Origin: Nitrosomonas sp. Nm166
Lineage (GTDB): Bacteria; Pseudomonadota; Gammaproteobacteria; Burkholderiales; Nitrosomonadaceae
Reading direction: 5' to 3'
Length of the DNA stretch: 64,000 nucleotides
Assembly (NCBI RefSeq): GCF_900112825.1
Contig: NZ_FONE01000002.1
Span: forward strand, 1-64,000
Both the position numbers and the translations under genes were made by a program. A model generated the notes under the pieces. That model was not told where the DNA came from. It made no database searches and was given only the letters and a program-made list of their open reading frames with translations. Shown piece by piece: positions 1 through 64,000 of the stretch (its first letter is position 1; each line of letters opens with the position of its first letter).

Positions 1-245
1 TTGTAACTCACCAACCCTGGAAAATAAGGTCGCTCATGCCTCAATACCTGATTCAGGTAATAGTACTTAAACGTCCGGTAGCCCGACAGATGAAACCCTA
101 CCACGATCGTCATGATTTCACCAAGACACAGCTCCCCTCGCCGCCGACGCAGCTTCAGCGAGGATTCCAGCAAGTGCTGCTCCCCACATGACTCAAATCC
201 TTTACAAAAGTCGTCAATTGCACAAAAAATCGCTATAGTATCCAT
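1..245 (-). mobile_element. IS982-family transposase, 5' end only (cut by the window edge)
   Basis: Reading the minus strand from the ATG at 245 gives 81 uninterrupted codons that run off base 1. The protein starts MDTIAIFCAIDDFCK and continues with an LRRRRGELCLGEIMTIVVGFHLSGYRTFKYYY-like stretch broken into the blocks KLRRRRGE, LGEIMT and FHLSGYRTFK, followed by FPGLVSYN. This is the usual N-terminus of IS982-family DDE transposases. A ribosome site (GGAGGAG) lies just upstream. The catalytic core would lie beyond the left edge, so intactness cannot be judged. I could not define the terminal inverted repeat on the right side. Family assignment is by recognition of the N-terminal pattern. 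Confidence 0.8.
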
Positions 246-297
246 CGGAATCTGACTCCTCCAGTGATGAAGCTCTTTCTCATAATCGTTTCATCAT

Positions 298-315
298 AAG
301 GAATCCGGATTCCTT
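298..315. repeat. 18-bp perfect palindrome beside the IS982 transposase
   Basis: The sequence AAGGAATCCGGATTCCTT is its own reverse complement. It lies 53 bases upstream of the transposase start. It could be part of the element's end or a regulatory dyad; I cannot tell which from one copy. Confidence 0.4.
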
Positions 316-654
316 TTACAGCTTTTCTTATGTCGAACTCACGTTACAATAATGAAAGAACTCATCAGGGCAAAATCTGAAAAGGGAAAACTCTGATGGA
401 AACTTTGCTCAGTGAGAAAAAGATTTGGAAGAGCAAAAACTTGAACCAAATCTAGTCTGACAGATACCCAGTCAATTCGTAACTGTACAATCTGATCTGA
501 GCTAGTACTGTTCAATCCATCGTTATATGGCCTTGGATTATAAATTTACTTAAGAAATAGAAATGGAATAACTCCAGCCGTGGCATCATAGAACTATGAT
601 CCGCTATTAACTACCCTTTCGACGATGTAAATTATCAATAATAATATGATCAAT
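316..654. other. Non-coding stretch right of the IS element
   Basis: No open frame with a ribosome site and no recognisable protein remnant was seen on either strand. The right boundary of the IS982 element should fall somewhere in the first part of this stretch. Confidence 0.4.
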
Positions 655-692
655 AAGAAAAACATTAATTCCCCTAACGAGGAATTAATGTT
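655..692 (-). terminator. Rho-independent terminator after the small lipoprotein gene
   Basis: A 12-bp perfect stem (661-672 with 681-692, loop of 8) is followed on the minus strand by a run of T residues. It lies about 55 bases past the stop of the 67-residue lipoprotein gene, so it most likely ends that transcript. Confidence 0.7.
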
Positions 693-745
693 ATTGCAAG
701 AAGAAAGAGTTTTTCTATTAATGGATAATTGTTAAAGCGAGACTT

Positions 746-949
746 TTATTTTTTGTCATCAGTATCTTTTTCGGTTGCGCCGGCTCCTTCTTTTGCTTCA
801 CTTTTATCAAAAGTAGGCTCGGAATCTCTCGGTGCATAAGCTGATGGAGGTGGTTTATCCATCGGGTAACCATCTAAGCTTTTCTTTCCTTCACAACCGA
901 TTAATAATAATACTGCAAATGCAGTAGCTAGAACTGAAAATTTAATCAT
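746..949 (-). CDS. Small lipoprotein of unknown function (67 aa)
   Basis: The product has a short basic N-terminus, a hydrophobic segment (about residues 4-17) and a lipobox LIGC with Cys19, so it should be exported and lipidated. The mature part is about 48 residues, rich in Pro, Lys, Asp and Glu, with no recognised domain. A good ribosome site (TAGGAGA) precedes the ATG, and a strong hairpin terminator follows the stop. It resembles in layout the 41-residue lipoprotein at 1155-1280: same orientation, near-identical leader spacing and a Tyr-Pro-Pro-type tail. Function unknown. Confidence 0.7.
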   Translation of the reverse strand: MIKFSVLATAFAVLLLIGCEGKKSLDGYPMDKPPPSAYAPRDSEPTFDKSEAKEGAGATEKDTDDKK

Positions 950-1093
950 TTAATCTCCTATAGTATTCTTCTGTTCATTGAGCTTAACAGCACAATATCG
1001 AAGTAATTCGATTATACAAATTTAAGTTAGATAGTCAAATAGCTGGCTATCATGCCAAATTTCTGATCGGCGGCGGGATTTTTAATTTAGAAG

Positions 1094-1122
1094 CAACCGT
1101 CCCATAAAAGAAGAGACGGTTG
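1094..1122. terminator. Hairpin between the two small lipoprotein genes
   Basis: An 8-bp stem (1094-1101 with 1115-1122) is followed on the plus strand by a short T-rich run. On the minus strand, the direction of the adjacent gene, the T run is poor. It may be a weak terminator for the 41-residue lipoprotein gene. Confidence 0.35.
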
Positions 1123-1154
1123 GTAGTTTTTAACGATAAGAATAAGCCGATACC

Positions 1155-1280
1155 TCATTGCTTAGGTGATTCATTTTCACGCTCATCATAAAAACTTGGA
1201 GGATATTGACCTGGTTTTGGTTCACTACATCCAACTAAAAAAGATGTCAAAAGAGCAGCGATCAATAGAGCGTATTTCAT
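1155..1280 (-). CDS. Very small lipoprotein (41 aa)
   Basis: From the ATG at 1280 the minus strand reads MKYALLIAALLTSFLVGC followed by a polar tail of about 24 residues ending in ESPKQ, then TGA. The LVGC lipobox with Cys18 and the preceding hydrophobic segment indicate a lipid-anchored envelope peptide. A clear ribosome site (AGGAGA) lies 6 bases upstream. The gene sits 200 bases upstream of a similar 67-residue lipoprotein on the same strand. Short lipobox peptides of this sort are common in Nitrosomonas-like genomes, but their role is not known to me. Its reality rests on the signal peptide plus ribosome site. Confidence 0.6.
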   Translation of the reverse strand: MKYALLIAALLTSFLVGCSEPKPGQYPPSFYDERENESPKQ

Positions 1281-1442
1281 TTCTTTATCTCCTATATTCA
1301 AAAAAACTTTTTGACGAAAAATAAATCATGTAAAAACAACTCATCAGCCCCTCCATAGCCAAGAAAGACTATATCTTTAATACCAGAATATCAGAATGCT
1401 GTCTAGATAAATTCGATTAAATTTATAAAATATTCAGGTAGT

Positions 1443-2564
1443 CTACTCTTTACTTTGAATATAACCATTAACATACCATTGATAAAGAATTTTTTCAGTT
1501 TCTTTATCAATGTAAGAATGGGATAAAAATTCATAATTGTCAGCAAGCTTAATAAGTATTTTGTAAGTATGTGGACTTACTTTATAAACCTCACCATTGA
1601 CAAAAAACTTGTTATTGCCACTTAATATTTTACTTTTTAAGCTAAGCTGCACACCAGTTTTCTTAATCTGCTGCAAAAATAAACGGAGGGTCAAAGGTTT
1701 GAGAGGCTGCTCAAAGAAAATATGTGATTTAGGTTCTGAGAGATAAACTCCAAGAAAATTTTCAATATCCTCACGATTCCATTTGATTTTTTTTAGTATC
1801 GAACTCACCTGGGATTGCATTGATGCTCCAATCTTTGATGGATGAGGTTGCAATTGCAGGTCAGGATCAGAATACCTTTCTTTATCAGTAAGAGAAAGGG
1901 ATTCTTCCATTTCTATTTTATCTTGCAGATAAACGAGGAACTGCGTTATCAATTCGTGATGACTGGGTGCACGGAAACCTATGGAATAGGTCATGCAATT
2001 ATCTTCGGCAATACCGTTATGCGCATAGTTAGGCGGCAAATAAAGCATGTCGCCCGCTTGGAGTACCCATTCTTGTTCTGGTTGAAAATTTTTCAGAATT
2101 CTGAGTGGAGCATCAGCGATAAGCTGATTATCCAACTGCGCAGATATTTGCCATCGCCGGGATCCTGTTCCTTGTAATAAGAAAACATCGTAGGAATCAA
2201 AATGAGGTCCAATACCACCCCCTTTGGGGGCATAGCTCACCATTAAGTCATCTAGGCGAGGATGTGGTATAAAGCGAAATTTTGATAACAAATCACGAGC
2301 CGATGGAAGAAAATGATTCACATCCTGTACCAGCAAAGTCCATTGTTTTTTAGGAAGCTTTGCCAAATCATGGCTGCTGAAAGGACCATGCTTAAGGCGC
2401 CATTTACCATCACTCTGGATGACCAGACGGGCTTGAGCATCTTCATAACACGATAGCTTCATCAGTTCATTACATGTTAACAAGCCACTAAAACCAGGCA
2501 GGGCATTTCTTACTAATAAAGGCTGTTTTTGCCAGTAATCGCGTAAAAATTCTTTGGGTGTCAT
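1443..2564 (-). CDS. roxA: Ribosomal protein uL16 arginine 3-hydroxylase (YcfD/RoxA-type JmjC cupin)
   Basis: The 373-residue product matches the length of the E. coli enzyme. The Fe(II)/2-oxoglutarate site is visible: His121 and Asp123 in GPHFDSYDV, and a distal His182 in PPNYAHNG, within a cupin fold that runs from about residue 90 to 205. The C-terminal half holds the winged-helix dimerisation part expected for the family. Known members hydroxylate an arginine of ribosomal protein L16 in the cytoplasm, using O2 and 2-oxoglutarate. It is the third gene of a run msrB-msrA-roxA, 22 bases after msrA, so it probably shares that transcript, a grouping linked to oxygen or oxidative state. Confidence 0.9.
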   Translation of the reverse strand: MTPKEFLRDYWQKQPLLVRNALPGFSGLLTCNELMKLSCYEDAQARLVIQSDGKWRLKHGPFSSHDLAKLPKKQWTLLVQDVNHFLPSARDLLSKFRFIPHPRLDDLMVSYAPKGGGIGPHFDSYDVFLLQGTGSRRWQISAQLDNQLIADAPLRILKNFQPEQEWVLQAGDMLYLPPNYAHNGIAEDNCMTYSIGFRAPSHHELITQFLVYLQDKIEMEESLSLTDKERYSDPDLQLQPHPSKIGASMQSQVSSILKKIKWNREDIENFLGVYLSEPKSHIFFEQPLKPLTLRLFLQQIKKTGVQLSLKSKILSGNNKFFVNGEVYKVSPHTYKILIKLADNYEFLSHSYIDKETEKILYQWYVNGYIQSKE

Positions 2565-2586
2565 TCCTCCTAAAGAGATAGCTTTA

Positions 2587-3237
2587 TTAATGTTGAATCC
2601 CCCACAGCTCTTCTAGACGTTTGTCACGTCCGCAATTTTTTCGATAATACGCATACCGCAATGGATTTTTGAGGTAATAATCCTGATGATATTCTTCCGC
2701 ACGATAAAATTCCGTGGCTGGCAAAATTTCTGTCATAATGGGTTGAGTAAATCGCCCGGAAGCTTCTAACGTTTTTTTAGAAATCTCTGCCAGATTTCTT
2801 TGATCAGAATTATGGTAAAAAATCACACTGCGGTATTGGGAACCAATGTCACAAAACTGTTGGTTGGCAGTCAATGGATCAATCGTTAACCAGTAAGTAG
2901 TCAATAATTTTGAAAAATCAGTTTTCGTATTATCAAAATGAATTCTTACTGCTTCAACATGCCCTGTTTTACCGGTAGATACCTGATGATAAGTTGGATT
3001 CGCAACTGTGCCGCCGATATACCCTGATGTGGTTGAAACCACGCCCGGGATTTTGTCAAAATCTGATTCGGTGCACCAGAAGCAACCACCAGCAAAGGTT
3101 GCTGTTTCTAGATTTTTGTTCGGTATTTGCGCAGCTGTTGATTCTACTGTAGGCGCACTAACTTGCTGGCAAGCGCTTAATATCAATATGGGCAGCCACA
3201 CAAGCATAAGATGTCTATTTGAAGTCAATGTTTGCAT
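2587..3237 (-). CDS. msrA: Peptide-methionine (S)-S-oxide reductase MsrA, exported
   Basis: The catalytic signature GCFWC is present with Cys52, followed by the family's GYIGG and YHQVSTGKTGHVEAV blocks. The N-terminus has a hydrophobic segment (about residues 9-21) and a lipobox-like LSAC with Cys23, so the enzyme is probably anchored or released in the periplasm rather than cytoplasmic. It reduces methionine-S-sulfoxide in damaged proteins. The gene begins 5 bases after msrB, which also carries an export signal, so the two should act together on both sulfoxide epimers in the envelope. The reductant for the periplasmic enzymes is not evident in this window. Confidence 0.93.
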   Translation of the reverse strand: MQTLTSNRHLMLVWLPILILSACQQVSAPTVESTAAQIPNKNLETATFAGGCFWCTESDFDKIPGVVSTTSGYIGGTVANPTYHQVSTGKTGHVEAVRIHFDNTKTDFSKLLTTYWLTIDPLTANQQFCDIGSQYRSVIFYHNSDQRNLAEISKKTLEASGRFTQPIMTEILPATEFYRAEEYHQDYYLKNPLRYAYYRKNCGRDKRLEELWGIQH

Positions 3238-3242
3238 ATAGT

Positions 3243-3761
3243 CTATCCTCTGAGCGATGGTAGCCGGTCAGTTTTCGGTATAAACTTTAGCGCGAGTCCG
3301 TTGTTACACCAGCGCTCACCTCTTGGCGGCGGACCATCTTTAAAAACATGTCCCTGATGTCCGCTACATCGTGCACAATGGTATTCAGTTCGCGGAAAAA
3401 TCAGCTTAAAGTCACGCCGAGTACCAACATGTCCTGCGATGGGCTGCGTGAAGCTCGGCCATCCCGTTCCGCTCTCATACTTATATTGACTTTCAAATAA
3501 TGGCAAATAACATGCAGCACAGATAAAAATTCCTTCTCGGTGCTCATGATTGAGTTCACTGCTGTGTGGTTCCTCGGTATGTTCCTCAAACAAAACCCGA
3601 TAGGCCTCTGGCGATACTAATTCGCGCCAAGCTTCGGGCGGTTTGTTGAGCGGCGCGATCGTAGTCTGGTGGCTATTATTTGCAACTGCCGGTATCGATA
3701 ATGAAAAGACAGGCAATGCAGTAATTACACTGATTCTTTGGAGAAAGGTGCGTCGTTTCAT
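3243..3761 (-). CDS. msrB: Peptide-methionine (R)-S-oxide reductase MsrB with Tat-like signal
   Basis: I place the start at 3761, where GAGGAA sits 6 bases before ATG; an upstream in-frame codon would add 15 residues without a ribosome site. The protein (172 aa) starts MKRRTFLQRISVI, a twin-arginine-like leader ending near AVA (residue 27), so export is likely. Zinc ligands are visible as Cys81/Cys84 and Cys129/Cys132. The catalytic Cys152 lies in RWCNNGLAL, whereas most MsrB proteins read RYC or RFC followed by xNSA; the Asn-Gly change next to it is unusual. First gene of the msrB-msrA-roxA run. It reduces methionine-R-sulfoxide in proteins. Confidence 0.92.
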   Translation of the reverse strand: MKRRTFLQRISVITALPVFSLSIPAVANNSHQTTIAPLNKPPEAWRELVSPEAYRVLFEEHTEEPHSSELNHEHREGIFICAACYLPLFESQYKYESGTGWPSFTQPIAGHVGTRRDFKLIFPRTEYHCARCSGHQGHVFKDGPPPRGERWCNNGLALKFIPKTDRLPSLRG

Positions 3762-3946
3762 AAGAAATTCCTCGCTGAATGGATAAAGCCTGAAGTTGCA
3801 TTCCACTCAAAATTAAGATTAACTAATTAATAAGTTTTACCTAAACTTAGGACATTACTGAATGAATATTGATTTGATTCACTCTGCCATGCAGATTTGT
3901 TTATAAATCCTGTATCATCGCAATTTTAAGATTATATCTTGCCTAC

Positions 3947-4912
3947 ATGAAGATTACTTTTCTGGAATTTGAGCAAAATATTGCAGAATTTGAATCAAAA
4001 ATAGAAGAATTACGCTTTGCACAGGACGATTCTGCGTTAGATATTTCATCTGAAATTTCTCGTCTGCAGGCAAAAAGCCAATCACTTACCAAGAATGTTT
4101 ATGCAAAACTGACCCCCTGGCAGATCTCACAAGTTGCAAGGCATCCACAACGTCCTTATGCACTTGATTATATTGAGCACTTGTTTACAGATTTTGAAGA
4201 ATTGCATGGTGACCGAAATTTCGCTGATGATCATGCAATTGTAGGTGGTTTAGCACGATTTAACGGTCAAACCATTATGGTGATTGGTCACCAGAAAGGC
4301 CGCGACACTCGGGAAAAGATTCACCGCAATTTTGGTATGCCCAAACCGGAAGGCTATCGCAAAGCGTTGCGCTTAATGCGCTTAGCCGAGAAATTCTCTA
4401 TTCCACTCATTACTTTTATTGATACACCGGGTGCCTATCCGGGCATTGATGCAGAAGAACGGGGGCAATCTGAAGCGATTGGCAAGAATCTTTATGTTCT
4501 CGCGGAATTAAGAGTTCCTATCGTATGTGTAATTATTGGTGAAGGCGGTTCTGGTGGCGCCTTGGCAGTGGCTGTCGGTGATATGGTACATATGCTGCAA
4601 TATGCCACCTATTCTGTAATATCGCCGGAAGGTTGCGCATCTATTTTGTGGAAAAGTGCAGACAAAGCACCAGAAGCTGCGGAAATTATGGGTATTACCG
4701 CCGAGCGACTGAAAGCGATTAATTTGATCGATAGTATTATTACTGAGCCGATTGGAGGGGCCCACCGTGATTATCCAGCAATCATGCAATCAGTAAAAAT
4801 TGTTTTACAGGAGTCACTGCGCAAACTTCAAGAGCATTCAATCGAAATCCTTCTGGAAAAGCGTCTTGAACGGCTCATGACATATGGCTCATTCAAGGAA
4901 GTCAAAGAATAG
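3947..4912 (+). CDS. accA: Acetyl-CoA carboxylase carboxyltransferase subunit alpha
   Basis: The 321 residues are full length for AccA. Family blocks are visible: a helical N-terminus, [15 protein letters not shown], the crotonase-fold core with [23 protein letters not shown] and the oxyanion-hole glycines [10 protein letters not shown]. With AccD it transfers carboxyl from carboxybiotin to acetyl-CoA, the committed step of fatty acid synthesis in the cytoplasm. No Shine-Dalgarno site is obvious before the ATG. The last 29 bases overlap tilS, the common accA-tilS arrangement in betaproteobacteria. Confidence 0.97.
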
Positions 4913-6239
4913 CCTTTTGGGTGATACTAAAAAAGTATTACTTGCACATATTGAGCCGGGAAGCCATCTAACCATTGCTTTGAGTGGCGGTATAGATTCG
5001 GTTGTGTTGCTGCATATGCTGGCTATGCTGTCTAAGCAAATACATTTTACGCTTTCTGCCGTGCATGTTAATCACGGCATCAGCCGTAACGCAACACTCT
5101 GGAGCAGGTTTTGCTGTAATCTCTGCCATGCTTATGGCATTTCTATCTACGTTGCGTATTTACAGATTAAAAAAGAATTCGGTGTAAGTCTTGAGGCTAG
5201 CGCCCGGGAAGAGCGTTATCGCATATTCAACCGGATACAGGCTGACTATGTGGTATTGGCGCAGCACCTGGATGATCAGGCCGAGACATTATTATTACAA
5301 TTATTGCGTGGTGCAGGAATTAAAGGATTAAGTGCAATGCCTATAGTAAGAAAGCAAGTTTCTGATACTGCACCGCAAATATTACGGCCACTGCTAGAAG
5401 TTTCTCGCAGCAGGATCGAAACTTATGCGCGACAAAATAAATTAAATTGGATTAATGATGAGAGTAATGACGACACTACTTTCAATAGAAATTTCCTGCG
5501 TCATGAAATTCTACCTTTATTAAAAAAACGCTACCCTAGTTATCCTATAACGCTGTTACGTACCAGCCGTCACTTATCCGAAGCATCATTAATGCTGGAT
5601 GAGTTGGCGGTAACAGATAGTGAAAGCTGCTTGGTTTCCGGTAAGCTTCAAGTTGATAATCTTCGTAAACTCAGCTTCCCGCGCGCCAAGAATCTTTTAC
5701 GCTATATGTTATTACAGGAAGGTGCAAACCTTCCTAGCGCAGTAAAATTAGAAGAAATCCTAAATCAGCTTTTATCGGTGTCCTCGGATAATCAATTCCA
5801 TATCAGCTTTGCGAATACTGAAGTTCGCTGTTATAAAGGCGCTGTCTACATACTCCACAAAAAAATACTTCCGCAAGAATCTGAGCAATATTCATATGTA
5901 TGGCGTGGCGAAGCCTATTTAATACTTCCATATTTAAATGGTACCCTTTATTTTACTCAAGCAGAAAATCAAGGGATCAATCAGCAGAAAATATTAAATG
6001 AACCGATTACCGTGCGTTCGCGCAAGGGAGGTGAGCGTTTCAAGCCAGCTTGTAACCGTCCGCGGAAAAGTTTAAAAAACTTGCTGCAGGAGGCATCTAT
6101 TCCGCCGTGGGAACGCAGTACGCTACCATTGTTATTTTGTAGTGAGAAGCTCATATGGGTACCGGGAATCGGCATCGATTGTGAATTTCAAGTAAAATCC
6201 GGTGAGTTGGGTATTCTACCCATCTGGTGTCCCAAATAA
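4884..6239 (+). CDS. tilS: tRNA(Ile)-lysidine synthase
   Basis: The PP-loop SGGIDS lies at residues 34-39, followed by the N-type ATP pyrophosphatase domain with [19 protein letters not shown] and the substrate-recognition and C-terminal TilS domains ([13 protein letters not shown] near residue 385). At 451 residues the length is typical. It lysidinylates C34 of the CAU-anticodon tRNA-Ile so that it reads AUA. The start at 4884 lies inside accA (29-base overlap), so translation is probably coupled. The first 20 residues are poorly conserved and the exact start is less certain. Confidence 0.95.
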
Positions 6240-6312
6240 AAAAAGAGATGCTTTTTAAAGCGACTGAAATTCCAAAGATTGTTAATCAATTTATTCTTTA
6301 AGAGGAAACTTG

Positions 6313-7368
6313 ATGATTCTGGTCACGGGTGGCGCGGGATTTATTGGAAGTAATTTTGTTTTAGATTGGCTAGCGCAATCTGATGAAAAAATTTTAAATC
6401 TTGACAAGTTGACGTATGCCGGAAATTTAAAAAATCTATCCTCCTTAGAGAAAGATTCAAGGCATGTTTTTGTACTGGGAGATATTGGGGATATCAAGTT
6501 GGTTTCACGATTGCTGGTGCAGTATCAACCCCGGGCAATTATCAATTTCGCTGCCGAAAGTCATGTGGATCGCTCAATTCACGGTCCAGAAGATTTCATT
6601 CAAACCAATATTCTCGGCACATTTCGCTTATTGGAAGCTGCACGCGCTTATTGGAACAAGTTAGAAGTTCATGAAAAACAAAATTTTCGCTTTCTTCATA
6701 TTTCAACCGATGAGGTTTACGGTTCATTAACTCAAATTGAACCTGCGTTTACCGAAGAACATCGTTATGAGCCTAATAGCCCTTATTCAGCCAGCAAAGC
6801 TTCCAGTGATCATTTGGTTCGCGCTTATCATCACACTTACGGCTTACCGGTATTGACTACAAACTGTTCCAATAATTATGGCCCTTTTCAATTCCCCGAG
6901 AAACTGATTCCTTTAATGATTGTTAATGCTCTGGCAGGAAAACCTCTACCGGTTTATGGCGATGGCTTGCAAATTCGCGACTGGCTATATGTGGTTGATC
7001 ATTGCAGCGCAATCCGCCGTGTTTTAGAAGCGGGTAAGCCGGGAGAAACTTATAACGTTGGTGGATGGAATGAAAAGCCCAATATTGAAATTGTTCAAAC
7101 AATTTGTAATTTATTGGAAGAATTATATCCAGGTTCGACCTTTCATCACCTGATTACCTATGTCAAAGATCGCCCTGGACACGATCGCCGCTATGCAATA
7201 AACGCTATGAAAATTGAACGTGAATTAAACTGGAAACCAGCGGAAACATTTGAAACAGGCATCCGTAAAACGATTCAATGGTATTTAAATAACCAGCAAT
7301 GGATAGCTGATGTTCAAACCGGCACTTACCGGGAATGGATAGAAAAAAATTATGCCGGGTTACAGTAA
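6313..7368 (+). CDS. rmlB: dTDP-glucose 4,6-dehydratase
   Basis: I prefer the ATG at 6313 (AGAGG 7 bases upstream) over the TTG one codon earlier. The Rossmann motif GGAGFIGS is at the N-terminus, the catalytic STDEVYG block is intact, and YSASK provides the Tyr-x3-Lys pair. The protein is about 351 residues, the usual size for RmlB. It converts dTDP-glucose to dTDP-4-keto-6-deoxyglucose, the second step toward dTDP-L-rhamnose for LPS or exopolysaccharide. rmlD follows after 3 bases; rmlA and rmlC are not in the window and must be elsewhere. Confidence 0.95.
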
Positions 7369-7371
7369 GTA

Positions 7372-8274
7372 ATGAAAATTTTGCTATTAGGTAGAAATGG
7401 CCAGGTAGGGTGGGAGTTGCAGCGGAGCTTGGCTCCATTGGGCGAATTAATTGCATTGAGTTCGACAAGTAAGGCGCTATGTGGCGACTTAACCAATCTT
7501 ACTGGTATCAAACACACAATCAGAAAAATTGCACCCGATATTATTGTCAATGCAGCAGCATACACTGCCGTCGATAAAGCAGAGAGCGAGACAGAATCGG
7601 CTCACCTCTTGAATGCCGAGGCCCCTGGTATTCTTGCACAAGAAGCCAAGCAACTGAATGCTCGGTTGGTTCATTATTCAACAGATTATGTTTTTAACGG
7701 GAATGGTGATCAGCCACATTTTGAAACTGATGCCACCGATCCGCTCAATGTCTATGGAAGAACTAAGCTGGAGGGTGAAAAGAATATTATTGCATCAGGA
7801 TGCTCGCATTTAATATTTCGTACCAGTTGGGTCTATGCAGCTCATGGAAATAATTTTATTAAAACGATACTTCGTTTAGCACAGCAGAGAGATAAGTTAA
7901 CCATTGTCAATGATCAGATTGGTTCGCCTACCGGGGCAGAGTTAATAGCTGATATTACTGCTTATGCATTACTTGCACTCAAGCATCAGCCTGAGGTTTC
8001 AGGTTTATATCATTTGGTAGCTAAGGGGTATACCTCGTGGTATGAATTTGCCAGATTCATCTTGAAGCATGCAAGTCATGCAAATTTTCCATTAAAAATA
8101 CAACTAGATGCTTTGTTACCGATAGCAAGTAGGGATTTCCCCCTACCTGCTGAACGTCCACTTAATTCACGCTTAAATACTGGTAAGTTAGAAAAGCAAT
8201 TTGATCTAAATTTACCTGCTTGGCAAGCAGGTGTATCCCGTACTTTGACTGAGATATTGAGTAAAGAATTTTAG
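7372..8274 (+). CDS. rmlD: dTDP-4-dehydrorhamnose reductase
   Basis: This 300-residue short-chain dehydrogenase/reductase starts with the RmlD nucleotide motif GRNGQVGWEL, continues with STDYVFNG and the catalytic YGRTK. It reduces dTDP-4-keto-L-rhamnose to dTDP-L-rhamnose. It is 3 bases downstream of rmlB, certainly cotranscribed. The intermediate epimerase RmlC is not adjacent. Confidence 0.95.
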   Translation: MKILLLGRNGQVGWELQRSLAPLGELIALSSTSKALCGDLTNLTGIKHTIRKIAPDIIVNAAAYTAVDKAESETESAHLLNAEAPGILAQEAKQLNARLVHYSTDYVFNGNGDQPHFETDATDPLNVYGRTKLEGEKNIIASGCSHLIFRTSWVYAAHGNNFIKTILRLAQQRDKLTIVNDQIGSPTGAELIADITAYALLALKHQPEVSGLYHLVAKGYTSWYEFARFILKHASHANFPLKIQLDALLPIASRDFPLPAERPLNSRLNTGKLEKQFDLNLPAWQAGVSRTLTEILSKEF

Positions 8275-8556
8275 AGAATTAGGTTTCTTACCACTTCCCA
8301 GTGAGCGTGCTAACTACTTGGGGAATCTCTGGTAATTTTACTTTCTAAGACTCTATATTTTAATTGATTAAGCATGTCAATCATGATTTCCGAGACTTGT
8401 TTTTTTATATTGAGACTACGTTTTCTGTATTCTATATTCCGGAAGCAAAAAAACGGCTGGCTATATAAATCCAAAAACTAGCTTGAATGATTAGTTGAGT
8501 TCAGTATATACTTCCTTTCTTAATTAGTAATAAGAACTTTTATAGGAAATAATACA

Positions 8557-8781
8557 ATGAAATATACTCTTCTGGCTGCGTCTTTACTTTTACTGGCTCT
8601 AACATTATCTGCATGTGGTCGTCCTAGCCAAGCTTTACCTGAAACTGAAAAAGAAAATTATGAAAAGATGATGCGTGGTGAACAAATAGAATGTCCACAC
8701 GGAATTGATGCCAACGGTAATTGCCTGAAAGAAGGTGCTGATCCTCGTCCATATGGTGGAACAAGCAAACCTGGACACTAA
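8557..8781 (+). CDS. Small cysteine-containing lipoprotein (74 aa)
   Basis: The N-terminal hydrophobic stretch ends in LSAC (Cys20), a good lipobox. The mature part contains two further cysteines in [12 protein letters not shown], a spacing that could form a disulfide in the periplasm, and a Gly-rich tail ending KPGH. A modest AGGAAA site precedes the ATG. I recognise no domain. A strong bidirectional terminator follows and separates it from the convergent bamC. Confidence 0.7.
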
Positions 8782-8820
8782 TCAGCAGGTAAAAAACAAA
8801 CTCCTCTTGCTGAGGAACAG

Positions 8821-8860
8821 AAACCAAAAGCCGCTTTATCAGGCGGCTTTTGGTTTTTCA
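8821..8860. terminator. Bidirectional Rho-independent terminator
   Basis: A 14-bp perfect stem (8821-8834 with 8843-8856) has a short loop and T runs on both strands. It lies between the convergent small lipoprotein gene (plus) and bamC (minus) and can end both transcripts. Confidence 0.85.
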
Positions 8861-8895
8861 TAATCAGAATTTCTAAAAATAAAGCTGGCTTACCT

Positions 8896-10047
8896 TTATT
8901 TAAGTTGTTCGTGTAGCAGGTTAAGAATACGACTTGCAGTGGTGGAGTTGACAGTTGTTCCGTCATCATGAAGGAGGCTGATTTTGCTGGTATTAGTTCC
9001 AGTATTATCAACCTGAATGCGATATTTCGCAGCTTTTGCATCTGCTTTATCATTATTACGCCAAAACATAATCCCTGACAGGATGCCATCATCATCACCC
9101 GCTTTCTTACTGTCTTTCTCGGGATTAAGGTAACGGACAAAGTAAATCCCTTCCGCTCGATTGCGATCTTCAACGGTAAAACCGATACGGTCAAGGGCCA
9201 AACCGACGCGTCGCCATGCTCTGTCAAACGCTTCATTAACCACGAGAGTACTTCCTGTTTCCCGATCAATATAGGCGCGCTCCTGGGCGATACTTCTACT
9301 GGTGGTGAGCTCCTGCCTGGCTTTTTCTTCTGCTACGCCAAAGCGCATCATCAAGCGAGACAGCATCTCAGCTTCCAGGTCAGGGTCTGCTGGTCGAGGT
9401 TGCCAAATGGTACGATTGAGATTACCCCCTTCCAGCACCTCAGTCATGCCGCGATGACTGATATACACTTCGGTACTACCTGACTCATTCCGTTCCAGAC
9501 GAGTACGGAATTTATCACGCTCAGCAGTTGAATAGATACTGTCCAGGAAAGTAGAGAGAAGAGTGCGTACGACATCTTGTGGGATCTTAGCTCGGTTTTC
9601 AGCCCAGTCAGTTTCCATGATGCCCGCTTCCGGAACTTCTACTTTGATCAGGAAACCCAATTCTTGCCAGAATTCCTTTACGATAGGCCAGATAGCCTCA
9701 GGTGATTGAGGTATTACTAACCAGCGCTGTGTTCCAGCACGCTCAATATGGATGTTTTGAATAGATGATGCTACAAAGGGAGATGTACCAGCCTTGGGTT
9801 GTCCGTTGCGTTCACTATAATAAGAAGAAAACGTTGTACTGCCGGATGAGCCTATCTCAGGTATTGAATAACGTTCATCAACAGCAGGTTTGATGAGATC
9901 GGGCGGTATATCTAAAGGGGGTAGCTTTCCTGCTGATTTATAGTCAATAGTTTTGGTTTCAGGAAACAGTTCGAGCATTTTGCAACTCGTATTTGTCAAT
10001 GAAAGCGCCAGTACCAGATACGGCATGGTTACTTTTCGCCATTTCAT
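8896..10047 (-). CDS. bamC: Outer membrane assembly lipoprotein BamC
   Basis: The 383-residue product has a signal peptide with Cys22 as the likely lipidation site (NTSC) and the conserved unstructured Bam-binding segment just after it (DYKSAGKLPPLDIPPDL). Two helix-grip domains follow, near residues 100-215 and 250-375. It is a subunit of the BAM complex that folds beta-barrel proteins in the outer membrane. The gene starts 8 bases after dapA, the common dapA-bamC order of gamma- and betaproteobacteria. The lipobox is weak (Asn at -3), but position and context support it. Confidence 0.9.
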   Translation of the reverse strand: MKWRKVTMPYLVLALSLTNTSCKMLELFPETKTIDYKSAGKLPPLDIPPDLIKPAVDERYSIPEIGSSGSTTFSSYYSERNGQPKAGTSPFVASSIQNIHIERAGTQRWLVIPQSPEAIWPIVKEFWQELGFLIKVEVPEAGIMETDWAENRAKIPQDVVRTLLSTFLDSIYSTAERDKFRTRLERNESGSTEVYISHRGMTEVLEGGNLNRTIWQPRPADPDLEAEMLSRLMMRFGVAEEKARQELTTSRSIAQERAYIDRETGSTLVVNEAFDRAWRRVGLALDRIGFTVEDRNRAEGIYFVRYLNPEKDSKKAGDDDGILSGIMFWRNNDKADAKAAKYRIQVDNTGTNTSKISLLHDDGTTVNSTTASRILNLLHEQLK

Positions 10048-10055
10048 TTTTGAAA

Positions 10056-10943
10056 TTACTCCTTCAAATTATCGATATTTGCAAACTGCATTGCTTCTCG
10101 AATGAGCTGATGATATTTATCGGATAGTGGTGTAAGCGGTAAGCGAATTCCTGAATCTATTAAACCCATTTGGGCAATAGCCCATTTCACAGGAATTGGA
10201 TTAGCTTCTACAAACAGATTCACATGCAAGTGCAGGAGTTTGTTATTCAAAGTACGCGCAGTATCTAAATCACCAGCGAATGCAGCGATGCACATTTCAT
10301 GCATCATTTTAGGGGCGACATTTGCCGTGACTGAAATGACACCGCGCCCCCCCAGCAGCAGAAATGCTAATGCACTAACATCATCTCCGCTATATACGGA
10401 AAAATCAGATGGTGCACGAAGCAATAAATCAGAACCCCGTCCAATATCACCTGTTGCGTCTTTAATACCAGCAATATTAGGAATCTCTGCTAGACGCAGT
10501 GCTGTATCGTTATGGATATCCACACCTGTTCTACCTGGGACGTTATATAGAATATGTGGAATCTCAACGGCTTCTGCAATCGCTTTGAAATGCTGGTATA
10601 GCCCTTCCTGTGTAGGTTTATTGTAATAAGGGGCGACTGAAAGGCAGGCATCTACGCCTGCATTTTTTGCATAAATTGATAAGTCGATGGCTTCACGTGT
10701 GGAATTGGCGCCAGTACCTGCAATTACCGGTATTCGTCCAGCGACATGATCAACGGCAGTACGCATCAGTAAATGATGCTCATCAAAATCTACCGTTGGG
10801 GATTCGCCCGTAGTGCCCACTACCACAACGCCATCGGTACCCTGCGCGATATGGAAGTCAAGAAGAGAACGGAATCGTTCTAAGTCTAATCCGCCGTCTT
10901 CATGCATGGGAGTGACGATGGCAACTAAGCTCCCTTTATACAT
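10056..10943 (-). CDS. dapA: 4-hydroxy-tetrahydrodipicolinate synthase
   Basis: A complete TIM-barrel aldolase of 295 residues. Visible active-site residues are Thr44-Thr45 in GTTGES, Tyr133 and Arg138 in YNVPGRTG, and the Schiff-base Lys161 in GIKDATGD. It condenses pyruvate with aspartate semialdehyde, the branch point to diaminopimelate (peptidoglycan) and lysine. It is followed by bamC in the same transcript, giving a cell-envelope pairing. Confidence 0.97.
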
Positions 10944-11045
10944 GGCAATCTATCCAGTAAAAAAATATATTTTACCCGAATCTCATCATGTTTAAGTATA
11001 TTCACCCATGAATTCCGGCATATTTTATTTTACCAGTTCAGACAC

Positions 11046-11069
11046 GTTCTGATGAATTAGTATCAGAAC
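11046..11069. repeat. Inverted repeat immediately after clpB
   Basis: An 8-bp perfect stem (11046-11053 with 11062-11069) with an 8-base loop begins 4 bases beyond the clpB stop. No T run follows on the minus strand, so it is at best a weak terminator or an mRNA 3' end stabiliser. Confidence 0.35.
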
Positions 11070-11072
11070 CAC

Positions 11073-13688
11073 TTATTCAATTTTAGAAAAACTGATTCTA
11101 TCATCGTTATAGTCCACTTTAATCGTATCTTTTGCAATAAATTTTCCTTCCAGAATTTCTTTGGCTAACGGATTCTCAATTTGAGCCTGAATAGCACGTT
11201 TCAACGGACGTGCACCGAATACTGGATCAAAGCCAACTTGAGAAATTGCTGTTAGCGCCGCTTCGCTGACCTCAAGCTGTATTCCCAACTTGGCCAGTCG
11301 TGTTTCCAGATAGTGCAACTGTATCTTAGCAATCGATTTGATATGTTTCTCATCCAATGAGTGAAACACCACAACTTCATCAATACGATTAATAAATTCA
11401 GGACGAAAATAGGTTTTTACTTCACCCATCACTGCCTGCTTGATCACCTGATATTCACTGCCAGCCATTTCCTGAATCATTTGCGATCCTAGGTTGGATG
11501 TCATAACGATAACGGTATTCTTAAAGTCAACCGTGCGTCCTTGACCATCAGTCATACGTCCATCATCTAAAACTTGTAGCAATACATTGAATACATCCGG
11601 ATGCGCTTTTTCCACTTCATCCAGCAAAATGACCGCATAGGGTTTTCTGCGAACAGTTTCGGTGAGATAGCCGCCTTCTTCATAACCTACATAGCCCGGT
11701 GGAGCGCCAATCAAGCGAGCTACTGAATGTTTTTCCATAAATTCGGACATATCGATACGTATTAAATGCTCTTCTGAATCAAACAGAAAACCTGCCAAAG
11801 CTTTACATAGCTCAGTTTTTCCTACGCCGGTAGGCCCAAGAAACAAGAAGGATCCATAAGGTCGGTTAGGATCGGCCAATCCAGCACGGGAACGCCGAAT
11901 AGCATCGGATACCAACCGTACCGCTTCATCCTGACCTATTACTCGCTCATGTAATCTTTGTTCCATCAGTAGCAATTTTTCGCGCTCACCTTGCATCATT
12001 TTAGATACAGGAATACCGGTAGCACGCGATACCACTTCGGCAATTTCTTCTGCACCAACTTGGGTGCGTAACAGCTTGGGTATGGCAGTTTCTGGTTGAG
12101 TACTGCCAGTACCGCCGGCTTGCTGCTTTTGGTCGCCAAGCTGGGACTGCAGTTGCGCTTCCAGTTGTGGCAGACGGCCATATTGCAATTCCGAAACTTT
12201 TTGCCAATCTCCTTTACGGGTAGCCGCTTCTATTTCCAGCTTGATTTTCTCCATTTCCTCTTTGATTTGCTGGGAACCTTGTACCTGGAATTTTTCAGTT
12301 TTCCAGATTTCAGCCAAGTCAGCATATTCACGCTCTTTTTGTTTTATTTCATCCTCAAGCAATTGAAGACGTTTTTGCGAAGCTTCATCTTTTTCCTTTT
12401 TGATGGCTTCACGTTCAATCTTGAGTTGTATCAGGCGCCGATCCAGTTTATCCAGTACTTCCGGCTTGGAGTCAATTTCCATACGAATGCGCGCAGCCGC
12501 TTCATCAATCAAATCAATTGCTTTGTCGGGGAGAAAACGATCAGTAATATAGCGATGCGATAACTCTGCGGCAGCGACAATAGCGGGGTCAGTGATGTCA
12601 ACGCCATGATGCACTTCATATTTTTCCTGCAGGCCGCGCAGTATAGCAATGGTGGCTTCTACGCTAGGTTCCTCCACTAATACTTTCTGAAAACGCCGTT
12701 CTAGCGCAGCATCTTTTTCAACATATTTACGGTATTCATCCAGTGTGGTTGCACCGATACAGTGCAATTCCCCACGCGCCAGCGCAGGTTTTAGCATATT
12801 ACCTGCATCCATTGCACCTTCAGCCTTACCTGCCCCAACCATGGTATGTAGCTCATCAATGAATACGATGGTTTTTCCTTCTTCCTGTGCGAGTTCTTTC
12901 AGCACTGATTTGAGACGCTCTTCAAATTCGCCCCGGTATTTGGCACCTGCTAGCAGTGCGGCCATATCCAAAACAAGAACACGTTTATCTTTCAGGCTTT
13001 CGGGTACTTCACCATTGATAATGCGCTGTGCCAAGCCTTCAACAATTGCAGTTTTACCAACACCTGGTTCACCAATCAGCACGGGGTTGTTTTTAGTGCG
13101 CCGTTGCAGAACTTGTATTGCACGGCGAATTTCGTCGTCACGCCCGATGACTGGATCCAGTTTACCCTGGCGTGCACGTTCAGTTAGATCCAACGTATAT
13201 TTTTTTAAGGCTTCACGGCCACTTTCAGCTTCAGCACTGCTGACCTGTTCGCCACCGCGTATATCGTTAATGGCGCGTTCCAGTGCGGCTTGATTAGCAC
13301 CGTGTTGCTTAAGCAATGTACCGATCTCGCCTTTATCCTGCAAGGCTGCCAGCAGAAGCATTTCCGAAGCAATGAACTGGTCGTTGCGTTTTTGCGCTTC
13401 TTTATCTGCCACATTAAGCAGGTTATTCAGATTACGGGAAATATTGATTTCTCCACTTGAACTATCCGTTTTAGGTAAACGCTGAATATTTTGCTTGAGG
13501 CTTGCCAGCAAGGGAGCGGTGTTTACTCCAGAACGTTGCAGTAAGGAAAGGGTGCTGCCATCTTCCTGCTGCAGTAGTGCCAATAACAGATGTTGTGGCT
13601 CAATGGTTGGATTATCTTGTCCAATAGCGATACTCTGAGCATCGGCAAAAGCTTGTTGGAATTTAGTAGTGAGTTTATCAAAGCGCAT
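11073..13688 (-). CDS. clpB: ATP-dependent disaggregase ClpB
   Basis: The 871 residues carry an N-terminal Clp repeat domain, a first AAA+ module with Walker A GEPGVGKT at 206-213, the coiled-coil M-domain (about 400-525) that distinguishes ClpB from ClpA/ClpC, and a second AAA+ module with GPTGVGKT near 606. No IGF/L ClpP-binding loop is expected or needed. It rescues aggregated proteins together with DnaK. A good ribosome site (AGGGAGA) precedes the ATG, and a sigma-32-type promoter lies just upstream. Confidence 0.97.
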
Positions 13689-13719
13689 GAAATTCTCCCT
13701 TTATAGGTTATTGATTGCT

Positions 13720-13748
13720 ACGTGGGGGATGAATGTCGAAATTTCAAG
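13720..13748 (-). promoter_or_regulatory. Sigma-32 (heat-shock) promoter of clpB
   Basis: On the minus strand CTTGAAA (13742-13748) and CCCCACGT (13720-13727) are separated by 14 bases. This agrees with the RpoH consensus CTTGAAA, N13-17, CCCCATnT. Transcription would start about 25 bases before the clpB ATG. It lies in the short gap after the upstream GGDEF-EAL gene. Confidence 0.75.
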
Positions 13749-13753
13749 AGCGA

Positions 13754-16700
13754 TTATTTTGCTAAGCGAATTGTGCGTATTTTGGCTACAGGTGGTATGG
13801 TTTTTTTTAAGATATTTTCAATTTCAGAAACGGGTACTGGTTTGCTGAAATAATAGCCTTGATAGTGATTGCATTTTTGCGCTATCAATAGACGCAGCTG
13901 CTCTTCTGTTTCAATTCCTTCTGCGATAACATCTATCTCTAAACTGTGCGCCATCGCAATAATCGCTGCAACGATGGTATGGTCATTCTTGTCGGTTACA
14001 ATGTCGCGCACAAATGAGCGATCTATTTTAAGCGTATTGATTGGGAAGCGTTTCAGATAACTGAGACTGGAATAGCCAGTGCCAAAGTCATCAATTGAAA
14101 TATGAATGCCCATTTCATTTAAACACCTTAATGTTTCCACGACTTTCTCGATGTTATCGATCAACATGCTTTCAGTGATTTCCAAGGTGATATATTTCGC
14201 TGCAACCTTAGTTTCACTCAATATGCAGGAGATATTTTTTATGAGTTCCTTATCTCGAAATTGTCTACCAGATAGATTAATAGCTACTTTTGGAACATCA
14301 TAACCCTGATCTTGCCAAATTCTGATTTGCCTGCAGACTGTTCTTAGAACCCACTCGCCAATTGGAATAATCAGCCCAGTTTCTTCCGCCAAGCTGATAA
14401 ATTTATCTGGCGCAATCAATTTATGTTCAGGATGCCGCCAGCGCAGCAGTGCTTCCACACTATAAAGTTGATTATCGGGCATATCCATGACTGGCTGATA
14501 ATATAAAACCAATTCATTACGCTCTAACGCATAACGTAAATCGAGGCCTAAGGTATGCCGTTCGTGCGCTGACTTATTGAGCTCTTTGGTAAAGAACTGG
14601 TAATTATTGCGTCCATTTTCTTTCGCATAGTACATGGCTACATCACTGTTCTTTAATAACGCTTCTGCATTGGTTCCGTCCTTTGGGAACACTGCAATTC
14701 CAATGCTGCCCCCGATATGTAGCTCATTTTTATGGATATGATAGGGCTGAGCCAACGAATCCAGAATTTTTTGCGCTACTTTTGCGGCATCCAGCGATTC
14801 CGCAATAGAATTTAAAACGACAATAAATTCATCACCGCCTTGGCGTGCAACCGTATCTTCGTTGCGAACACAGGTTAATAATCGCTCAGCTACTGCTTTT
14901 AGCAAGAAGTCACCGATATCATGACCTAAGGAATCATTGATCGTTTTGAAATGGTCCAGATCGATAAATAGCACCGCCATTCGCTTTTGATGACGAGCAT
15001 CCTGTACCAGTGCTTGTTCAATACGGTCTTGGAGCAAAAGCCGATTGGGCAAGCCTGTTAACGCATCATGCGTGGCCATTTGGACGATGCGTTGTTTAGC
15101 TTCTTTGCGTTCATACCATCGGCCCAGGTCACGCGCAATAGTATCAATAAGATTTTGTTCGTAAGGTAATATAAATGGAAGGTCCTGTAGGTAAGAGACT
15201 TGTAACCGCCCACATAATTCTCCATTAGATATAATTTTTGCGCTGATTTTGTTGTGAAGCTTTTCTTTATACTCCGCGGTGGCAAATTGTTTGTTTCCAA
15301 GCTCTATCATGGCGATAGCCATTTCAGGATATTGTAAAGCCGAAACGAGAGATTTTAATATGCTCTGGCATATTTGCTCGGTGCTCAGATCCTGGTCCAT
15401 ATAATCCCATATTATATCTAAGCAATTGTTTTCTTTAATTCTTTCTTTAAGATTGAGGTCTTTTTGTTTATGTGCAGTAATGTCGACACTGACAGAAAGG
15501 TAACGATCTATTTTTCCAGGCGTGCTTGCAATCGGTATAACTGCTGAATCTATCCAATAGAGCGCTCCTAATTTATTACGGCTACAGATTTCCTGGTGCC
15601 AGATATCTCCCTGGGAAAGAGTTGTCCACATATCCATAGCAAATAATTCGGAATGAACATATGAGATTAATAAGTGACAGTCTTGCCCTACCAGTTCTTC
15701 TTCAGTGTAGCCACTGATTTCACACCACCTCTCATTGACTTGTAAAATTTTTCCTTCATGATCGGTAAAGAAAATCAAAGCAATTTTGCCGATAGCGTTG
15801 ATATAGGCGGTTAGCTCAAAATAGATTTTCTCGGCATGGTTTCTAGATTGTAGTAACTTTTCATGCGTTTCTATTAATTCATTCCGGGACTTAATTGATT
15901 TTTGAATGAGCGGTAAAGTTTGCCAATGTAAAACTGCTATACCAAATGATACCAACATACCCAAATATAATAATATTGTTGGGGTGTTATCCATCAGCTG
16001 ACTGTATAATTCTTCTTTATCAATTTTAAGTACAGCACCTAATCCATAAGCGATAGGGGAATGTGCTGCAACAACATCAACTTGCCGATAATCATTGATG
16101 AATTTGATACCACTTTGCTTTGCCAATGCATAATGTATCGGCAATGATTGATTATTGATGATACGTTTTATGCGGATAAACTGATTACCTGCGGAACCGC
16201 GCATGAAGCAGTCCGTTTCAAGATTACTTTCTTTCACGGGAGCACAAAGCAAGAATTCGCCTGTTGTGCCCATCAGGGTAATTTCTGTAAAAATTCTGGT
16301 GAGCGCAGGCGCAGGTTCTTCCGTTACAATCTGGCCAATGAGTTTATTTTCATTGTTTAGAAGAGGAATGGAGGTACGAAGGATAAATTGTTCATTCCAC
16401 AATAAATCGCTGTGAATGTCTGAATCGGTATCTAATTTAATAATAAAATCTGGGGAACTAGAGTTAAAACCTGAACTGAGTATCAAGTTATCCCTCTCAT
16501 CATAGATGCTGATACCTGAAAAGTTTTTGTTCAGCATTTTTTCTGAAGATTGAATTAAACCGGCAATACCTTCATCTCTGAGTTCATACGAATTGGCTTT
16601 TTCTAAGTCTTGAACCAGTAGAGAACGTGTAGACGCTGCTTTTGTGCTCGATATGGAATAGGTAATATTATTTTCGATCACCTTAACCATGTTGTCTAAT

Positions 16701-16852
16701 GCTACTTGAAGACCTGAAGTAGCTATAGCTTCAGTTTGTGGTTGCATAATCCTATAAACAGAAAAACCCGCTAGCAAGATGAGAATTACCAGTGTTAATC
16801 CACTGATTGTGATAATTCTGCGATCTTCTTGATTAATAAAAAAAAGGGGCAT
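13754..16852 (-). CDS. Membrane PAS-GGDEF-EAL c-di-GMP enzyme
   Basis: The 1032-residue protein has a transmembrane helix (about 13-34), a periplasmic sensor region (about 38-285), a second helix (about 290-310), a PAS domain (345-460), a GAF-like linker (470-585), then GGDEF and EAL domains. The cyclase motif GGDEF is intact at 672-676, with an inhibitory RxxD site (RNED, 663-666) five residues before it. EAL at 800-802 and the DDFGTGYSS loop at 921-929 are also intact. It may therefore make or degrade c-di-GMP; which activity dominates cannot be read from sequence. Its partners are unknown, though a chemotaxis operon lies 40 kb away. Confidence 0.92.
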   Translation of the reverse strand: MPLFFINQEDRRIITISGLTLVILILLAGFSVYRIMQPQTEAIATSGLQVALDNMVKVIENNITYSISSTKAASTRSLLVQDLEKANSYELRDEGIAGLIQSSEKMLNKNFSGISIYDERDNLILSSGFNSSSPDFIIKLDTDSDIHSDLLWNEQFILRTSIPLLNNENKLIGQIVTEEPAPALTRIFTEITLMGTTGEFLLCAPVKESNLETDCFMRGSAGNQFIRIKRIINNQSLPIHYALAKQSGIKFINDYRQVDVVAAHSPIAYGLGAVLKIDKEELYSQLMDNTPTILLYLGMLVSFGIAVLHWQTLPLIQKSIKSRNELIETHEKLLQSRNHAEKIYFELTAYINAIGKIALIFFTDHEGKILQVNERWCEISGYTEEELVGQDCHLLISYVHSELFAMDMWTTLSQGDIWHQEICSRNKLGALYWIDSAVIPIASTPGKIDRYLSVSVDITAHKQKDLNLKERIKENNCLDIIWDYMDQDLSTEQICQSILKSLVSALQYPEMAIAMIELGNKQFATAEYKEKLHNKISAKIISNGELCGRLQVSYLQDLPFILPYEQNLIDTIARDLGRWYERKEAKQRIVQMATHDALTGLPNRLLLQDRIEQALVQDARHQKRMAVLFIDLDHFKTINDSLGHDIGDFLLKAVAERLLTCVRNEDTVARQGGDEFIVVLNSIAESLDAAKVAQKILDSLAQPYHIHKNELHIGGSIGIAVFPKDGTNAEALLKNSDVAMYYAKENGRNNYQFFTKELNKSAHERHTLGLDLRYALERNELVLYYQPVMDMPDNQLYSVEALLRWRHPEHKLIAPDKFISLAEETGLIIPIGEWVLRTVCRQIRIWQDQGYDVPKVAINLSGRQFRDKELIKNISCILSETKVAAKYITLEITESMLIDNIEKVVETLRCLNEMGIHISIDDFGTGYSSLSYLKRFPINTLKIDRSFVRDIVTDKNDHTIVAAIIAMAHSLEIDVIAEGIETEEQLRLLIAQKCNHYQGYYFSKPVPVSEIENILKKTIPPVAKIRTIRLAK

Positions 16853-17116
16853 TTCTGTTATGTTAGAAGCTGAAATTTACAAAGACTCGCTGATTGGGAT
16901 AGTTATTCAGGAACGGCACTAACTATTATCGGTAAGCTGCTTCTCTACTTAAGCTATAATTAGGGGTATTTTTGCCCCTTATTCTGAATATGCTAACAAT
17001 AGCTTGTCATAAATTTATGAGTCTGGCAAAGATCACATACTATTTGCTCAACGAGTAAGTGAGTATTTTGAATTGCATCGGCAATCCATCGAAATACTGT
17101 CGGATCAATCCATAAT

Positions 17117-17992
17117 TTGCTCATCATTGAGAATTCGAGTAAGAAATTGAAAAATTTATACGAAGAAATTCACGACAATGTGAAGCGTGCCTTGGCCGAA
17201 GATATTGACACGGGCGACCTGACAGCATTATTGATTCCAGAGGATAAAGCGTTAAGCGCATCAGTAATCAGTAGAGAAGGCGCAGTTTTGTGCGGAGTAC
17301 GATGGTTTGAAGCTTGTTTTCTGGCGCTCGCACCAGAAATGAAGTTTGACTGGTTTGCCAAGGATGGGGATTTGGTGCAAGCAGGGCAAAGGCTTTGTGA
17401 AATCGAAGGGCATGCGCGAGCTTTATTATCCGCCGAACGCACCGCACTGAATTTTCTGCAAATGCTTTCTGCCGTAGCGACGCAAACCAGGCGTTTTGTG
17501 GATGCCATGGCAGGCACAAAAGCCGTTATCGTGGATACTCGCAAAACATTGCCAGGCTTGCGGCTGGCGCAAAAATATGCAGTGAAATGCGGCGGCGGCA
17601 TTAATCATCGTTTTGGCCTGCATGACGGGATTTTGATCAAGGAAAATCATATTATCGCTGCAGGCGGCATTAAACGGGCATTGAAAAAAGCACAGGAAAT
17701 CGCTCCACCCGGCGTTTTTATCCAAATTGAAGTGGAATCGTTGCAGGAATTACAGGAAGCGCTGACTGCCGGTGCTCAGATGGTGCTGCTGGATAATTTC
17801 ACGTTAAGCGAGTTATCCGATGCTGTGGCACTAACCCGCCAGCACGCCGGTGAACGGGTTGTGCTGGAAGCATCCGGCAACATCACACTGGATAACGTGC
17901 GTAAGGTGGCTGAAACGGGTGTTGATCGAATTTCGATCGGTAGTTTAACCAAAAATATTCAAGCGATTGATTTGTCGATGCGATTTGCGTAA
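17117..17992 (+). CDS. nadC: Nicotinate-nucleotide pyrophosphorylase (carboxylating)
   Basis: The 291-residue product shows the quinolinate phosphoribosyltransferase blocks EDIDTGDLTA, VDTRKTLPGLR, KCGGGINHR and the C-terminal SGNITLDNV and DRISIG motifs. It converts quinolinate and PRPP to nicotinate mononucleotide in de novo NAD synthesis. The frame has no upstream ATG before a stop at about 17069; the only early start codon is TTG at 17117, without a clear ribosome site, so the exact N-terminus is uncertain by up to about 20 residues. nadA and nadB are not nearby. Confidence 0.93.
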   Translation: MLIIENSSKKLKNLYEEIHDNVKRALAEDIDTGDLTALLIPEDKALSASVISREGAVLCGVRWFEACFLALAPEMKFDWFAKDGDLVQAGQRLCEIEGHARALLSAERTALNFLQMLSAVATQTRRFVDAMAGTKAVIVDTRKTLPGLRLAQKYAVKCGGGINHRFGLHDGILIKENHIIAAGGIKRALKKAQEIAPPGVFIQIEVESLQELQEALTAGAQMVLLDNFTLSELSDAVALTRQHAGERVVLEASGNITLDNVRKVAETGVDRISIGSLTKNIQAIDLSMRFA

Positions 17993-18013
17993 GCAAGTAT
18001 GAGGTAGTACACG

Positions 18014-18673
18014 CTAATTACTTTTTTCCATCGTATTAATAAACGCATTCGCTTCATCGATCGAATGTTCCATCGAAGCAATCAGCGCCGATACATCCGA
18101 TTTGATCGTGCCCAGCTCGTCTTTGAGTGAAGCGATAGCGCGTGCATTGAGATTATGTTTCAGAAACATGACCTGATCCCGGAAAACTCTGAGAATGGGT
18201 GCAATTTTGGTTTCCGCTTGCTTCATGGAGGCAATCAACTGACGGTAATGCGCCTGCGTGGTATCAAGCTTCCGTTGGCTGCTTTGTCTGAGCGAAGCAT
18301 TGCTGTATTGCGTGATTTCCTGTTTCCATTCGGTAAATAAAGCTTCAGACACGCTTTCGATGTCCTCGATCCGGCTTCTGACTTCTTCGGCTTTGTTGAC
18401 ACTGGCTTCATAAGTTTCGTGCAGCCGTTTATAGGTGGCTTCAAGATCACCACCGCTGAAATGGGTGGCGGCGGTAAATTGCTCCAGCGCGGATTTGAAT
18501 TGTTCTTTGGTTTCTTCCTGCGTGTCGCGCGCTTTCTCAACCCGGGATACCATCACATCGCGCTTCGGAATACCAATCTTCTCCAGCCCTTCAAGATACA
18601 TCGTGGACATCGTGGCGCAAGCCGATAACATCAGAAGTATGGGAAGCGCGAGTAAGCGAGTTAGATGTTTCAT
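18014..18673 (-). CDS. DUF2959-type coiled-coil lipoprotein
   Basis: A signal peptide ends in LSAC (Cys19). The mature 200 residues are almost entirely helical and charged, with heptad-like stretches and a start (YLEGLEKIGIPKRDVMVSRV) that I associate with the DUF2959 family. Function is unknown. The gene is 51 bases downstream of the Tam41-like gene on the same strand and may be the last gene of the lipid head-group operon. It ends 21 bases from the convergent nadC with no obvious terminator. Confidence 0.75.
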   Translation of the reverse strand: MKHLTRLLALPILLMLSACATMSTMYLEGLEKIGIPKRDVMVSRVEKARDTQEETKEQFKSALEQFTAATHFSGGDLEATYKRLHETYEASVNKAEEVRSRIEDIESVSEALFTEWKQEITQYSNASLRQSSQRKLDTTQAHYRQLIASMKQAETKIAPILRVFRDQVMFLKHNLNARAIASLKDELGTIKSDVSALIASMEHSIDEANAFINTMEKSN

Positions 18674-18724
18674 GCGTGTATCTCCAATGATTGTTTTATT
18701 GCTAATCCAGTGTTATGACATTTG

Positions 18725-19702
18725 CTAGCGTAGCATACCGCGCTGTAATAACTGCCTGGCTACTTTTAAACCCCACAGGATCGGGTAGCGGCGCAACCTT
18801 GGTGTGATTTCTACGCTTACACCGGTATGCCGTTCTATTTTCCAGGCAGCGTATTCAACGCTGTTATTGAAGGTAAGGGTCGCTTTGGTTAATCGCAGGA
18901 TCGACAGGATTTTTCCCTGCCAGCGGCGCAAACGCCAGCGCCAGAGTACTTGCTGTTGAGTCTCTGGGTTAATGAGGCAGCGATATTTTCCATTTTCTTG
19001 TTTTTCCAATAATCCTTCTAGCATCGGACAGGCTACTTCTGTCAAACGGATGAGCGCGCTGAGGTTGGCTTGTGCCAGATGGCGTGCGCGTGTATTTCGC
19101 TCGGCACGTAATTCAGCCGCATAAGTAAGCGTCAGGCAGCGTGTCCAGATTTCTTCAACATCGAATATACCGGCCTCGAGCGCTGCAACGCCTGATCTCA
19201 GAAAAGTGACGATAGAGTGTGCCAGTGCCGCATAAATACGTTCCCGCACGGCATCATCTCGGGCATAAAGCAGCCGTGAGGGTTGTGCAAAGCGCGCCCA
19301 GATATACGGATGAAACCAGTATTGCGCACCTCGCTCAAAATCCCGGGCAGAAATGACGGCGTATTTGGCACGTAGCGTTCTGTTCTGATGCGGTACTTCC
19401 AGATAGAAGACATTGGGTGACAACCAAGTGTTTAAATTGGCCAAATAGCGTTCGGAATAAGCTTTGTAGTAGCTATCAACAATCACGTACAGGTCGACAA
19501 CGCCTTCATCCAGGCTGACATTCGAATGCAGGCAGGAGCCGTAAAGAATGACAGCATCCAGTGAGTCGCCGAAGCGCATCATAAGTGAATCTACCAAGGG
19601 AGCGAGATCAGGCGATACCGCCTTTTTGCTTTCCCAAGCAACTTCGTTAAGCAAGCGAATGGGTAACTGTTGTTTGGGGAATATGGGCTTGGGGTTATAC
19701 AT
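18725..19702 (-). CDS. Tam41-like nucleotidyltransferase, possible CDP-diacylglycerol synthase
   Basis: The 325-residue protein has a nucleotidyltransferase-type motif GSCLHSN (from Gly55) followed by VVDLYVIVD with Asp70 and Asp76, and later KYAVIS (113-118) and YIWARFAQPSRLLY (133-146). These correspond in order and spacing to blocks I know from mitochondrial Tam41/Mmp37 phosphatidate cytidylyltransferases (YGSG, LDFI, KYGVIS, LYIAGRLHKP). No membrane segment is evident. It lies 17 bases downstream of a diacylglycerol kinase and a CDP-alcohol transferase, so a role turning phosphatidate plus CTP into CDP-diacylglycerol fits. This is an inference from motifs and context; a generic nucleotidyltransferase remains possible. 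Confidence 0.6.
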   Translation of the reverse strand: MYNPKPIFPKQQLPIRLLNEVAWESKKAVSPDLAPLVDSLMMRFGDSLDAVILYGSCLHSNVSLDEGVVDLYVIVDSYYKAYSERYLANLNTWLSPNVFYLEVPHQNRTLRAKYAVISARDFERGAQYWFHPYIWARFAQPSRLLYARDDAVRERIYAALAHSIVTFLRSGVAALEAGIFDVEEIWTRCLTLTYAAELRAERNTRARHLAQANLSALIRLTEVACPMLEGLLEKQENGKYRCLINPETQQQVLWRWRLRRWQGKILSILRLTKATLTFNNSVEYAAWKIERHTGVSVEITPRLRRYPILWGLKVARQLLQRGMLR

Positions 19703-19719
19703 AATAAAAAAACAAGGTC

Positions 19720-20712
19720 CTATAATACTAAGAATGTGACGGGATCCGTTGCGGTAATCCGCAACGGATCCTGTGGGCGGGTCGATCGATACAATTCACC
19801 GTCGACAATATATTCATCATCCATCTGTAAAGTTAAAGAATGCGTGTTATGGCTATAGTAGCCGTCTTTTTCCTGCAATATCTGGCCGCCGCCAGATAGT
19901 AACGGCCACAGTGAGCGCCATAAGCGCTGATGGTGTTGATCGACCGCAGTGACATGTAACGGTGCGGGTTCCTTTCCCCAGTACGGGCGGATGTTGAGCA
20001 GCAGACAATCCAATGCACTGACCAGCGCAAACAAATAGGTGCCTTGATGAATCCGGCCATTGGCTTCCGTCATCGTCATTGTGACCGGCGCCCATTCACT
20101 TTGGCGGCGGCCAAAAACCATGCCGATGAGCGATCTCAGCATGATCAAAGCAGTAAAAATGCCGCCGGTGATGCCAATTTGCTTGACCGGGCTGCGCGAA
20201 AATTTTACGCCGCGCGCAACCAGTCCGACGGCAAAAAACATGCCGTAAATCGGTTTCATGCCATTTTGTTCGATACAAAGCACCGGGCGTTGCACCAGCT
20301 TAGGTGTTGATGGTTGTAACAGATAAGCACGTAAACGCCGCAAGGTTTGCTCAGGCTTGTCATGTACACCGAGATCCAGCGGCGTCATGTTGGTGGTGCC
20401 GCCCGGGATGGTCATCAGTACCGGCCATCCATCGAGCGCTAATGAAGTGAACAAATGGCCGAGTATCGCGTGCGTTGTGCCGTCACCCGCGACAATGACC
20501 AGTAAGTCAATGTCTGCTTGTATCAACCGGTCAATTGCAGTTTTGAAAGTAATGGCATCAGTGGCTTCACAGACAAGAATACCGGGTATTTCATCCAGTG
20601 CCTGCCAGATAGCTTGCTTGCGTTTACGCACCTGACCGCCCATGGGGTTGAGCAGACAGCCGACTCTGGCTGCCCCGGTTGTCAGGCGTTCAATTCGTGT
20701 TTGCAGCGTCAT
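19720..20712 (-). CDS. Diacylglycerol kinase-family lipid kinase
   Basis: I place the start at the ATG 20712, which begins MTLQTRIERL 13 bases after the upstream gene; an in-frame TTG at 20820 would overlap that gene by 95 bases and adds residues with no similarity to the family. The catalytic blocks are LLNPMGG, VAGDGTTHAIL (nucleotide loop) and IPGGTTNM, diagnostic of the DAGK_cat fold shared by diacylglycerol, sphingosine and NAD kinases. The likely reaction is ATP-dependent phosphorylation of diacylglycerol to phosphatidate at the inner membrane face. Neighbours (CDP-alcohol transferase upstream, Tam41-like enzyme downstream) supply the next two steps. Confidence 0.82.
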   Translation of the reverse strand: MTLQTRIERLTTGAARVGCLLNPMGGQVRKRKQAIWQALDEIPGILVCEATDAITFKTAIDRLIQADIDLLVIVAGDGTTHAILGHLFTSLALDGWPVLMTIPGGTTNMTPLDLGVHDKPEQTLRRLRAYLLQPSTPKLVQRPVLCIEQNGMKPIYGMFFAVGLVARGVKFSRSPVKQIGITGGIFTALIMLRSLIGMVFGRRQSEWAPVTMTMTEANGRIHQGTYLFALVSALDCLLLNIRPYWGKEPAPLHVTAVDQHHQRLWRSLWPLLSGGGQILQEKDGYYSHNTHSLTLQMDDEYIVDGELYRSTRPQDPLRITATDPVTFLVL

Positions 20713-20725
20713 GAGTGGTGCGGTT

Positions 20726-21964
20726 TCAACGAGATAATAGGGGATAGGGTTTTCTGAGATTGATTGGGGGACGCGTAAATATTTTGACTGCCCATATCTT
20801 CCGGTCGCGCGCTGGATCAATATCCTGTAACCAGGATTTCAGTGATCCCTCTTTTTGCTTGGTTCTCCAGCCGATTATCAGGCGCCATATTAATATGGCC
20901 GTCGAGATCAAGTGCCAGAGAACGACTAGCAGCAGTCCGAAATCAGGCTGATCGGTTAACCATCCATAGCTAAGTAAAATAAGATTCGGATTGCGACGAG
21001 CGGTAATCAATCGGTTAAACGAGTCCAGCTTGTGCCAAATGAACATATCAAAGGGCGCCAGCCAAAGCTGGAATGCGCCTTCACACAGGCGCCCGCCGAT
21101 ATAGCCTAGTAACATCAGCCACATCAGCATATCCAGACTGGCAAGAGGGATTGATGTGCCTGCCAATCCAACTCCCCAAGCCAGATACCATAGGGGAGGA
21201 TGGATAATATCCAGGCCGTGATCCAGTACATCTCCCAGTCGGCTTGAAGTCACCGTGACACGCGCCAGTTTTCCATCCACTGTGTCGAGAAAAGTCATTA
21301 ACCAGCCCATTAACAGGCCGATGCCAAAAAGTCCAAACCAGAATGCGACCCCCGCCAGCACGGCAAAAACGACGCTGAGATAAGTGACGTGATTGGGCTG
21401 CCAGCCTCGGCGCACGCAATAATGGGTAGCCCAGAATGCTGGCACTGGCCAGAGCCATTTAGTGACTAGGTCGGTTACTCCTTTGTATGAGCCGGAAAAC
21501 AATTCTTTTTCCAGCAGCCGACGATTAGCTTCGCTGATCGGCAGAAGGTAAGGCGGATCTTTCTTTTTCAGATTCTGCTGAACATCTATTTTCAGGTCTT
21601 TCAGGCCGATACGCGGAGTGGTCAATAATACGAATTTATAATTCTGGCTTTTATTATTATTAAGATTGCGAAGCAATCGCGATGCCTGATTACCATCAGT
21701 GCGTATGGCAGCGGGGCAATTTTCATTACTGTACAAAGCTATTTTTTTATCGATAGCAAGTAAGGCGCTGAGTACCCGTGCATCGAATAAAAAGTTAGCA
21801 TTTAGAAATAACACAGCAGCACTGATAGGGATTTTTTCAACATCCTCGGTGAGCGTAATTTGCTTTTTAGCTTTGAGCATGCGCTGTAAGCGTTCGCGCC
21901 CTGTTAATCCCCAGATTCTGGTTTCACTTTCACCGAAAATATAAATATAGGTTGAAGTTGACAT
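20726..21964 (-). CDS. CDP-alcohol phosphatidyltransferase with N-terminal nucleotidyltransferase-like domain
   Basis: The complete CDP-alcohol transferase signature D(x)2DG(x)2AR(x)8G(x)3D(x)3D is present: Asp227, Asp230, Gly231, Ala234, Arg235, Gly244, Asp248, Asp252. Several transmembrane helices surround it (from about 195 on). The N-terminal 140 or so residues form a separate soluble domain starting IYIFGESETRIWGLTGRERL. The linker SEANRRLLEKELFSGSYKG and WLWPVP then lead into the membrane part. This layout recalls bifunctional inositol-phosphate cytidylyltransferase/DIPP synthases, although the N-terminal domain lacks an obvious nucleotide-binding glycine loop and may be inactive. The alcohol substrate is unknown. 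First gene of the operon with the lipid kinase and Tam41-like enzyme. Confidence 0.82.
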   Translation of the reverse strand: MSTSTYIYIFGESETRIWGLTGRERLQRMLKAKKQITLTEDVEKIPISAAVLFLNANFLFDARVLSALLAIDKKIALYSNENCPAAIRTDGNQASRLLRNLNNNKSQNYKFVLLTTPRIGLKDLKIDVQQNLKKKDPPYLLPISEANRRLLEKELFSGSYKGVTDLVTKWLWPVPAFWATHYCVRRGWQPNHVTYLSVVFAVLAGVAFWFGLFGIGLLMGWLMTFLDTVDGKLARVTVTSSRLGDVLDHGLDIIHPPLWYLAWGVGLAGTSIPLASLDMLMWLMLLGYIGGRLCEGAFQLWLAPFDMFIWHKLDSFNRLITARRNPNLILLSYGWLTDQPDFGLLLVVLWHLISTAILIWRLIIGWRTKQKEGSLKSWLQDIDPARDRKIWAVKIFTRPPINLRKPYPLLSR

Positions 21965-22053
21965 GTAGCAGTTATAATAGTTATTTGATTTTATGTCTGT
22001 AAATATTTTTCAGTTGAATGCAGTAGATCATAAATCACACTTAATCAGGAAAA

Positions 22054-23421
22054 TTAGCCTACCTGTATGTCCGCATTGGCATATTTAATATGCTTTTTCT
22101 TTGGAGTAGCTAGAAAATAAGCAAAAGTTAGTGGTCCTACACGGCCAACGATCATCATAAATATAATGACAATCTCGCCTCCTACGCTCAATTGACCAGT
22201 CAATCCTCTGGACAAGCCAACAGTGCTGAGTGCTGATACTACTTCGAAAGCGATATCAATAAATGGTGCTTTCTCAATTATAGTCAGAATAAATATTCCA
22301 AGAAATATCATGATAATAGATACAGTAGTTAATGCCAACGCTTTCATGACTTGTGATTGCGGTATAGTGCGCTGCAGCACAACTACGTCATCTCTGCGAC
22401 GAAGAAAGGCATAGGTAGTCATGATGAGAACCACAAAAGTACCTATTTTGAGACCACTGGCCGTACTTAACGAGCCTCCGCCGATGAACATCAACAAGAT
22501 CATCAATGTTGTTGTGGCATTAGTCAACTCTTCTATGGCCAAAGTGTTAAAACCCGCTGTCCGAGGCGTTATCGCTTGGAACCATGCTGCTATTGCCTGA
22601 TCAGCATGGGATAACAAGCCTAATGTTGCCGGATTTTGAGCCTCGAGAATCCATATCAAAACAAATGCGCAAAAATTTATGATCAGCGTGCTGATTAATA
22701 CGAGCTTGGTATTAACGCTCAGCTTATGCCATCTTTTTTGTTTTCTTAGATCAATCAATACCAGAAAACCAATACCACCAATAATAATGAATGTTGTGAT
22801 TATTAAATTAAGTGACAAATTGCCAGAATAGGGCATCAGGCTATTGCTATTTAACGCAAAGCCGGCATTATTAAATGCGGAGATTGTATAGAAAAAGGCA
22901 TGGTAAGTAGCTTCACCAAAACTTAAGTCATCTAGCCAGGTTAAGGTAAGTAATACAAATCCAGCTAATTCGATCAACAGAGAATAAATCAGTACGTATT
23001 TTGCTGTATGCGTGACCTTTTCCAAACTGGTCTGATTAAATGCTTCTTGCGCAATTACTTGCTGGCCAATTCCCAATCTTGTACCCAGGCTTAATGCCGC
23101 AACAATCGCAAAAGTCATAAAACTCAATCCGCCTGTTTGAATGAGTAGCGCAATGACGATCTGGCCAAACAGGGTAAAGTGAGTGCCGGTGTCGAGAACG
23201 ACCAAACCCGTAACCGTTACCGCTGAAGTTGCGGTAAATATGGACTGTAGCCAGCTGGTTTCCGCATGCGTAGCAAATGGCAGCTTTAATAACAGAGAGC
23301 CAATTGCAATAAGCAAAATAAATCCCAGGAATAATACCGCTGGCGGGCTGATATTAAATGTATTCTTTTTTGCTGTCCTTACTACTTTATAAGGTAAAAC
23401 GTGGGGATCCCATAGCTTCAT
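22054..23421 (-). CDS. TrkH/KtrB-type potassium channel subunit
   Basis: The 455-residue membrane protein has the four repeated membrane-pore-membrane units of the family, with selectivity-filter sequences visible as TVTGL, NNAGF, PRTAGFN and STVGLS, and the third-repeat gating segment rich in Gly-Ser (IGGGSLSTASGLK). It would carry K+ across the inner membrane. The length (455, without the long N-terminal extension of TrkH) and the adjacent single-RCK partner point to a KtrAB-like system rather than TrkAH. It begins 2 bases after the partner gene. Confidence 0.9.
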   Translation of the reverse strand: MKLWDPHVLPYKVVRTAKKNTFNISPPAVLFLGFILLIAIGSLLLKLPFATHAETSWLQSIFTATSAVTVTGLVVLDTGTHFTLFGQIVIALLIQTGGLSFMTFAIVAALSLGTRLGIGQQVIAQEAFNQTSLEKVTHTAKYVLIYSLLIELAGFVLLTLTWLDDLSFGEATYHAFFYTISAFNNAGFALNSNSLMPYSGNLSLNLIITTFIIIGGIGFLVLIDLRKQKRWHKLSVNTKLVLISTLIINFCAFVLIWILEAQNPATLGLLSHADQAIAAWFQAITPRTAGFNTLAIEELTNATTTLMILLMFIGGGSLSTASGLKIGTFVVLIMTTYAFLRRRDDVVVLQRTIPQSQVMKALALTTVSIIMIFLGIFILTIIEKAPFIDIAFEVVSALSTVGLSRGLTGQLSVGGEIVIIFMMIVGRVGPLTFAYFLATPKKKHIKYANADIQVG

Positions 23422-23423
23422 GA

Positions 23424-24077
23424 TTACACTAGCCTGGGTGCAATTGTTTTAAGCGCGCTTAATGACCCTGCTAATACCAGAGAGTCACCTGCTTCCAAAA
23501 CAAAGTTCAGCTTGATCAGCTTAAAAATGTCTTTTTTTCGTCTTACCAATAAAGGATCTATAGAATCTTTGGCTTCTCTTAACAATTCTTCAATTGAAAT
23601 ACTCTGACATTTCTCAGTTATTTTAATTTCAACTATATATAAACTTTGACCAATCGACATATATTGATTGACCATAGGGTAATTAAGCGATTGTGCTACC
23701 CTCATACCCATTTCTTCTTCAGGATGAATAATTCTGGAAACTCCAATCCTGGAGAGAATGGTGTGATGTGGTTTTGAAGTAGCCTTGGCCCAGATCTCTT
23801 TGACATTCATGTTCTTGAGCAGCAGTACACACAATATGCTGGCTTCCAGGCTTTCACCAATCGCTACTAAAGCGGCGTCGCAGGTTGTTATATTCAAATC
23901 CTTAAGCGCGTGCTCATCCGTTGCATCCGCTATTGCGGCAAGGGTCAGTTGATCCGCCATTTGGTTCACAATTTTTGCATTAATATCCACGCCAATTACA
24001 GAATGACCGAGACGCATCAATTCCAGCGATGCTGCTGAACCAAACCGACCTAAGCCTATTACTGCAAATTGTCCCAT
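23424..24077 (-). CDS. KtrA-type RCK potassium uptake regulator
   Basis: I choose the ATG at 24077 (MGQFAVIGLGRFGSA), preceded by GAGGA; an upstream in-frame codon adds nine residues. The protein, about 217 residues, has one Rossmann RCK_N domain with GLGRFG and the acidic VGVD-type strand end (IGVDIN), then an RCK_C domain (from about 135). Such proteins form octameric rings that gate the KtrB channel in response to ATP/ADP or NAD(H). TrkA of E. coli has two such units and is about twice as long. It lies 66 bases after lptG. Confidence 0.9.
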   Translation of the reverse strand: MGQFAVIGLGRFGSAASLELMRLGHSVIGVDINAKIVNQMADQLTLAAIADATDEHALKDLNITTCDAALVAIGESLEASILCVLLLKNMNVKEIWAKATSKPHHTILSRIGVSRIIHPEEEMGMRVAQSLNYPMVNQYMSIGQSLYIVEIKITEKCQSISIEELLREAKDSIDPLLVRRKKDIFKLIKLNFVLEAGDSLVLAGSLSALKTIAPRLV

Positions 24078-24143
24078 TTTTTCCTCGTATTGACTCAGCT
24101 TCAAGATTGCGTCTTCGTATATTGCCTTTAATGGAAGTCTGGA

Positions 24144-25208
24144 TTAAACAGTTCTGCGTAACCATAAATTTGCCAGCAGGATCATGAGTAAACCTGGTAC
24201 CAGGGCAATGAGTGCGGGGTTAAAGCGTAATATCAAGCCGGCATTTGCAATGATCTGATCCAGTAAGTAAACAGCGATACCGATCAGCGTGGCAAATACC
24301 AGCTTACTGCTTAAGCCGGTGCGAATCGATCCAAACACAAAGGGAATGGATAACAGCAGCATAGCAATTGTCATCAATGCACTGCCAATCTTTCTCCATA
24401 GCGCGAGTGCATACGAGTCTGCATCCTGACCAGTGCTGCGCAGGAATTCTACATGTCTTACCAATTCAAGCGGTGAAAGGCTTTCAGGTGGTTTGGTGAG
24501 GGTTAAAATATCTTCCGGATTAAGAAATGAAGACCAGTTCAACGAATTTACATGGGTTGCTGAAATCTGATCATCTTTAAATGTTCTGATGATGACATTG
24601 CTTAATGCCCAGATGTCGTCATCGATAATATCCGCAAATTGCGCCAGGATATGGGTGAGTAGGTAGCCTTCTTCATCTAATTGCAGGATTTCGATATCGG
24701 CTGCTTTTTTAGGATGTAGCATATGGCCAATACGCAGAATATTTTGTTCGTTACGGGTCCAGATTCCAAGATTCTTGCCTAATTCGGCACTTTGCTCCAG
24801 TGCGACGGCCCGGTGAGTAATGGCTTTTTGTTGCAGCTGGGGAGCTACAGATTGCTCTAAAACTGCAATGCTGAGCAGCAGTAAAATACCAACACTTAGA
24901 GGCGCTAAACTGATGCGCAAGGGAGAGATCCCGGCAACTCGCAAGGCGATTAATTCTGAATTGACTGCCAATTTTCCAAGTGCAATAACAGTGCCGAGCA
25001 GGGCAACAAAGGGTGCGATCTGAATAAATCTGCGCGGCAATAACATTGCTGTGTACAGGAAAGCATCTTTGACTCGATAGGTGCCTCTGCCGACATCGTC
25101 CAATTGATCCAATAAATCAAAAAAGCTGAATAAAGGAAGCAGAACCGCAGTGGCAATTATGAAGCCGATGAAAACTTGATAAGCGATATAGCGATAAATG
25201 ATCATCAT
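24144..25208 (-). CDS. lptG: LPS export permease LptG
   Basis: The ATG at 25208 overlaps the lptF stop as ATGA; the open frame extends 23 codons farther but into lptF. The product of about 354 residues has N-terminal and C-terminal pairs of transmembrane helices around a periplasmic beta-jellyroll, as in YjgP/YjgQ proteins. The blocks LFSFFDLLDQLDDVG and ALMTIAMLLLSIPFVFGS match the family. With LptF and the ATPase LptB it extracts lipopolysaccharide from the inner membrane. LptB, LptC and LptA are not in the window. Confidence 0.93.
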   Translation of the reverse strand: MMIIYRYIAYQVFIGFIIATAVLLPLFSFFDLLDQLDDVGRGTYRVKDAFLYTAMLLPRRFIQIAPFVALLGTVIALGKLAVNSELIALRVAGISPLRISLAPLSVGILLLLSIAVLEQSVAPQLQQKAITHRAVALEQSAELGKNLGIWTRNEQNILRIGHMLHPKKAADIEILQLDEEGYLLTHILAQFADIIDDDIWALSNVIIRTFKDDQISATHVNSLNWSSFLNPEDILTLTKPPESLSPLELVRHVEFLRSTGQDADSYALALWRKIGSALMTIAMLLLSIPFVFGSIRTGLSSKLVFATLIGIAVYLLDQIIANAGLILRFNPALIALVPGLLMILLANLWLRRTV

Positions 25209-26275
25209 GAGATTCGCTTTCGCCCGGATAACAGAGCATAGAAAACAAGGGCTAGCATCATAAATAGATCCAGCCACCAGACGCCCGGTATGCTACCTAC
25301 GACACCTTGCTCGACCCAGGTTTTAGCCAGTCCAGCCAAATTATAATAAGCAGCAAAGACTAAAGCTGCGATAAGATACATACGCTCTGTCTTGTCTTGG
25401 CGCGGCGTGATGCGAATAAATGTCACAGCGATTAAAGCCAGCAGGATGGTAGCGAGCGGACGCGAAATTCGCCATTGCAATTCTGCAATATCCCGCGGCT
25501 GATCAGATTCCCAAAGCGTTCTTGTGGCAGCTGCCTTGCGCCGGTAGTTAAGTACAAAATCATTATCAATAAAATAAGTCATATTCTTGAATGCGATGAC
25601 ATCATCGATACTGGCTGTACTACTGAGTCGATATATTACGCCGTCGGATAACTGAATGCTCGGTCTTGGTTCTGTTGTTGTTGGCTGAATCTGGCGAGCT
25701 TGTTTGGCGATGACAATTTCGCTGCCTTCCGGTTTCCGGATATAGTGAAAAATATTCTGCATTTGCTTGTCAACATCATTTTTGCTGCGCATATAGACAA
25801 TCCTGCCGCTCTTTTCGCTACCGTAAAAACGCCCGGCCTGAAAGCGGTTGGTATTTAGTTCAGCTTCCGCCTGCGCATCCAGAATATAACTTTCCGCGTA
25901 GGCCCAGGGGCGTACATAGGATGACAGCATGCCGCTGACGATACCCACGGGTACTGCCACGGTCAGTACCGTGAACACAATGCGCGAGCTGCTCACGCCG
26001 CTAGCGCGAAGCACATTCAGTTCCTGATCTTTGTTGAGTCTGCCGAGGCCCATGATGACTGAAATATACAGCGCGATAGGGATTAATACTTCTAGTGCAA
26101 TCAGGGTCTTCAGAAGCACGAGTTTGAGCAGACCGGCAACTCCCAATGATTCAGTGACAGCCCCGGCCAAAAGACGGGCGCTGCTGAAGCTGGCAAACAG
26201 ACCAACCAGAATAAGGATTACTACCGTGAAAGGCAGTAATATTTCGCGTGCGATATACCGTTCAACTAATTTCAT
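25205..26275 (-). CDS. lptF: LPS export permease LptF
   Basis: The 356-residue product starts MKLVERYIAREILLPF, typical for LptF, with membrane segments near residues 12-35, 53-75 and 95-117, then a periplasmic domain and three C-terminal helices. It pairs with LptG as the inner-membrane half of the LPS transporter. The gene is the first of the lptF-lptG pair and is followed by K+ uptake genes on the same strand. A short gap of 85 bases upstream separates it from the nucleotidyltransferase gene. Confidence 0.93.
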   Translation of the reverse strand: MKLVERYIAREILLPFTVVILILVGLFASFSSARLLAGAVTESLGVAGLLKLVLLKTLIALEVLIPIALYISVIMGLGRLNKDQELNVLRASGVSSSRIVFTVLTVAVPVGIVSGMLSSYVRPWAYAESYILDAQAEAELNTNRFQAGRFYGSEKSGRIVYMRSKNDVDKQMQNIFHYIRKPEGSEIVIAKQARQIQPTTTEPRPSIQLSDGVIYRLSSTASIDDVIAFKNMTYFIDNDFVLNYRRKAAATRTLWESDQPRDIAELQWRISRPLATILLALIAVTFIRITPRQDKTERMYLIAALVFAAYYNLAGLAKTWVEQGVVGSIPGVWWLDLFMMLALVFYALLSGRKRIS

Positions 26276-26360
26276 ATGACTACTCGATCAGCATGAGGCT
26301 GAGAAGAGCGAATATCAGTGATAAGAGCAGGCGAGAATCATAATCGCTATAAATAGTTAG

Positions 26361-27161
26361 CTACTTTCTATTGAGTATCGATTCAGCAAGCACTAAATCC
26401 TCAATTTTATCGACATCTAAACCAGCGCATGGATCATCAAGCATAATCACCTGTATGTTTATCCCTGATTTTTCCGATATAGATGCCAGAGCTCTTTGTA
26501 GCGTTAAAAACCCGCATAAATACGAAAATACTGCTCTGAATCCAAGCACTTGTGCAACTAGTCTCCAAGGTCGTTTGCGCAAATCCTCGGCTTGCCGCCA
26601 GAATCTAACCAATGCCCGCCCTTGAGGATTAAAAGTGAACAAATTACAACCGCGAAATCCGCCATCGCGCAAATGGATGATAGTGCGCCTGGCACCAGGG
26701 AATGTAGCAGCGATAGCTTGCTCCCTGACCGCACCGACAGTGGCATCACACTGAGCTGCCAAGGAATCACGCAAAAAACTTTGCACCATAGCGGGTGTCA
26801 GCAACGCATGATCGGCAGTGGTTAATAGCACCGGCATATCATCAGGTATGTGATTAAGGGCGCTTTCAGCACTACGGCTGGGAGAGTCCAGATTCGGCAA
26901 CCAACTGACCTCTCCTGAGGCAATGCGCTGCTTTAATTCCGGGCAATGAGTGAGCAGAGCTTCGGGCGGCCCGCAAAGTATAATGGTGGTAATCAGATCA
27001 CAGTCGGCTAGCGTATCCAGAACCCGAATCACCATCGGAATGCCGCCAACAGGCGCAAAGGCTTTGCAAGCAGCGCCAGTATGCTGTGTGATAGGATCTT
27101 TGCTAGTACGGTCAGCAGCGAGAACTAGTGCTGCAAATCGTTTTGGTGTTGGATCGTTCAC
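26361..27161 (-). CDS. MobA-like nucleotidyltransferase (NTP_transf_3 type)
   Basis: The 266 residues begin with the sugar/alcohol-phosphate nucleotidyltransferase pattern LVLAADR, then KAFAPVGGIPMVIRVLDTL, and a TTADHALLTP metal-binding strand. This is the fold of MobA, IspD and GlmU uridylyl/cytidylyltransferases. No C-terminal hexapeptide repeats are present. The substrate is not evident. It overlaps the preceding GNAT gene by 4 bases (ATGA), so the two are translationally coupled. Location four genes from a CDP-alcohol transferase makes a CDP-alcohol-producing role attractive, but this is inference. Confidence 0.72.
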   Translation of the reverse strand: MNDPTPKRFAALVLAADRTSKDPITQHTGAACKAFAPVGGIPMVIRVLDTLADCDLITTIILCGPPEALLTHCPELKQRIASGEVSWLPNLDSPSRSAESALNHIPDDMPVLLTTADHALLTPAMVQSFLRDSLAAQCDATVGAVREQAIAATFPGARRTIIHLRDGGFRGCNLFTFNPQGRALVRFWRQAEDLRKRPWRLVAQVLGFRAVFSYLCGFLTLQRALASISEKSGINIQVIMLDDPCAGLDVDKIEDLVLAESILNRK

Positions 27162-28312
27162 AATGTTTTTCCATAAATACGATAGCGCTTGTACTGTTCA
27201 CTACCTATGCTGTCGAGAATGCTGCGCATGGCAACGTTATCTTCCAGTATCCATGACATCTCGACTTCCTGTATGCCGTGAGCGATTCCCGTTTGCCGTG
27301 GTGCATTGATGACTAGGCACGCCAATGCCAAACCCAATGGTGTATTATGAAATTGTTTGCGTACACCCATCAAGGGTATGCGTGCTGTCCGTATTTGATG
27401 ATTTCTGATTCTTCTAGTCAGTTTGAGCCAACCAAACGGAAACAAGCTGCCATTTAATTCAGTTAACACTTCGTTGAGATTAGGCAGTCCCACCATAAAT
27501 GCCGCGGGCTTACCATCGACTTCGGCAATTTGAATGAATTCATCAGGTAGCAACAGGCGTAGGCTAGCGCCCAATTCGGCAAATTCTTCTCGCGTAAACG
27601 GAATGAATCCCCAGTTTTTAGACCAGGCATCGTTAAAAATATCCCGCAGAGTTTCCATCTCTTCATCGAATTGATGACGTCGCAGGGTGCGTAATTTTAT
27701 TTTGGAAGAAAACCGATTGATCAGCATTTGCATGACACGGGGTATTTCAAAATCGACCTTGATCTTATAAGCTAGTAAATCCTTGATGGGATGATATCCT
27801 TGTTCTTCTAACAAGCGGCCATACCAGCGTGGCGAATGTGGCATCATAATGGCTGGCGGTGTGTCAAAGCCGTCGACCAGGATACCGCATTCCTGATTGA
27901 TAGAAAGATTAAACGGACCGCTGACATGACGAATCTGCCGGGAGGCGAGCCATGCTTCCGCATGCAACATTAGCGCAGCGCATACTTCCGCATCATCAAT
28001 ACATTCGAACAGACCAAAATGGCCACGCTCTATACCGTAGCGTTCCTGATGCAGCGAATCGATCTGCGCACTGATTCGTCCGACCGCTTGACCGTTTTGG
28101 TAAGCTACCCAGGCTTGCCATTCACCATGCTTAAAAAAAGGATTAAAGCGGGAGAAATGGAAACGCCGTTCCAGACGCAAAGGCGGTACCCACATCGGAT
28201 CATTGGCATACACATGCCAAGGCACATCGATAAATTTTCCCATATCGCGATAAGACATCACCGGGCGTACAACTACGGCTTTGGAACCGGTCAGCTTATC
28301 TTGTTTGTTCAT
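27158..28312 (-). CDS. GNAT-like acyltransferase family protein (unknown substrate)
   Basis: The 384-residue soluble protein has the early block FIDVPWHVYANDPMWVPPLR, a family signature of large GNAT-related proteins, followed by WVAYQNGQAVGRISAQID, which resembles the acetyl-CoA-binding beta strands of GNAT folds. A second GNAT-like half (about 215-370) carries PAAFMVGLPNLNEVL. The acyl donor and acceptor are unknown. It is coupled by an ATGA overlap to the MobA-like nucleotidyltransferase. I have seen the two adjacent in other proteobacteria, but without an assigned pathway. Confidence 0.65.
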   Translation of the reverse strand: MNKQDKLTGSKAVVVRPVMSYRDMGKFIDVPWHVYANDPMWVPPLRLERRFHFSRFNPFFKHGEWQAWVAYQNGQAVGRISAQIDSLHQERYGIERGHFGLFECIDDAEVCAALMLHAEAWLASRQIRHVSGPFNLSINQECGILVDGFDTPPAIMMPHSPRWYGRLLEEQGYHPIKDLLAYKIKVDFEIPRVMQMLINRFSSKIKLRTLRRHQFDEEMETLRDIFNDAWSKNWGFIPFTREEFAELGASLRLLLPDEFIQIAEVDGKPAAFMVGLPNLNEVLTELNGSLFPFGWLKLTRRIRNHQIRTARIPLMGVRKQFHNTPLGLALACLVINAPRQTGIAHGIQEVEMSWILEDNVAMRSILDSIGSEQYKRYRIYGKTL

Positions 28313-28488
28313 GGCAGGTGATAAGTGGATTGGCAGTGCATGATAACGATTATAGAATATCTCTTAACTCTGCTTAAGAGAAATGGAATCGAAGTATATT
28401 ATGTCAGAAATGTTGATCCAATTAGTTAAGAAAGACCCGCTACAGGTTATATCTAGTGGGCCTTGATATGCTAGCAGTCAAACAAAAC

Positions 28489-28956
28489 TTATAGGCGAGT
28501 ATGTTTTAATAGATTATCTACAAGTGTATGGAAAACTTCTTTGGGATCTGGTTCTTTATGGAAGGACCCATCGGATGCTGACGACTGTTCTGCAACTGCA
28601 CATTTTTCATCCGTGATTGTACGGCAGAAATCACAAAAATTATTCCAGTCGGTGTTGTAGCTGAGCAGACGATCTTGCGGAATAAAGACACGTAAGACTT
28701 CAAAATTATGCTGCATTTCGGGTAAGCGAGAGCAGAGGTACGAGTTGATATTTCTGGGCCAGCCTTTATGTTTCGGGTATAAAGCAGCCAGTTCTGTTTC
28801 AATCGTATAGCGAAAGTTATCAATCGCATTGGCGCGGCGTTTGCGATTAAGAATTTCAACAAATACAGCTATCAGACCTAGCAGACCAAACAAAACAAAT
28901 GGCCATAAAGGCACGGTTTCGAAATATCTAGCGATTTGATCAATATTTTCGTTCAA
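28489..28956 (-). CDS. Single-pass membrane protein of unknown function (155 aa)
   Basis: One hydrophobic helix (about residues 16-34, PLWPFVLFGLLGLIAVFVEIL) is followed by a basic patch RKRR and a soluble region with four cysteines (including CDFC). The C-terminal part is acidic. No family was recognised. The gene stands alone between the GNAT gene and a poorly coding stretch; a plain ribosome site was not obvious. It is probably real because the frame is closed by normal codons and has a coherent membrane topology. Confidence 0.55.
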   Translation of the reverse strand: MNENIDQIARYFETVPLWPFVLFGLLGLIAVFVEILNRKRRANAIDNFRYTIETELAALYPKHKGWPRNINSYLCSRLPEMQHNFEVLRVFIPQDRLLSYNTDWNNFCDFCRTITDEKCAVAEQSSASDGSFHKEPDPKEVFHTLVDNLLKHTRL

Positions 28957-29348
28957 GGTCGCCTCAATTTAAGTGCAATAGTAAATAAGAATAAATCCTT
29001 GGATCAGAAATGCCAGAAGCCTTACCTGAGTAAGACTTACTCTGAAGCAAAGAAATAGGCATTTTCTTCAGATCTCTTTTTGCTAATTGAAAAACTTAGT
29101 TAGTAATACAACATCAGCAAAAGCGCATATCTTGCCATAGTAAAACCTGGGTATCAATATTACCGAGCTTGTCGATTCAAGCATGCCAAGGACTCAGCGT
29201 GTAGGAAGAGATTAAAAATCTGGATTCCCAATTTGGGTTATTTTATTTATTGATTTTTGTGCTGATTGGGCTGGAATAGTTTTGAAAATCGCTTATTAGG
29301 CAATTTTAACGAAACAAGCGTTTATTTTTTTATACGCCGATAAGAGAA
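28957..29348. other. Non-coding stretch
   Basis: AT-rich sequence without a credible gene on either strand and no clear terminator. Confidence 0.4.
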
Positions 29349-29354
29349 TTGATC

Positions 29355-29555
29355 ATGGATAAGAGAAACCTCTGCATGTCGAAGTGTTCTTGTCTGGTCT
29401 CAGCGGTGGCGGCGCGCAGCTTCGTGGAATGCGGTTATGCAGTCGATATCGTTGCTGTGCGTGGTCAGGGTTCGTTTCGTTCGGCGGTTCCATCTGGTGC
29501 AAGATTGTTCACGTTCGAGCCCTTTTTGGCTCGCCAAAACAGGCAAATCTGGTAA
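29355..29555 (+). CDS. Doubtful small ORF of higher GC than its surroundings
   Basis: An open frame of about 66 codons runs from the ATG at 29355. Its base composition is clearly richer in G and C than the flanks, and the C-terminal part encodes a basic/aromatic tail. A small hairpin (29516-29521 with 29528-29533) lies inside its end. No ribosome site or family is evident. It may be a fragment of imported DNA rather than a gene. Confidence 0.25.
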   Translation: MDKRNLCMSKCSCLVSAVAARSFVECGYAVDIVAVRGQGSFRSAVPSGARLFTFEPFLARQNRQIW

Positions 29556-29726
29556 CTGGATAATTAAGATCTCAGTTTAATTGTTACTTGCGAATCAATC
29601 AGGATATTTATACAATTTCAATTAGCCATCAGAGGCATTACTTTCTCCATAGTAAATTTTCCTATGGGCATAATGCAGTATGTGATACCGGTTATCTCAC
29701 GCTAATTACCTGACCGGTTAGGCAAA

Positions 29727-30401
29727 CTATTTAGTGCCAAGGGGAATCTGAACCCCGATATTTACACCATGAATACCATTGTTAACATTTACTCCGCCGC
29801 TGAATTTGAATTTCGTTCTATTATTTATGTGTGTGTAGTTTATTGTTCCGCCGCTTCCTGTTGTATTAACTATTGCACTGACACCATGTCCACTTGTACC
29901 TGAAAAACCACCACCGATCGAGTTCATCTGAGGTACTGTTCGGTCACTCGAAATATTGGTATCAAATGTTATAGTTCCATTCGAAATTTTGTGTGTGTAA
30001 TTTATTATTCCATCACCTTTTATTAGGTTAATTGCTGCATTTGCACGATGTCCACTTACACTTGAAAAACCACTACCGATCGAGTTCATCTGAGTTGCTG
30101 TTCCGACACTCAAAATATTGGTATCAAATGTTATAGTTCCATTCGAATTCTTGTGTGTGTAATTTATTGTTCCATCAGATTTTATTAGGTTAATTGCTGC
30201 ATTTGCACGATGTCCACTTACACTTGAAAAACTACTACCGATCGAGTTCATCTGAGAACCTGTTCCATCATTCGAAATATTGGTATCAACTGTTACAGTT
30301 CCACCTGGCCCAGATTCAATTGGAATGCGTATAATTTCGGCTTTTAAAGTATTAAAAATCAACAACAAACTTAAACCCAAAATTTTCATAGAGGTATTCA
30401 T
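29727..30401 (-). CDS. Secreted protein with three tandem 54-residue repeats
   Basis: A signal peptide (about residues 1-21, ending LKA) precedes a mature region made of three repeat units at residues 34-87, 88-141 and 142-194. Each opens with GT(V/I)T(V/F)DTNI, continues with QMNSIG and SGHxxxA, and ends INYTH. A short tail with GGVNVNNG and VNIGVQIPLG, strand-like and Gly-rich, follows. The first two units are nearly identical in DNA as well, implying recent duplication. The composition (Asn, Ser, Thr, Gly) and repetition suggest an extracellular or surface beta-structure. I do not recognise the family. It lies in a poorly coding, probably accessory stretch. Confidence 0.65.
   Translation of the reverse strand: MNTSMKILGLSLLLIFNTLKAEIIRIPIESGPGGTVTVDTNISNDGTGSQMNSIGSSFSSVSGHRANAAINLIKSDGTINYTHKNSNGTITFDTNILSVGTATQMNSIGSGFSSVSGHRANAAINLIKGDGIINYTHKISNGTITFDTNISSDRTVPQMNSIGGGFSGTSGHGVSAIVNTTGSGGTINYTHINNRTKFKFSGGVNVNNGIHGVNIGVQIPLGTK
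29820..30302 (-). repeat. 162-bp tandem coding repeat, three copies
   Basis: Copies are at 30302-30141, 30140-29979 and 29978-29820. Corresponding words such as GTGTGTGTAA (plus strand, 29991 and 30153) recur at exactly 162 bases. Copies 1 and 2 differ at few positions; copy 3 has diverged and is one codon shorter. Confidence 0.85.
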
Positions 30402-31141
30402 TTTTTAAACTTCCACCTAAAAACCAGACTTTAGATTTTCGACTCCATATAAAAAAATTACCTCAAAACAATAAACCAAGGCAATAAAAAGTTACAAGAA
30501 AACTTGACAGGATAGTAAATTGTTGCAACTTTACTAAATGCCTTTGTTCTTAAAAAATATTTATAAATTCTTACGAAGGTGATCTTTAGAAAGAGATTTT
30601 TATTTCACTTCTGGAGGACGTAACGAACACAAAAGAATATGCTAGTATTTCCAAGCAAATTATTAAGATAACATTTTTAGCTAAAGCGCAACCTCTAAAA
30701 TAAATTGGCACATTTATTAAGTGACTGTTATCCACCGCATGAACAGATCGTTCATTATGGCTATCCAGCAACTAACCAAGATTTGAGATAAAAAAATGGA
30801 TACTAGGTGGAAGCAGAAATCGAAGTCTCTCTAACCCGTTATCCTTTACAGGGATTCTTTCACCGAAGAACAAATGTCGTATTGAAAGTAGGGAAAGTAC
30901 ACACCCTAATAAAGTAATAATATAGGTCAGATTCTCATTCATATTGAATTACCAATAGCCTTACCATTCCCATTAAAATACCTCCGTTTTTACACGGGGG
31001 CTACAAATACATGCCATTGAAAACTAAAGGACAACTATAAAGGTTCTTTGCTTTTTCAACAATCAGCTAAATCCAATAAGCCACTTCCTTTATGAGCGCT
31101 ACCGACGCAAGAACGGTATAGAGATGTGAGGCGTACTAGAT
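30402..31141. other. Poorly coding stretch between the repeat protein and a pseudogene
   Basis: I found no gene I can defend. A short minus-strand frame near 30586-30771 has no ribosome site and no recognisable content. The 5' part of the UDP-glucose dehydrogenase remnant that starts at about 31142 should have been in the right part of this stretch but is absent. Confidence 0.4.
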
Positions 31142-32169
31142 GCCGCCAGATCAATCGCTACTTACATGGAAGATTATCGATGTATTGTGGATAAATCCAC
31201 TGTTCCGGTTGGAACTGCTGACAAAGTAACCATGGTGTACGTGAAGGATTGACAAACCGGAATGTTCAGCATGAATTTGCTGTGGTATCTAATCCTGAGT
31301 TTCTGAAGGAGGGAGCTGCTGTCCATGACTGCGAGCGACCTGATCGCATTATCATCGGTACCCGGCAACGCCGGGCAGAGCAGCTGTTAAGAGAAGTATT
31401 TGCGCCCTTTAATCGTAATCGCGATAAGATTATGGTGATGGATGTGCGCAGTGCAGAATTGACGAAATATGTCGCTAACTGCTGGCACCAAAATCAGTTA
31501 CATGAATGAGATGGCGAATCTGGCTGAGGAGCTAGGGGGATATCGAAGAGGTACGCAAGGGGGGCTACAGTGATCCTCGAATTGGTTATCATTACATTTA
31601 TCCAGGCGCTGATTATGACGGAAACTGTTTCTCAAAAGATGTACAAGCTTTAATACATATTGCTGAAAACATCGGTTTTTATCCGAAGATTCTCAAAGCG
31701 GTGAAAGCACGCAATGACGAGCAAAAGAACGTGTTGTATCATAAGCTTTACCAATTTCTCGATGGAGATCTCAAAGGAGAACATTACCTTACGGGGATTA
31801 GCATTTAAACATAATACGGATGACGTGCGCGAAGCGCCGAGTTGTGTGCTGATGGAAGCTTTGTGAGCGGCTGGTGCAAAGGTGCAGGCATTTAACCTGA
31901 AGGCGATGTGCAAGGCTGAGTCTCTGTATGGTCAACGCAAAGATTTGCAATTAACTAAAACCCAGGAATCTGCGCTGATAAGTGTGGATGTACTCATGAT
32001 CATTACTGAATGGCAAGAATTTCGCGTTCCTAATTTTGACAAGATTGCAGATATATTGAAATATCCTGTAATTTTTGATGGCAGGAATCTGTATAACCCT
32101 AACACTGTTGCAGCACATGGAATCGACTATTTTCCTATTGGAAGAGAATTGCCCAAATTCCACAATTGA
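31142..32169 (+). pseudogene. Decayed UDP-glucose 6-dehydrogenase, 5'-truncated and frameshifted
   Basis: Successive frames spell a UDP-glucose dehydrogenase: [19 protein letters not shown] (from about 31168), [16 protein letters not shown] and RPDRIIIG (31249-31509), [15 protein letters not shown] in another frame, DPRIGYHYIYPGADYDGNCFSKDV with the equivalent of the catalytic Cys, LAFKHNTDDVREAP, a stop, then AAGAKVQAFN to FDGRNLYNP and the C-terminus (to 32169). At least three frameshifts and an in-frame stop interrupt it. The first 100 or so residues, with the NAD-binding glycine loop, are missing. In a working form it would make UDP-glucuronate for polysaccharide. It cannot encode a functional enzyme. 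Confidence 0.9.
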
Positions 32170-32424
32170 TTTTGCCCCATTACGGAGGAAACTCCGCCAT
32201 TCTCTTTTCTTGAAAGCGAAGCGTGGCATAGATGACTATTTTTAAAGAATTCTTCATTACTGTTAGCAGTAATTTGTGAAGTTTTTAAGATATTCGCCAC
32301 TCAGTTTCGGAAAGTGATAGCAACAGCTATTACTAAATTTGAATTGACCAGATACTGCTTATTGCGTTATTTTTATCTATTTTTTTGAATAGAATCACTT
32401 ATATTTATATTGGTTACCAGTTTT

Positions 32425-32679
32425 ATGACAAAATCATCTAAACACGCTGCTTTGCCTCAACCGGAAAGTTTTGAAGCGGCATCGGCTGAACTGGAAAAAA
32501 TAGTGGCAGCGATGGAATCGGGTCAAATGTCATTGGAGGCTTCTCTCGCAGCGTATCAGCGCGGGGCCGAGTTATTGCAATATTGTCAAAATAAACTGCA
32601 AGGCGCACAACAACAGGTAAAAATACTTGAAGCAGATATGTTAAAAAATTTCACAAGACCTGATATTGATGAGTGTTGA
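32425..32679 (+). CDS. xseB: Exonuclease VII small subunit
   Basis: From the ATG at 32425 the product is 84 residues, the usual size; an in-frame TTG at 32410 is less likely. The conserved block is FEAASAELEKIVAAMESGQMSLEASLAAYQRGAELLQYC broken here as ELEKIV, MSLEASLAAY and GAELL, typical of XseB. With XseA it degrades single-stranded DNA. The gene overlaps ispA by 11 bases, the standard xseB-ispA-dxs arrangement. Confidence 0.93.
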   Translation: MTKSSKHAALPQPESFEAASAELEKIVAAMESGQMSLEASLAAYQRGAELLQYCQNKLQGAQQQVKILEADMLKNFTRPDIDEC

Positions 32680-33562
32680 TTTCCAGAGCTGGGCCAGTAA
32701 CTGTCAAGCGCGTATCGAAGCATTCCTTGATTCTCGACTACCGGCTAATGATTGTGTTCCCATGCGACTGCATAAAGCCATGCGCTATTCGGTGCTGGGC
32801 GGAGGAAAGCGGGTGCGCCCGCTGCTGTCTTTTGCCGCTGGAGAGCTTGCGTTTGTCGACATTGAGCGCGTGACGGTTGTAGCTGCGGCGGTGGAACTCA
32901 TTCATGCCTATTCTTTGGTGCACGATGATTTACCATGTATGGATGATGATATCCTGCGACGCGGCAAGCCTACTTGTCATATAGAATTTGATGAAGCCAC
33001 TGCATTGTTGACTGGGGATAGTTTGCAGACGTTAGCTTTTGAATTGTTGGCAGAAAAGCGTTTGGCTGACACACCAGAGACACAATTAGAGATGATCGCG
33101 CAACTGGCGCAGGCTTCCGGTTCGCGTGGTATGGCAGGGGGACAGGCATTTGATCTGGATAGTGTGGGCAAGACCTTAAGCCTGCCGGAGTTGGAGTTTA
33201 TGCATGTTCATAAAACCGGTGCATTGATTCGTGCTGCGACCATGCTGGGAGCTCGCTGCAGTAGCCGCTTGGATGTTGATCAACTGGATAAATTAGATCA
33301 TTTTGCTAAATGTGTCGGTTTGGCATTCCAGGTGGTCGATGATCTACTGGATATCGAAGCAACCACGGCCACGCTGGGAAAAACGGCTGGTAAAGATGCT
33401 GAAAACAATAAACCTACTTATGTCAGTATCCTAGGAATTAGTCAGGCACGCGAGTTGGCGGAGAAATTGCAACATGATGCCTATCAGGCCTTGGATGGTT
33501 TTGGTGATGACGCATTAAGATTACGCCAAGTAACTGATTTCATAATTAAACGTAAATTCTAA
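32669..33562 (+). CDS. ispA: Farnesyl/geranyl diphosphate synthase
   Basis: The product of 297 residues from the ATG at 32669 has both aspartate-rich motifs: DDLPCMDDD (first, DDxxxxD type of bacterial FPP synthases) and DDLLDIE (second), plus GGGKRVRP near the N-terminus. It condenses isopentenyl diphosphate with DMAPP and GPP to give farnesyl diphosphate for ubiquinone, undecaprenyl phosphate and hopanoids. It overlaps xseB and is followed 34 bases later by dxs, which supplies the C5 precursor. Confidence 0.95.
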   Translation: MSVDFQSWASNCQARIEAFLDSRLPANDCVPMRLHKAMRYSVLGGGKRVRPLLSFAAGELAFVDIERVTVVAAAVELIHAYSLVHDDLPCMDDDILRRGKPTCHIEFDEATALLTGDSLQTLAFELLAEKRLADTPETQLEMIAQLAQASGSRGMAGGQAFDLDSVGKTLSLPELEFMHVHKTGALIRAATMLGARCSSRLDVDQLDKLDHFAKCVGLAFQVVDDLLDIEATTATLGKTAGKDAENNKPTYVSILGISQARELAEKLQHDAYQALDGFGDDALRLRQVTDFIIKRKF

Positions 33563-33596
33563 GTTTTTTCTCTATTATTTTTATTTCAGGCTCTGA

Positions 33597-35441
33597 ATGT
33601 ATCCACTGTTAGATACCATTAATTTACCCTCTCAGCTACGTAAACTGGATCAAAAGAAATTACCTCAGTTTGCCAGGGAATTACGTAATTTTCTTATTGA
33701 GTCGGTAGCAAAAACCGGTGGGCATTTGTCTTCCAATTTAGGTACGGTCGAATTAACTATCGCCCTGCATTATGTTTTTAATACACCGTATGATCAACTT
33801 GTTTGGGACGTGGGTCATCAAACTTATGCGCATAAAATTCTGACAGGGCGGCGAAATGGCATGAGTAAGCTACGCATGCAGGGTGGCATCGCCGGGTTTC
33901 CCCGTCGTGATGAAAGTGAATATGATGCATTTGGCACTGCACATTCGAGCACTTCAATCAGTGCTGCGTTGGGAATGGCAGTCGCTGCGCGATTAAACGG
34001 GAGTGACCGGCGTGCCATTGCTGTTATTGGTGATGGCGCCATGAGTGCGGGTATGGCGTTTGAGGCACTGAACAATGCAGGCGTAATGGACGCTAATTTG
34101 CTGGTTATTCTGAATGACAACGACATGTCGATATCACGCCCGGTTGGAGCGCTGAACAATTATTTAGCCAAGCTGATGTCGGGACGGTTTTATGCCACAG
34201 CACGACGTGCTGGCGAGAAAGTGCTGGGTGTGGTGCCACCCATGCTGGAACTCGCCAAACGGGCGGAAGAGCATGTGAAGGGGATGGTAACGCCAGGTAC
34301 TTTGTTTGAAGAATTTGGATTTAACTATATTGGCCCAATTGATGGTCATGATCTGGATGTTCTCATTACAACGCTGAACAATATTAAATTCCTGGATGGT
34401 CCGCAGTTTCTGCATATAGTTACCCGTAAAGGGGCCGGTTACAAGGTAGCTGAGGAGGATCCCATTCTATATCATGGCGTTGGGAAGTTTGATCCACAAA
34501 AAGGTATTGTTGCTAATCTAAACACAAAACCTGCCTATACACAGGTATTCGGTGAATGGTTGTGTGATATGGCTGCGCAAGATTCTCGTTTAGTAGGCAT
34601 CACCCCGGCAATGCGCGAAGGATCAGGATTGGTGCGATTTTCACAGGAATACCCTGAACGTTATTTTGATGTAGGTATTGCTGAGCAACATGCGGTTACA
34701 TTTGCAGCAGGTGCGGCATGTGATGGATTAAAGCCGGTAGTGGCCATTTATTCAACCTTTTTGCAGCGTGCTTATGATCAATTGATTCATGATGTTGCTA
34801 TTCAGAATCTGCCGGTTGTATTTGCCATTGATCGGGCTGGTTTGGTGGGAGCGGATGGACCAACGCATGCAGGGAGCTTTGATCTGTCTTATTTGCGCTG
34901 TATTCCCAATATGACCGTCATGGCACCGGCCGATGAAAATGAGTGTCGGCAGATGTTATATACCGCCTTTCAATTGGATACGCCATCAGCAGTGCGTTAT
35001 CCAAGAGGAACCGGGCCGGGCGTGCAGGTACAAAAAGAGATGCAAGCGCTGCCCATCGGTCGAGGTGAAATCCGGCGCCAGGGGGAAAAGATTGCTTTAC
35101 TGGCTTTTGGCAGTATGTTGGCGCCGTGCCTGGAAGCAGCAGAAGCGCTGAATGCAACAGTGGTGAATATGCGCTTTATTAAACCGCTAGATGATGATCT
35201 GGTGGCATCTCTGGCTGGCAGCCATGATTTGTTGGTGACTGTGGAAGAAAATACCGTGATCGGTGGGGCGGGCAGTGCTGTAATGGAATCACTCAACAGC
35301 CAGAGAATTGACGTCAGAGTGTTACAACTAGGGTTGCCTGACGTTTTTATAGATCAAGGTGATCATGCGCAAATGATTGCAGATTGCGGATTAGATAAAA
35401 ATGGTATCGTTCAATCAGTGCAATCAATATTTTTCGAGTAA
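33597..35441 (+). CDS. dxs: 1-deoxy-D-xylulose-5-phosphate synthase
   Basis: The 614 residues include the thiamine diphosphate-binding block [18 protein letters not shown] with NDN further on, the N-terminal [17 protein letters not shown] and [13 protein letters not shown], and the pyrimidine-domain [15 protein letters not shown]. It makes DXP from pyruvate and glyceraldehyde-3-phosphate, first step of the MEP pathway. Cotranscribed with xseB and ispA. I saw no thiamine riboswitch in front. Confidence 0.97.
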
Positions 35442-35708
35442 TTTTGATGGGTCCTTCTGAGAATCCGGATTTGGAACATTTCACTTTAAAGAATATTTCC
35501 GATACCCCATCTCATCAAAATGTTTGATGATTCAGAATAAATTTTCTTTTATATCGCATAAGTATGCTGATTACCTTTTTGTTCGTGCTTCGCTTTGTTT
35601 AAAATTTTGAATTTTTAGAGATACTCTTATGTCTATTCTGATTAAAGGTTGGTTGTTATCCTACTATTGTCAGAAAGTTCTTGGTGGTATTACACAGGAG
35701 AGAGAAAT

Positions 35709-36515
35709 ATGAATAAGCAAGTAGATTTGCCCATTGCCGATGTGCAGAGTTCGCCTGATACCCGGCGTATTGCAATCGACAGGGTAGGAATCAAAGCAAT
35801 CCGTCATCCGGTGGTTGTGGCTGACAAAGATGATGGTGTGCAGCATACCATTGCAGTTTTTAACATGTATGTGAACTTGCCACATAATTTTAAAGGCACG
35901 CATATGTCTCGTTTTGTCGAGATACTCAATAGTCATGAACGGGAAATCTCTGTTGAGTCATTTCAAATTATGCTGCAGGAAATGATAGAAAAGCTGGGAG
36001 CGGATTCGGGCCATATTGAGATGACCTTCCCTTATTTCATCAATAAATCCGCACCTATCTCCCAAGTAAAAAGTTTATTGGACTATGAAGTGACATTCAC
36101 GGGTGAGATTAAAGATAATGAATATTTCTTCACCATGAAAGTCGTCGTTCCCGTCACAAGCTTATGTCCTTGTTCCAAGAAAATATCTAACTATGGTGCA
36201 CATAATCAACGTTCGCATGTGACTATTTCTGTGCGCACCAACAGTTTTGTATGGATCGAAGATATTACTAGGATTGCTGAGATGAATGCTTCCTGCGAGC
36301 TTTACGGCCTGCTAAAACGACCTGATGAAAAATATGTGACTGAGAGGGCGTACGATAACCCTAAATTTGTTGAGGATATCGTAAGAGATATTGCGGAAGT
36401 GCTAAACCATGATGCACGTATTGATGCGTATATTGTCGAATCGGAGAATTTTGAGTCCATCCATAATCACTCAGCCTATGCGCTGATTGAGAATGACAAG
36501 CAACGCCGCGAATAA
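35709..36515 (+). CDS. folE2: GTP cyclohydrolase FolE2 (type IB)
   Basis: The start is at 35709, preceded by AGGAGAGAG; a longer frame from 35649 lacks a ribosome site. The 268-residue protein has the T-fold block [22 protein letters not shown] with the catalytic Cys and the family's [18 protein letters not shown]. It converts GTP to 7,8-dihydroneopterin triphosphate for folate and, in some bacteria, queuosine. FolE2 works with metals other than zinc, and in several bacteria replaces the zinc enzyme; no convincing Zur site was seen. It follows dxs after 267 bases. Confidence 0.95.
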
Positions 36516-36543
36516 ACTAATACCCTAAATAGTGCAGTATTTT

Positions 36544-38082
36544 TTATATTGCTTGCTGCTTGGTAAAGTCCTTTATGCGGAATCCTAATAACCATAACGC
36601 GCCAAAATAGCTGGAGGCCCCGATTATGATTACCCAGCACAGCCGAATGGCACGCGTCATTGCCGAATCAGCCAGCCAGGATACATTACTTCCCATAGCA
36701 AACCATAAAACAATTCCCATAATGGTTAATGCTATCAGTATCTTCAAAAAGAAAATGCCCCATCCAGGCTGTGGCTGATAAATTTTATGGCTGCGCAGTT
36801 TGTAATACAGTAGTCCTGCGTTAAGACAAGCGCCTAAACCGATCGCCAATGCCAATCCGGCGTGTTGAAAAGGAATAATAAAGGCGAGATTCATCAGTTG
36901 TGTTGCAATTAGCGTAATGACTGCAATTTTTACGGGTGTTTTAATGTTCTGGCGCGCATAAAACCCCGGCGCAAGAACCTTGACCAGAATCAACCCAAGC
37001 AACCCCGCGCTGTAGGCGATGAGTGCTTCGCGTGTCATCCACACATCATGATCAGTAAATGCGCCGTGATGAAAAAGCGTTGTGACTAAGGGTATTGCCA
37101 ATAATGCCAATGCCAACGCTGCCGGCAAGGTGAGCAATATCGTCATCCGCATGCCCCAGTCGAGCAGGCGGGAATATTCTTCGTTACTGCTACTGTTATA
37201 ATGCCGGGCCAGCGATGGTAACAGGATGGTACCTAATGCGACCCCCAGCAGACCTGCCGGAAATTCCATTAACCGATCGGCATAATAAAGCCAGGACACA
37301 CTACCAGTCATGAGAAGAGAGGCGAAGATGGTATTGATCAGCAAGCTGATTTGACTCACCGATACGCCAAAAACGGCCGGGCCCATGAGTTTAATTACAC
37401 GCCAGGCACCGGTATCCGGATTTCTGAAGCGGATGCGTGGCAATAATTGAAGGCGTAGCAGAAATGGGACCTGCAAAGCGAGTTGCAATGCGCCGCCAAT
37501 AAAAACTGCCCAGGCCAATGCCAGAATCGGTGGGTCTATCAATGGCGTGAGCCATAATGCACAACCAATAAACGCTAAATTTAATAGCGCTGGCGTGATC
37601 GCAGGGATATTAAATTTGCCATACGTGTTGAGTATACTTCCTGCTAAAGCAACTAGCGAAATAAATAAAATATAAGGGAACGTAATCTGCAAGAGTTCAA
37701 CGGTTAAGCTGAATTTCTCCGGATCGGCAGAAAAACCAGGTGCGCTGGCATAGATAATCAATGGCGCTGCGATGATGCCAATGATCGTGACAATAATAAG
37801 TGCGATGCCTAGAAGCAGGGTAATATGATCAATCAAGCTGCGGGTTTCTTCTAGGGTACGAGTATTTTTGTACTCAGCAAGTATGGGAACAAATGCTTGT
37901 GAAAATGCCCCTTCAGCAAATAAGCGCCGCAGCAGATTGGGAATGCGGAAAGCGACAAAGAAAGCGTCGGTTGCCATCCCTGCCCCAAAAATCCGTGCGA
38001 TCAAGATGTCACGCAAAAACCCCAGAATACGCGATATGAAGGTCATGCTGCTAACAGCTGCGAGGACTTTGAGTAAATTCAA
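36544..38082 (-). CDS. murJ: Lipid II flippase MurJ
   Basis: The 512-residue protein has 14 predicted membrane helices and the MurJ signature blocks at the N-terminus ([47 protein letters not shown]). It translocates lipid II across the inner membrane for peptidoglycan synthesis. It is convergent with folE2 (28 bases apart). The usual neighbour rpsT is not in the window: the stretch upstream holds only a hypothetical gene on the same strand. Confidence 0.95.
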
Positions 38083-38178
38083 CGGTATTTAATTTTCTGT
38101 GTTAGCAGCAGGAAATGAAAAAAGAAATTGCTGTACTCATTCGCAAGTCAAGCCAATAGAAATTCTCCATTACGAAGT

Positions 38179-38901
38179 TTAGAAAAGGCGGCTCAGTTTT
38201 TTTATGAAACCTTCTTCAGGCCAAGTCCATTGCAAGCAGTATTCTGCGCCAAGTTTCGGGTTTTTTATATCAGCTTCTAATTTTGTTTGTCCGCTGACAA
38301 CAGGTGGTAGTAACACTTCTTCTTTGCCATCATGCTTGCAGAAAAGCCTGGCTGATGAAATAGGGCGACCTTGGGGTAATTCGACGGTCAAATGCAATTG
38401 TTTCGTATCATGATCAACAACATGAGATAGCATCCCTTCCGTTTGTGTGAAAGCTCCTTCATATTCGTATGATAAAGTCAGATCAGAACCATTGATTATT
38501 TTTAATTCAGGCGGAAGCTTTGCACAGACATGGTAGTAGCCATTTTCTTTAATTTGTTCAGCCGGCTCCCTATCATTGATTTTGAAGCTGCTAATACTTC
38601 CAATAGCGCGAATATTTCTGAACCAGTATTCCGAGTTATCAATATGGCAAGCAGTTGTCATTTGTGTTTGGTTCAGAGTTGCTTTGTTACCACCCGTATC
38701 ATGAACAGTCAGTATTTTTTTTAAATCTGCAATGGTAAATGCAGATTTATTTTGTCTGATTTGCGCATAAATCAGTATTGATGCACTGATAGCAAATATT
38801 AGCCCAATCACAATGTAATCAGTCAGTAACACTACCAGAACACCAAAGACGATCAGTATTACATTGATATAAAAAATAAGTTGGTTGGGTTTGTCAAACA
38901 T
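38179..38901 (-). CDS. Membrane-anchored hypothetical protein (240 aa)
   Basis: The ATG at 38901 has GAGGAG 8 bases upstream, so it is preferred over a TTG five codons earlier. Two adjacent hydrophobic helices (about residues 9-28 and 30-48) precede a soluble domain with a beta-rich pattern, two cysteines and several Trp-Pro-type strands toward the end. No family recognised. It sits 96 bases upstream of murJ on the same strand; whether the two are linked is unknown. Confidence 0.6.
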   Translation of the reverse strand: MFDKPNQLIFYINVILIVFGVLVVLLTDYIVIGLIFAISASILIYAQIRQNKSAFTIADLKKILTVHDTGGNKATLNQTQMTTACHIDNSEYWFRNIRAIGSISSFKINDREPAEQIKENGYYHVCAKLPPELKIINGSDLTLSYEYEGAFTQTEGMLSHVVDHDTKQLHLTVELPQGRPISSARLFCKHDGKEEVLLPPVVSGQTKLEADIKNPKLGAEYCLQWTWPEEGFIKKLSRLF

Positions 38902-39215
38902 CCGGGAGCTCCTCAATTAGCTGATATATTTTCGTTATATTATCAAAGCGCTGAGTTTATCAGAGAGAAGCATGCAAAAAAAGCAATCTAGATAGCAGAT
39001 GAGGACTTATTCCAAAAAATTTGTCTGGCTATTAAAGTTATGAATTACCTTCAACGAGAAAAGGCTTTATTTGTTACCGGCTGCTAATTAAAGCAACACC
39101 CATACAGGAAATCTGGGTACTAAAGTTTAATTTATTGAAGTCGTTAGAATCAAAACAAGGTATGTGTTTAAAAATTAATTAATTCTTAAATAAATTAGAG
39201 GCATGAAATAGGGTT

Positions 39216-39422
39216 ATGAAAATTCTTGTTAATTTTGAATCTGGACTTAAACAAATATTTATTGTTCCCAAGTCTATGCTAGCGATTGAGTTCAGAAATA
39301 TGGCTAAAAAAATTGGTGGTAACATAGAAAGTATTGAATTTTCATTACCTCCGCGTCGTCAATCAAATCTCTCTAGATCAGAATTGCAGGAAGGAATACT
39401 CCGGTTGCCTGATAGACGGTAA
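39216..39422 (+). CDS. Small hypothetical protein (68 aa)
   Basis: The product is basic with an ordered start (MKILVNFESGLKQIFIVP) resembling one beta hairpin and helix, then an Arg/Ser-rich tail ending PDRR. A recognisable but weak ribosome site (GGG/GAGG-like, TAGGG) lies upstream. It is convergent with ssb and lies next to a 300-base non-coding stretch. No family recognised. Confidence 0.4.
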   Translation: MKILVNFESGLKQIFIVPKSMLAIEFRNMAKKIGGNIESIEFSLPPRRQSNLSRSELQEGILRLPDRR

Positions 39423-39451
39423 TGCTCAACTACCTTAATCTCATCGTTCGA

Positions 39452-39904
39452 TTAGAAGGGTATGTCATCATCCATATCATCAAATCCACTGGTGCTCTTG
39501 GTTGAAGAGGGTAGCCGACTGGAAGCAGAATTGTCTTCATCATGATCAGGCGATTCAAAACTGCCGCTTCCCGATCGGCTGCCCAGCATTTTCATATCGC
39601 TTGCAATAATATCTGTTGTATAACGTTCTACACCGTTCTTATCAGTCCATTTTCTGGTTTCCAGTCTGCCCTCGATATAAACAGAGCGGCCCTTCTTTAA
39701 ATATTCTCCTGCAATTTCTGCCAGTTTTCGGTAAAAGGTTACTCGATGCCATTCAGTCCTCTCCTGTTTTTCGCCATTCTTGTCTTTCCAGGTATCTGTT
39801 GTGGCCAATGTAATATTGGTTACTGCATCACCATTGGACATGTAACGAGTTTCCGGGTCTTTGCCCAAGTTACCGATGAGTATAACTTTATTGACTGATG
39901 CCAT
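39452..39904 (-). CDS. ssb: Single-stranded DNA-binding protein
   Basis: The 150 residues contain the OB-fold ([43 protein letters not shown]), a Ser/Asp-rich linker and the acidic tail DMDDDIPF that recruits repair and replication proteins. The ATG shares one base with the stop of the upstream MFS gene (TAATG), so the two are translationally coupled. uvrA lies divergently beyond the MFS gene, a common grouping of repair genes. Confidence 0.97.
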
Positions 39905-41289
39905 TATGTTTCCTCCCCAAGCAGTCTAATTACTTCTTCTTCATCAAAGCCTCGCATGTCAACTTTCAGATATGCTACTCCTTCATTAACCAGTACCAGA
40001 GCTTCATATACACCGGGTATGGCTGCAAGCTGACGCGATAATTCTCTAGATTTATTCAAATCCATTTCCTGTACATGATACATTTTAGAGCGGACTGCAG
40101 CAGGTGCTTTCATCGTTAAAGCCAGTATCAGCCATATGAGTACCAGCGACCCACAAAATGCATATAGCGCATCACTTCCAAAAGCGCTAAATAAATAGCC
40201 ACCCACAGCAGCGCCTGCAAAAGCACCCATAAACTGAGTGCTACTGTAAATACCAATCGCTGTTCCTTTTGCACCGACCGGTGCTATCTTAGAAATCAGG
40301 GATGGCAAGCTGGCTTCCAGCAAATTGAATGCGGTAAAGAAAACTAATAATGCACCGGCTGTACCCCATACAGAATCAGAGGTAATGGCCAGTAATACCT
40401 GGCCTGCTGCTAAAATAGCGATAGCTGCAATAAATACGAATTTTAACTTGGCTTTTTTTTCAGAATAAATAATTGCCGGAATGATCAGCACTATTGATAA
40501 AAATAAAACCGGAAAATAAATCTGCCAATGATCATTTGCTGCCATTCCTGCCTGACGCAAAGTGAGCGGTACTACCAGCCAAAGCGCCATCAGCGTAGCA
40601 TGTAAAGCAAAAATACCGTAATTTAAACGCAACAATTGCGTATCTCGCAGTACGCTTGCAAAGCTCGCAACTGATGCTTCGGTGTCAGAATGAAAGCGGC
40701 TAATTTGCGGATCGGGAACAATTTTCTTTACTACAACCATTGCCAGAAGTGCTAAAACGCCGGTCATAGCAAAAATCCCTGGTACGCCAATCCACTGATT
40801 GAGAATTGGAGCGGCAATCAGGGAAATGGCGAAAACAGTGCCGATGGTCATGCCGATGGTTGCCATTGCTTTGGTGCGGTGTTCTTCACGCGTGAGATCT
40901 GCAGCAAGCGCCATCACAGCAGCTGAAATTGCGCCAGCACCTTGGATAATGCGTCCCCATATCACCCAGTAAATATCGATTGCGACAGCAGCAATCAGAC
41001 TACCGATGGCAAACAAAATCAAACCCAAATAAATGACAGGCTTACGTCCGATACGATCGGATAACCAGCCGAAGGGAATTTGCAAGATGGCCTGTGTTAA
41101 GCCATATGCACCCAATGCGATGCCGATCAATGTATAGTTATTGCCGCCGGGCAGATCCTCAGCATAAAAAGCGAATACCGGTAAAATGATAAACAACCCA
41201 AGCATTCGCAAGCCATAAACACCGGCCAGACCGATGGTTGCACGCAGTTCTACTGGAGACATTTTCTCAGATGAAGATGGAACAGACAT
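39904..41289 (-). CDS. MFS transporter with C-terminal regulatory-like domain
   Basis: The 461-residue protein has 12 predicted membrane helices with the MFS loop motif [11 protein letters not shown] near residue 76. The last 60 residues ([34 protein letters not shown]) form a soluble domain resembling a ferredoxin-like/HMA fold, a feature of the transporters that precede ssb in many proteobacteria. Substrate unknown. It is divergent from uvrA (66 bases), and no LexA box (CTGT-N8-ACAG) was seen in that gap. Confidence 0.88.
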
Positions 41290-41355
41290 GAATCAGGTTG
41301 TGATATTCCTAAAAAGTTGGGTATATTAACAGGTTGACTCATACATAGATAGCTA

Positions 41356-44175
41356 ATGGAATCCATAAAAATACGTGGTGCGCGCACTCACAATCTGAAA
41401 AATATCCATCTCGACCTGCCACGCAACAAGCTTGTTGTCATCACTGGGCTGTCTGGATCAGGTAAATCCTCGCTGGCATTTGATACCCTCTATGCTGAAG
41501 GCCAGCGTCGCTATGTGGAATCGCTTTCGGCCTATGCGCGGCAGTTTCTGCAGCTGATGGAAAAACCGGACGTCGATTTGATCGAAGGCCTTTCTCCTGC
41601 AATTGCCATTGAGCAAAAAGCAACCTCGCACAATCCACGCTCAACGGTTGGGACAGTTACTGAGATCCATGATTATTTGCGCCTGCTATTTGCCCGTGTT
41701 GGTGATCCGTATTGCCCTGAACACAATATTATTCTAACTGCGCAAAGTGTTTCGCAAATGGTTGACCATGTATTGCAGCTCCCGCTTGACACGCGCTTGA
41801 TGGTTCTTTCACCGTTGATCGTTGAGCGCAAAGGTGAACAGGTTGAATTATTCGATGAGCTGCGTGCACAGGGGTTTATTCGCTTGCGGATTGATGGGGA
41901 AGTTTATGAAATCGACGCGTTACCCAAGTTGCAAAAAACCAAAAAACATACGATTGAAGTAGTAATTGACCGCTTAAAAGTTTCTCCAGATGCTAAGCAG
42001 CGTCTCGCTGAATCATTTGAAGTGGCATTACGCCATTCTGACGGGCGTGCCTTAGCGGTTGAAATAGATACAGACCATGAACACCTCTTTTCCGCCAAAT
42101 TTAGCTGTCCAGTGTGCAGCTATTCTCTGCCTGAATTAGAGCCCAGATTATTTTCATTCAATAATCCCTTGGGTGCGTGTAATAAATGCGATGGTCTGGG
42201 ACAGATCACTTTTTTTGATCCGGCGCGCGTAGTGGCTTTCCCGCATCTCTCATTAGCCGCCGGGGCGGTAAAAAACTGGGATCGGCGCAATCAATTTTAC
42301 TTTCAGCTATTAACAAGCCTTGCAGAATATTATCAGTTTGACCTGGAAACACCCTTTGAGAAATTAGAGGAACCTATACGTAATATTATTTTGTATGGTT
42401 CTGGTAAAGAAAAAATCCATTTCTCGTATTTCACAGAAGGTGGTCGTAAGCATCAGGAGACACATCCTTTTGAAGGAATTATTCCCAATCTGACACGGCG
42501 CTATAAGGAAACGGAATCACAGGTCGTGCGTGAGGAGCTGGCAAAATACCTCAATGCACAAACTTGTCCGGAATGCCATGGTACACGCTTATGTCGGGCC
42601 GCACGCCATGTGCAGGTTGCGGGGCAGGCGATTTATGAGATTAGTGCTTTCCCTTTGAAAAAGGCCAAGCTATTTTTTGACCAAATTGAATTATCGGGTC
42701 ACAAGCAATCCATTGCCGAGAGGATCATCAAAGAAATCTCCAGCCGCCTACAATTTCTCAACAATGTCGGGTTGGATTATCTATCTCTGGATCGCTCTGC
42801 TGACACGTTATCTGGCGGTGAATCCCAGCGCATACGCCTTGCCAGTCAAATCGGCTCTGGTTTGACGGGGGTTATGTATGTCCTGGATGAACCTTCGATT
42901 GGCTTGCATCAACGTGATAATGGACGTCTACTGGATACACTCAAAAATCTGCGTGATTTGGGTAATAGCGTTATTGTGGTTGAGCACGATCAGGATGCTA
43001 TACAAATTGCGGATTATGTGGTTGACATGGGGCCTGGTGCCGGAGAGCATGGCGGCTTCGTTGTCGCTCAGGGTAGCCCACAAGTTATTCAGGGAAATAA
43101 TGATTCTCTGACCGGTAAATACTTGGCCGGCAAATTATCGATCAAAATACCGGAGAAACGCCACGAACCCAATAATAATCGCATACTTCGGATTGACGGT
43201 GCTTCCGGTAATAATCTAAAAAATGTCACGCTTAATCTGCCGGTAGGATTATTTGTCTGTGTGACAGGAGTCTCGGGATCCGGCAAATCTACACTCATCA
43301 ATGAAACATTGCATCGCGCAGTAGCTCGGCATCTTTACGCCAGCAATGTCGAGCCTGCGTCCTATCAGCACATTGAGGGTTTGGCTTTTTTCGATAAAGT
43401 GATCAATATGGATCAAAGCCCTATCGGGCGAACGCCGCGTTCCAATCCAGCTACTTACACCGGTGTGTTTACACCCATCCGGGAATTATTTGCCGGCGTA
43501 CCACAGGCGCGCGAGCGCGGTTATGCGCCTGGCCGGTTTTCTTTCAATGTCAAAGGCGGGCGGTGCGAGGCTTGCCAAGGCGATGGTGTGATTAAGGTGG
43601 AAATGCATTTTTTGCCAGATATCTATGTCACTTGTGATGTATGCCATGGCCGGCGATATAATCGAGAAACCCTGGAAATTCAGTATAAAGGTAAAAATAT
43701 CAATGAAGTGTTGCAGATGACCGTGGAAAATGCATTTGAATTTTTCACACCGGTACCGGTCATTGCACGCAAGTTACAAACACTTCTGGAAGTAGGTTTA
43801 GGCTATATTACTTTAGGGCAATCAGCCACTACACTTTCCGGCGGTGAAGCGCAACGGGTAAAGCTCTCGTTAGAGCTTTCCAAACGTGAGACAGGGCGCA
43901 CGCTCTATATTCTTGATGAGCCTACCACTGGTCTGCATTTTCAGGATATTGACTTGCTGTTGAAGGTCCTGCACAGACTGCGCGATCAGGGTAATACTGT
44001 GGTGGTTATCGAGCACAATCTGGATGTCATCAAAACGGCCGACTGGATTATTGATTTGGGGCCGGAAGGCGGTGATGGCGGGGGATGTATTGTTGCGGAA
44101 GGGACACCGGAAGCGATCGCAGTCAATCAAAACAGCTATACCGGTCATTATCTGCAACCGATGCTTACCAAATGA
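41356..44175 (+). CDS. uvrA: Excinuclease ABC subunit A
   Basis: The 939-residue protein has two ABC ATPase units: Walker [20 protein letters not shown] near the start and [15 protein letters not shown] in the second, signatures LSGGESQR and LSGGEAQR. Zinc modules are CPVC with CNKCDG, and CEAC with CDVCHGRR. It recognises DNA lesions and loads UvrB in nucleotide excision repair. The gene overlaps the next (glycerate kinase) by ATGA. No LexA-type operator is seen upstream. Confidence 0.97.
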
Positions 44176-45443
44176 ATCCGCGCGATTTGTTGCTGGAAAG
44201 CTTTTCAATTGCCGTTAAGGCGGCTGATCCGATTCATGTGGTACCGCAACATCTTCCCAGTTCTCCCAGAGGCCGTACGCTTGTAGTCGGTGCTGGCAAA
44301 GCTGCTGCTGCCATGGCGCTGGCCGTTGAAAATTCCTGGCCTGCTGATGCGCGACTAGATGGCTTAGTGATCACTCGTTACGGGCATAAATTACCTACTC
44401 ATAAAATTGAAGTGATTGAAGCCGGGCATCCGATTCCAGACAAAAATGGGGAACAAGCATCACGACAGATTTTGTCCGCGGTCAAGGCGTTAAAATCTGA
44501 AGATCTATTACTCTGCTTGTTCAGTGGAGGTGGGTCCAGTCTGCTTTCTCTGCCGATTGATGGAATTTCATTACAGGACCTTAAAGAAGTTACTCATCAG
44601 TTATTACGGTGTGGAGCCAGCATCCAGGAAATCAACACTGTGCGCAAACACTTATCGGCCGTTCAGGGTGGAAAGCTTGCTGCCGCTTGCAAAGCGCCAG
44701 TAGTGGCGTTAATTATCTCCGATGTAACCGGTGATGAGGCAACGCATATCGCTTCTGGCCCCTGCGCGCCTGATCCGACTACCTACTCTGATGCGCTGGC
44801 TGTGCTTGATCACTATAATTTGGAAGTTTCATCCACGGTCAGAAGAATTTTGTTTGCAGGGAAAGAACAGGCAGTTAATGAAACACCTAAACCTGGTTCT
44901 TCCATTTTTTTCCGTGTTGAAAACAGAATCATTGCAAATGCTCATCAGTCACTGATTGCAGCGTCGAATTATTTTCAGGGCCTTAATATCACTCCTTTCA
45001 TATTGGGAGATACGGTAACCGGAGAATCGCGGGAAATTGCCAAAAGCTACGCAGCATTAGCCAGAGAAATTCACTTATATCCACAACTGTTAAGGGCACC
45101 TGCTGTGCTTTTATCAGGTGGTGAAACCACAGTTACTCTCAAAGGCAATGGACGTGGTGGCCGTAATTCAGAATTTTTGTTATCGCTATTGATTGGGCTG
45201 GCTGGTCAAGAGAGAACTTATGCTCTTGCCTGTGATACGGATGGATTGGATGGTAGTGAAAATAATGCCGGAGCGCTCATTACTCCTGATTCACTCATTC
45301 GCGCCCAAGAAATTGGATTGAATGCCGCCTCATTACTGGACAATAATGATGCCTATACTTTTTTTGAGCAATTAAACGATTTAGTGATAACGGGACCAAC
45401 TTATACCAATGTGAATGATTACCGTGCCGTCCTAGTGCTTTAA
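44172..45443 (+). CDS. Glycerate 2-kinase of the MOFRL/GckA (TtuD) family
   Basis: The true start is the ATG at 44172, overlapping the uvrA stop (ATGA); the frame is open upstream but inside uvrA. The 423-residue product has [29 protein letters not shown], and the C-terminal MOFRL block with [19 protein letters not shown]. This family phosphorylates D-glycerate to 2-phosphoglycerate; older annotations call it hydroxypyruvate reductase. In an autotroph with the Calvin cycle this would serve recovery of carbon from 2-phosphoglycolate. Coupling to uvrA is probably incidental. Confidence 0.9.
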
Positions 45444-45453
45444 TAAGGGGATG

Positions 45454-45996
45454 CTATTTAGCGAAGCCAATTATCGGGGGTCGGTCAATTTGTATGGATG
45501 ATAACACCAGTCCCTGCTGAAACCATCTTTCAATTACATATTCATAGAATTGCTGGTTTCTTGAGCCCTTAAAAGCCACAGCTAGCTTTTTACCCCGCTC
45601 TGTAAGAAGTACATGCCCCAAGTCCAGATAGTTATTTCGATCATTCTGAAAGCCTATTTTTGTTGGTTTGCCACCATAAAACAGTCGCGTATGCTTACCG
45701 AATCCTTTTTTAATAAAGCCATTGATTTCAAAATTAATTAAATCCAGGGATTTGAGATGTTTTAATGATGCTCGTGTAATTCCCTGCTTCGTATACACTT
45801 CATTTTCCACATCAAAGATGAGAGGCAATGGATCGCCCTGAATCCATAAGAATTGACATAAAGCTTCAAAAAGTTGACTGTCTTGTGGATTTAAATGATC
45901 AGATTTAATATTTGCGCTAGCGTTTGGGAGAATATTTTCTGAGCGAGTGATGCTGGAAGTAATGAATTGCACAAATGTTGTCAATAAATTACTCAT
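45454..45996 (-). CDS. Hypothetical protein resembling DUF2806/TIGR03899 C-terminal domains
   Basis: The 180-residue protein contains blocks ASLKHLKSLDLI, TRLFYGGKPTKIG and LDLGHVLLTERGKKLA. Their order (helix ending in LxLI, then a YYG-like turn, then LTxxG) matches my memory of the DUF2806/TIGR03899 families, which are otherwise uncharacterised. No signal peptide or membrane segment is visible. It is 23 bases downstream of the membrane protein at 46020-46439 and is convergent with the kinase gene. Assignment is tentative. Confidence 0.45.
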   Translation of the reverse strand: MSNLLTTFVQFITSSITRSENILPNASANIKSDHLNPQDSQLFEALCQFLWIQGDPLPLIFDVENEVYTKQGITRASLKHLKSLDLINFEINGFIKKGFGKHTRLFYGGKPTKIGFQNDRNNYLDLGHVLLTERGKKLAVAFKGSRNQQFYEYVIERWFQQGLVLSSIQIDRPPIIGFAK

Positions 45997-46019
45997 TTTT
46001 TTATACTTAAACTAATCCT

Positions 46020-46439
46020 TCAATTTTTCTTATCACTTTTGGAATTCATTTCTGTAGCTTGAGGCTTTGCGGCTGATGAATCTTTTTGTATAGTCACTTG
46101 ATCCGGCTTATCTTCCAATTTTGAAGTATCTTTTATTTTTCGGGATTTTATTTCTTTATTAATCTCGGCAAGAAGCGCAATGTTGTCTCTACGCTGTTTA
46201 TCACTTTTATACCAAGATGCGCAGGTAACAGTACCCATAATTATCAATACAACGTTCATTATATCGACACCATCGAAAAAGATGAACGCAATCCCGGTTG
46301 AAATGGCAAACGCGCCTAAAAAAGCTGTCAATAGCCATAATTTTGAACCAGTTCCTGAGCTGTTACTTCGGCTGTTCCACGCTTCAAGCTTATCGCGCGT
46401 AGTAATCAATTCTTCATCAGTCCATTTTCTCATGCTCAT
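46020..46439 (-). CDS. Two-helix membrane protein with charged C-terminal tail
   Basis: After a soluble 30-residue N-terminus (WTDEELITTRDKLEAW) come two hydrophobic helices (about 33-53 and 59-76), and a long Lys/Asp/Ser-rich tail predicted disordered. Function unknown. It forms a likely two-gene operon with the downstream DUF2806-like gene. The two helices with a helical N-terminal segment recall phage-holin or stress membrane proteins, but nothing specific supports that. Confidence 0.5.
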   Translation of the reverse strand: MSMRKWTDEELITTRDKLEAWNSRSNSSGTGSKLWLLTAFLGAFAISTGIAFIFFDGVDIMNVVLIIMGTVTCASWYKSDKQRRDNIALLAEINKEIKSRKIKDTSKLEDKPDQVTIQKDSSAAKPQATEMNSKSDKKN

Positions 46440-46535
46440 AGCTACAGTACTCCATTAAAGTGGATTGGTATTTTTTAGAAGTATAAATTTATAATCAGAC
46501 AAAAAACAATATTACTTATTTTTTCTTTTTAAAAT

Positions 46536-46563
46536 AAAAAAGGCACCTGCTGGTGCCTTTTTT
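46536..46563. terminator. Rho-independent terminator of the porin gene
   Basis: A 12-bp stem (46536-46547 with 46552-46563) with a TGCT loop has A/T runs on both sides. It lies 17 bases past the porin stop and could work in both directions. Confidence 0.85.
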
Positions 46564-46579
46564 ATTAAATCAACTTTGT

Positions 46580-47782
46580 TTAGAAATTGTGACGCATACC
46601 CACTGTGTAGGTATTGCTGTCTCTGAATACCGCATTTCTGTCATCAACCATTCCACGTTGGTAACCACCGAAGAGGCTGGATCGCTTGCTGAGATTATGG
46701 ATCAAGCCGACAGTAAACTGACTTACTTCACGTTTTGCCGCAAAAGCAGTTGCATTGGCATCTGCCATACCGCCTTGAGCAACAATGCTGGTATTGCCCC
46801 AATCATATTGAGCACCTGCAAACCACAGATGGCCATCGCCACCCAAATTCATTGCTGAATTACACTGCCCACGAGTATCCGTTGGTTGGCCCAAGCCAGT
46901 CGCCGGATTACCTAACGCAGCAGCATTGGTACAGGTTGCTGCACCTATTGCATTGCTAATCCTTTCATATTGACCGCCAAACTTGAAGTTTTGGAAGCCC
47001 CACATTACACCACCGCGCCAGACATGTTCATTGCTGCTCACACCTAAAGTTCTCTGGCGAGTGCTGACGTTATCGCGAGAGTACCCACCGAACGCACCTA
47101 GATTATGTCCTGCTATATTTGCTTCATATTTGCCTGCGACTTGGAAGTCCCATTCACCGTCTTCACCACCGGAATTAGATTGGCTTCCCTGAAAAGTACT
47201 TGATGGAGAGATAAAATTTCCTGGATCCAATCTGTTGGCATCCCCCGGCATTAAGATACCTGCAAAGCTGAAACCTTCAACTTTGGGGGAATCATAACGC
47301 ACAGCACTGTTTACAAAACTCTGAGCACCTGATCCCAAACCATTGGCTGAAGCTGTCATGGTACCACCACTACCTGCAGCTTGGAGAGTGGTGTATGCAA
47401 ATGGATCAATGGTCATACCACCGGCAAAATCTTTAAATGGAGATTGAACACGACCAAATTTCACTTCGCCCCAATTATCGTTAGCCAGCGCAACCCAACG
47501 TTCCCGCGCAACACCTAATGCACCACTACCTGTATTGAAACCATATTCCACATGTGCCTTTGCTTTTAAACCGCCACCCAGGTTTTCAGTTATATGCGCA
47601 CCCCAACGTGAGCGACCTGTGTCATCACCGATAAGAGCTTGACTGCTTTGCAAGTCTCTATTAACTGTAGCGTATTCAGCTTGGACACTACCAAAAAGCG
47701 TTACATTTGTTCCTTGCGCTGACACAGCCATTGGGGTTGCAAGTGCACCGGCTACTGCCAACGAAATAAGTTTCTTCTTCAT
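46580..47782 (-). CDS. Gram-negative general porin
   Basis: The start is at 47782 (AAGGAG upstream); the open frame extends 59 codons farther but through the leader. The 400-residue product begins MKKKLISLAVAGALATPMAVSA, a signal peptide, followed by VTLFGSVQAEY, the typical first strand of betaproteobacterial 16-strand trimeric porins, and ends in YTVGMRHNF with the C-terminal Phe recognised by BAM. Loops contain a CN-QC-type cysteine pair (ATCTN, GQCNS). It would allow passive diffusion of small hydrophilic solutes. It has its own promoter, leader hairpins and terminator, so it is a single-gene unit. Confidence 0.92.
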   Translation of the reverse strand: MKKKLISLAVAGALATPMAVSAQGTNVTLFGSVQAEYATVNRDLQSSQALIGDDTGRSRWGAHITENLGGGLKAKAHVEYGFNTGSGALGVARERWVALANDNWGEVKFGRVQSPFKDFAGGMTIDPFAYTTLQAAGSGGTMTASANGLGSGAQSFVNSAVRYDSPKVEGFSFAGILMPGDANRLDPGNFISPSSTFQGSQSNSGGEDGEWDFQVAGKYEANIAGHNLGAFGGYSRDNVSTRQRTLGVSSNEHVWRGGVMWGFQNFKFGGQYERISNAIGAATCTNAAALGNPATGLGQPTDTRGQCNSAMNLGGDGHLWFAGAQYDWGNTSIVAQGGMADANATAFAAKREVSQFTVGLIHNLSKRSSLFGGYQRGMVDDRNAVFRDSNTYTVGMRHNF

Positions 47783-47838
47783 ACGGAAGTTCTCCTTTAA
47801 TGTTAAAACGACTGGGGTCGCCATATTTTTGCCTGCTA

Positions 47839-47854
47839 CATTCCTTATGGAATG
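47839..47854 (-). repeat. Small inverted repeat in the porin leader
   Basis: CATTCC (47839-47844) and GGAATG (47849-47854) are separated by TTAT. It lies in the untranslated leader of the porin mRNA, about 57 bases upstream of the start codon. Confidence 0.5.
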
Positions 47855-47870
47855 CTCCCCGTTTGTTCGG

Positions 47871-47888
47871 ACCTTCCAGCTGGAAGGT
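47871..47888 (-). promoter_or_regulatory. 18-bp perfect palindrome at the 5' end of the porin mRNA
   Basis: ACCTTCCAGCTGGAAGGT equals its reverse complement and lies immediately downstream of the predicted transcription start. It may be an operator or a 5' stabilising hairpin of the mRNA. Confidence 0.5.
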
Positions 47889-47896
47889 TTGATTGG

Positions 47897-47925
47897 ATTG
47901 TGCCCAACGCAGAACTGTACTGCAA
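47897..47925 (-). promoter_or_regulatory. Predicted sigma-70 promoter of the porin gene
   Basis: On the minus strand TTGCAG (47920-47925) and CACAAT (47897-47902) are 17 bases apart, the optimal spacing. Start of transcription would be near 47890, giving a leader of about 108 bases. Confidence 0.55.
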
Positions 47926-47954
47926 GAAAAACAAGCAGATTTTGTAAATTTAAT

Positions 47955-48003
47955 AACAACTATGTTGTATATAGACAACACGCTTGTTGCTTTTCTGACA
48001 ACA
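47955..48003. promoter_or_regulatory. Array of alternating ACAAC/GTTGT words upstream of the porin promoter
   Basis: Five words occur within 49 bases: ACAAC (47956-47960), GTTGT (47964-47968), ACAAC (47975-47979), GTTG (47986-47989) and ACAAC (47998-48002). Neighbouring words pair as inverted repeats with 3-, 6-, 6- and 8-base spacers. The position just upstream of the -35 element suggests a binding site for a dimeric regulator. Confidence 0.4.
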
Positions 48004-48503
48004 TAATTTATATTCATATTTATTTCAATAAGATATAATAATTTTATCTTTTATTTCCAAAGTTAACTATAAATTTAATACATCAGTATCATTTTTATTA
48101 GATGCAAAAAATTTTATTAGAATAATATTAATTACTTGATTGGCTCTAGAAGTTGAGGCGCTTAGAGCACAGAGATTATCTGACAATAATTAATTAAAAC
48201 GAAAAACCAGTTTCTTGGATGTGAGATAAAAGATGCTCAGGCATATTGTTTGAACTTAGCCGAATAGCGAGACCCAAAATTTGGGATTGCTCAAACCTGT
48301 AAATTTGGCGTTATCGTGATGTACTTCCTGAAGCTGTACCTCCTGAAGTGCTTTTATCAAAGTCGATGTAATGATGAAAATAGCCATGAGCTAATAGCTA
48401 ATTTTCACTGATTTGTGGTTGTTTTACTGTTTCTGAAGATTTCAGTTATTATTTCATCCCTTGTAGTTATTCTATTTTGTTTATACTGACTGCGACATGA
48501 CTT
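48004..48503. other. Intergenic region between divergent porin and L,D-transpeptidase genes
   Basis: About 500 AT-rich bases without a credible gene. It must carry the promoter of the L,D-transpeptidase gene, which I could not place with confidence. Confidence 0.4.
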
Positions 48504-49478
48504 ATGCATAAATTTTTTCTATTTATTTTTACTATGACCAATCTTGTTACTGTCTCTTCACTTTGTGCTGAGACATGGATACTTCCACCGCAAGATATTG
48601 ATATTTTTGGTAAAATAAGAACTGCCCATGCAAGTCGTGAAGAGACACTGTTAGACATAGCACGTAGATATGATATCGGTCAGATCGAGATTTTGTTAGC
48701 TAATCCCACTGTTGATAGATGGCTGCCTGAGGATGGTGCAAAGGTTATTTTGCCTAGCCGTTATATTATTCCTCATGCTGATCGCAAGGGACTGGTAATT
48801 AATTTACCTGAAATGAGAATCTACTACTTTCCTGAGCCTGCTAAAGGAAGCAAGCCCATGATTGTTACGCATCCGGTAGGAATCGGCAGGATGGACTGGG
48901 TAACGCCCTTGGGAGTATCAAAAATAATTGAAAAGAAGAAAGATCCTACTTGGATACCTCCTAAATCACTTCAAATGGATAGGATAGCGAATGGGGAGCA
49001 GCCCTATCCCAGTATAGTGCCCCCTGGCCCAACCAATCCTTTAGGCCGGCATGCCATGCGCTTAAGCATCGGAAGTGGCAGCTATCTGATACATGGTACT
49101 ATTAAGCCATTTGGTGTTGGAATGCGAGTTTCAGCGGGGTGTGTACGTATGTATCCCGAAGACATTGAGGCACTGTTTGATAAAGTTTCAATTGGAACTC
49201 AAGTGCAAATAGTCAATCAACCGATTAAACTTGGCTGGTTGCTAGATTCGCTTTTTATTGAGTTGCATCCACCATTGGAAGAGGATGAAGAAAAGTACAC
49301 CGACTATAAACAAATGGTATTTATTGCTATCAATGACTTTCTTGCGTTAAATAGCAGCAAGAAAAATATTACTGAAGATTTTGAGATAGATCAGGAAGCT
49401 TTAAGAAACGCAATTATGGAAAAAAGCGGGATACCAGTTCTAATTTCACGGTCACGCAATCAGATGCAAGATAATTAA
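48504..49478 (+). CDS. LysM-like L,D-transpeptidase (ErfK/YbiS family)
   Basis: The 324 residues carry a signal peptide (about 1-22, SLCA), a LysM-like segment (about 43-85: ETLLDIARRYDIG, NPTVDRWLPEDGAKVILP), and a YkuD catalytic domain (about 95-235). The active site reads HG at 197-198 and SAGCVRMYP with Cys213 and Arg215. A C-terminal extension of about 85 residues is present. E. coli relatives link Braun's lipoprotein to meso-DAP or make 3-3 crosslinks. Its convergent neighbour encodes an Lpp/OprI-like lipoprotein with a C-terminal Lys, which makes lipoprotein attachment a strong candidate role here. Confidence 0.9.
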   Translation: MHKFFLFIFTMTNLVTVSSLCAETWILPPQDIDIFGKIRTAHASREETLLDIARRYDIGQIEILLANPTVDRWLPEDGAKVILPSRYIIPHADRKGLVINLPEMRIYYFPEPAKGSKPMIVTHPVGIGRMDWVTPLGVSKIIEKKKDPTWIPPKSLQMDRIANGEQPYPSIVPPGPTNPLGRHAMRLSIGSGSYLIHGTIKPFGVGMRVSAGCVRMYPEDIEALFDKVSIGTQVQIVNQPIKLGWLLDSLFIELHPPLEEDEEKYTDYKQMVFIAINDFLALNSSKKNITEDFEIDQEALRNAIMEKSGIPVLISRSRNQMQDN

Positions 49479-49529
49479 TAGTATTTTCATCTTTTCTTTT
49501 TAAGGAAGCTAATTAGAAACTTCACTCAT

Positions 49530-49557
49530 AAAAAACCCCTCAAATGAGGGGTTTTTT
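49530..49557. terminator. Bidirectional Rho-independent terminator
   Basis: A 13-bp perfect stem (49530-49542 with 49545-49557) has flanking A and T runs. It lies between the convergent L,D-transpeptidase and Lpp-like genes. Confidence 0.9.
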
Positions 49558-49570
49558 AATTTTATTTACA

Positions 49571-49861
49571 TTACTTATACATGGATTTTTTAAACATATT
49601 ATCAAGTCTTGATTTTGTTTCTGATTCTGTTTTCTCTGAACGTCTGTTTGCTTCATCTGCGATACGAACTGCATCATTTGCCTTAGCATTAGCAGCGGCT
49701 GCCTCTGCTTTAGCCGCTGCTGCATCGGCTGCAACAGCATTAATTTTGTTTTGTAATTCTTCAAACTGACCTGTCGTTGCACAACCTGTTAATCCAATAC
49801 AAGTGCCTGCCACTACTACCAGTGTTAACATGCGAACTGGATGCTTGTTTTTTTCTTTCAT
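49571..49861 (-). CDS. Lpp/OprI-like alanine-zipper outer membrane lipoprotein
   Basis: The 96 residues have a signal peptide ending in LTGC (Cys27), then a heptad-patterned Ala-rich helix (NAVAADAAAAKAEAAAANAKA) and a basic tail ending in MYK. An alanine zipper with a C-terminal Lys is the layout of OprI and Braun's lipoprotein, in which that Lys is bonded to peptidoglycan diaminopimelate by L,D-transpeptidases. Two such transpeptidases flank the gene. The ribosome site GAGGAG is clear. The role is inferred from layout and context. Confidence 0.85.
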   Translation of the reverse strand: MKEKNKHPVRMLTLVVVAGTCIGLTGCATTGQFEELQNKINAVAADAAAAKAEAAAANAKANDAVRIADEANRRSEKTESETKSRLDNMFKKSMYK

Positions 49862-50132
49862 TCCGATCTCCTCACTGTTTATTCTATTTAATGCGCATAA
49901 ACATCCGCCACTTCTTTTTGTTAGCCACTGATAGTTAATATCAGCAACCTCTTAAAATCTTATCCGATTTTTTTTGTAAAATAAATGGATTAATATGATA
50001 AATTTAAGCGACCCCAATGTTGGGAAATAAATCATAAGATATGTCGATGATATACAACATATTTATTTTCATAATTCCATTTGTATATTTAGCAACACAT
50101 CTATATTAGGACAGACTATCGATTTTTAACTA

Positions 50133-50699
50133 CTACCGAATATTAACCAGGATACCAGGTCTTATCCACTTACCGAGCTGGTCGATTTGTTCATTAGTCA
50201 AGGCAATGCAACCATTGGTCCAATTGTATTCTTGATGAATTTTTTGATCTCCTCTACCAATTCCGTGTATGCCAATATGACCCCCCAGCGGTGTATCCTG
50301 AGGAGGTGTCTTTCCCATAATTTTTGCTTCCAATATCGATAGCCAGGTTTCTTCAGAAATCCTGTTTTCATCCAGTGCGCGTTTTGCTGTATCAAGATTT
50401 GGATAGTCCAAGCCAAAAAACCGATAATAACGGCTTTTTTCATTGATCCAGCTAATCCTGAATCTACCCAAGGGGGTTTTGTCGTCTTTTGTCATTTTGG
50501 ACCAGGTAGTACCATAGCGTCCAATAGCTACATTCTTAAAAATCACCTGGATAGTATCGCCTTGCATCACTGCTAAAGTATGCGCGGTCGTATCTATATC
50601 AATCCATATGCCATTGTCGGCTAGAACAATACGAGGCATCATTACCAGACTAAACAATCCAATCAATAAATAATAAATAAAAGAATTTTGCTGAATCAC
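50133..50699 (-). CDS. Second L,D-transpeptidase (YkuD family)
   Basis: The 188-residue protein has an N-terminal hydrophobic segment/signal (about 1-27) and a YkuD domain with the active-site blocks GIHGIGRG (His145-Gly146) and NWTNGCIALT with Cys164. It lacks the LysM-like part of the neighbour at 48504-49478. It resembles the small periplasmic enzymes with L,D-carboxypeptidase or 3-3 crosslinking activity. It is about 270 bases upstream of the Lpp-like gene on the same strand, but the gap and lack of overlap suggest separate transcription. Confidence 0.88.
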   Translation of the reverse strand: MIQQNSFIYYLLIGLFSLVMMPRIVLADNGIWIDIDTTAHTLAVMQGDTIQVIFKNVAIGRYGTTWSKMTKDDKTPLGRFRISWINEKSRYYRFFGLDYPNLDTAKRALDENRISEETWLSILEAKIMGKTPPQDTPLGGHIGIHGIGRGDQKIHQEYNWTNGCIALTNEQIDQLGKWIRPGILVNIR

Positions 50700-51218
50700 T
50701 TTTTGGACTAAAGATTACAAATTAAGACAATTAATTATGTCATAATTATTGAGTGCTGAAAGTTCATTTAAATTTTATGCTTTACTATTTGCATATGGCA
50801 CAAGTTGATTGTTGAAAATTATGCACTATGCAATTTAGGTAAGAAAATTTATCGATATCAAGTAGAAAGAATATTGTTATTGTTTTGAAGGATCATACGA
50901 TTGCACAGGCTGATGCTCTACAGCAATCGAATCTGACTGAAGCAGATGTATATTACTAATAGCTTTCTTATTAAGAAGTTATCGGCATGCTTCAACTTAT
51001 GATCTGCGACCGATCCTATGAAGAATATTTTGCTGAGGGATATAATAACTGTGGTGATAAAGGTTTTGAGCTTTCATACAGGTCATACAGATGCTGAACT
51101 AGGTTAGTATAAGCAGCTTAAAAAGCAGTGGTAACATGCTGATCAATTGATATCCGAAATAGCTCCTTTGTCCTTTGGATCGTATAATCTAAAAGAATGA
51201 ATAAACACTTTAGTATTT
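50700..51218. other. Non-coding stretch of about 500 bases
   Basis: No credible frame with ribosome site, no clear hairpin terminator and no protein remnant was seen on either strand. Confidence 0.4.
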
Positions 51219-51713
51219 TTATATTCGAACTGCTTTCCAATAGCTAGATTTCCAATAAACATTTTCTAATCGGGATATGGTAACTCCTTTCTTTTGAGAT
51301 ACATGTAGAAATTTATTTTGTTCTAAGTAAATTCCTACATGGTTTGAAGCTACACCGACCTTGAAGAATATCAGATCACCTGCCTTCAAATCATCTTTTT
51401 TAATTTCTTTTCCAATTCTTGCTTGCATCCAGGTTGTTCTGGGTAAATGCAATCCAAATTTTGATCTGAACGTTAGATGTACAAATCCTGAACAATCAAT
51501 TCCCTTTTGACTAAGTCCACCTTGTTGATAACGCACACCTTGCCAATCATTAAATTGAGAGTAGAGCGCTTTTCTGACGTGATTAGAATCGGTTAGTTTA
51601 TTAGCATCAGGATTTGATGTAAGCCTTACCGAATTTCTTTCCTGCAGAGATCCACAACTTACTAAAAAGCTGATACTAATCAATATAATAAATTGCGAAA
51701 AATTTCTTTTCAT
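51219..51713 (-). CDS. NlpC/P60 cell-wall peptidase lipoprotein
   Basis: A signal peptide ends in LVSC (Cys20). The NlpC/P60 domain shows the catalytic Cys74 in GIDCSGFV, His125 in NHVGIYL, and a third polar residue His137 in FLHVSQ. At 164 residues it has the size of E. coli MepS (Spr) and NlpC, which cut peptide crosslinks in peptidoglycan during growth. It adds a hydrolase to the neighbouring L,D-transpeptidases. It lies 58 bases downstream of cheB on the same strand but is unlikely to be part of the chemotaxis operon functionally. Confidence 0.92.
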   Translation of the reverse strand: MKRNFSQFIILISISFLVSCGSLQERNSVRLTSNPDANKLTDSNHVRKALYSQFNDWQGVRYQQGGLSQKGIDCSGFVHLTFRSKFGLHLPRTTWMQARIGKEIKKDDLKAGDLIFFKVGVASNHVGIYLEQNKFLHVSQKKGVTISRLENVYWKSSYWKAVRI

Positions 51714-51771
51714 TGATGATGTATTTTTGCTTTAATCAAAATCAAGAAGCGAAAGTTTGTGTTTGTGTAAA

Positions 51772-52851
51772 TTAGATACGATTACTACGTGCTCCCATAC
51801 TTGATGCCTTTGATAAAACACATCTAGCCATATCTCTCAGTGTGACAACCTCGTCTACGCCACCTGCTGAGATTGCTTCTTTAGGCATTCCAAAAACAAT
51901 ACAGCTTGCCTCATCCTGAGCAAAATTATAAGCCCCTGCCTTGTGCATTTCCAACATACCTGCAGCACCATCTTTGCCCATACCTGTCAGGATTACACCA
52001 ATTGCATTCTTGCCAGCATAATTGGCCGCTGAGCGAAATAATACATCAACCGATGGTCGATGTCGACTGACCGGATCGCCTTGATTTAATTCAGTCATAT
52101 AGTTAGCGCCGCTGCGTTTAAGTAATAAATGCGAGTGCCCCGGCGCAATAAATGCATGTCCTGGTAGTACTCTTTCACCACCTTGGGCTTCTACAACAGA
52201 TATTTTGCAAAGGCTATCCAGACGATTGGCAAATGACTTGGTAAATGTTTCCGGCATATGTTGTGTGACAAGAATTCCTGGTGCATCGGGCGGCATATGC
52301 ATGAGAAATTCTTTTATAGCTTCTGTGCCGCCGGTAGAGGCACCGATAATAATTAATTTTTCTGTTGAAGCAACACGATTGGAAATTGCTGGCAAAATTG
52401 CATCAGCAGTTGCGCTCTTGGTAGCGAGCACCGGCATATAGCGCCTAAGTCTTGCTGATTTTGCGGTGCGAATTTTATTCGCAATTTCATTGCCATATTC
52501 TTTTAAACCTGACGCGATATCAATCTTTGGCTTAGCCACAAAATCAACTGCGCCCAATTCAAGAGCACGGAATGTGACATCAGAGCCTTTTTCAGTTAAA
52601 GTTGAAACCATGACTACTGGCATCGGCCTCAAGCGCATCAATTTTTCCAGAAAATCAAGTCCATCCATTTTTGGCATTTCAACGTCTAATGTCAGTACAT
52701 CAGGGTTCATCTCACGAATCATTTCCCGTGCCACAAGCGGATTAGCGGCAGTGCCGATGACTTCCATATCAGATTGGCTGTTAATAATCTCGGTTAATAA
52801 TTTACGAATCAAAGCTGAATCATCAATGACTAGAACTGTAATTTTTTTCAT
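51772..52851 (-). CDS. cheB: Chemotaxis protein-glutamate methylesterase CheB
   Basis: I prefer the ATG at 52851 ([11 protein letters not shown]); a GTG four codons earlier is possible. Receiver domain residues are Asp10, Asp11 and the phosphoacceptor Asp56. The esterase domain has Ser172 in GASTGGTEA, His198 in TQHMP and an LTGMGKDGA aspartate. It removes methyl groups from and deamidates chemoreceptors. Last of the operon, 33 bases after cheD. Confidence 0.96.
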
Positions 52852-52884
52852 GGTAAAACCCACTAACTCAAGAAGTAGCCCGCT

Positions 52885-53496
52885 TTAAGAAAATAACTCT
52901 ACCTCGCCACCGCTATTCACTTTATCTAAACGTTGCCTATAATCTTTCTCACGCTGAGAGATTGTCGTGCCATGCAAATTACGCAATTTCTTCACTAGCA
53001 CTTTATTGTTTTTAGGAAAAAAATAGACTTTGCGTGGAAAAATATCGATCAGATCTTGTGCAACGACTCGTATTTTTTCTGTTTGTAAGAATTTCAGGAC
53101 AAAATCAGCATTGCGCTGACCAATATTCGCAATCGTCAGCCCATCCAGAACATTTCCACCACCAAACACTTTGGCTTCAAGGTTGCCTCGGCGAGCTCCC
53201 AGTTTTAATAGTTGATTGATCAATATCTCCATCGCATAAGTGCCGTAACGAGCTGAGGCATTCAATGGATTACTTACATCCCCTCCGCCATCCGGAAGCA
53301 TAAAATGATTCATACCCCCGATGCCACTATAACAATCACGAATACAAGCAGCTACACATGAACCGAGCACTGTTACCAGTAATATATCTTTATCTGTGAC
53401 ATAGTATTCGCCCGGTAATAACTTAACTGCTTGGCTATTGAAATTTTTATCAAAATATAGATTCGTTGCAACTTGCTCGTCAATGATCATAGCCAT
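52885..53496 (-). CDS. cheD: Chemoreceptor glutamine deamidase CheD
   Basis: The 203-residue product has LGSCVAACIRD with the catalytic Cys, the GGMNHFMLP block with the His, and ARYGTYAMEILINQLLKLGA with the family Thr region. CheD deamidates receptor glutamines and in other bacteria also interacts with CheC. No cheC is seen here. It starts 7 bases after cheR, the usual cheR-cheD-cheB order of beta- and gammaproteobacteria. Confidence 0.95.
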   Translation of the reverse strand: MAMIIDEQVATNLYFDKNFNSQAVKLLPGEYYVTDKDILLVTVLGSCVAACIRDCYSGIGGMNHFMLPDGGGDVSNPLNASARYGTYAMEILINQLLKLGARRGNLEAKVFGGGNVLDGLTIANIGQRNADFVLKFLQTEKIRVVAQDLIDIFPRKVYFFPKNNKVLVKKLRNLHGTTISQREKDYRQRLDKVNSGGEVELFS

Positions 53497-53503
53497 ACAA
53501 TTA

Positions 53504-54370
53504 TTACCCCGGTCTATTCGTTAGCTCATAAACAGTTTTTTCCCGTAGCTTAAATAAATCAACCGCATGCTGGAAACTCTCAGAATGGCCGGCAAACAAT
53601 AACCCATCCGGGGCCAATAACGGTACAAATTTCTTCAGAATTTTGTATTGTGTTGGCTTGTCAAAATAAATCATCACGTTACGACAAAATATTGCATCGA
53701 ATGGACCGCGGATGGGCCAACTCTCATCTAGTAGATTTAATTGACGAAACGTAATCATATTACGTAATTCCGGTCGTACTTTTGCCGATCCGGCATAATG
53801 TCCTTTGCCTTTCAGGAAAAATTTCTTAAGTTTCTCTTTAGGTATTTTTTCTAACTTATCCAATGAATAAATACCTAGTTGTGCTTTTGCAAGTACGTTG
53901 GTGTCGAGATCTGTCGCTAAAATATGTACAGGGGGTGTAAATGTTTTAAATGCCTGTACCATTGCCATAGCCATTGAATAAGGCTCTTCTCCGGTAGATG
54001 ATGCACTACACCAAAGCTGGATTTTGTTCTGATTTTTACGTTGCTCTACGTGTTTCTCTAGAATAGGAAAATGATGTTGTTCGCGAAAGAAAGCTGTTAG
54101 ATTTGTCGTTAAGGCATTAGTAAATGCCTCCCATTCTTCAGGATTTCCACGCTCCAGGAAATCCAAATACTCATGGAAGCTATTCAGACTATTGACACGC
54201 ACACGCCGGGCAAGTCTGCTATACACCATGTTCTGCTTGCCCGAAGAAAGGGAAATGCCAGCATGCTTGTATATTAATTTTTTAATGCGTTCAAAATCAG
54301 CCTGAGTAAAGGCATATTCACGCGTTTTATTATCAGCAATTTCTTCGAAACCACTTGAAATTATCTTCAT
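53504..54370 (-). CDS. cheR: Chemoreceptor methyltransferase CheR
   Basis: The 288 residues hold the N-terminal helical domain (FERIKKLIYKHAGISLSSGKQNMVYSRLARR) and the SAM-dependent methyltransferase core with WCSASSTGEEPYS and FDAIFCRNVMIYF. It methylates glutamates of chemoreceptors. It lies 283 bases after cheA and is followed tightly by cheD and cheB. Confidence 0.96.
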   Translation of the reverse strand: MKIISSGFEEIADNKTREYAFTQADFERIKKLIYKHAGISLSSGKQNMVYSRLARRVRVNSLNSFHEYLDFLERGNPEEWEAFTNALTTNLTAFFREQHHFPILEKHVEQRKNQNKIQLWCSASSTGEEPYSMAMAMVQAFKTFTPPVHILATDLDTNVLAKAQLGIYSLDKLEKIPKEKLKKFFLKGKGHYAGSAKVRPELRNMITFRQLNLLDESWPIRGPFDAIFCRNVMIYFDKPTQYKILKKFVPLLAPDGLLFAGHSESFQHAVDLFKLREKTVYELTNRPG

Positions 54371-54653
54371 GTTAAACCCATTCGAACCAAATAATTATTC
54401 TTTGTAACATTTCTCCGGGCTGTTTATTAACTATATCAGGTACTTATGAAAAATACATGAGTGGCAATGATCTAACTAAAACCGGTGAGCTTCAATAATT
54501 ACTGATGATATGAAGTGAAATCTTTAGAGGGTCGTTTTGTTTATAAAAGTTAAATACTTATTTAATATTAATTGTATAGTTCAGAAATTAAATCTGTTTT
54601 CACTCTCGTAACGCAAGTACTGCATATCATGCCCATCACATTTAATATGAAAT

Positions 54654-56780
54654 TTATAATGCTTCTTGCTGCGATGACATTACTAGGGCCGCGGTATCAA
54701 GAATAAGCGCCACCTTACCATCTCCCATGATTGTGGCACCTGAGACACCTTGCACTCTCCGATAGTTACTTTCAAGGCTCTTAATGACAACCTGATGCTG
54801 CCCGATTAAATCATCCACAAACAGTGCCGCTTTATGACCTTCAGCTTCCAAAATAACAAGAATGCCTTCATGCACTGCAGTTACTTTGGGCCGTAATCTG
54901 AAGATTTCGTGTAAGGCAATTACCGGCAAATATTCACCACGCACTTGCACTACTCGTCCCTGGCCACTAATTGTTTTTATATCAGTAGCTACCGGTTGCA
55001 GCGACTCGGTAATATAATTGAGCGGCACGATAAACATCTGATCTCCGACTGCTACCGACAATCCATCGAGAATAGCTAGTGTCAATGGCAGACGAATGGA
55101 TATGCGTGTGCCCACTCCAAATGCCGATTCGATGTCAATGCGTCCGCCCATGCTTTGTATATTACGTTTTACAACATCCATACCCACACCTCGTCCAGAA
55201 ACATCGGTGACGGTTTCGGCTGTAGAAAAACCTGCTTCGAATATTAATAGCCAGACTTCCTGATCGGTCATCCCGTCATGTACTGGTAAATCACGTTCCC
55301 GCGCTTTTGCAAGAATTTTTCTCCGGTTTAATCCGGCCCCATCATCGCTGACTTCAATGACGATGCTGCCTCCCTGGTGGAAGGCGCGCAGCGTAATCGT
55401 GCCATGTGCTGGTTTACCAGCAGAAATTCGTTTTTCAGGTACTTCTATACCGTGATCCAAGCTGTTCCTAACCAAGTGCGTCAACGGATCGGCGATCTTT
55501 TCAATTAAACCTTTGTCGAGTTCCGTGTTTTCACCGACAGTCTTCAGTTCAACACGCTTATTCAGTTTTACTGCCAAATCACGCACAACACGTGGATATC
55601 GACTAAATATAAAACTAATCGGCATCATTCGAATTGACATGACAGATTCTTGCAAATCACGAGTATTTCTCTCCAATTGATTCATGCCGCTATGAAGTTT
55701 TTCAAAAACTACCGGATCAAATTGGGAAGCAGTCTGAGCAAGCATCGCTTGTGTAATTACTAATTCGCCAACTAAATTAATCATTTGGTCTACTTTCTCA
55801 ATGCTTACTCGTATTGATGAGGTTTCATTGACGGAAGCTACTGCAGTAGTTTTATTTGAAGATTTATGAAACCCATGCGCTTCGTTGATATGATTTTTTT
55901 GCTGTGGCGAGTTCAAATTGGATTCCAGATCATCGATATCTCTTGGCGCAGCCGGTGCCCCTGGGAAAAAGCCATATCCTGGTGCAGGCGGCATCTTGGC
56001 CATTGAAAGCTCATCTTCAATGGCTAGCGGTTCAGCAATAACACTCCTAGTATCTACTTCGATTTTCAGGTTTGCCGGATCAACGACGAACGCTAGCGCT
56101 TCCCAAACATCTTCTTCGCTATTACTTGTAGTAAGTTTTAATTGACGCACATTTTCAATAGCTGATGCAATGTTTTCCAGAGTACCCAACTCCCTTAAAT
56201 TGGTATATAAATCTTCCAACACGGCATTACTTAAACCTCTATTGGAAAATTCGATACAGTATGTAATTCTCGGTAAATCATCTATTGATGGGATTTTGAC
56301 TGGAGTAATTTTAGCTTCTTCTTCTGACACTGTTTCAGTGTTAATATCGGAATCTATTGTCTCTTTGACCGGCACGGGTGCTAATGCCTGTGTTTCATCA
56401 CTCAGCCTTTGCAGTTCCTCACAAACTGCTGTGGCAACAACAGGATCAGCCTGACCTTCTCCACGGTGTGCTGCCAATTGTTCTTTAATGACATCGCCAG
56501 CCTTCAAAAAGGCATCCACCATCTCACTGCGTACCTCGAGTTCTCCTTTGCGTAATTTATCCAGCAGTGTTTCCAACATATGCGTCATCTCCGTCATATC
56601 TGTAAAACCAAATGTACCAGCTCCACCCTTAATAGAATGCGCAGCACGAAATATAGCGTTTAAATCTTCCAAATCCGGTGAACTTACATCAAGCCTTAGC
56701 AGACATGTTTCCATATCCGCAAGTAATTCTGAAGACTCCTCAAAGAATATTTCATAGAACTGTTCGAGATCTGTACTCAT
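54654..56780 (-). CDS. cheA: Chemotaxis histidine kinase CheA
   Basis: The 708-residue kinase has the Hpt domain with the phosphoacceptor His48 in AAHSIKGGAGTFG, a middle P2-like region, a dimerisation helix region (near 330-380), the HATPase with NSLDHGIE, GADLN-type SDDGAGLN and GRGVGMDVV, and a C-terminal CheW-like P5 domain. It phosphorylates CheY and CheB. Neither cheW nor a chemoreceptor gene lies in this operon or anywhere else in the window, so the adaptor and receptors are encoded elsewhere. Confidence 0.96.
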   Translation of the reverse strand: MSTDLEQFYEIFFEESSELLADMETCLLRLDVSSPDLEDLNAIFRAAHSIKGGAGTFGFTDMTEMTHMLETLLDKLRKGELEVRSEMVDAFLKAGDVIKEQLAAHRGEGQADPVVATAVCEELQRLSDETQALAPVPVKETIDSDINTETVSEEEAKITPVKIPSIDDLPRITYCIEFSNRGLSNAVLEDLYTNLRELGTLENIASAIENVRQLKLTTSNSEEDVWEALAFVVDPANLKIEVDTRSVIAEPLAIEDELSMAKMPPAPGYGFFPGAPAAPRDIDDLESNLNSPQQKNHINEAHGFHKSSNKTTAVASVNETSSIRVSIEKVDQMINLVGELVITQAMLAQTASQFDPVVFEKLHSGMNQLERNTRDLQESVMSIRMMPISFIFSRYPRVVRDLAVKLNKRVELKTVGENTELDKGLIEKIADPLTHLVRNSLDHGIEVPEKRISAGKPAHGTITLRAFHQGGSIVIEVSDDGAGLNRRKILAKARERDLPVHDGMTDQEVWLLIFEAGFSTAETVTDVSGRGVGMDVVKRNIQSMGGRIDIESAFGVGTRISIRLPLTLAILDGLSVAVGDQMFIVPLNYITESLQPVATDIKTISGQGRVVQVRGEYLPVIALHEIFRLRPKVTAVHEGILVILEAEGHKAALFVDDLIGQHQVVIKSLESNYRRVQGVSGATIMGDGKVALILDTAALVMSSQQEAL

Positions 56781-56894
56781 AGGTGTAACCCTGTTTCAAG
56801 TTGAGTTATTAGCCTAGCACCTTAGCTAAGCAAATAAATTAAAAAACAGAGGAATAAAAATTACTTAATATTTGTGATTTGCTAATATTGGCTT

Positions 56895-57260
56895 TTAGCC
56901 GATAACCTTACCGATGACTTCCAGTAACCGCTTAGGATCAAATGGCTTAACCAGCCAGCCTGTTGCGCCAGCTGCCCTGCCTTTTGCTTTTATTTCATCA
57001 CTTGATTCGGTCGTTAGCATCAAGATTGGAACCGTCTTGTAATGAGTCAATTTGCGCAGTAACTCAAGAAGCTTCAATCCATCTATACGTGGCATATTGA
57101 TATCGGTCAATACCAGATTGACTTTATGGATATTCGCTTTATCGAGCGCATCCTGGCCGTCAACTGCTTCAATGACTTCATAACCGGCACCTTTAAGCGT
57201 AAAAGTTACCATTTGCCGGATTGATGCAGAATCATCGACTGCGAGTATCGTCTTAGCCAT
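56895..57260 (-). CDS. cheY: Chemotaxis response regulator CheY
   Basis: A stand-alone receiver domain of 121 residues: acidic pair Asp9-Asp10, phosphoacceptor Asp53 in LTDINMP, Thr83/Thr84 and Lys105 in KPFD. It is phosphorylated by CheA and binds the flagellar motor switch. The gene lies between the cheZ-like gene and cheA. A good ribosome site (AGGAG) is upstream. Confidence 0.96.
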   Translation of the reverse strand: MAKTILAVDDSASIRQMVTFTLKGAGYEVIEAVDGQDALDKANIHKVNLVLTDINMPRIDGLKLLELLRKLTHYKTVPILMLTTESSDEIKAKGRAAGATGWLVKPFDPKRLLEVIGKVIG

Positions 57261-57318
57261 TTTTTACTCCTCTTCTAATAGTTAATTTGCTGATAAGTAT
57301 GTGCGCCAACAACTTTGA

Positions 57319-57903
57319 TTAAAAAAGCTCAATGTCACCCATTTGCATACCTTGCTGTACGACCGGTTTTCTTATATTTTTAGTGCTTGCCATATTAACT
57401 GCCTTTGAGATTCCTTCATGTACGGCATGCAAGGATTTTTCCCCAGTTTTCTCCTTCCAGGTGCTTTGCCGATCAATTCTTTGCAATTCAATATTTAACA
57501 TTTCAACTTGACGTGTAGTATGTGCGAGCAATTGTGTTACGAGATCACCAAACTGTAGTGAAGTAACTGCCATTTCTAATTCTTGCTCAATTTTGTCGGC
57601 GATAATCATCTGTTTTTCCAATAGCTCAAGGATAGGCTTGCTTTCCTCAGGAACGGCCATTTTCTCGATGGTCAGAACCATGTCATGATGTGATTTGGTT
57701 AACTTGCTGATATATTTGAAATTAATAACCAAGTTATTGACTGCATCACTGACTAACCGGTCAATCTGACTTAATTCACTCTTAATATTGAGAAAGTATT
57801 CATCAGCCTCAGCATTGCACAACATCCCATCCTGATCTAGCGGCATTAATTTATCCATAGTCTGATTATCAATTTTGTCACTTACTGATTGTATTTCTGA
57901 CAT
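57319..57903 (-). CDS. CheZ-like chemotaxis protein, possible CheY phosphatase
   Basis: Translation should start at 57903, where AGAGGG precedes the ATG; the frame is open 13 codons farther without a ribosome site. The 194-residue product is nearly all alpha-helical. It contains LQFGDLVTQLL, in which Asp120 and Gln124 have the D-x3-Q spacing of the catalytic pair of CheZ (FQDLTGQ in E. coli). It ends with QMGDIELF, an acidic/hydrophobic tail that could bind CheY, as the CheZ tail does. Overall similarity to E. coli CheZ is otherwise low. First gene of the operon, immediately before cheY. Confidence 0.6.
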   Translation of the reverse strand: MSEIQSVSDKIDNQTMDKLMPLDQDGMLCNAEADEYFLNIKSELSQIDRLVSDAVNNLVINFKYISKLTKSHHDMVLTIEKMAVPEESKPILELLEKQMIIADKIEQELEMAVTSLQFGDLVTQLLAHTTRQVEMLNIELQRIDRQSTWKEKTGEKSLHAVHEGISKAVNMASTKNIRKPVVQQGMQMGDIELF

Positions 57904-58404
57904 AATTTTCCCTCTTTGCCAGTCTAAAACTGTTAAATGCAAATGCCTGGCCTATACTCTGCCGTTTATGGCACTCTGATCATTAACCCCTATAGACTAA
58001 AAGCAAGTGAAATTGATGTTGAAGATACTTATCATGCTTTCTAATGAAAGCTTTTTTGCTCGGTATTTAACGACATAACCTAAAATAACTTTAATTCTAT
58101 GACTTTCAAATACTTACAGGGGCAGAGTAATAACCGTGAAATTCTTAGGTGGATTCGCATCTTTTTAAACAACACTCAAGTACTTAGCTTCACCTTGGAG
58201 GCTAACTGAACCAATTTCTACTCAACCTAACTGTCTTAAAGCAATAGAAAGGTGTGCAGCCTATAAAGGTAAAGGAAGCATATGACCATCAAAATTCGGG
58301 TAGAATTAAAAGCTAGCCATAAGTGGTCGAGCCTGCGCCGAACGCTTGAGAAACTGGCAGGTTAAATCAAGTTTTATCAAGATCTTAAGGAGAGAGATTT
58401 TATA
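57904..58404. other. Intergenic region upstream of the che operon
   Basis: About 500 bases without a defended gene. A plus-strand ATG near 58281 opens only a 27-codon frame. No convincing flagellar sigma-28 promoter (TAAA-N15-GCCGATAA) was found in front of the operon. Confidence 0.4.
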
Positions 58405-58590
58405 ATGAATTCCAAGTATATTATATTCATACTAGGCTTTAGTGCCGCTTTGATCAGTTGTGGCGGGGCTCCCGAACCAAATTCGATAAATTGTTCACCT
58501 TCTGGAATGGAGAAGGTGCTTCCGACTTTCAGCAGCGAAGCTGAACGGCAAGCATTCATTGATAAATGCAAATCTGGGGAAGAGAAATAG
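58405..58590 (+). CDS. Small lipoprotein (61 aa)
   Basis: AAGGAGAGAG precedes the ATG. The hydrophobic leader ends in LISC (Cys19), giving a lipidated product with a mature part of about 43 residues, including two further cysteines (NCSP and DKCKSG) that could form a disulfide and a helix-like SSEAERQAFIDKC. No known family. It resembles in layout the other small lipoproteins of this window. A perfect hairpin without a T run lies 180 bases downstream. Confidence 0.65.
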   Translation: MNSKYIIFILGFSAALISCGGAPEPNSINCSPSGMEKVLPTFSSEAERQAFIDKCKSGEEK

Positions 58591-59457
58591 AAAGTTAATT
58601 AATTTAAATGCAAGTCTAGTCCCATCTAAGGTATTAGAGCTATTATCATGAATAAGGAACATTTTGGTACTTCATTATCCAAAACCGGATGAGTGATAGG
58701 AAGCTTAAAACAAGCCGGAGAGTTAAACGTAATTGCTGTCAAAGACTATTACGATAAGTTTTTTAGACGATGCCACTCTAATGTCGAGTGGCATCAGGAT
58801 AAACTCAGAAATCTGTCGCACTCGGCTGGGATATCTTAGGATCAGTATGCTAACTAATCTCACTCTTAAAATCATCCAGAGTTAACATAGCAGCTATCAC
58901 ATCGCTTGCTGGAGCGTAGTTTGACCAGTAATTTTCTTTCTGTACAGTCCGAGTTAGTGGCAGCGAATCAGGATCGGAGTTAAAAAGTTGCTTTTGCGAG
59001 TAGGCAACAGGAAATTAAAAACTGCAGAGCCTTTTAACTCGATTTGTTTTCCATTATTAATTGAACCTTGGCAGATTATTCTTCACTGTGCCAAGACCAT
59101 AGCAGAAGTGTTCAGTAACAACCTCCGTAATGGAGAATATAAGAAACGCGAACTATAGGTATACAATCGATTTGTTAATTGCTATTCTTAAATTATGGAT
59201 GACTGAGCATCAGCTCGAATGATTCCAAATCTGAATAGCAGCATTTTTAGGATCTCTAACAAGTAAAAAGTAAGGCAAAGCGTAAACTTAGAAGATTTAA
59301 CTGACTGAGATAGAGCGAAAGGCATAAGATAATTATTATGCAAGGAAACATATCCTTATATATCTTTATCAGTTATAACTAACTAGTGAGATGAGAAATA
59401 AAATTTTACTCATCTTATTTAGTAGTAGTGTTAATACACAATTTTAAGGAGATTATC
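58591..59457. other. Sparse region with one strong hairpin
   Basis: About 870 bases without a credible gene; a frame from 58648 is interrupted by a stop after 14 codons and could be the remnant of a small gene. The hairpin at 58769-58795 is described separately. Confidence 0.4.
58769..58795. repeat. 10-bp perfect hairpin without T run
   Basis: GATGCCACTC (58769-58778) pairs with GAGTGGCATC (58786-58795) around a 7-base loop. On neither strand does a T run follow the stem, so it is not a classical terminator; it could be an operator, an end of a small RNA, or a mobile-element remnant. Confidence 0.5.
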
Positions 59458-59967
59458 ATGCGACGAATTTATTTTCTTGTTCCTGACATCACTGTTACCA
59501 AACGCATCGTAGACGACTTACTGGCGGCAAGAATCGAGGAAAGGCATATCCATGTGATTGCGAAACGCGGTACGCCGCTTGAAGAGTTGCCAGAGGCCAG
59601 CTTATTACAGAGAACTGACTTTATTCCGGCAGTAGAACAGGGCTTGGCGGTCGGGGGAACAACCGGTATGCTCGCCGGTTTGATTGCAATTATCCTCCCT
59701 CCCGCATCAACGGTTGTAGCTGGAGGTGTTTTGCTGGCGACCACACTTGCAGGCGCGGGTATTGGAGCATGGGCAAGCGCTCTGATAGGTGTGAGTACGG
59801 GTAGCAGACGAATTAAAGAGTTTGAGGATGCAATTGAAGCTGGTCATTTCTTAGTTCTGGTTGATGTATCAGCAGATCGAGTGCATGAAATCGAGGAGCG
59901 TATAAAACAACATTTACCTGAAGTGGAAGTTGAAAGCACAGAGCCTAGAGTGCCTGCGTTTCCCTAA
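59458..59967 (+). CDS. Glycine-rich membrane protein of the DUF1269/GsiB-like stress type
   Basis: The ATG at 59458 is preceded by AAGGAG. The 169-residue protein has an N-terminal ferredoxin-like half (RIYFLVPDITVTKRIVDDLLAA), a Gly/Ala/Leu-rich hydrophobic middle (about 65-118, two helices) and a C-terminal half (HFLVLVDVSADRVHEIEERIK). This plan is that of the DUF1269 and general-stress 17M-like families, whose role is unclear. A strong hairpin followed by a T run (60095-60132) lies 130 bases downstream and could end its transcript. Confidence 0.7.
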   Translation: MRRIYFLVPDITVTKRIVDDLLAARIEERHIHVIAKRGTPLEELPEASLLQRTDFIPAVEQGLAVGGTTGMLAGLIAIILPPASTVVAGGVLLATTLAGAGIGAWASALIGVSTGSRRIKEFEDAIEAGHFLVLVDVSADRVHEIEERIKQHLPEVEVESTEPRVPAFP

Positions 59968-60719
59968 AGAAAGGCTCTCCTGTTAATTTGATTAACTGTT
60001 ATTTATGGAGCTTATGCTGATGCAAATATCCAGAAAATAGCATGTTCATGGCTGTGTGCCATTAGGAAGTTCAATGTATTTAGTCTTGGTCGGACCAGGT
60101 TTGGCTACTTTTATTAACCAAACCTGGGTTTTGCTGTGAATCAATATCAGTATTTGCTTGAGAAACCCTTCATTGTTCAATTGAATTGAACTGACTGTAC
60201 GAGGTGATAAAGCTTTTATCGCCGTGTCGGCGCCTACATAATCGGACCAGAGATCTCAACGGTGTTTTGCTTAAGCTGTAAAAGAAATCTCTAAGATTTA
60301 TCCGGTCCTGATAAACCTTGCGTGCTACGAATTTATCTGCAACATATGGATAAAAGAGTCAGAATAATTTAGCATTCATTCCCTGGAAAACTAAACATCC
60401 AATGCATGCTTTACGCTAGCACTGGCATAATTCCGAAACAATTAAATAAACGAACAACAATATATGGTTGAACATGAATGTCTTATACTCCCGATACCTT
60501 AGCTTTTCATTTTTATGATGCTATATCAGAAACTTAAACCTAACATTTGGCTATATCCAGTCTTGCTTTCCTCAGTCAAGAGAGAGTCAGGCTTATGGAT
60601 CATATAAGTCTATGAAAGTTCACAGGTTCTGGTTTTAGACTGGCGACAGTTGCAAGCGGTTCAATAACTTTGGCGGATGTTGCCCATTTAACAACGGATC
60701 CCCTTATCGTCACTCAAAG
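59968..60719. other. Non-coding stretch before the tandem porins
   Basis: Apart from the terminator at 60095-60132, no gene or clear remnant was found on either strand. Confidence 0.4.
60095..60132 (+). terminator. Rho-independent terminator
   Basis: CCAGGTTTGG (60095-60104) pairs perfectly with CCAAACCTGG (60118-60127) and is followed by GTTTT on the plus strand. It probably ends the DUF1269-like transcript. Confidence 0.6.
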
Positions 60720-62066
60720 ATGAAATATTCAAAATGGATGTTATTTGCCATAATAGGCAGTACGCTTTTTTTTACTATTTATCCAGTCAATCTTCATGCG
60801 AATACTTTAAAAAAACTTGTTAAAGACAATCGAATAGAATTCGGTGGCTGGATTCATGGCGGTGCAACTTTTAACCCTAGTCAGACGAACGGATTCAATG
60901 GTCCGGTTGCTTTTGCTGATCAGGCTAACCGTTTTCAATTAAATCAATTTAATTTGTTTCTGCAACGTTCGGTTATATCTGAAACCAGTAAATGGGATTT
61001 AGGTGGGCGCTTCGATTTTTTGTTTGGCACAGATGCTATTTTCACTCAAGCATTTGGTGTTCCGACTTTCGATGTGAATTCCGGAGAACCATTAAAAAGA
61101 AATAACTGGGATCTTGACTTATGTTGCGCTTCCACGAAAACCTATGGTATCGCGCTTCCGCAAGCCTATCTGGAAGCACATGTGCCGATTGGTAAAAATG
61201 GACTTAATCTCAAGGCGGGACATTTTTATTCTCCGACCGGTTTTGAAACAATTCCCGCGCCAGATAATTTTTTTTACACGCGCGCTTATTCTTTTAATGC
61301 TGGTGAACCCTTTACACATACTGGTTTACAGGCAAACTATACCATTAATAATAATTGGTCGGTTCTTGGTAGCGCTGTTACCGGCAGTGCTACTGGCGGC
61401 TGGGATGGGGGATGGAATAGACAGTTGGGTAATTGGGGTGGAGTTTTCGGCATTACCTGGACCAGCGATAGCCATGCCACTTCATTGAACATTACTGGCA
61501 CATATGGCGAAACTTCTGTACGAAGCAATGAGCCGTGGGGAATGTATAACATCGTGTTTCAGCAAAGAATCAATCCTAGAACCCAGTTAGTTTTACACTA
61601 TGTCCATGGTTTTGCTGATAATGTTTTATTGAATAATCTAAAATACACCAATGAGGTAAAGGATGCGCAATGGATTGGTTTCGTTACGCATTTATACTAC
61701 GATCTTACAGAGAATGTATCGTTAGGGGCGAGGGGAGAGTGGTTTCGTGACCGAGAAGGTTTTCGTAATCCGTCCCCTTTCCGAATTGCAGCGGCTACTA
61801 ATATTGTGAATGGTATCCCGGACAGTTATGCAGGCAGTCTTAGTAGTGTCACTATTACACCGGCCGACTATTATGTAGCGACTGTCGGCATAAACTGGAA
61901 AGCAGCCAAGACACTGAAACTTAAATGGGATGCCATAAAAAAACTCAATATTCGTTCAAATATCCGTTATGACAGAGTCGATGCCTATCATGCCGCTGCC
62001 TATCGGCCATTTGCCGGCAACAAGGATCAGATTTTATTCTCGCTTGATTTTGTGCTGCCTTTTTGA
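60720..62066 (+). CDS. BBP2/OmpL-like outer membrane porin, copy 1
   Basis: The 448-residue protein has a signal peptide (about 1-27, NLHA), then FGGWIHGGATFNPSQ, a run of amphipathic strands with aromatic girdles, a YLEAHVPIG segment, and GHFYSPTGFETIPAPDNFFYTRAY typical of the putative beta-barrel porin-2 family, ending in VLPF with a C-terminal Phe. The internal CC pair (LDLCCAST) is unusual for a porin. Substrate unknown. A close paralogue begins 900 bases downstream, so this is a tandem duplication. Confidence 0.85.
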   Translation: MKYSKWMLFAIIGSTLFFTIYPVNLHANTLKKLVKDNRIEFGGWIHGGATFNPSQTNGFNGPVAFADQANRFQLNQFNLFLQRSVISETSKWDLGGRFDFLFGTDAIFTQAFGVPTFDVNSGEPLKRNNWDLDLCCASTKTYGIALPQAYLEAHVPIGKNGLNLKAGHFYSPTGFETIPAPDNFFYTRAYSFNAGEPFTHTGLQANYTINNNWSVLGSAVTGSATGGWDGGWNRQLGNWGGVFGITWTSDSHATSLNITGTYGETSVRSNEPWGMYNIVFQQRINPRTQLVLHYVHGFADNVLLNNLKYTNEVKDAQWIGFVTHLYYDLTENVSLGARGEWFRDREGFRNPSPFRIAAATNIVNGIPDSYAGSLSSVTITPADYYVATVGINWKAAKTLKLKWDAIKKLNIRSNIRYDRVDAYHAAAYRPFAGNKDQILFSLDFVLPF

Positions 62067-62082
62067 AAGATGAAGTGAGCAA

Positions 62083-62135
62083 TTGAAAAGTGGCAACCAC
62101 CAATTTCAGTTTGGCGGTTGCTCAGCTCTTTTCAA
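62083..62135. terminator. Extended hairpin terminator between convergent genes
   Basis: Outer arms TTGAAAAG/CTTTTCAA (62083-62090 with 62128-62135) and inner arms 62093-62103 with 62111-62121 (one G.T-type mismatch) form a two-part stem. It follows the porin stop and overlaps the last codons of the minus-strand lipoprotein gene. Confidence 0.55.
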
Positions 62136-62554
62136 AGCCCCTTGTTGCCAGAATGCTCTGGTTTTTCCATAGTGAAGTCGGAATCCAGGCTGGCTTCTGC
62201 TTGACTGAGTTGACTATTTTTTTGTTCAAGTGCCATCCTTCTATGAAGATCAGCATATTTCAGGCTCTGTCTCACAGTTTTTTCATAGGCACGGATATTC
62301 GCCGAAGTATGTGATGGCAGATCCAGGCCTTGTCTACCATAGTAATAAGGACGCGCTTCGTATGCCTCCAGTATTTTTTTGTTCGCTTGCAGTCTTATTT
62401 TTGCTTCCTTAGCTAAGTTTTCGTAGTAATTCACCAAAGCTTCGTGATCATTATCAGCAATTCCAATCGGTGCAATTACAGATGAACTCATTTGTGCGCA
62501 GGAGGTTAATACGGTGAATACAAGCAACAATAATAAAAATTTTATTGCTTTCAT
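62132..62554 (-). CDS. Helical lipoprotein (140 aa)
   Basis: The ATG at 62554 has GGAGG at good spacing, so I prefer it to the codon 18 bases earlier. The leader ends in LTSC (Cys19). The mature part is helical, with heptad-like charged stretches (YYENLAKEAKIRLQANKKILEAYE and YEKTVRQSLKYADLHRRMALEQK, each split in the fold by a Tyr-rich turn). No domain recognised. It lies between the two tandem porins on the opposite strand. Confidence 0.7.
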   Translation of the reverse strand: MKAIKFLLLLLVFTVLTSCAQMSSSVIAPIGIADNDHEALVNYYENLAKEAKIRLQANKKILEAYEARPYYYGRQGLDLPSHTSANIRAYEKTVRQSLKYADLHRRMALEQKNSQLSQAEASLDSDFTMEKPEHSGNKGL

Positions 62555-62974
62555 GATGAGTACCTCCATCATCCTAAAATAAAACGAATGGCATCATCTT
62601 AATTCGGTCAGCACAACGTGTATATTGGGAAAACCATTGTTTTTTATTAATGGAAACCATTAACCATTATGCATGTAATATTAAGATAACTCAGCTGTTT
62701 TTTAATGAACATGGTCTTGCAGAGGGTACTGATTTTGGTGAAGTAGCCAAGCAACTGAGCTATCTGAGTGATAAGTTGTGATTTAGCGGTACTGAAGATT
62801 CTTACTGTCTAGATGAAGCACGTCGATGGGAATGTTTCGTTAAAGCATTTATAATCACGAGCTTCCTCTATAAAACACTTTAGTTACACAGCATGAAGAA
62901 TCAAACAAACAAGAACCAATGTTGACATAGCATCCACTTCTTTTCTTCAAAATAATCCCGAAATGCAAGGTATC
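62555..62974. other. Gap between lipoprotein and second porin
   Basis: A 43-codon plus-strand frame (62650-62781) lacks a ribosome site and was not accepted. No other element was identified; the stretch must contain the promoters of the divergent lipoprotein and porin genes. Confidence 0.4.
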
Positions 62975-64000
62975 GTGAAACTTACAAGGTGGCTATTATT
63001 TGCCATTACAAGCAGTGTAATAATTTTTACAATAGATTCAGACAATATTTACGCTAATAATCTTAGAAGATTATTTAGCAATAGTAGACTAGAGTTCGGT
63101 GGCTGGATTCATGGCGGTGCTACTCTTAATCCCAGTCAGTCTAATGGGTTTAATGGTCCGGTTATTTTTGCTGATCAGGCTAACCGGTTTCAATTGAACC
63201 AATTGAATTTATTTATGCGACGTCCGGTCGTTTCAGAAGGTAGGGTATGGGATTTTGGTGGGCGCTTCGATTTCATGTTTGGAACTGATGCGATATTTAC
63301 ACAAGCTTTTGGTGTGCCAGCCTTTGACGTGAATACGGGAGAACCGCTGAAAAGGAGTAACTGGGATCTCGATTTATGTTGTGCTTCCACAAAAACTTAC
63401 GGAATTGCTCTTCCACAGGCTTATCTGGAAACGTATGTGCCAGTTGGCAATGGGCTCAACGTCAAGTTAGGCCACTTCTATACTCCAACAGGTTTTGAAA
63501 CTGTTCCAGCACCTGATAATTTTTTCTACACACGCGCTTATACATTAAATGTCGGTGAACCTTTTACGCATACTGGTATGCTGGCAAACTATAAAATTAA
63601 CCAGAACTGGCTAATCTTAGGAGGGCCTCTTACGGGCAGTGCCAATGGTGGCTGGGACGGAGGTTGGGATAAACAACTCGGAAACTGGAGCGGGCTGGCT
63701 GGTTTTACCTGGACAAGTGATAGTCAGGCTACCTCATTTCACTTTTCTGGCACCTATGGTGAAATTTCCACTCGAAGTAGCGAAATATGGGGATTTTATA
63801 ACGCTGTGTTGCAACACAGGATTACGCCTAAAACTCTATTAGTTTTACACCATGTGTATGGGCACGCAGGTGGAGTTTTACTAAACAACCTGAAATACAC
63901 GAATGTAACGAAAGATGCGGAATGGTTTAGCGCTATCGTACATTTGTACCATGATTTGACGGATAATTTATCAGCAGGTGTCCGGGGGGAGTGGTATCGT
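62975..64000 (+). CDS. BBP2/OmpL-like porin, copy 2 (cut by the right edge)
   Basis: An uninterrupted frame of 342 codons runs from GTG 62975 to the window end. The GTG is chosen because its product (VKLTRWLLFAITSS) aligns with the start of the upstream copy (MKYSKWMLFA); an ATG 12 bases earlier is possible. The protein keeps FGGWIHGGAT, LDLCCASTKTYG, GHFYTPTGFETVPAPDNFFYT and LLNNLKYTN, but differs throughout the loops. It is a tandem paralogue of the porin at 60720-62066. The C-terminus lies beyond the window. Confidence 0.85.
   Translation, partial: MKLTRWLLFAITSSVIIFTIDSDNIYANNLRRLFSNSRLEFGGWIHGGATLNPSQSNGFNGPVIFADQANRFQLNQLNLFMRRPVVSEGRVWDFGGRFDFMFGTDAIFTQAFGVPAFDVNTGEPLKRSNWDLDLCCASTKTYGIALPQAYLETYVPVGNGLNVKLGHFYTPTGFETVPAPDNFFYTRAYTLNVGEPFTHTGMLANYKINQNWLILGGPLTGSANGGWDGGWDKQLGNWSGLAGFTWTSDSQATSFHFSGTYGEISTRSSEIWGFYNAVLQHRITPKTLLVLHHVYGHAGGVLLNNLKYTNVTKDAEWFSAIVHLYHDLTDNLSAGVRGEWYR

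Follow-up and report, generated by a model that had tools for sequence, protein, structure and literature searches.

A stretch of 64,000 nucleotides from Nitrosomonas sp. Nm166, here called the window, carries a row of minus-strand open reading frames at 18725-21964. These were called as three genes spaced by 13 and 17 bases, as the initial annotation had described. The start of the middle gene, a kinase, was placed at an ATG (20712); a TTG in the same frame would extend it to 20820, into the preceding gene. The features of the window are as follows:

20726-21964, minus strand: CpgA-like CDP-alcohol phosphotransferase with an N-terminal cytidylyltransferase-like domain, 412 aa (family match, signature, model)
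19720-20712, minus strand: CpgB-like lipid kinase, probable ceramide kinase, 330 aa (DAGK_cat, GDGT motif)
18725-19702, minus strand: CpgC-like Tam41-type nucleotidyltransferase, 325 aa (weak Tam41_Mmp37 match, predicted structure)
24144-25277, minus strand: LptG (LptG equivalog, E 5.2e-94)
25205-26275, minus strand: LptF (LptF equivalog, E 3.2e-93)
26361-27161, minus strand: MobA-like (CofC-like) nucleotidyltransferase, probable CC_1153 counterpart, 266 aa (NTP_transf_3)
27158-28312, minus strand: GNAT-like protein, probable bacterial ceramide synthase (CerS), 384 aa (co-occurrence, linkage)

A promoter scan was no richer than shuffled sequence (16 against a shuffle mean of 22.6), and the same was found for terminators (11 against 11.2).

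Gene neighbourhood and the Caulobacter gene set

The adjacency of a lipid kinase, a Tam41-type (CDP-DAG-synthase-like) protein and a CDP-alcohol transferase is a mark of the Cpg gene set. Based on published Caulobacter descriptions, protein families and gene neighbourhoods, the three genes are very probably counterparts of CpgA, CpgB and CpgC, which would build the phosphoglycerate head of a sphingolipid (ceramide phosphoglycerate, CPG, and ceramide diphosphoglycerate, CPG2). The pathway itself is already known from Caulobacter crescentus (CC_1152-CC_1161; cpgABC are ccna_01217-01219 and cpgD is ccna_01210), where genetic work and assays of two of the enzymes back the gene set (PMC11324152, PMC12275187, PMC10331486). 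Orthologs of the cluster have also been reported from Nitrosomonas eutropha in three genome regions, the same genus and, as reported, the same pathway (PMC11324152, Fig 7, Table S2D). What is new here is the match of CpgC to the Tam41 fold, the fusion of kinase and CpgC, the two-domain build of CpgA, and the genomes in which CpgA is undetected.

By published description, Caulobacter shares with Nm166 the same three adjacent families, the CerS-like gene, LptF/LptG and the CofC-like nucleotidyltransferase, as well as genes for SPT, AcpR, CerR, AasR and a CpgD-like protein, which in Nm166 lie outside the window. Unlike in Caulobacter, the Nm166 set is spread over at least three contigs, with the ceramide operon on another contig, and there is one LptF/LptG pair where second versions are reported in Caulobacter. 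Moreover, the CC_1158-type phosphoesterase was not found in 37 loci (L078-L114) but was found in 25 of the other 43, and in some Nitrosomonas the kinase and CpgC are fused.

Of 585 confirmed loci, the best 80 served for the neighbour counts, which biases them to close relatives; the threshold was at least 40 bits (CerR 100, AasR 200), and many of these loci are incomplete. Among these best 80, the kinase lies beside the nucleotidyltransferase at 70 loci and the CDP-alcohol transferase at 53. Chance therefore does not explain the arrangement, and the expected linkage of the head-group genes in relatives holds. A CerS-like gene, in Nm166 about 5 kb upstream of the three-gene row, was found in 57 of the best 80. 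Its GNAT-like product matched Acetyltransf_1 below the cut-off (E 0.0039) and nothing in NCBIfam; co-occurrence and linkage make it a probable ceramide synthase. The MobA-like gene, which shares 4 bases with the CerS-like gene and is present in 46 of the best 80 loci, encodes a protein matching NTP_transf_3 at E 1.8e-14 and CofC weakly (E 0.13). LptF and LptG of the window are the sole LptF_LptG matches in the genome; among the best 80 loci, LptG-type genes were found in 66 and LptF-type genes in 58. They are possible exporters of the lipid.

Kinase, nucleotidyltransferase and transferase

The kinase was correctly placed in the DAGK family: DAGK_cat matched at E 3.2e-10, and 70 of 71 sequences have the GDGT motif. 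No match to the PDB was found at E 0.01. Caulobacter CpgB is a ceramide kinase in vitro which also phosphorylates diacylglycerol with comparable activity, and phosphatidate was unchanged in a cpgB deletion (PMC10331486). In 10 of the best 80 of 585 loci, all titled Nitrosomonas, the kinase is fused to CpgC; N. ureae Nm13 (L087) provides one such natural fusion.

The 325-residue protein had been proposed to be a Tam41/Mmp37-type enzyme. In the profile search the match was there (PF09139, E 0.0014), yet at 18.5 bits it fell under the Pfam cut-off of 24. Of 19 Nitrosomonas homologs, 17 matched Tam41_Mmp37 at E 1 or better (best 1.4e-4). A six-frame scan of this genome with PF09139 gave no match, the probe being silent in all genomes, 14 controls included. 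A profile of the nucleotidyltransferase (A1) reached Tam41 at E 0.057 only, a more diverse profile (A2) did not recover Tam41 in the PDB, and NCBIfam gave no match. The structural comparison supported the proposal. An AF2 model (pLDDT 85.7) has the predicted Tam41 fold, and the top five Foldseek matches are Tam41 (E 3.9e-8 and 5.0e-8), with moderate TM-scores of 0.46-0.53 by query. VIA alignment gave Z 19.5 to the CTP-bound bacterial Tam41 (7ecd) and 15.8 to another Tam41, and the first non-Tam41 chain followed at Z 7.8. On these values (Z at most 7.8 versus 19.5) we set aside membership in an unrelated nucleotidyltransferase family, for example that of the aminoglycoside adenylyltransferases.

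Further likeness to Tam41 (mitochondrial 6ig2 and 6ig4; Firmicutes 7ecd) was found in the extent of the shared fold (218-228 residues), the aligned KY-x-V and RF-x-x-P stretches and, probably, a single conserved acid. Y54, G55, S56 and D70 are conserved in 80 of 81 aligned sequences, and K113 and R137 in all 81. Tam41 is described in PMC11646218 as keeping one of three acids and holding CTP by basic residues. The K and R line up with Tam41 in the A1 profile match, and D70 is a candidate counterpart of the Tam41 acid. CpgC differs from Tam41 in its sub-threshold Pfam score, its 17% identity, its predicted lipid (ceramide-1-phosphate) and its invariant C-terminal residues Y284, W287, K288, R291 and H292 (81 of 81), which fall past the stretch of the model (residues 27-278) that aligns with 7ecd. 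Bacterial enzymes of this type are better described than the initial annotation supposed: homologs from Firmicutes and proteobacteria are in print, with evidence that a bacterial Tam41 can make CDP-DAG (PMC11646218), one is solved (7ecd), and PMC11324152 gives a CDP-DAG-synthase InterPro domain for CC_1161 and reports the N. eutropha orthologs.

The 412-residue transferase matched CDP-OH_P_transf at E 2.2e-7, and its signature D-x2-D-G-x2-A-R-x8-G-x3-D-x3-D is whole, as had been noted, with residues invariant in 30 aligned sequences. NTP_transf_4 matched under the cut-off (E 1.4e-5), and just 2 of 30 homologs gave this match. The best NCBIfam matches are users of CDP-lipids, archaetidylinositol phosphate synthase (E 5.5e-12) and phosphatidylinositol phosphate synthase (E 3.8e-8), with IPCT-DIPPS behind them (E 9.5e-7). 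The CpgA model (pLDDT 88.4) found its best structural match in AF2299. Like CpgA, AF2299 and IPCT-DIPPS of Archaeoglobus (4o6n, 4mnd) join an N-terminal cytidylyltransferase-like domain to a CDP-alcohol transferase domain; the alignments cover 324 residues (Z 22.1, 16% identity) and 322 residues (Z 20.4, 12% identity), respectively. CpgA differs from both in its substrates, predicted to be CDP-glycerate and CPG. The model is matched by phosphatidylinositol phosphate synthases as well (5d92, Z 19.6; 6h5a, Z 15.8), and the predicted structure fits CDP-glycerate as donor without deciding it.

Ceramide genes in the same genome and in others

Genes for making ceramide are present in the Nm166 genome as four adjacent genes on another contig (L033), and a CpgD-type cytidylyltransferase is, by sequence, encoded on L043:

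L033 4727-6544: AasR (family)
L033 6551-7465: CerR (family)
L033 7495-7749: AcpR (family)
L033 7749-8942: SPT (family and PDB sequence match)
L043 1468-2223: CpgD-like cytidylyltransferase, predicted (matches cluster-encoded proteins)

Against PDB sequences, SPT matched solved serine palmitoyltransferases at E 1.2e-117, the first non-SPT chain following at 7.6e-61. The CpgD-like protein is 40-58% identical over at least 235 residues to cluster-encoded proteins (52-58% in L116, L118, L122, L124 and L127), and its nearest solved protein is a CTP:phosphocholine cytidylyltransferase (E 9.7e-15).

Among 398 Pseudomonadota genomes the nucleotidyltransferase was found in 27. SPT is present in 26 of these versus 10 of the 371 without it (p 1.6e-31), and CerS in all 27 versus 16 of 371 (p 4.5e-31). 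One genome (G382) has the nucleotidyltransferase and no SPT at threshold; conversely, the nucleotidyltransferase is absent from 10 of the 36 genomes with SPT. The SPT search returned 47 genomes, of which 11 at 206-215 bits (the rest at least 351) were taken as paralogues and left uncounted. In the best 80 of 585 loci, SPT lies near the nucleotidyltransferase in 17 and at least one ceramide gene in 61; none was found within the locus DNA of the other 19, many loci being incomplete. SPT falls inside the locus in L129, L144, L141 and L146, records titled desulfobacterial or Marinimicrobia. In records titled Nitrospirales, a CerS-like gene accompanies the head-group genes, and no SPT was found in the locus DNA. 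Among plasmids, the search hit 17 records, Roseomonas accounting for 13.

From 19 loci with the kinase but without an adjacent CpgA, seven genomes with kinase and CpgC were searched for CpgA throughout. It was undetected in five, including that of Nitrosospira sp. Nsp2, and elsewhere in two; in controls with CpgA at the locus it was found in four of four. The CDP-alcohol transferase is dispensable beside kinase and CpgC, since these seven pair-keeping genomes lack a detectable copy or hold it elsewhere.

Proposed route to ceramide phosphoglycerate

Ceramide would be supplied by AasR, AcpR, SPT, CerS and CerR of the same genome and phosphorylated by CpgB to ceramide-1-phosphate. CpgC would then activate ceramide-1-phosphate with CTP, giving CDP-ceramide, and glycerate would displace CMP to give CPG. 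In parallel, the CpgD-like enzyme would make soluble CDP-glycerate, from which CpgA would move phosphoglycerate onto CPG, giving CPG2; this donor and acceptor are the published hypothesis for Caulobacter. Export of the lipid may fall to the LptF and LptG encoded in the same row. The CpgC step is called unidentified in pathway papers of 2025 and 2026 (PMC12275187, PMC13228409), and the gene set suggests an answer to this one unsolved step: we give an even chance to CpgC being a Tam41-type CDP-ceramide synthase, acting on ceramide-1-phosphate as mitochondria do on phosphatidate. Formation of CPG in Caulobacter requires CpgB and CpgC but neither CpgA nor CpgD. Were CpgC to make CDP-ceramide, an enzyme using it would be missing, as Caulobacter without CpgA still makes CPG; among the four CDP-OH_P_transf genes of Nm166 there is no evident candidate.

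The same Caulobacter requirement would also suit a CpgC whose direct product is CPG, with no release of CDP-ceramide, or that activates another group, its Tam41 fold binding nucleotide for a different chemistry. The five genomes with undetected CpgA and the invariant C-terminal residues point the same way, but the match to CTP-bound Tam41 stands far above all others, and the lone acid D70 with K113 and R137 would suit the Tam41 report (PMC11646218). This version of the ceramide pathway is credible but less likely than not. A head group other than phosphoglycerate, such as phosphoglycerol or phosphoserine, is improbable in Nitrosomonas: specificity may drift among CpgA homologs 35-78% identical to that of the window, but CpgD-like, CC_1153-like and CpgA-like genes are all present, as in Caulobacter.

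The initial annotation had read the row as a self-contained route from diacylglycerol through phosphatidate and CDP-diacylglycerol, joined to an alcohol by the transferase, to an unusual glycerophospholipid parallel to CdsA/PgsA/PssA. Family-level activities, CDP-DAG synthesis by a bacterial Tam41, CpgB activity on diacylglycerol in vitro and the CDP-lipid users heading the transferase matches agree with it. Nevertheless, this route is highly unlikely, and diacylglycerol was probably the wrong substrate, given the co-occurrence and linkage of the nucleotidyltransferase with SPT and CerS, the ceramide kinase activity and unchanged phosphatidate in Caulobacter, a CdsA-family gene already present in the genome for CDP-diacylglycerol, and the uneven retention of the transferase beside kinase and CpgC.

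In the open-licence PMC literature nothing was found on CDP-ceramide in the context of bacterial sphingolipids; among the matches listed, none linked Tam41 with Caulobacter and nothing relevant placed the Cpg pathway in Nitrospira, Desulfo- or Nitrosospira. Nor were Nitrosomonas lipid data among the literature matches listed. The Tam41 fold and its natural fusion to a ceramide kinase make a concrete and readily testable proposal for the CpgC step. If it is true, sphingolipid head groups would be added by a CDP-lipid route, some Nitrosomonas would carry a kinase-CpgC fusion turning ceramide directly into CDP-ceramide, and the missing step to CPG would be a CDP-ceramide:glycerate transferase yet to be found. 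From their gene content, ammonia oxidisers and the bacteria behind records titled desulfobacterial or Marinimicrobia may carry anionic sphingolipids, which would matter for the interpretation of environmental lipid data.

The conserved gene row

The three genes at 18725-21964 were read in the initial annotation as a diacylglycerol-based route to a phospholipid head group. Open reading frames, gaps of 13 and 17 bases and Pfam matches agree with three tightly spaced minus-strand genes of the families proposed; the transferase N-terminus also gave a sub-threshold Pfam match to NTP_transf_4. Upstream on the same strand lie TrkH, TrkA, LptG, LptF, a MobA-like nucleotidyltransferase and a GNAT-like protein.

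Genes of the row in the window
18725-19702, minus, nucleotidyltransferase (CpgC-like), 325 aa; Pfam Tam41_Mmp37, E 0.0014, below cut-off
19720-20712, minus, lipid kinase (CpgB-like), 330 aa; Pfam DAGK_cat, E 3.2e-10
20726-21964, minus, CDP-alcohol transferase (CpgA-like), 412 aa; Pfam CDP-OH_P_transf, E 2.2e-7
22054-24104, minus, TrkH and TrkA, between LptG and the CDP-alcohol transferase
24144-26275, minus, LptF/LptG pair
26361-27161, minus, MobA-like nucleotidyltransferase
27158-28312, minus, GNAT-like protein, ceramide synthase (CerS)-like

Loci around nucleotidyltransferase relatives were sampled as 80 titled loci, the best 80 of 585, many of them truncated. Neighbours among these 80 included the kinase (70), LptG-type (66) and LptF-type (58) genes, CerS (57), the CDP-alcohol transferase (53) and serine palmitoyltransferase (SPT; 17). 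One or more ceramide genes were present in 61. The operon is real and conserved, and the initial annotation was right at the family level. TrkH/TrkA, found in that place in the window and one of the best 80 loci (L084), are probably a recent insertion. The genome's sole LptF/LptG pair sits within the sphingolipid gene row, so one exporter may be common to LPS and sphingolipid, unlike in Caulobacter with its second LptF/LptG.

Downstream, a DUF2959 gene (18014-18673) recurs in 24 of the best 80 loci, 23 titled Nitrosomonas and one (L096) titled Gammaproteobacteria that falls among Nitrosomonas on the tree. A 155-aa protein (28489-28956), without a match in Pfam or NCBIfam, precedes the CerS-like gene in 15 of the 80. 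A 224-aa protein (29727-30401) consists of near-repeats of ~54 residues, counted by eye, and had no Pfam match at E 0.01.

Association with ceramide synthesis

The assignment to glycerolipids is probably wrong, as the nucleotidyltransferase is linked to and co-occurs with SPT and CerS. It was found in 27 of 398 Pseudomonadota genomes. SPT was present in 26/27 of these versus 10/371 without it (p 1.6e-31), and CerS in 27/27 versus 16/371 (p 4.5e-31); the tests ignore relatedness, so these values overstate independence. Within the genus, 21 of 24 other genomes carry the nucleotidyltransferase, the three without it being 75-83% complete; a single-sequence query found it in 0/16 genomes from other families of the order.

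The window's own genome encodes AasR-CerR-AcpR-SPT in one row on contig C35 (L033:4727-8942). Against solved serine palmitoyltransferases this SPT scores E 1.2e-117; the best-ranked chain of another kind, a 2-amino-3-ketobutyrate ligase, follows at E 7.6e-61. Contig C112 (L043) encodes a CpgD-like protein; in five loci, proteins with 52-58% identity to it are encoded between LptF and a CC_1153-like gene. The genome also has one strong CTP_transf_1 (CdsA-family) gene and so does not have to rely on the operon for CDP-diacylglycerol. Near the ceramide genes, at a distance of a few kb, lie genes resembling HpnH and HpnN (L033:12456-18085), possibly a hopanoid set.

In the Caulobacter crescentus studies, the phosphosphingolipid genes comprise CC_1152 (CpgD, CDP-glycerate synthesis), CC_1153 (CofC-like), CC_1154 (ceramide synthase), CC_1155/1156 (second LptF/LptG), CC_1159 (CpgA), CC_1160 (CpgB, ceramide kinase), CC_1161 (CpgC) and CC_1162-1165 (SPT, AcpR, CerR, AasR) (PMC11324152, PMC12275187, PMC10331486). 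Likened by these published descriptions, the window row is the same combination apart from the Trk genes. Two loci titled alphaproteobacteria (L128, L140) carry CDP-alcohol transferase-kinase-nucleotidyltransferase and then, on the opposite strand, SPT-AcpR-CerR-AasR, arranged as CC_1159 to CC_1165 are in Caulobacter. CerS, CC_1153-like and CpgD-like genes are found on the other side, running against the Caulobacter numbering, with weakly matching LptF/LptG-like genes (35-46 bits) between. A metallophosphoesterase (e.g. L116:6750-7742), perhaps the CC_1158 counterpart, occurs in 25 of the best 80 loci, all within L115-L157 and none in L078-L114.

The Tam41-type enzyme and its fusion to the kinase in relatives

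Sequence profiles alone link the 325-aa protein weakly to Tam41. The predicted Tam41_Mmp37 match appeared, but below cut-off. The modelled structure supports the assignment. An AlphaFold2 model (pLDDT 85.7, built from 19 sequences) ranked Tam41 first in Foldseek (E 3.9e-8 and 5.0e-8; query TM-scores 0.49 and 0.53), with Z 19.5 to CTP-bound Firmicutes Tam41 (7ecd), 15.8 to the mitochondrial enzyme (6ig4) and 7.8 to the first non-Tam41 chain. Tam41 is described as keeping one of the three acids of the fold and holding CTP by basic residues (PMC11646218). Conservation of D70 (80/81 sequences), K113 and R137 (81/81 each), compared without superposition, is in line with this.

In 10 of the best 80 of 585 loci, all titled Nitrosomonas, kinase and nucleotidyltransferase form one ORF of 664-697 aa. 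On the tree the window sequence falls inside this group, whose internal order is unresolved; of its 12 rows 10 are fused, and the window and L085 are split. Its kinase ends in TAG, and the nucleotidyltransferase starts 17 bases on in a different frame. The split (19700-19730) adjoins a run of seven T, the nearest relatives having the fused ORF; it is either a real fission or a draft-assembly error.

The CDP-alcohol transferase and the proposed route

Both domains of the CpgA-like model (pLDDT 88.4) are covered by its matches to AF2299 (Z about 22.2 over ~323 residues) and to IPCT-DIPPS (Z 20.4), whereas IspD-type cytidylyltransferases match its N-terminal domain alone (Z ~9). The donor of IPCT-DIPPS is soluble CDP-inositol. 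By analogy, this would suit CpgA extending ceramide phosphoglycerate (CPG) with CDP-glycerate, as the Caulobacter authors propose. Phosphatidylinositol phosphate synthases, which use CDP-lipids, also match the model (Z 19.6 for 5d92, 15.8 for 6h5a) and lead the protein's NCBIfam matches, so CpgA could instead use a CDP-lipid donor.

A genome-wide survey covered seven genomes with kinase and nucleotidyltransferase but no CpgA at the locus, and four controls. CpgA was undetected in five of the seven (G434, G435, G438, G439, G440; three titled MAGs, completeness not given), lay elsewhere in two, and was present in all four controls. That CpgA goes undetected where the other two genes are kept agrees with the genetics of Caulobacter, where CPG synthesis depends on CpgB and CpgC but does not require CpgA. 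In one Nitrospirales locus (L125:7692-12410), and likewise in L126, two CDP-alcohol transferase copies flank kinase and nucleotidyltransferase, possibly one per phosphoglycerate.

Published work shows that CpgB makes ceramide-1-phosphate (PMC10331486), that CpgD makes CDP-glycerate, and that CPG needs CpgC and ceramide diphosphoglycerate (CPG2) needs CpgA. We infer that the window genes are orthologous to the Caulobacter cpg genes. CpgC may then act as a CDP-ceramide synthase and CpgA as a phosphoglycerate transferase, and LptF/LptG may export the lipid. The gap in this scheme is the enzyme swapping CMP for glycerate; none of the genome's four CDP-OH_P_transf genes is an evident candidate. From its InterPro domain, it was suggested that CC_1161 might form NDP-activated ceramide (PMC11324152), and the Tam41 fold and kinase fusion add support to this idea. 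Of the 17 genes in the Caulobacter region, at least 13 are reported to have good orthologs in N. eutropha, located in three regions of its genome (PMC11324152). The pathway and its occurrence in Nitrosomonas are already in print, and the operon is therefore a further member of a known pathway, one that adds a lead on an open step.
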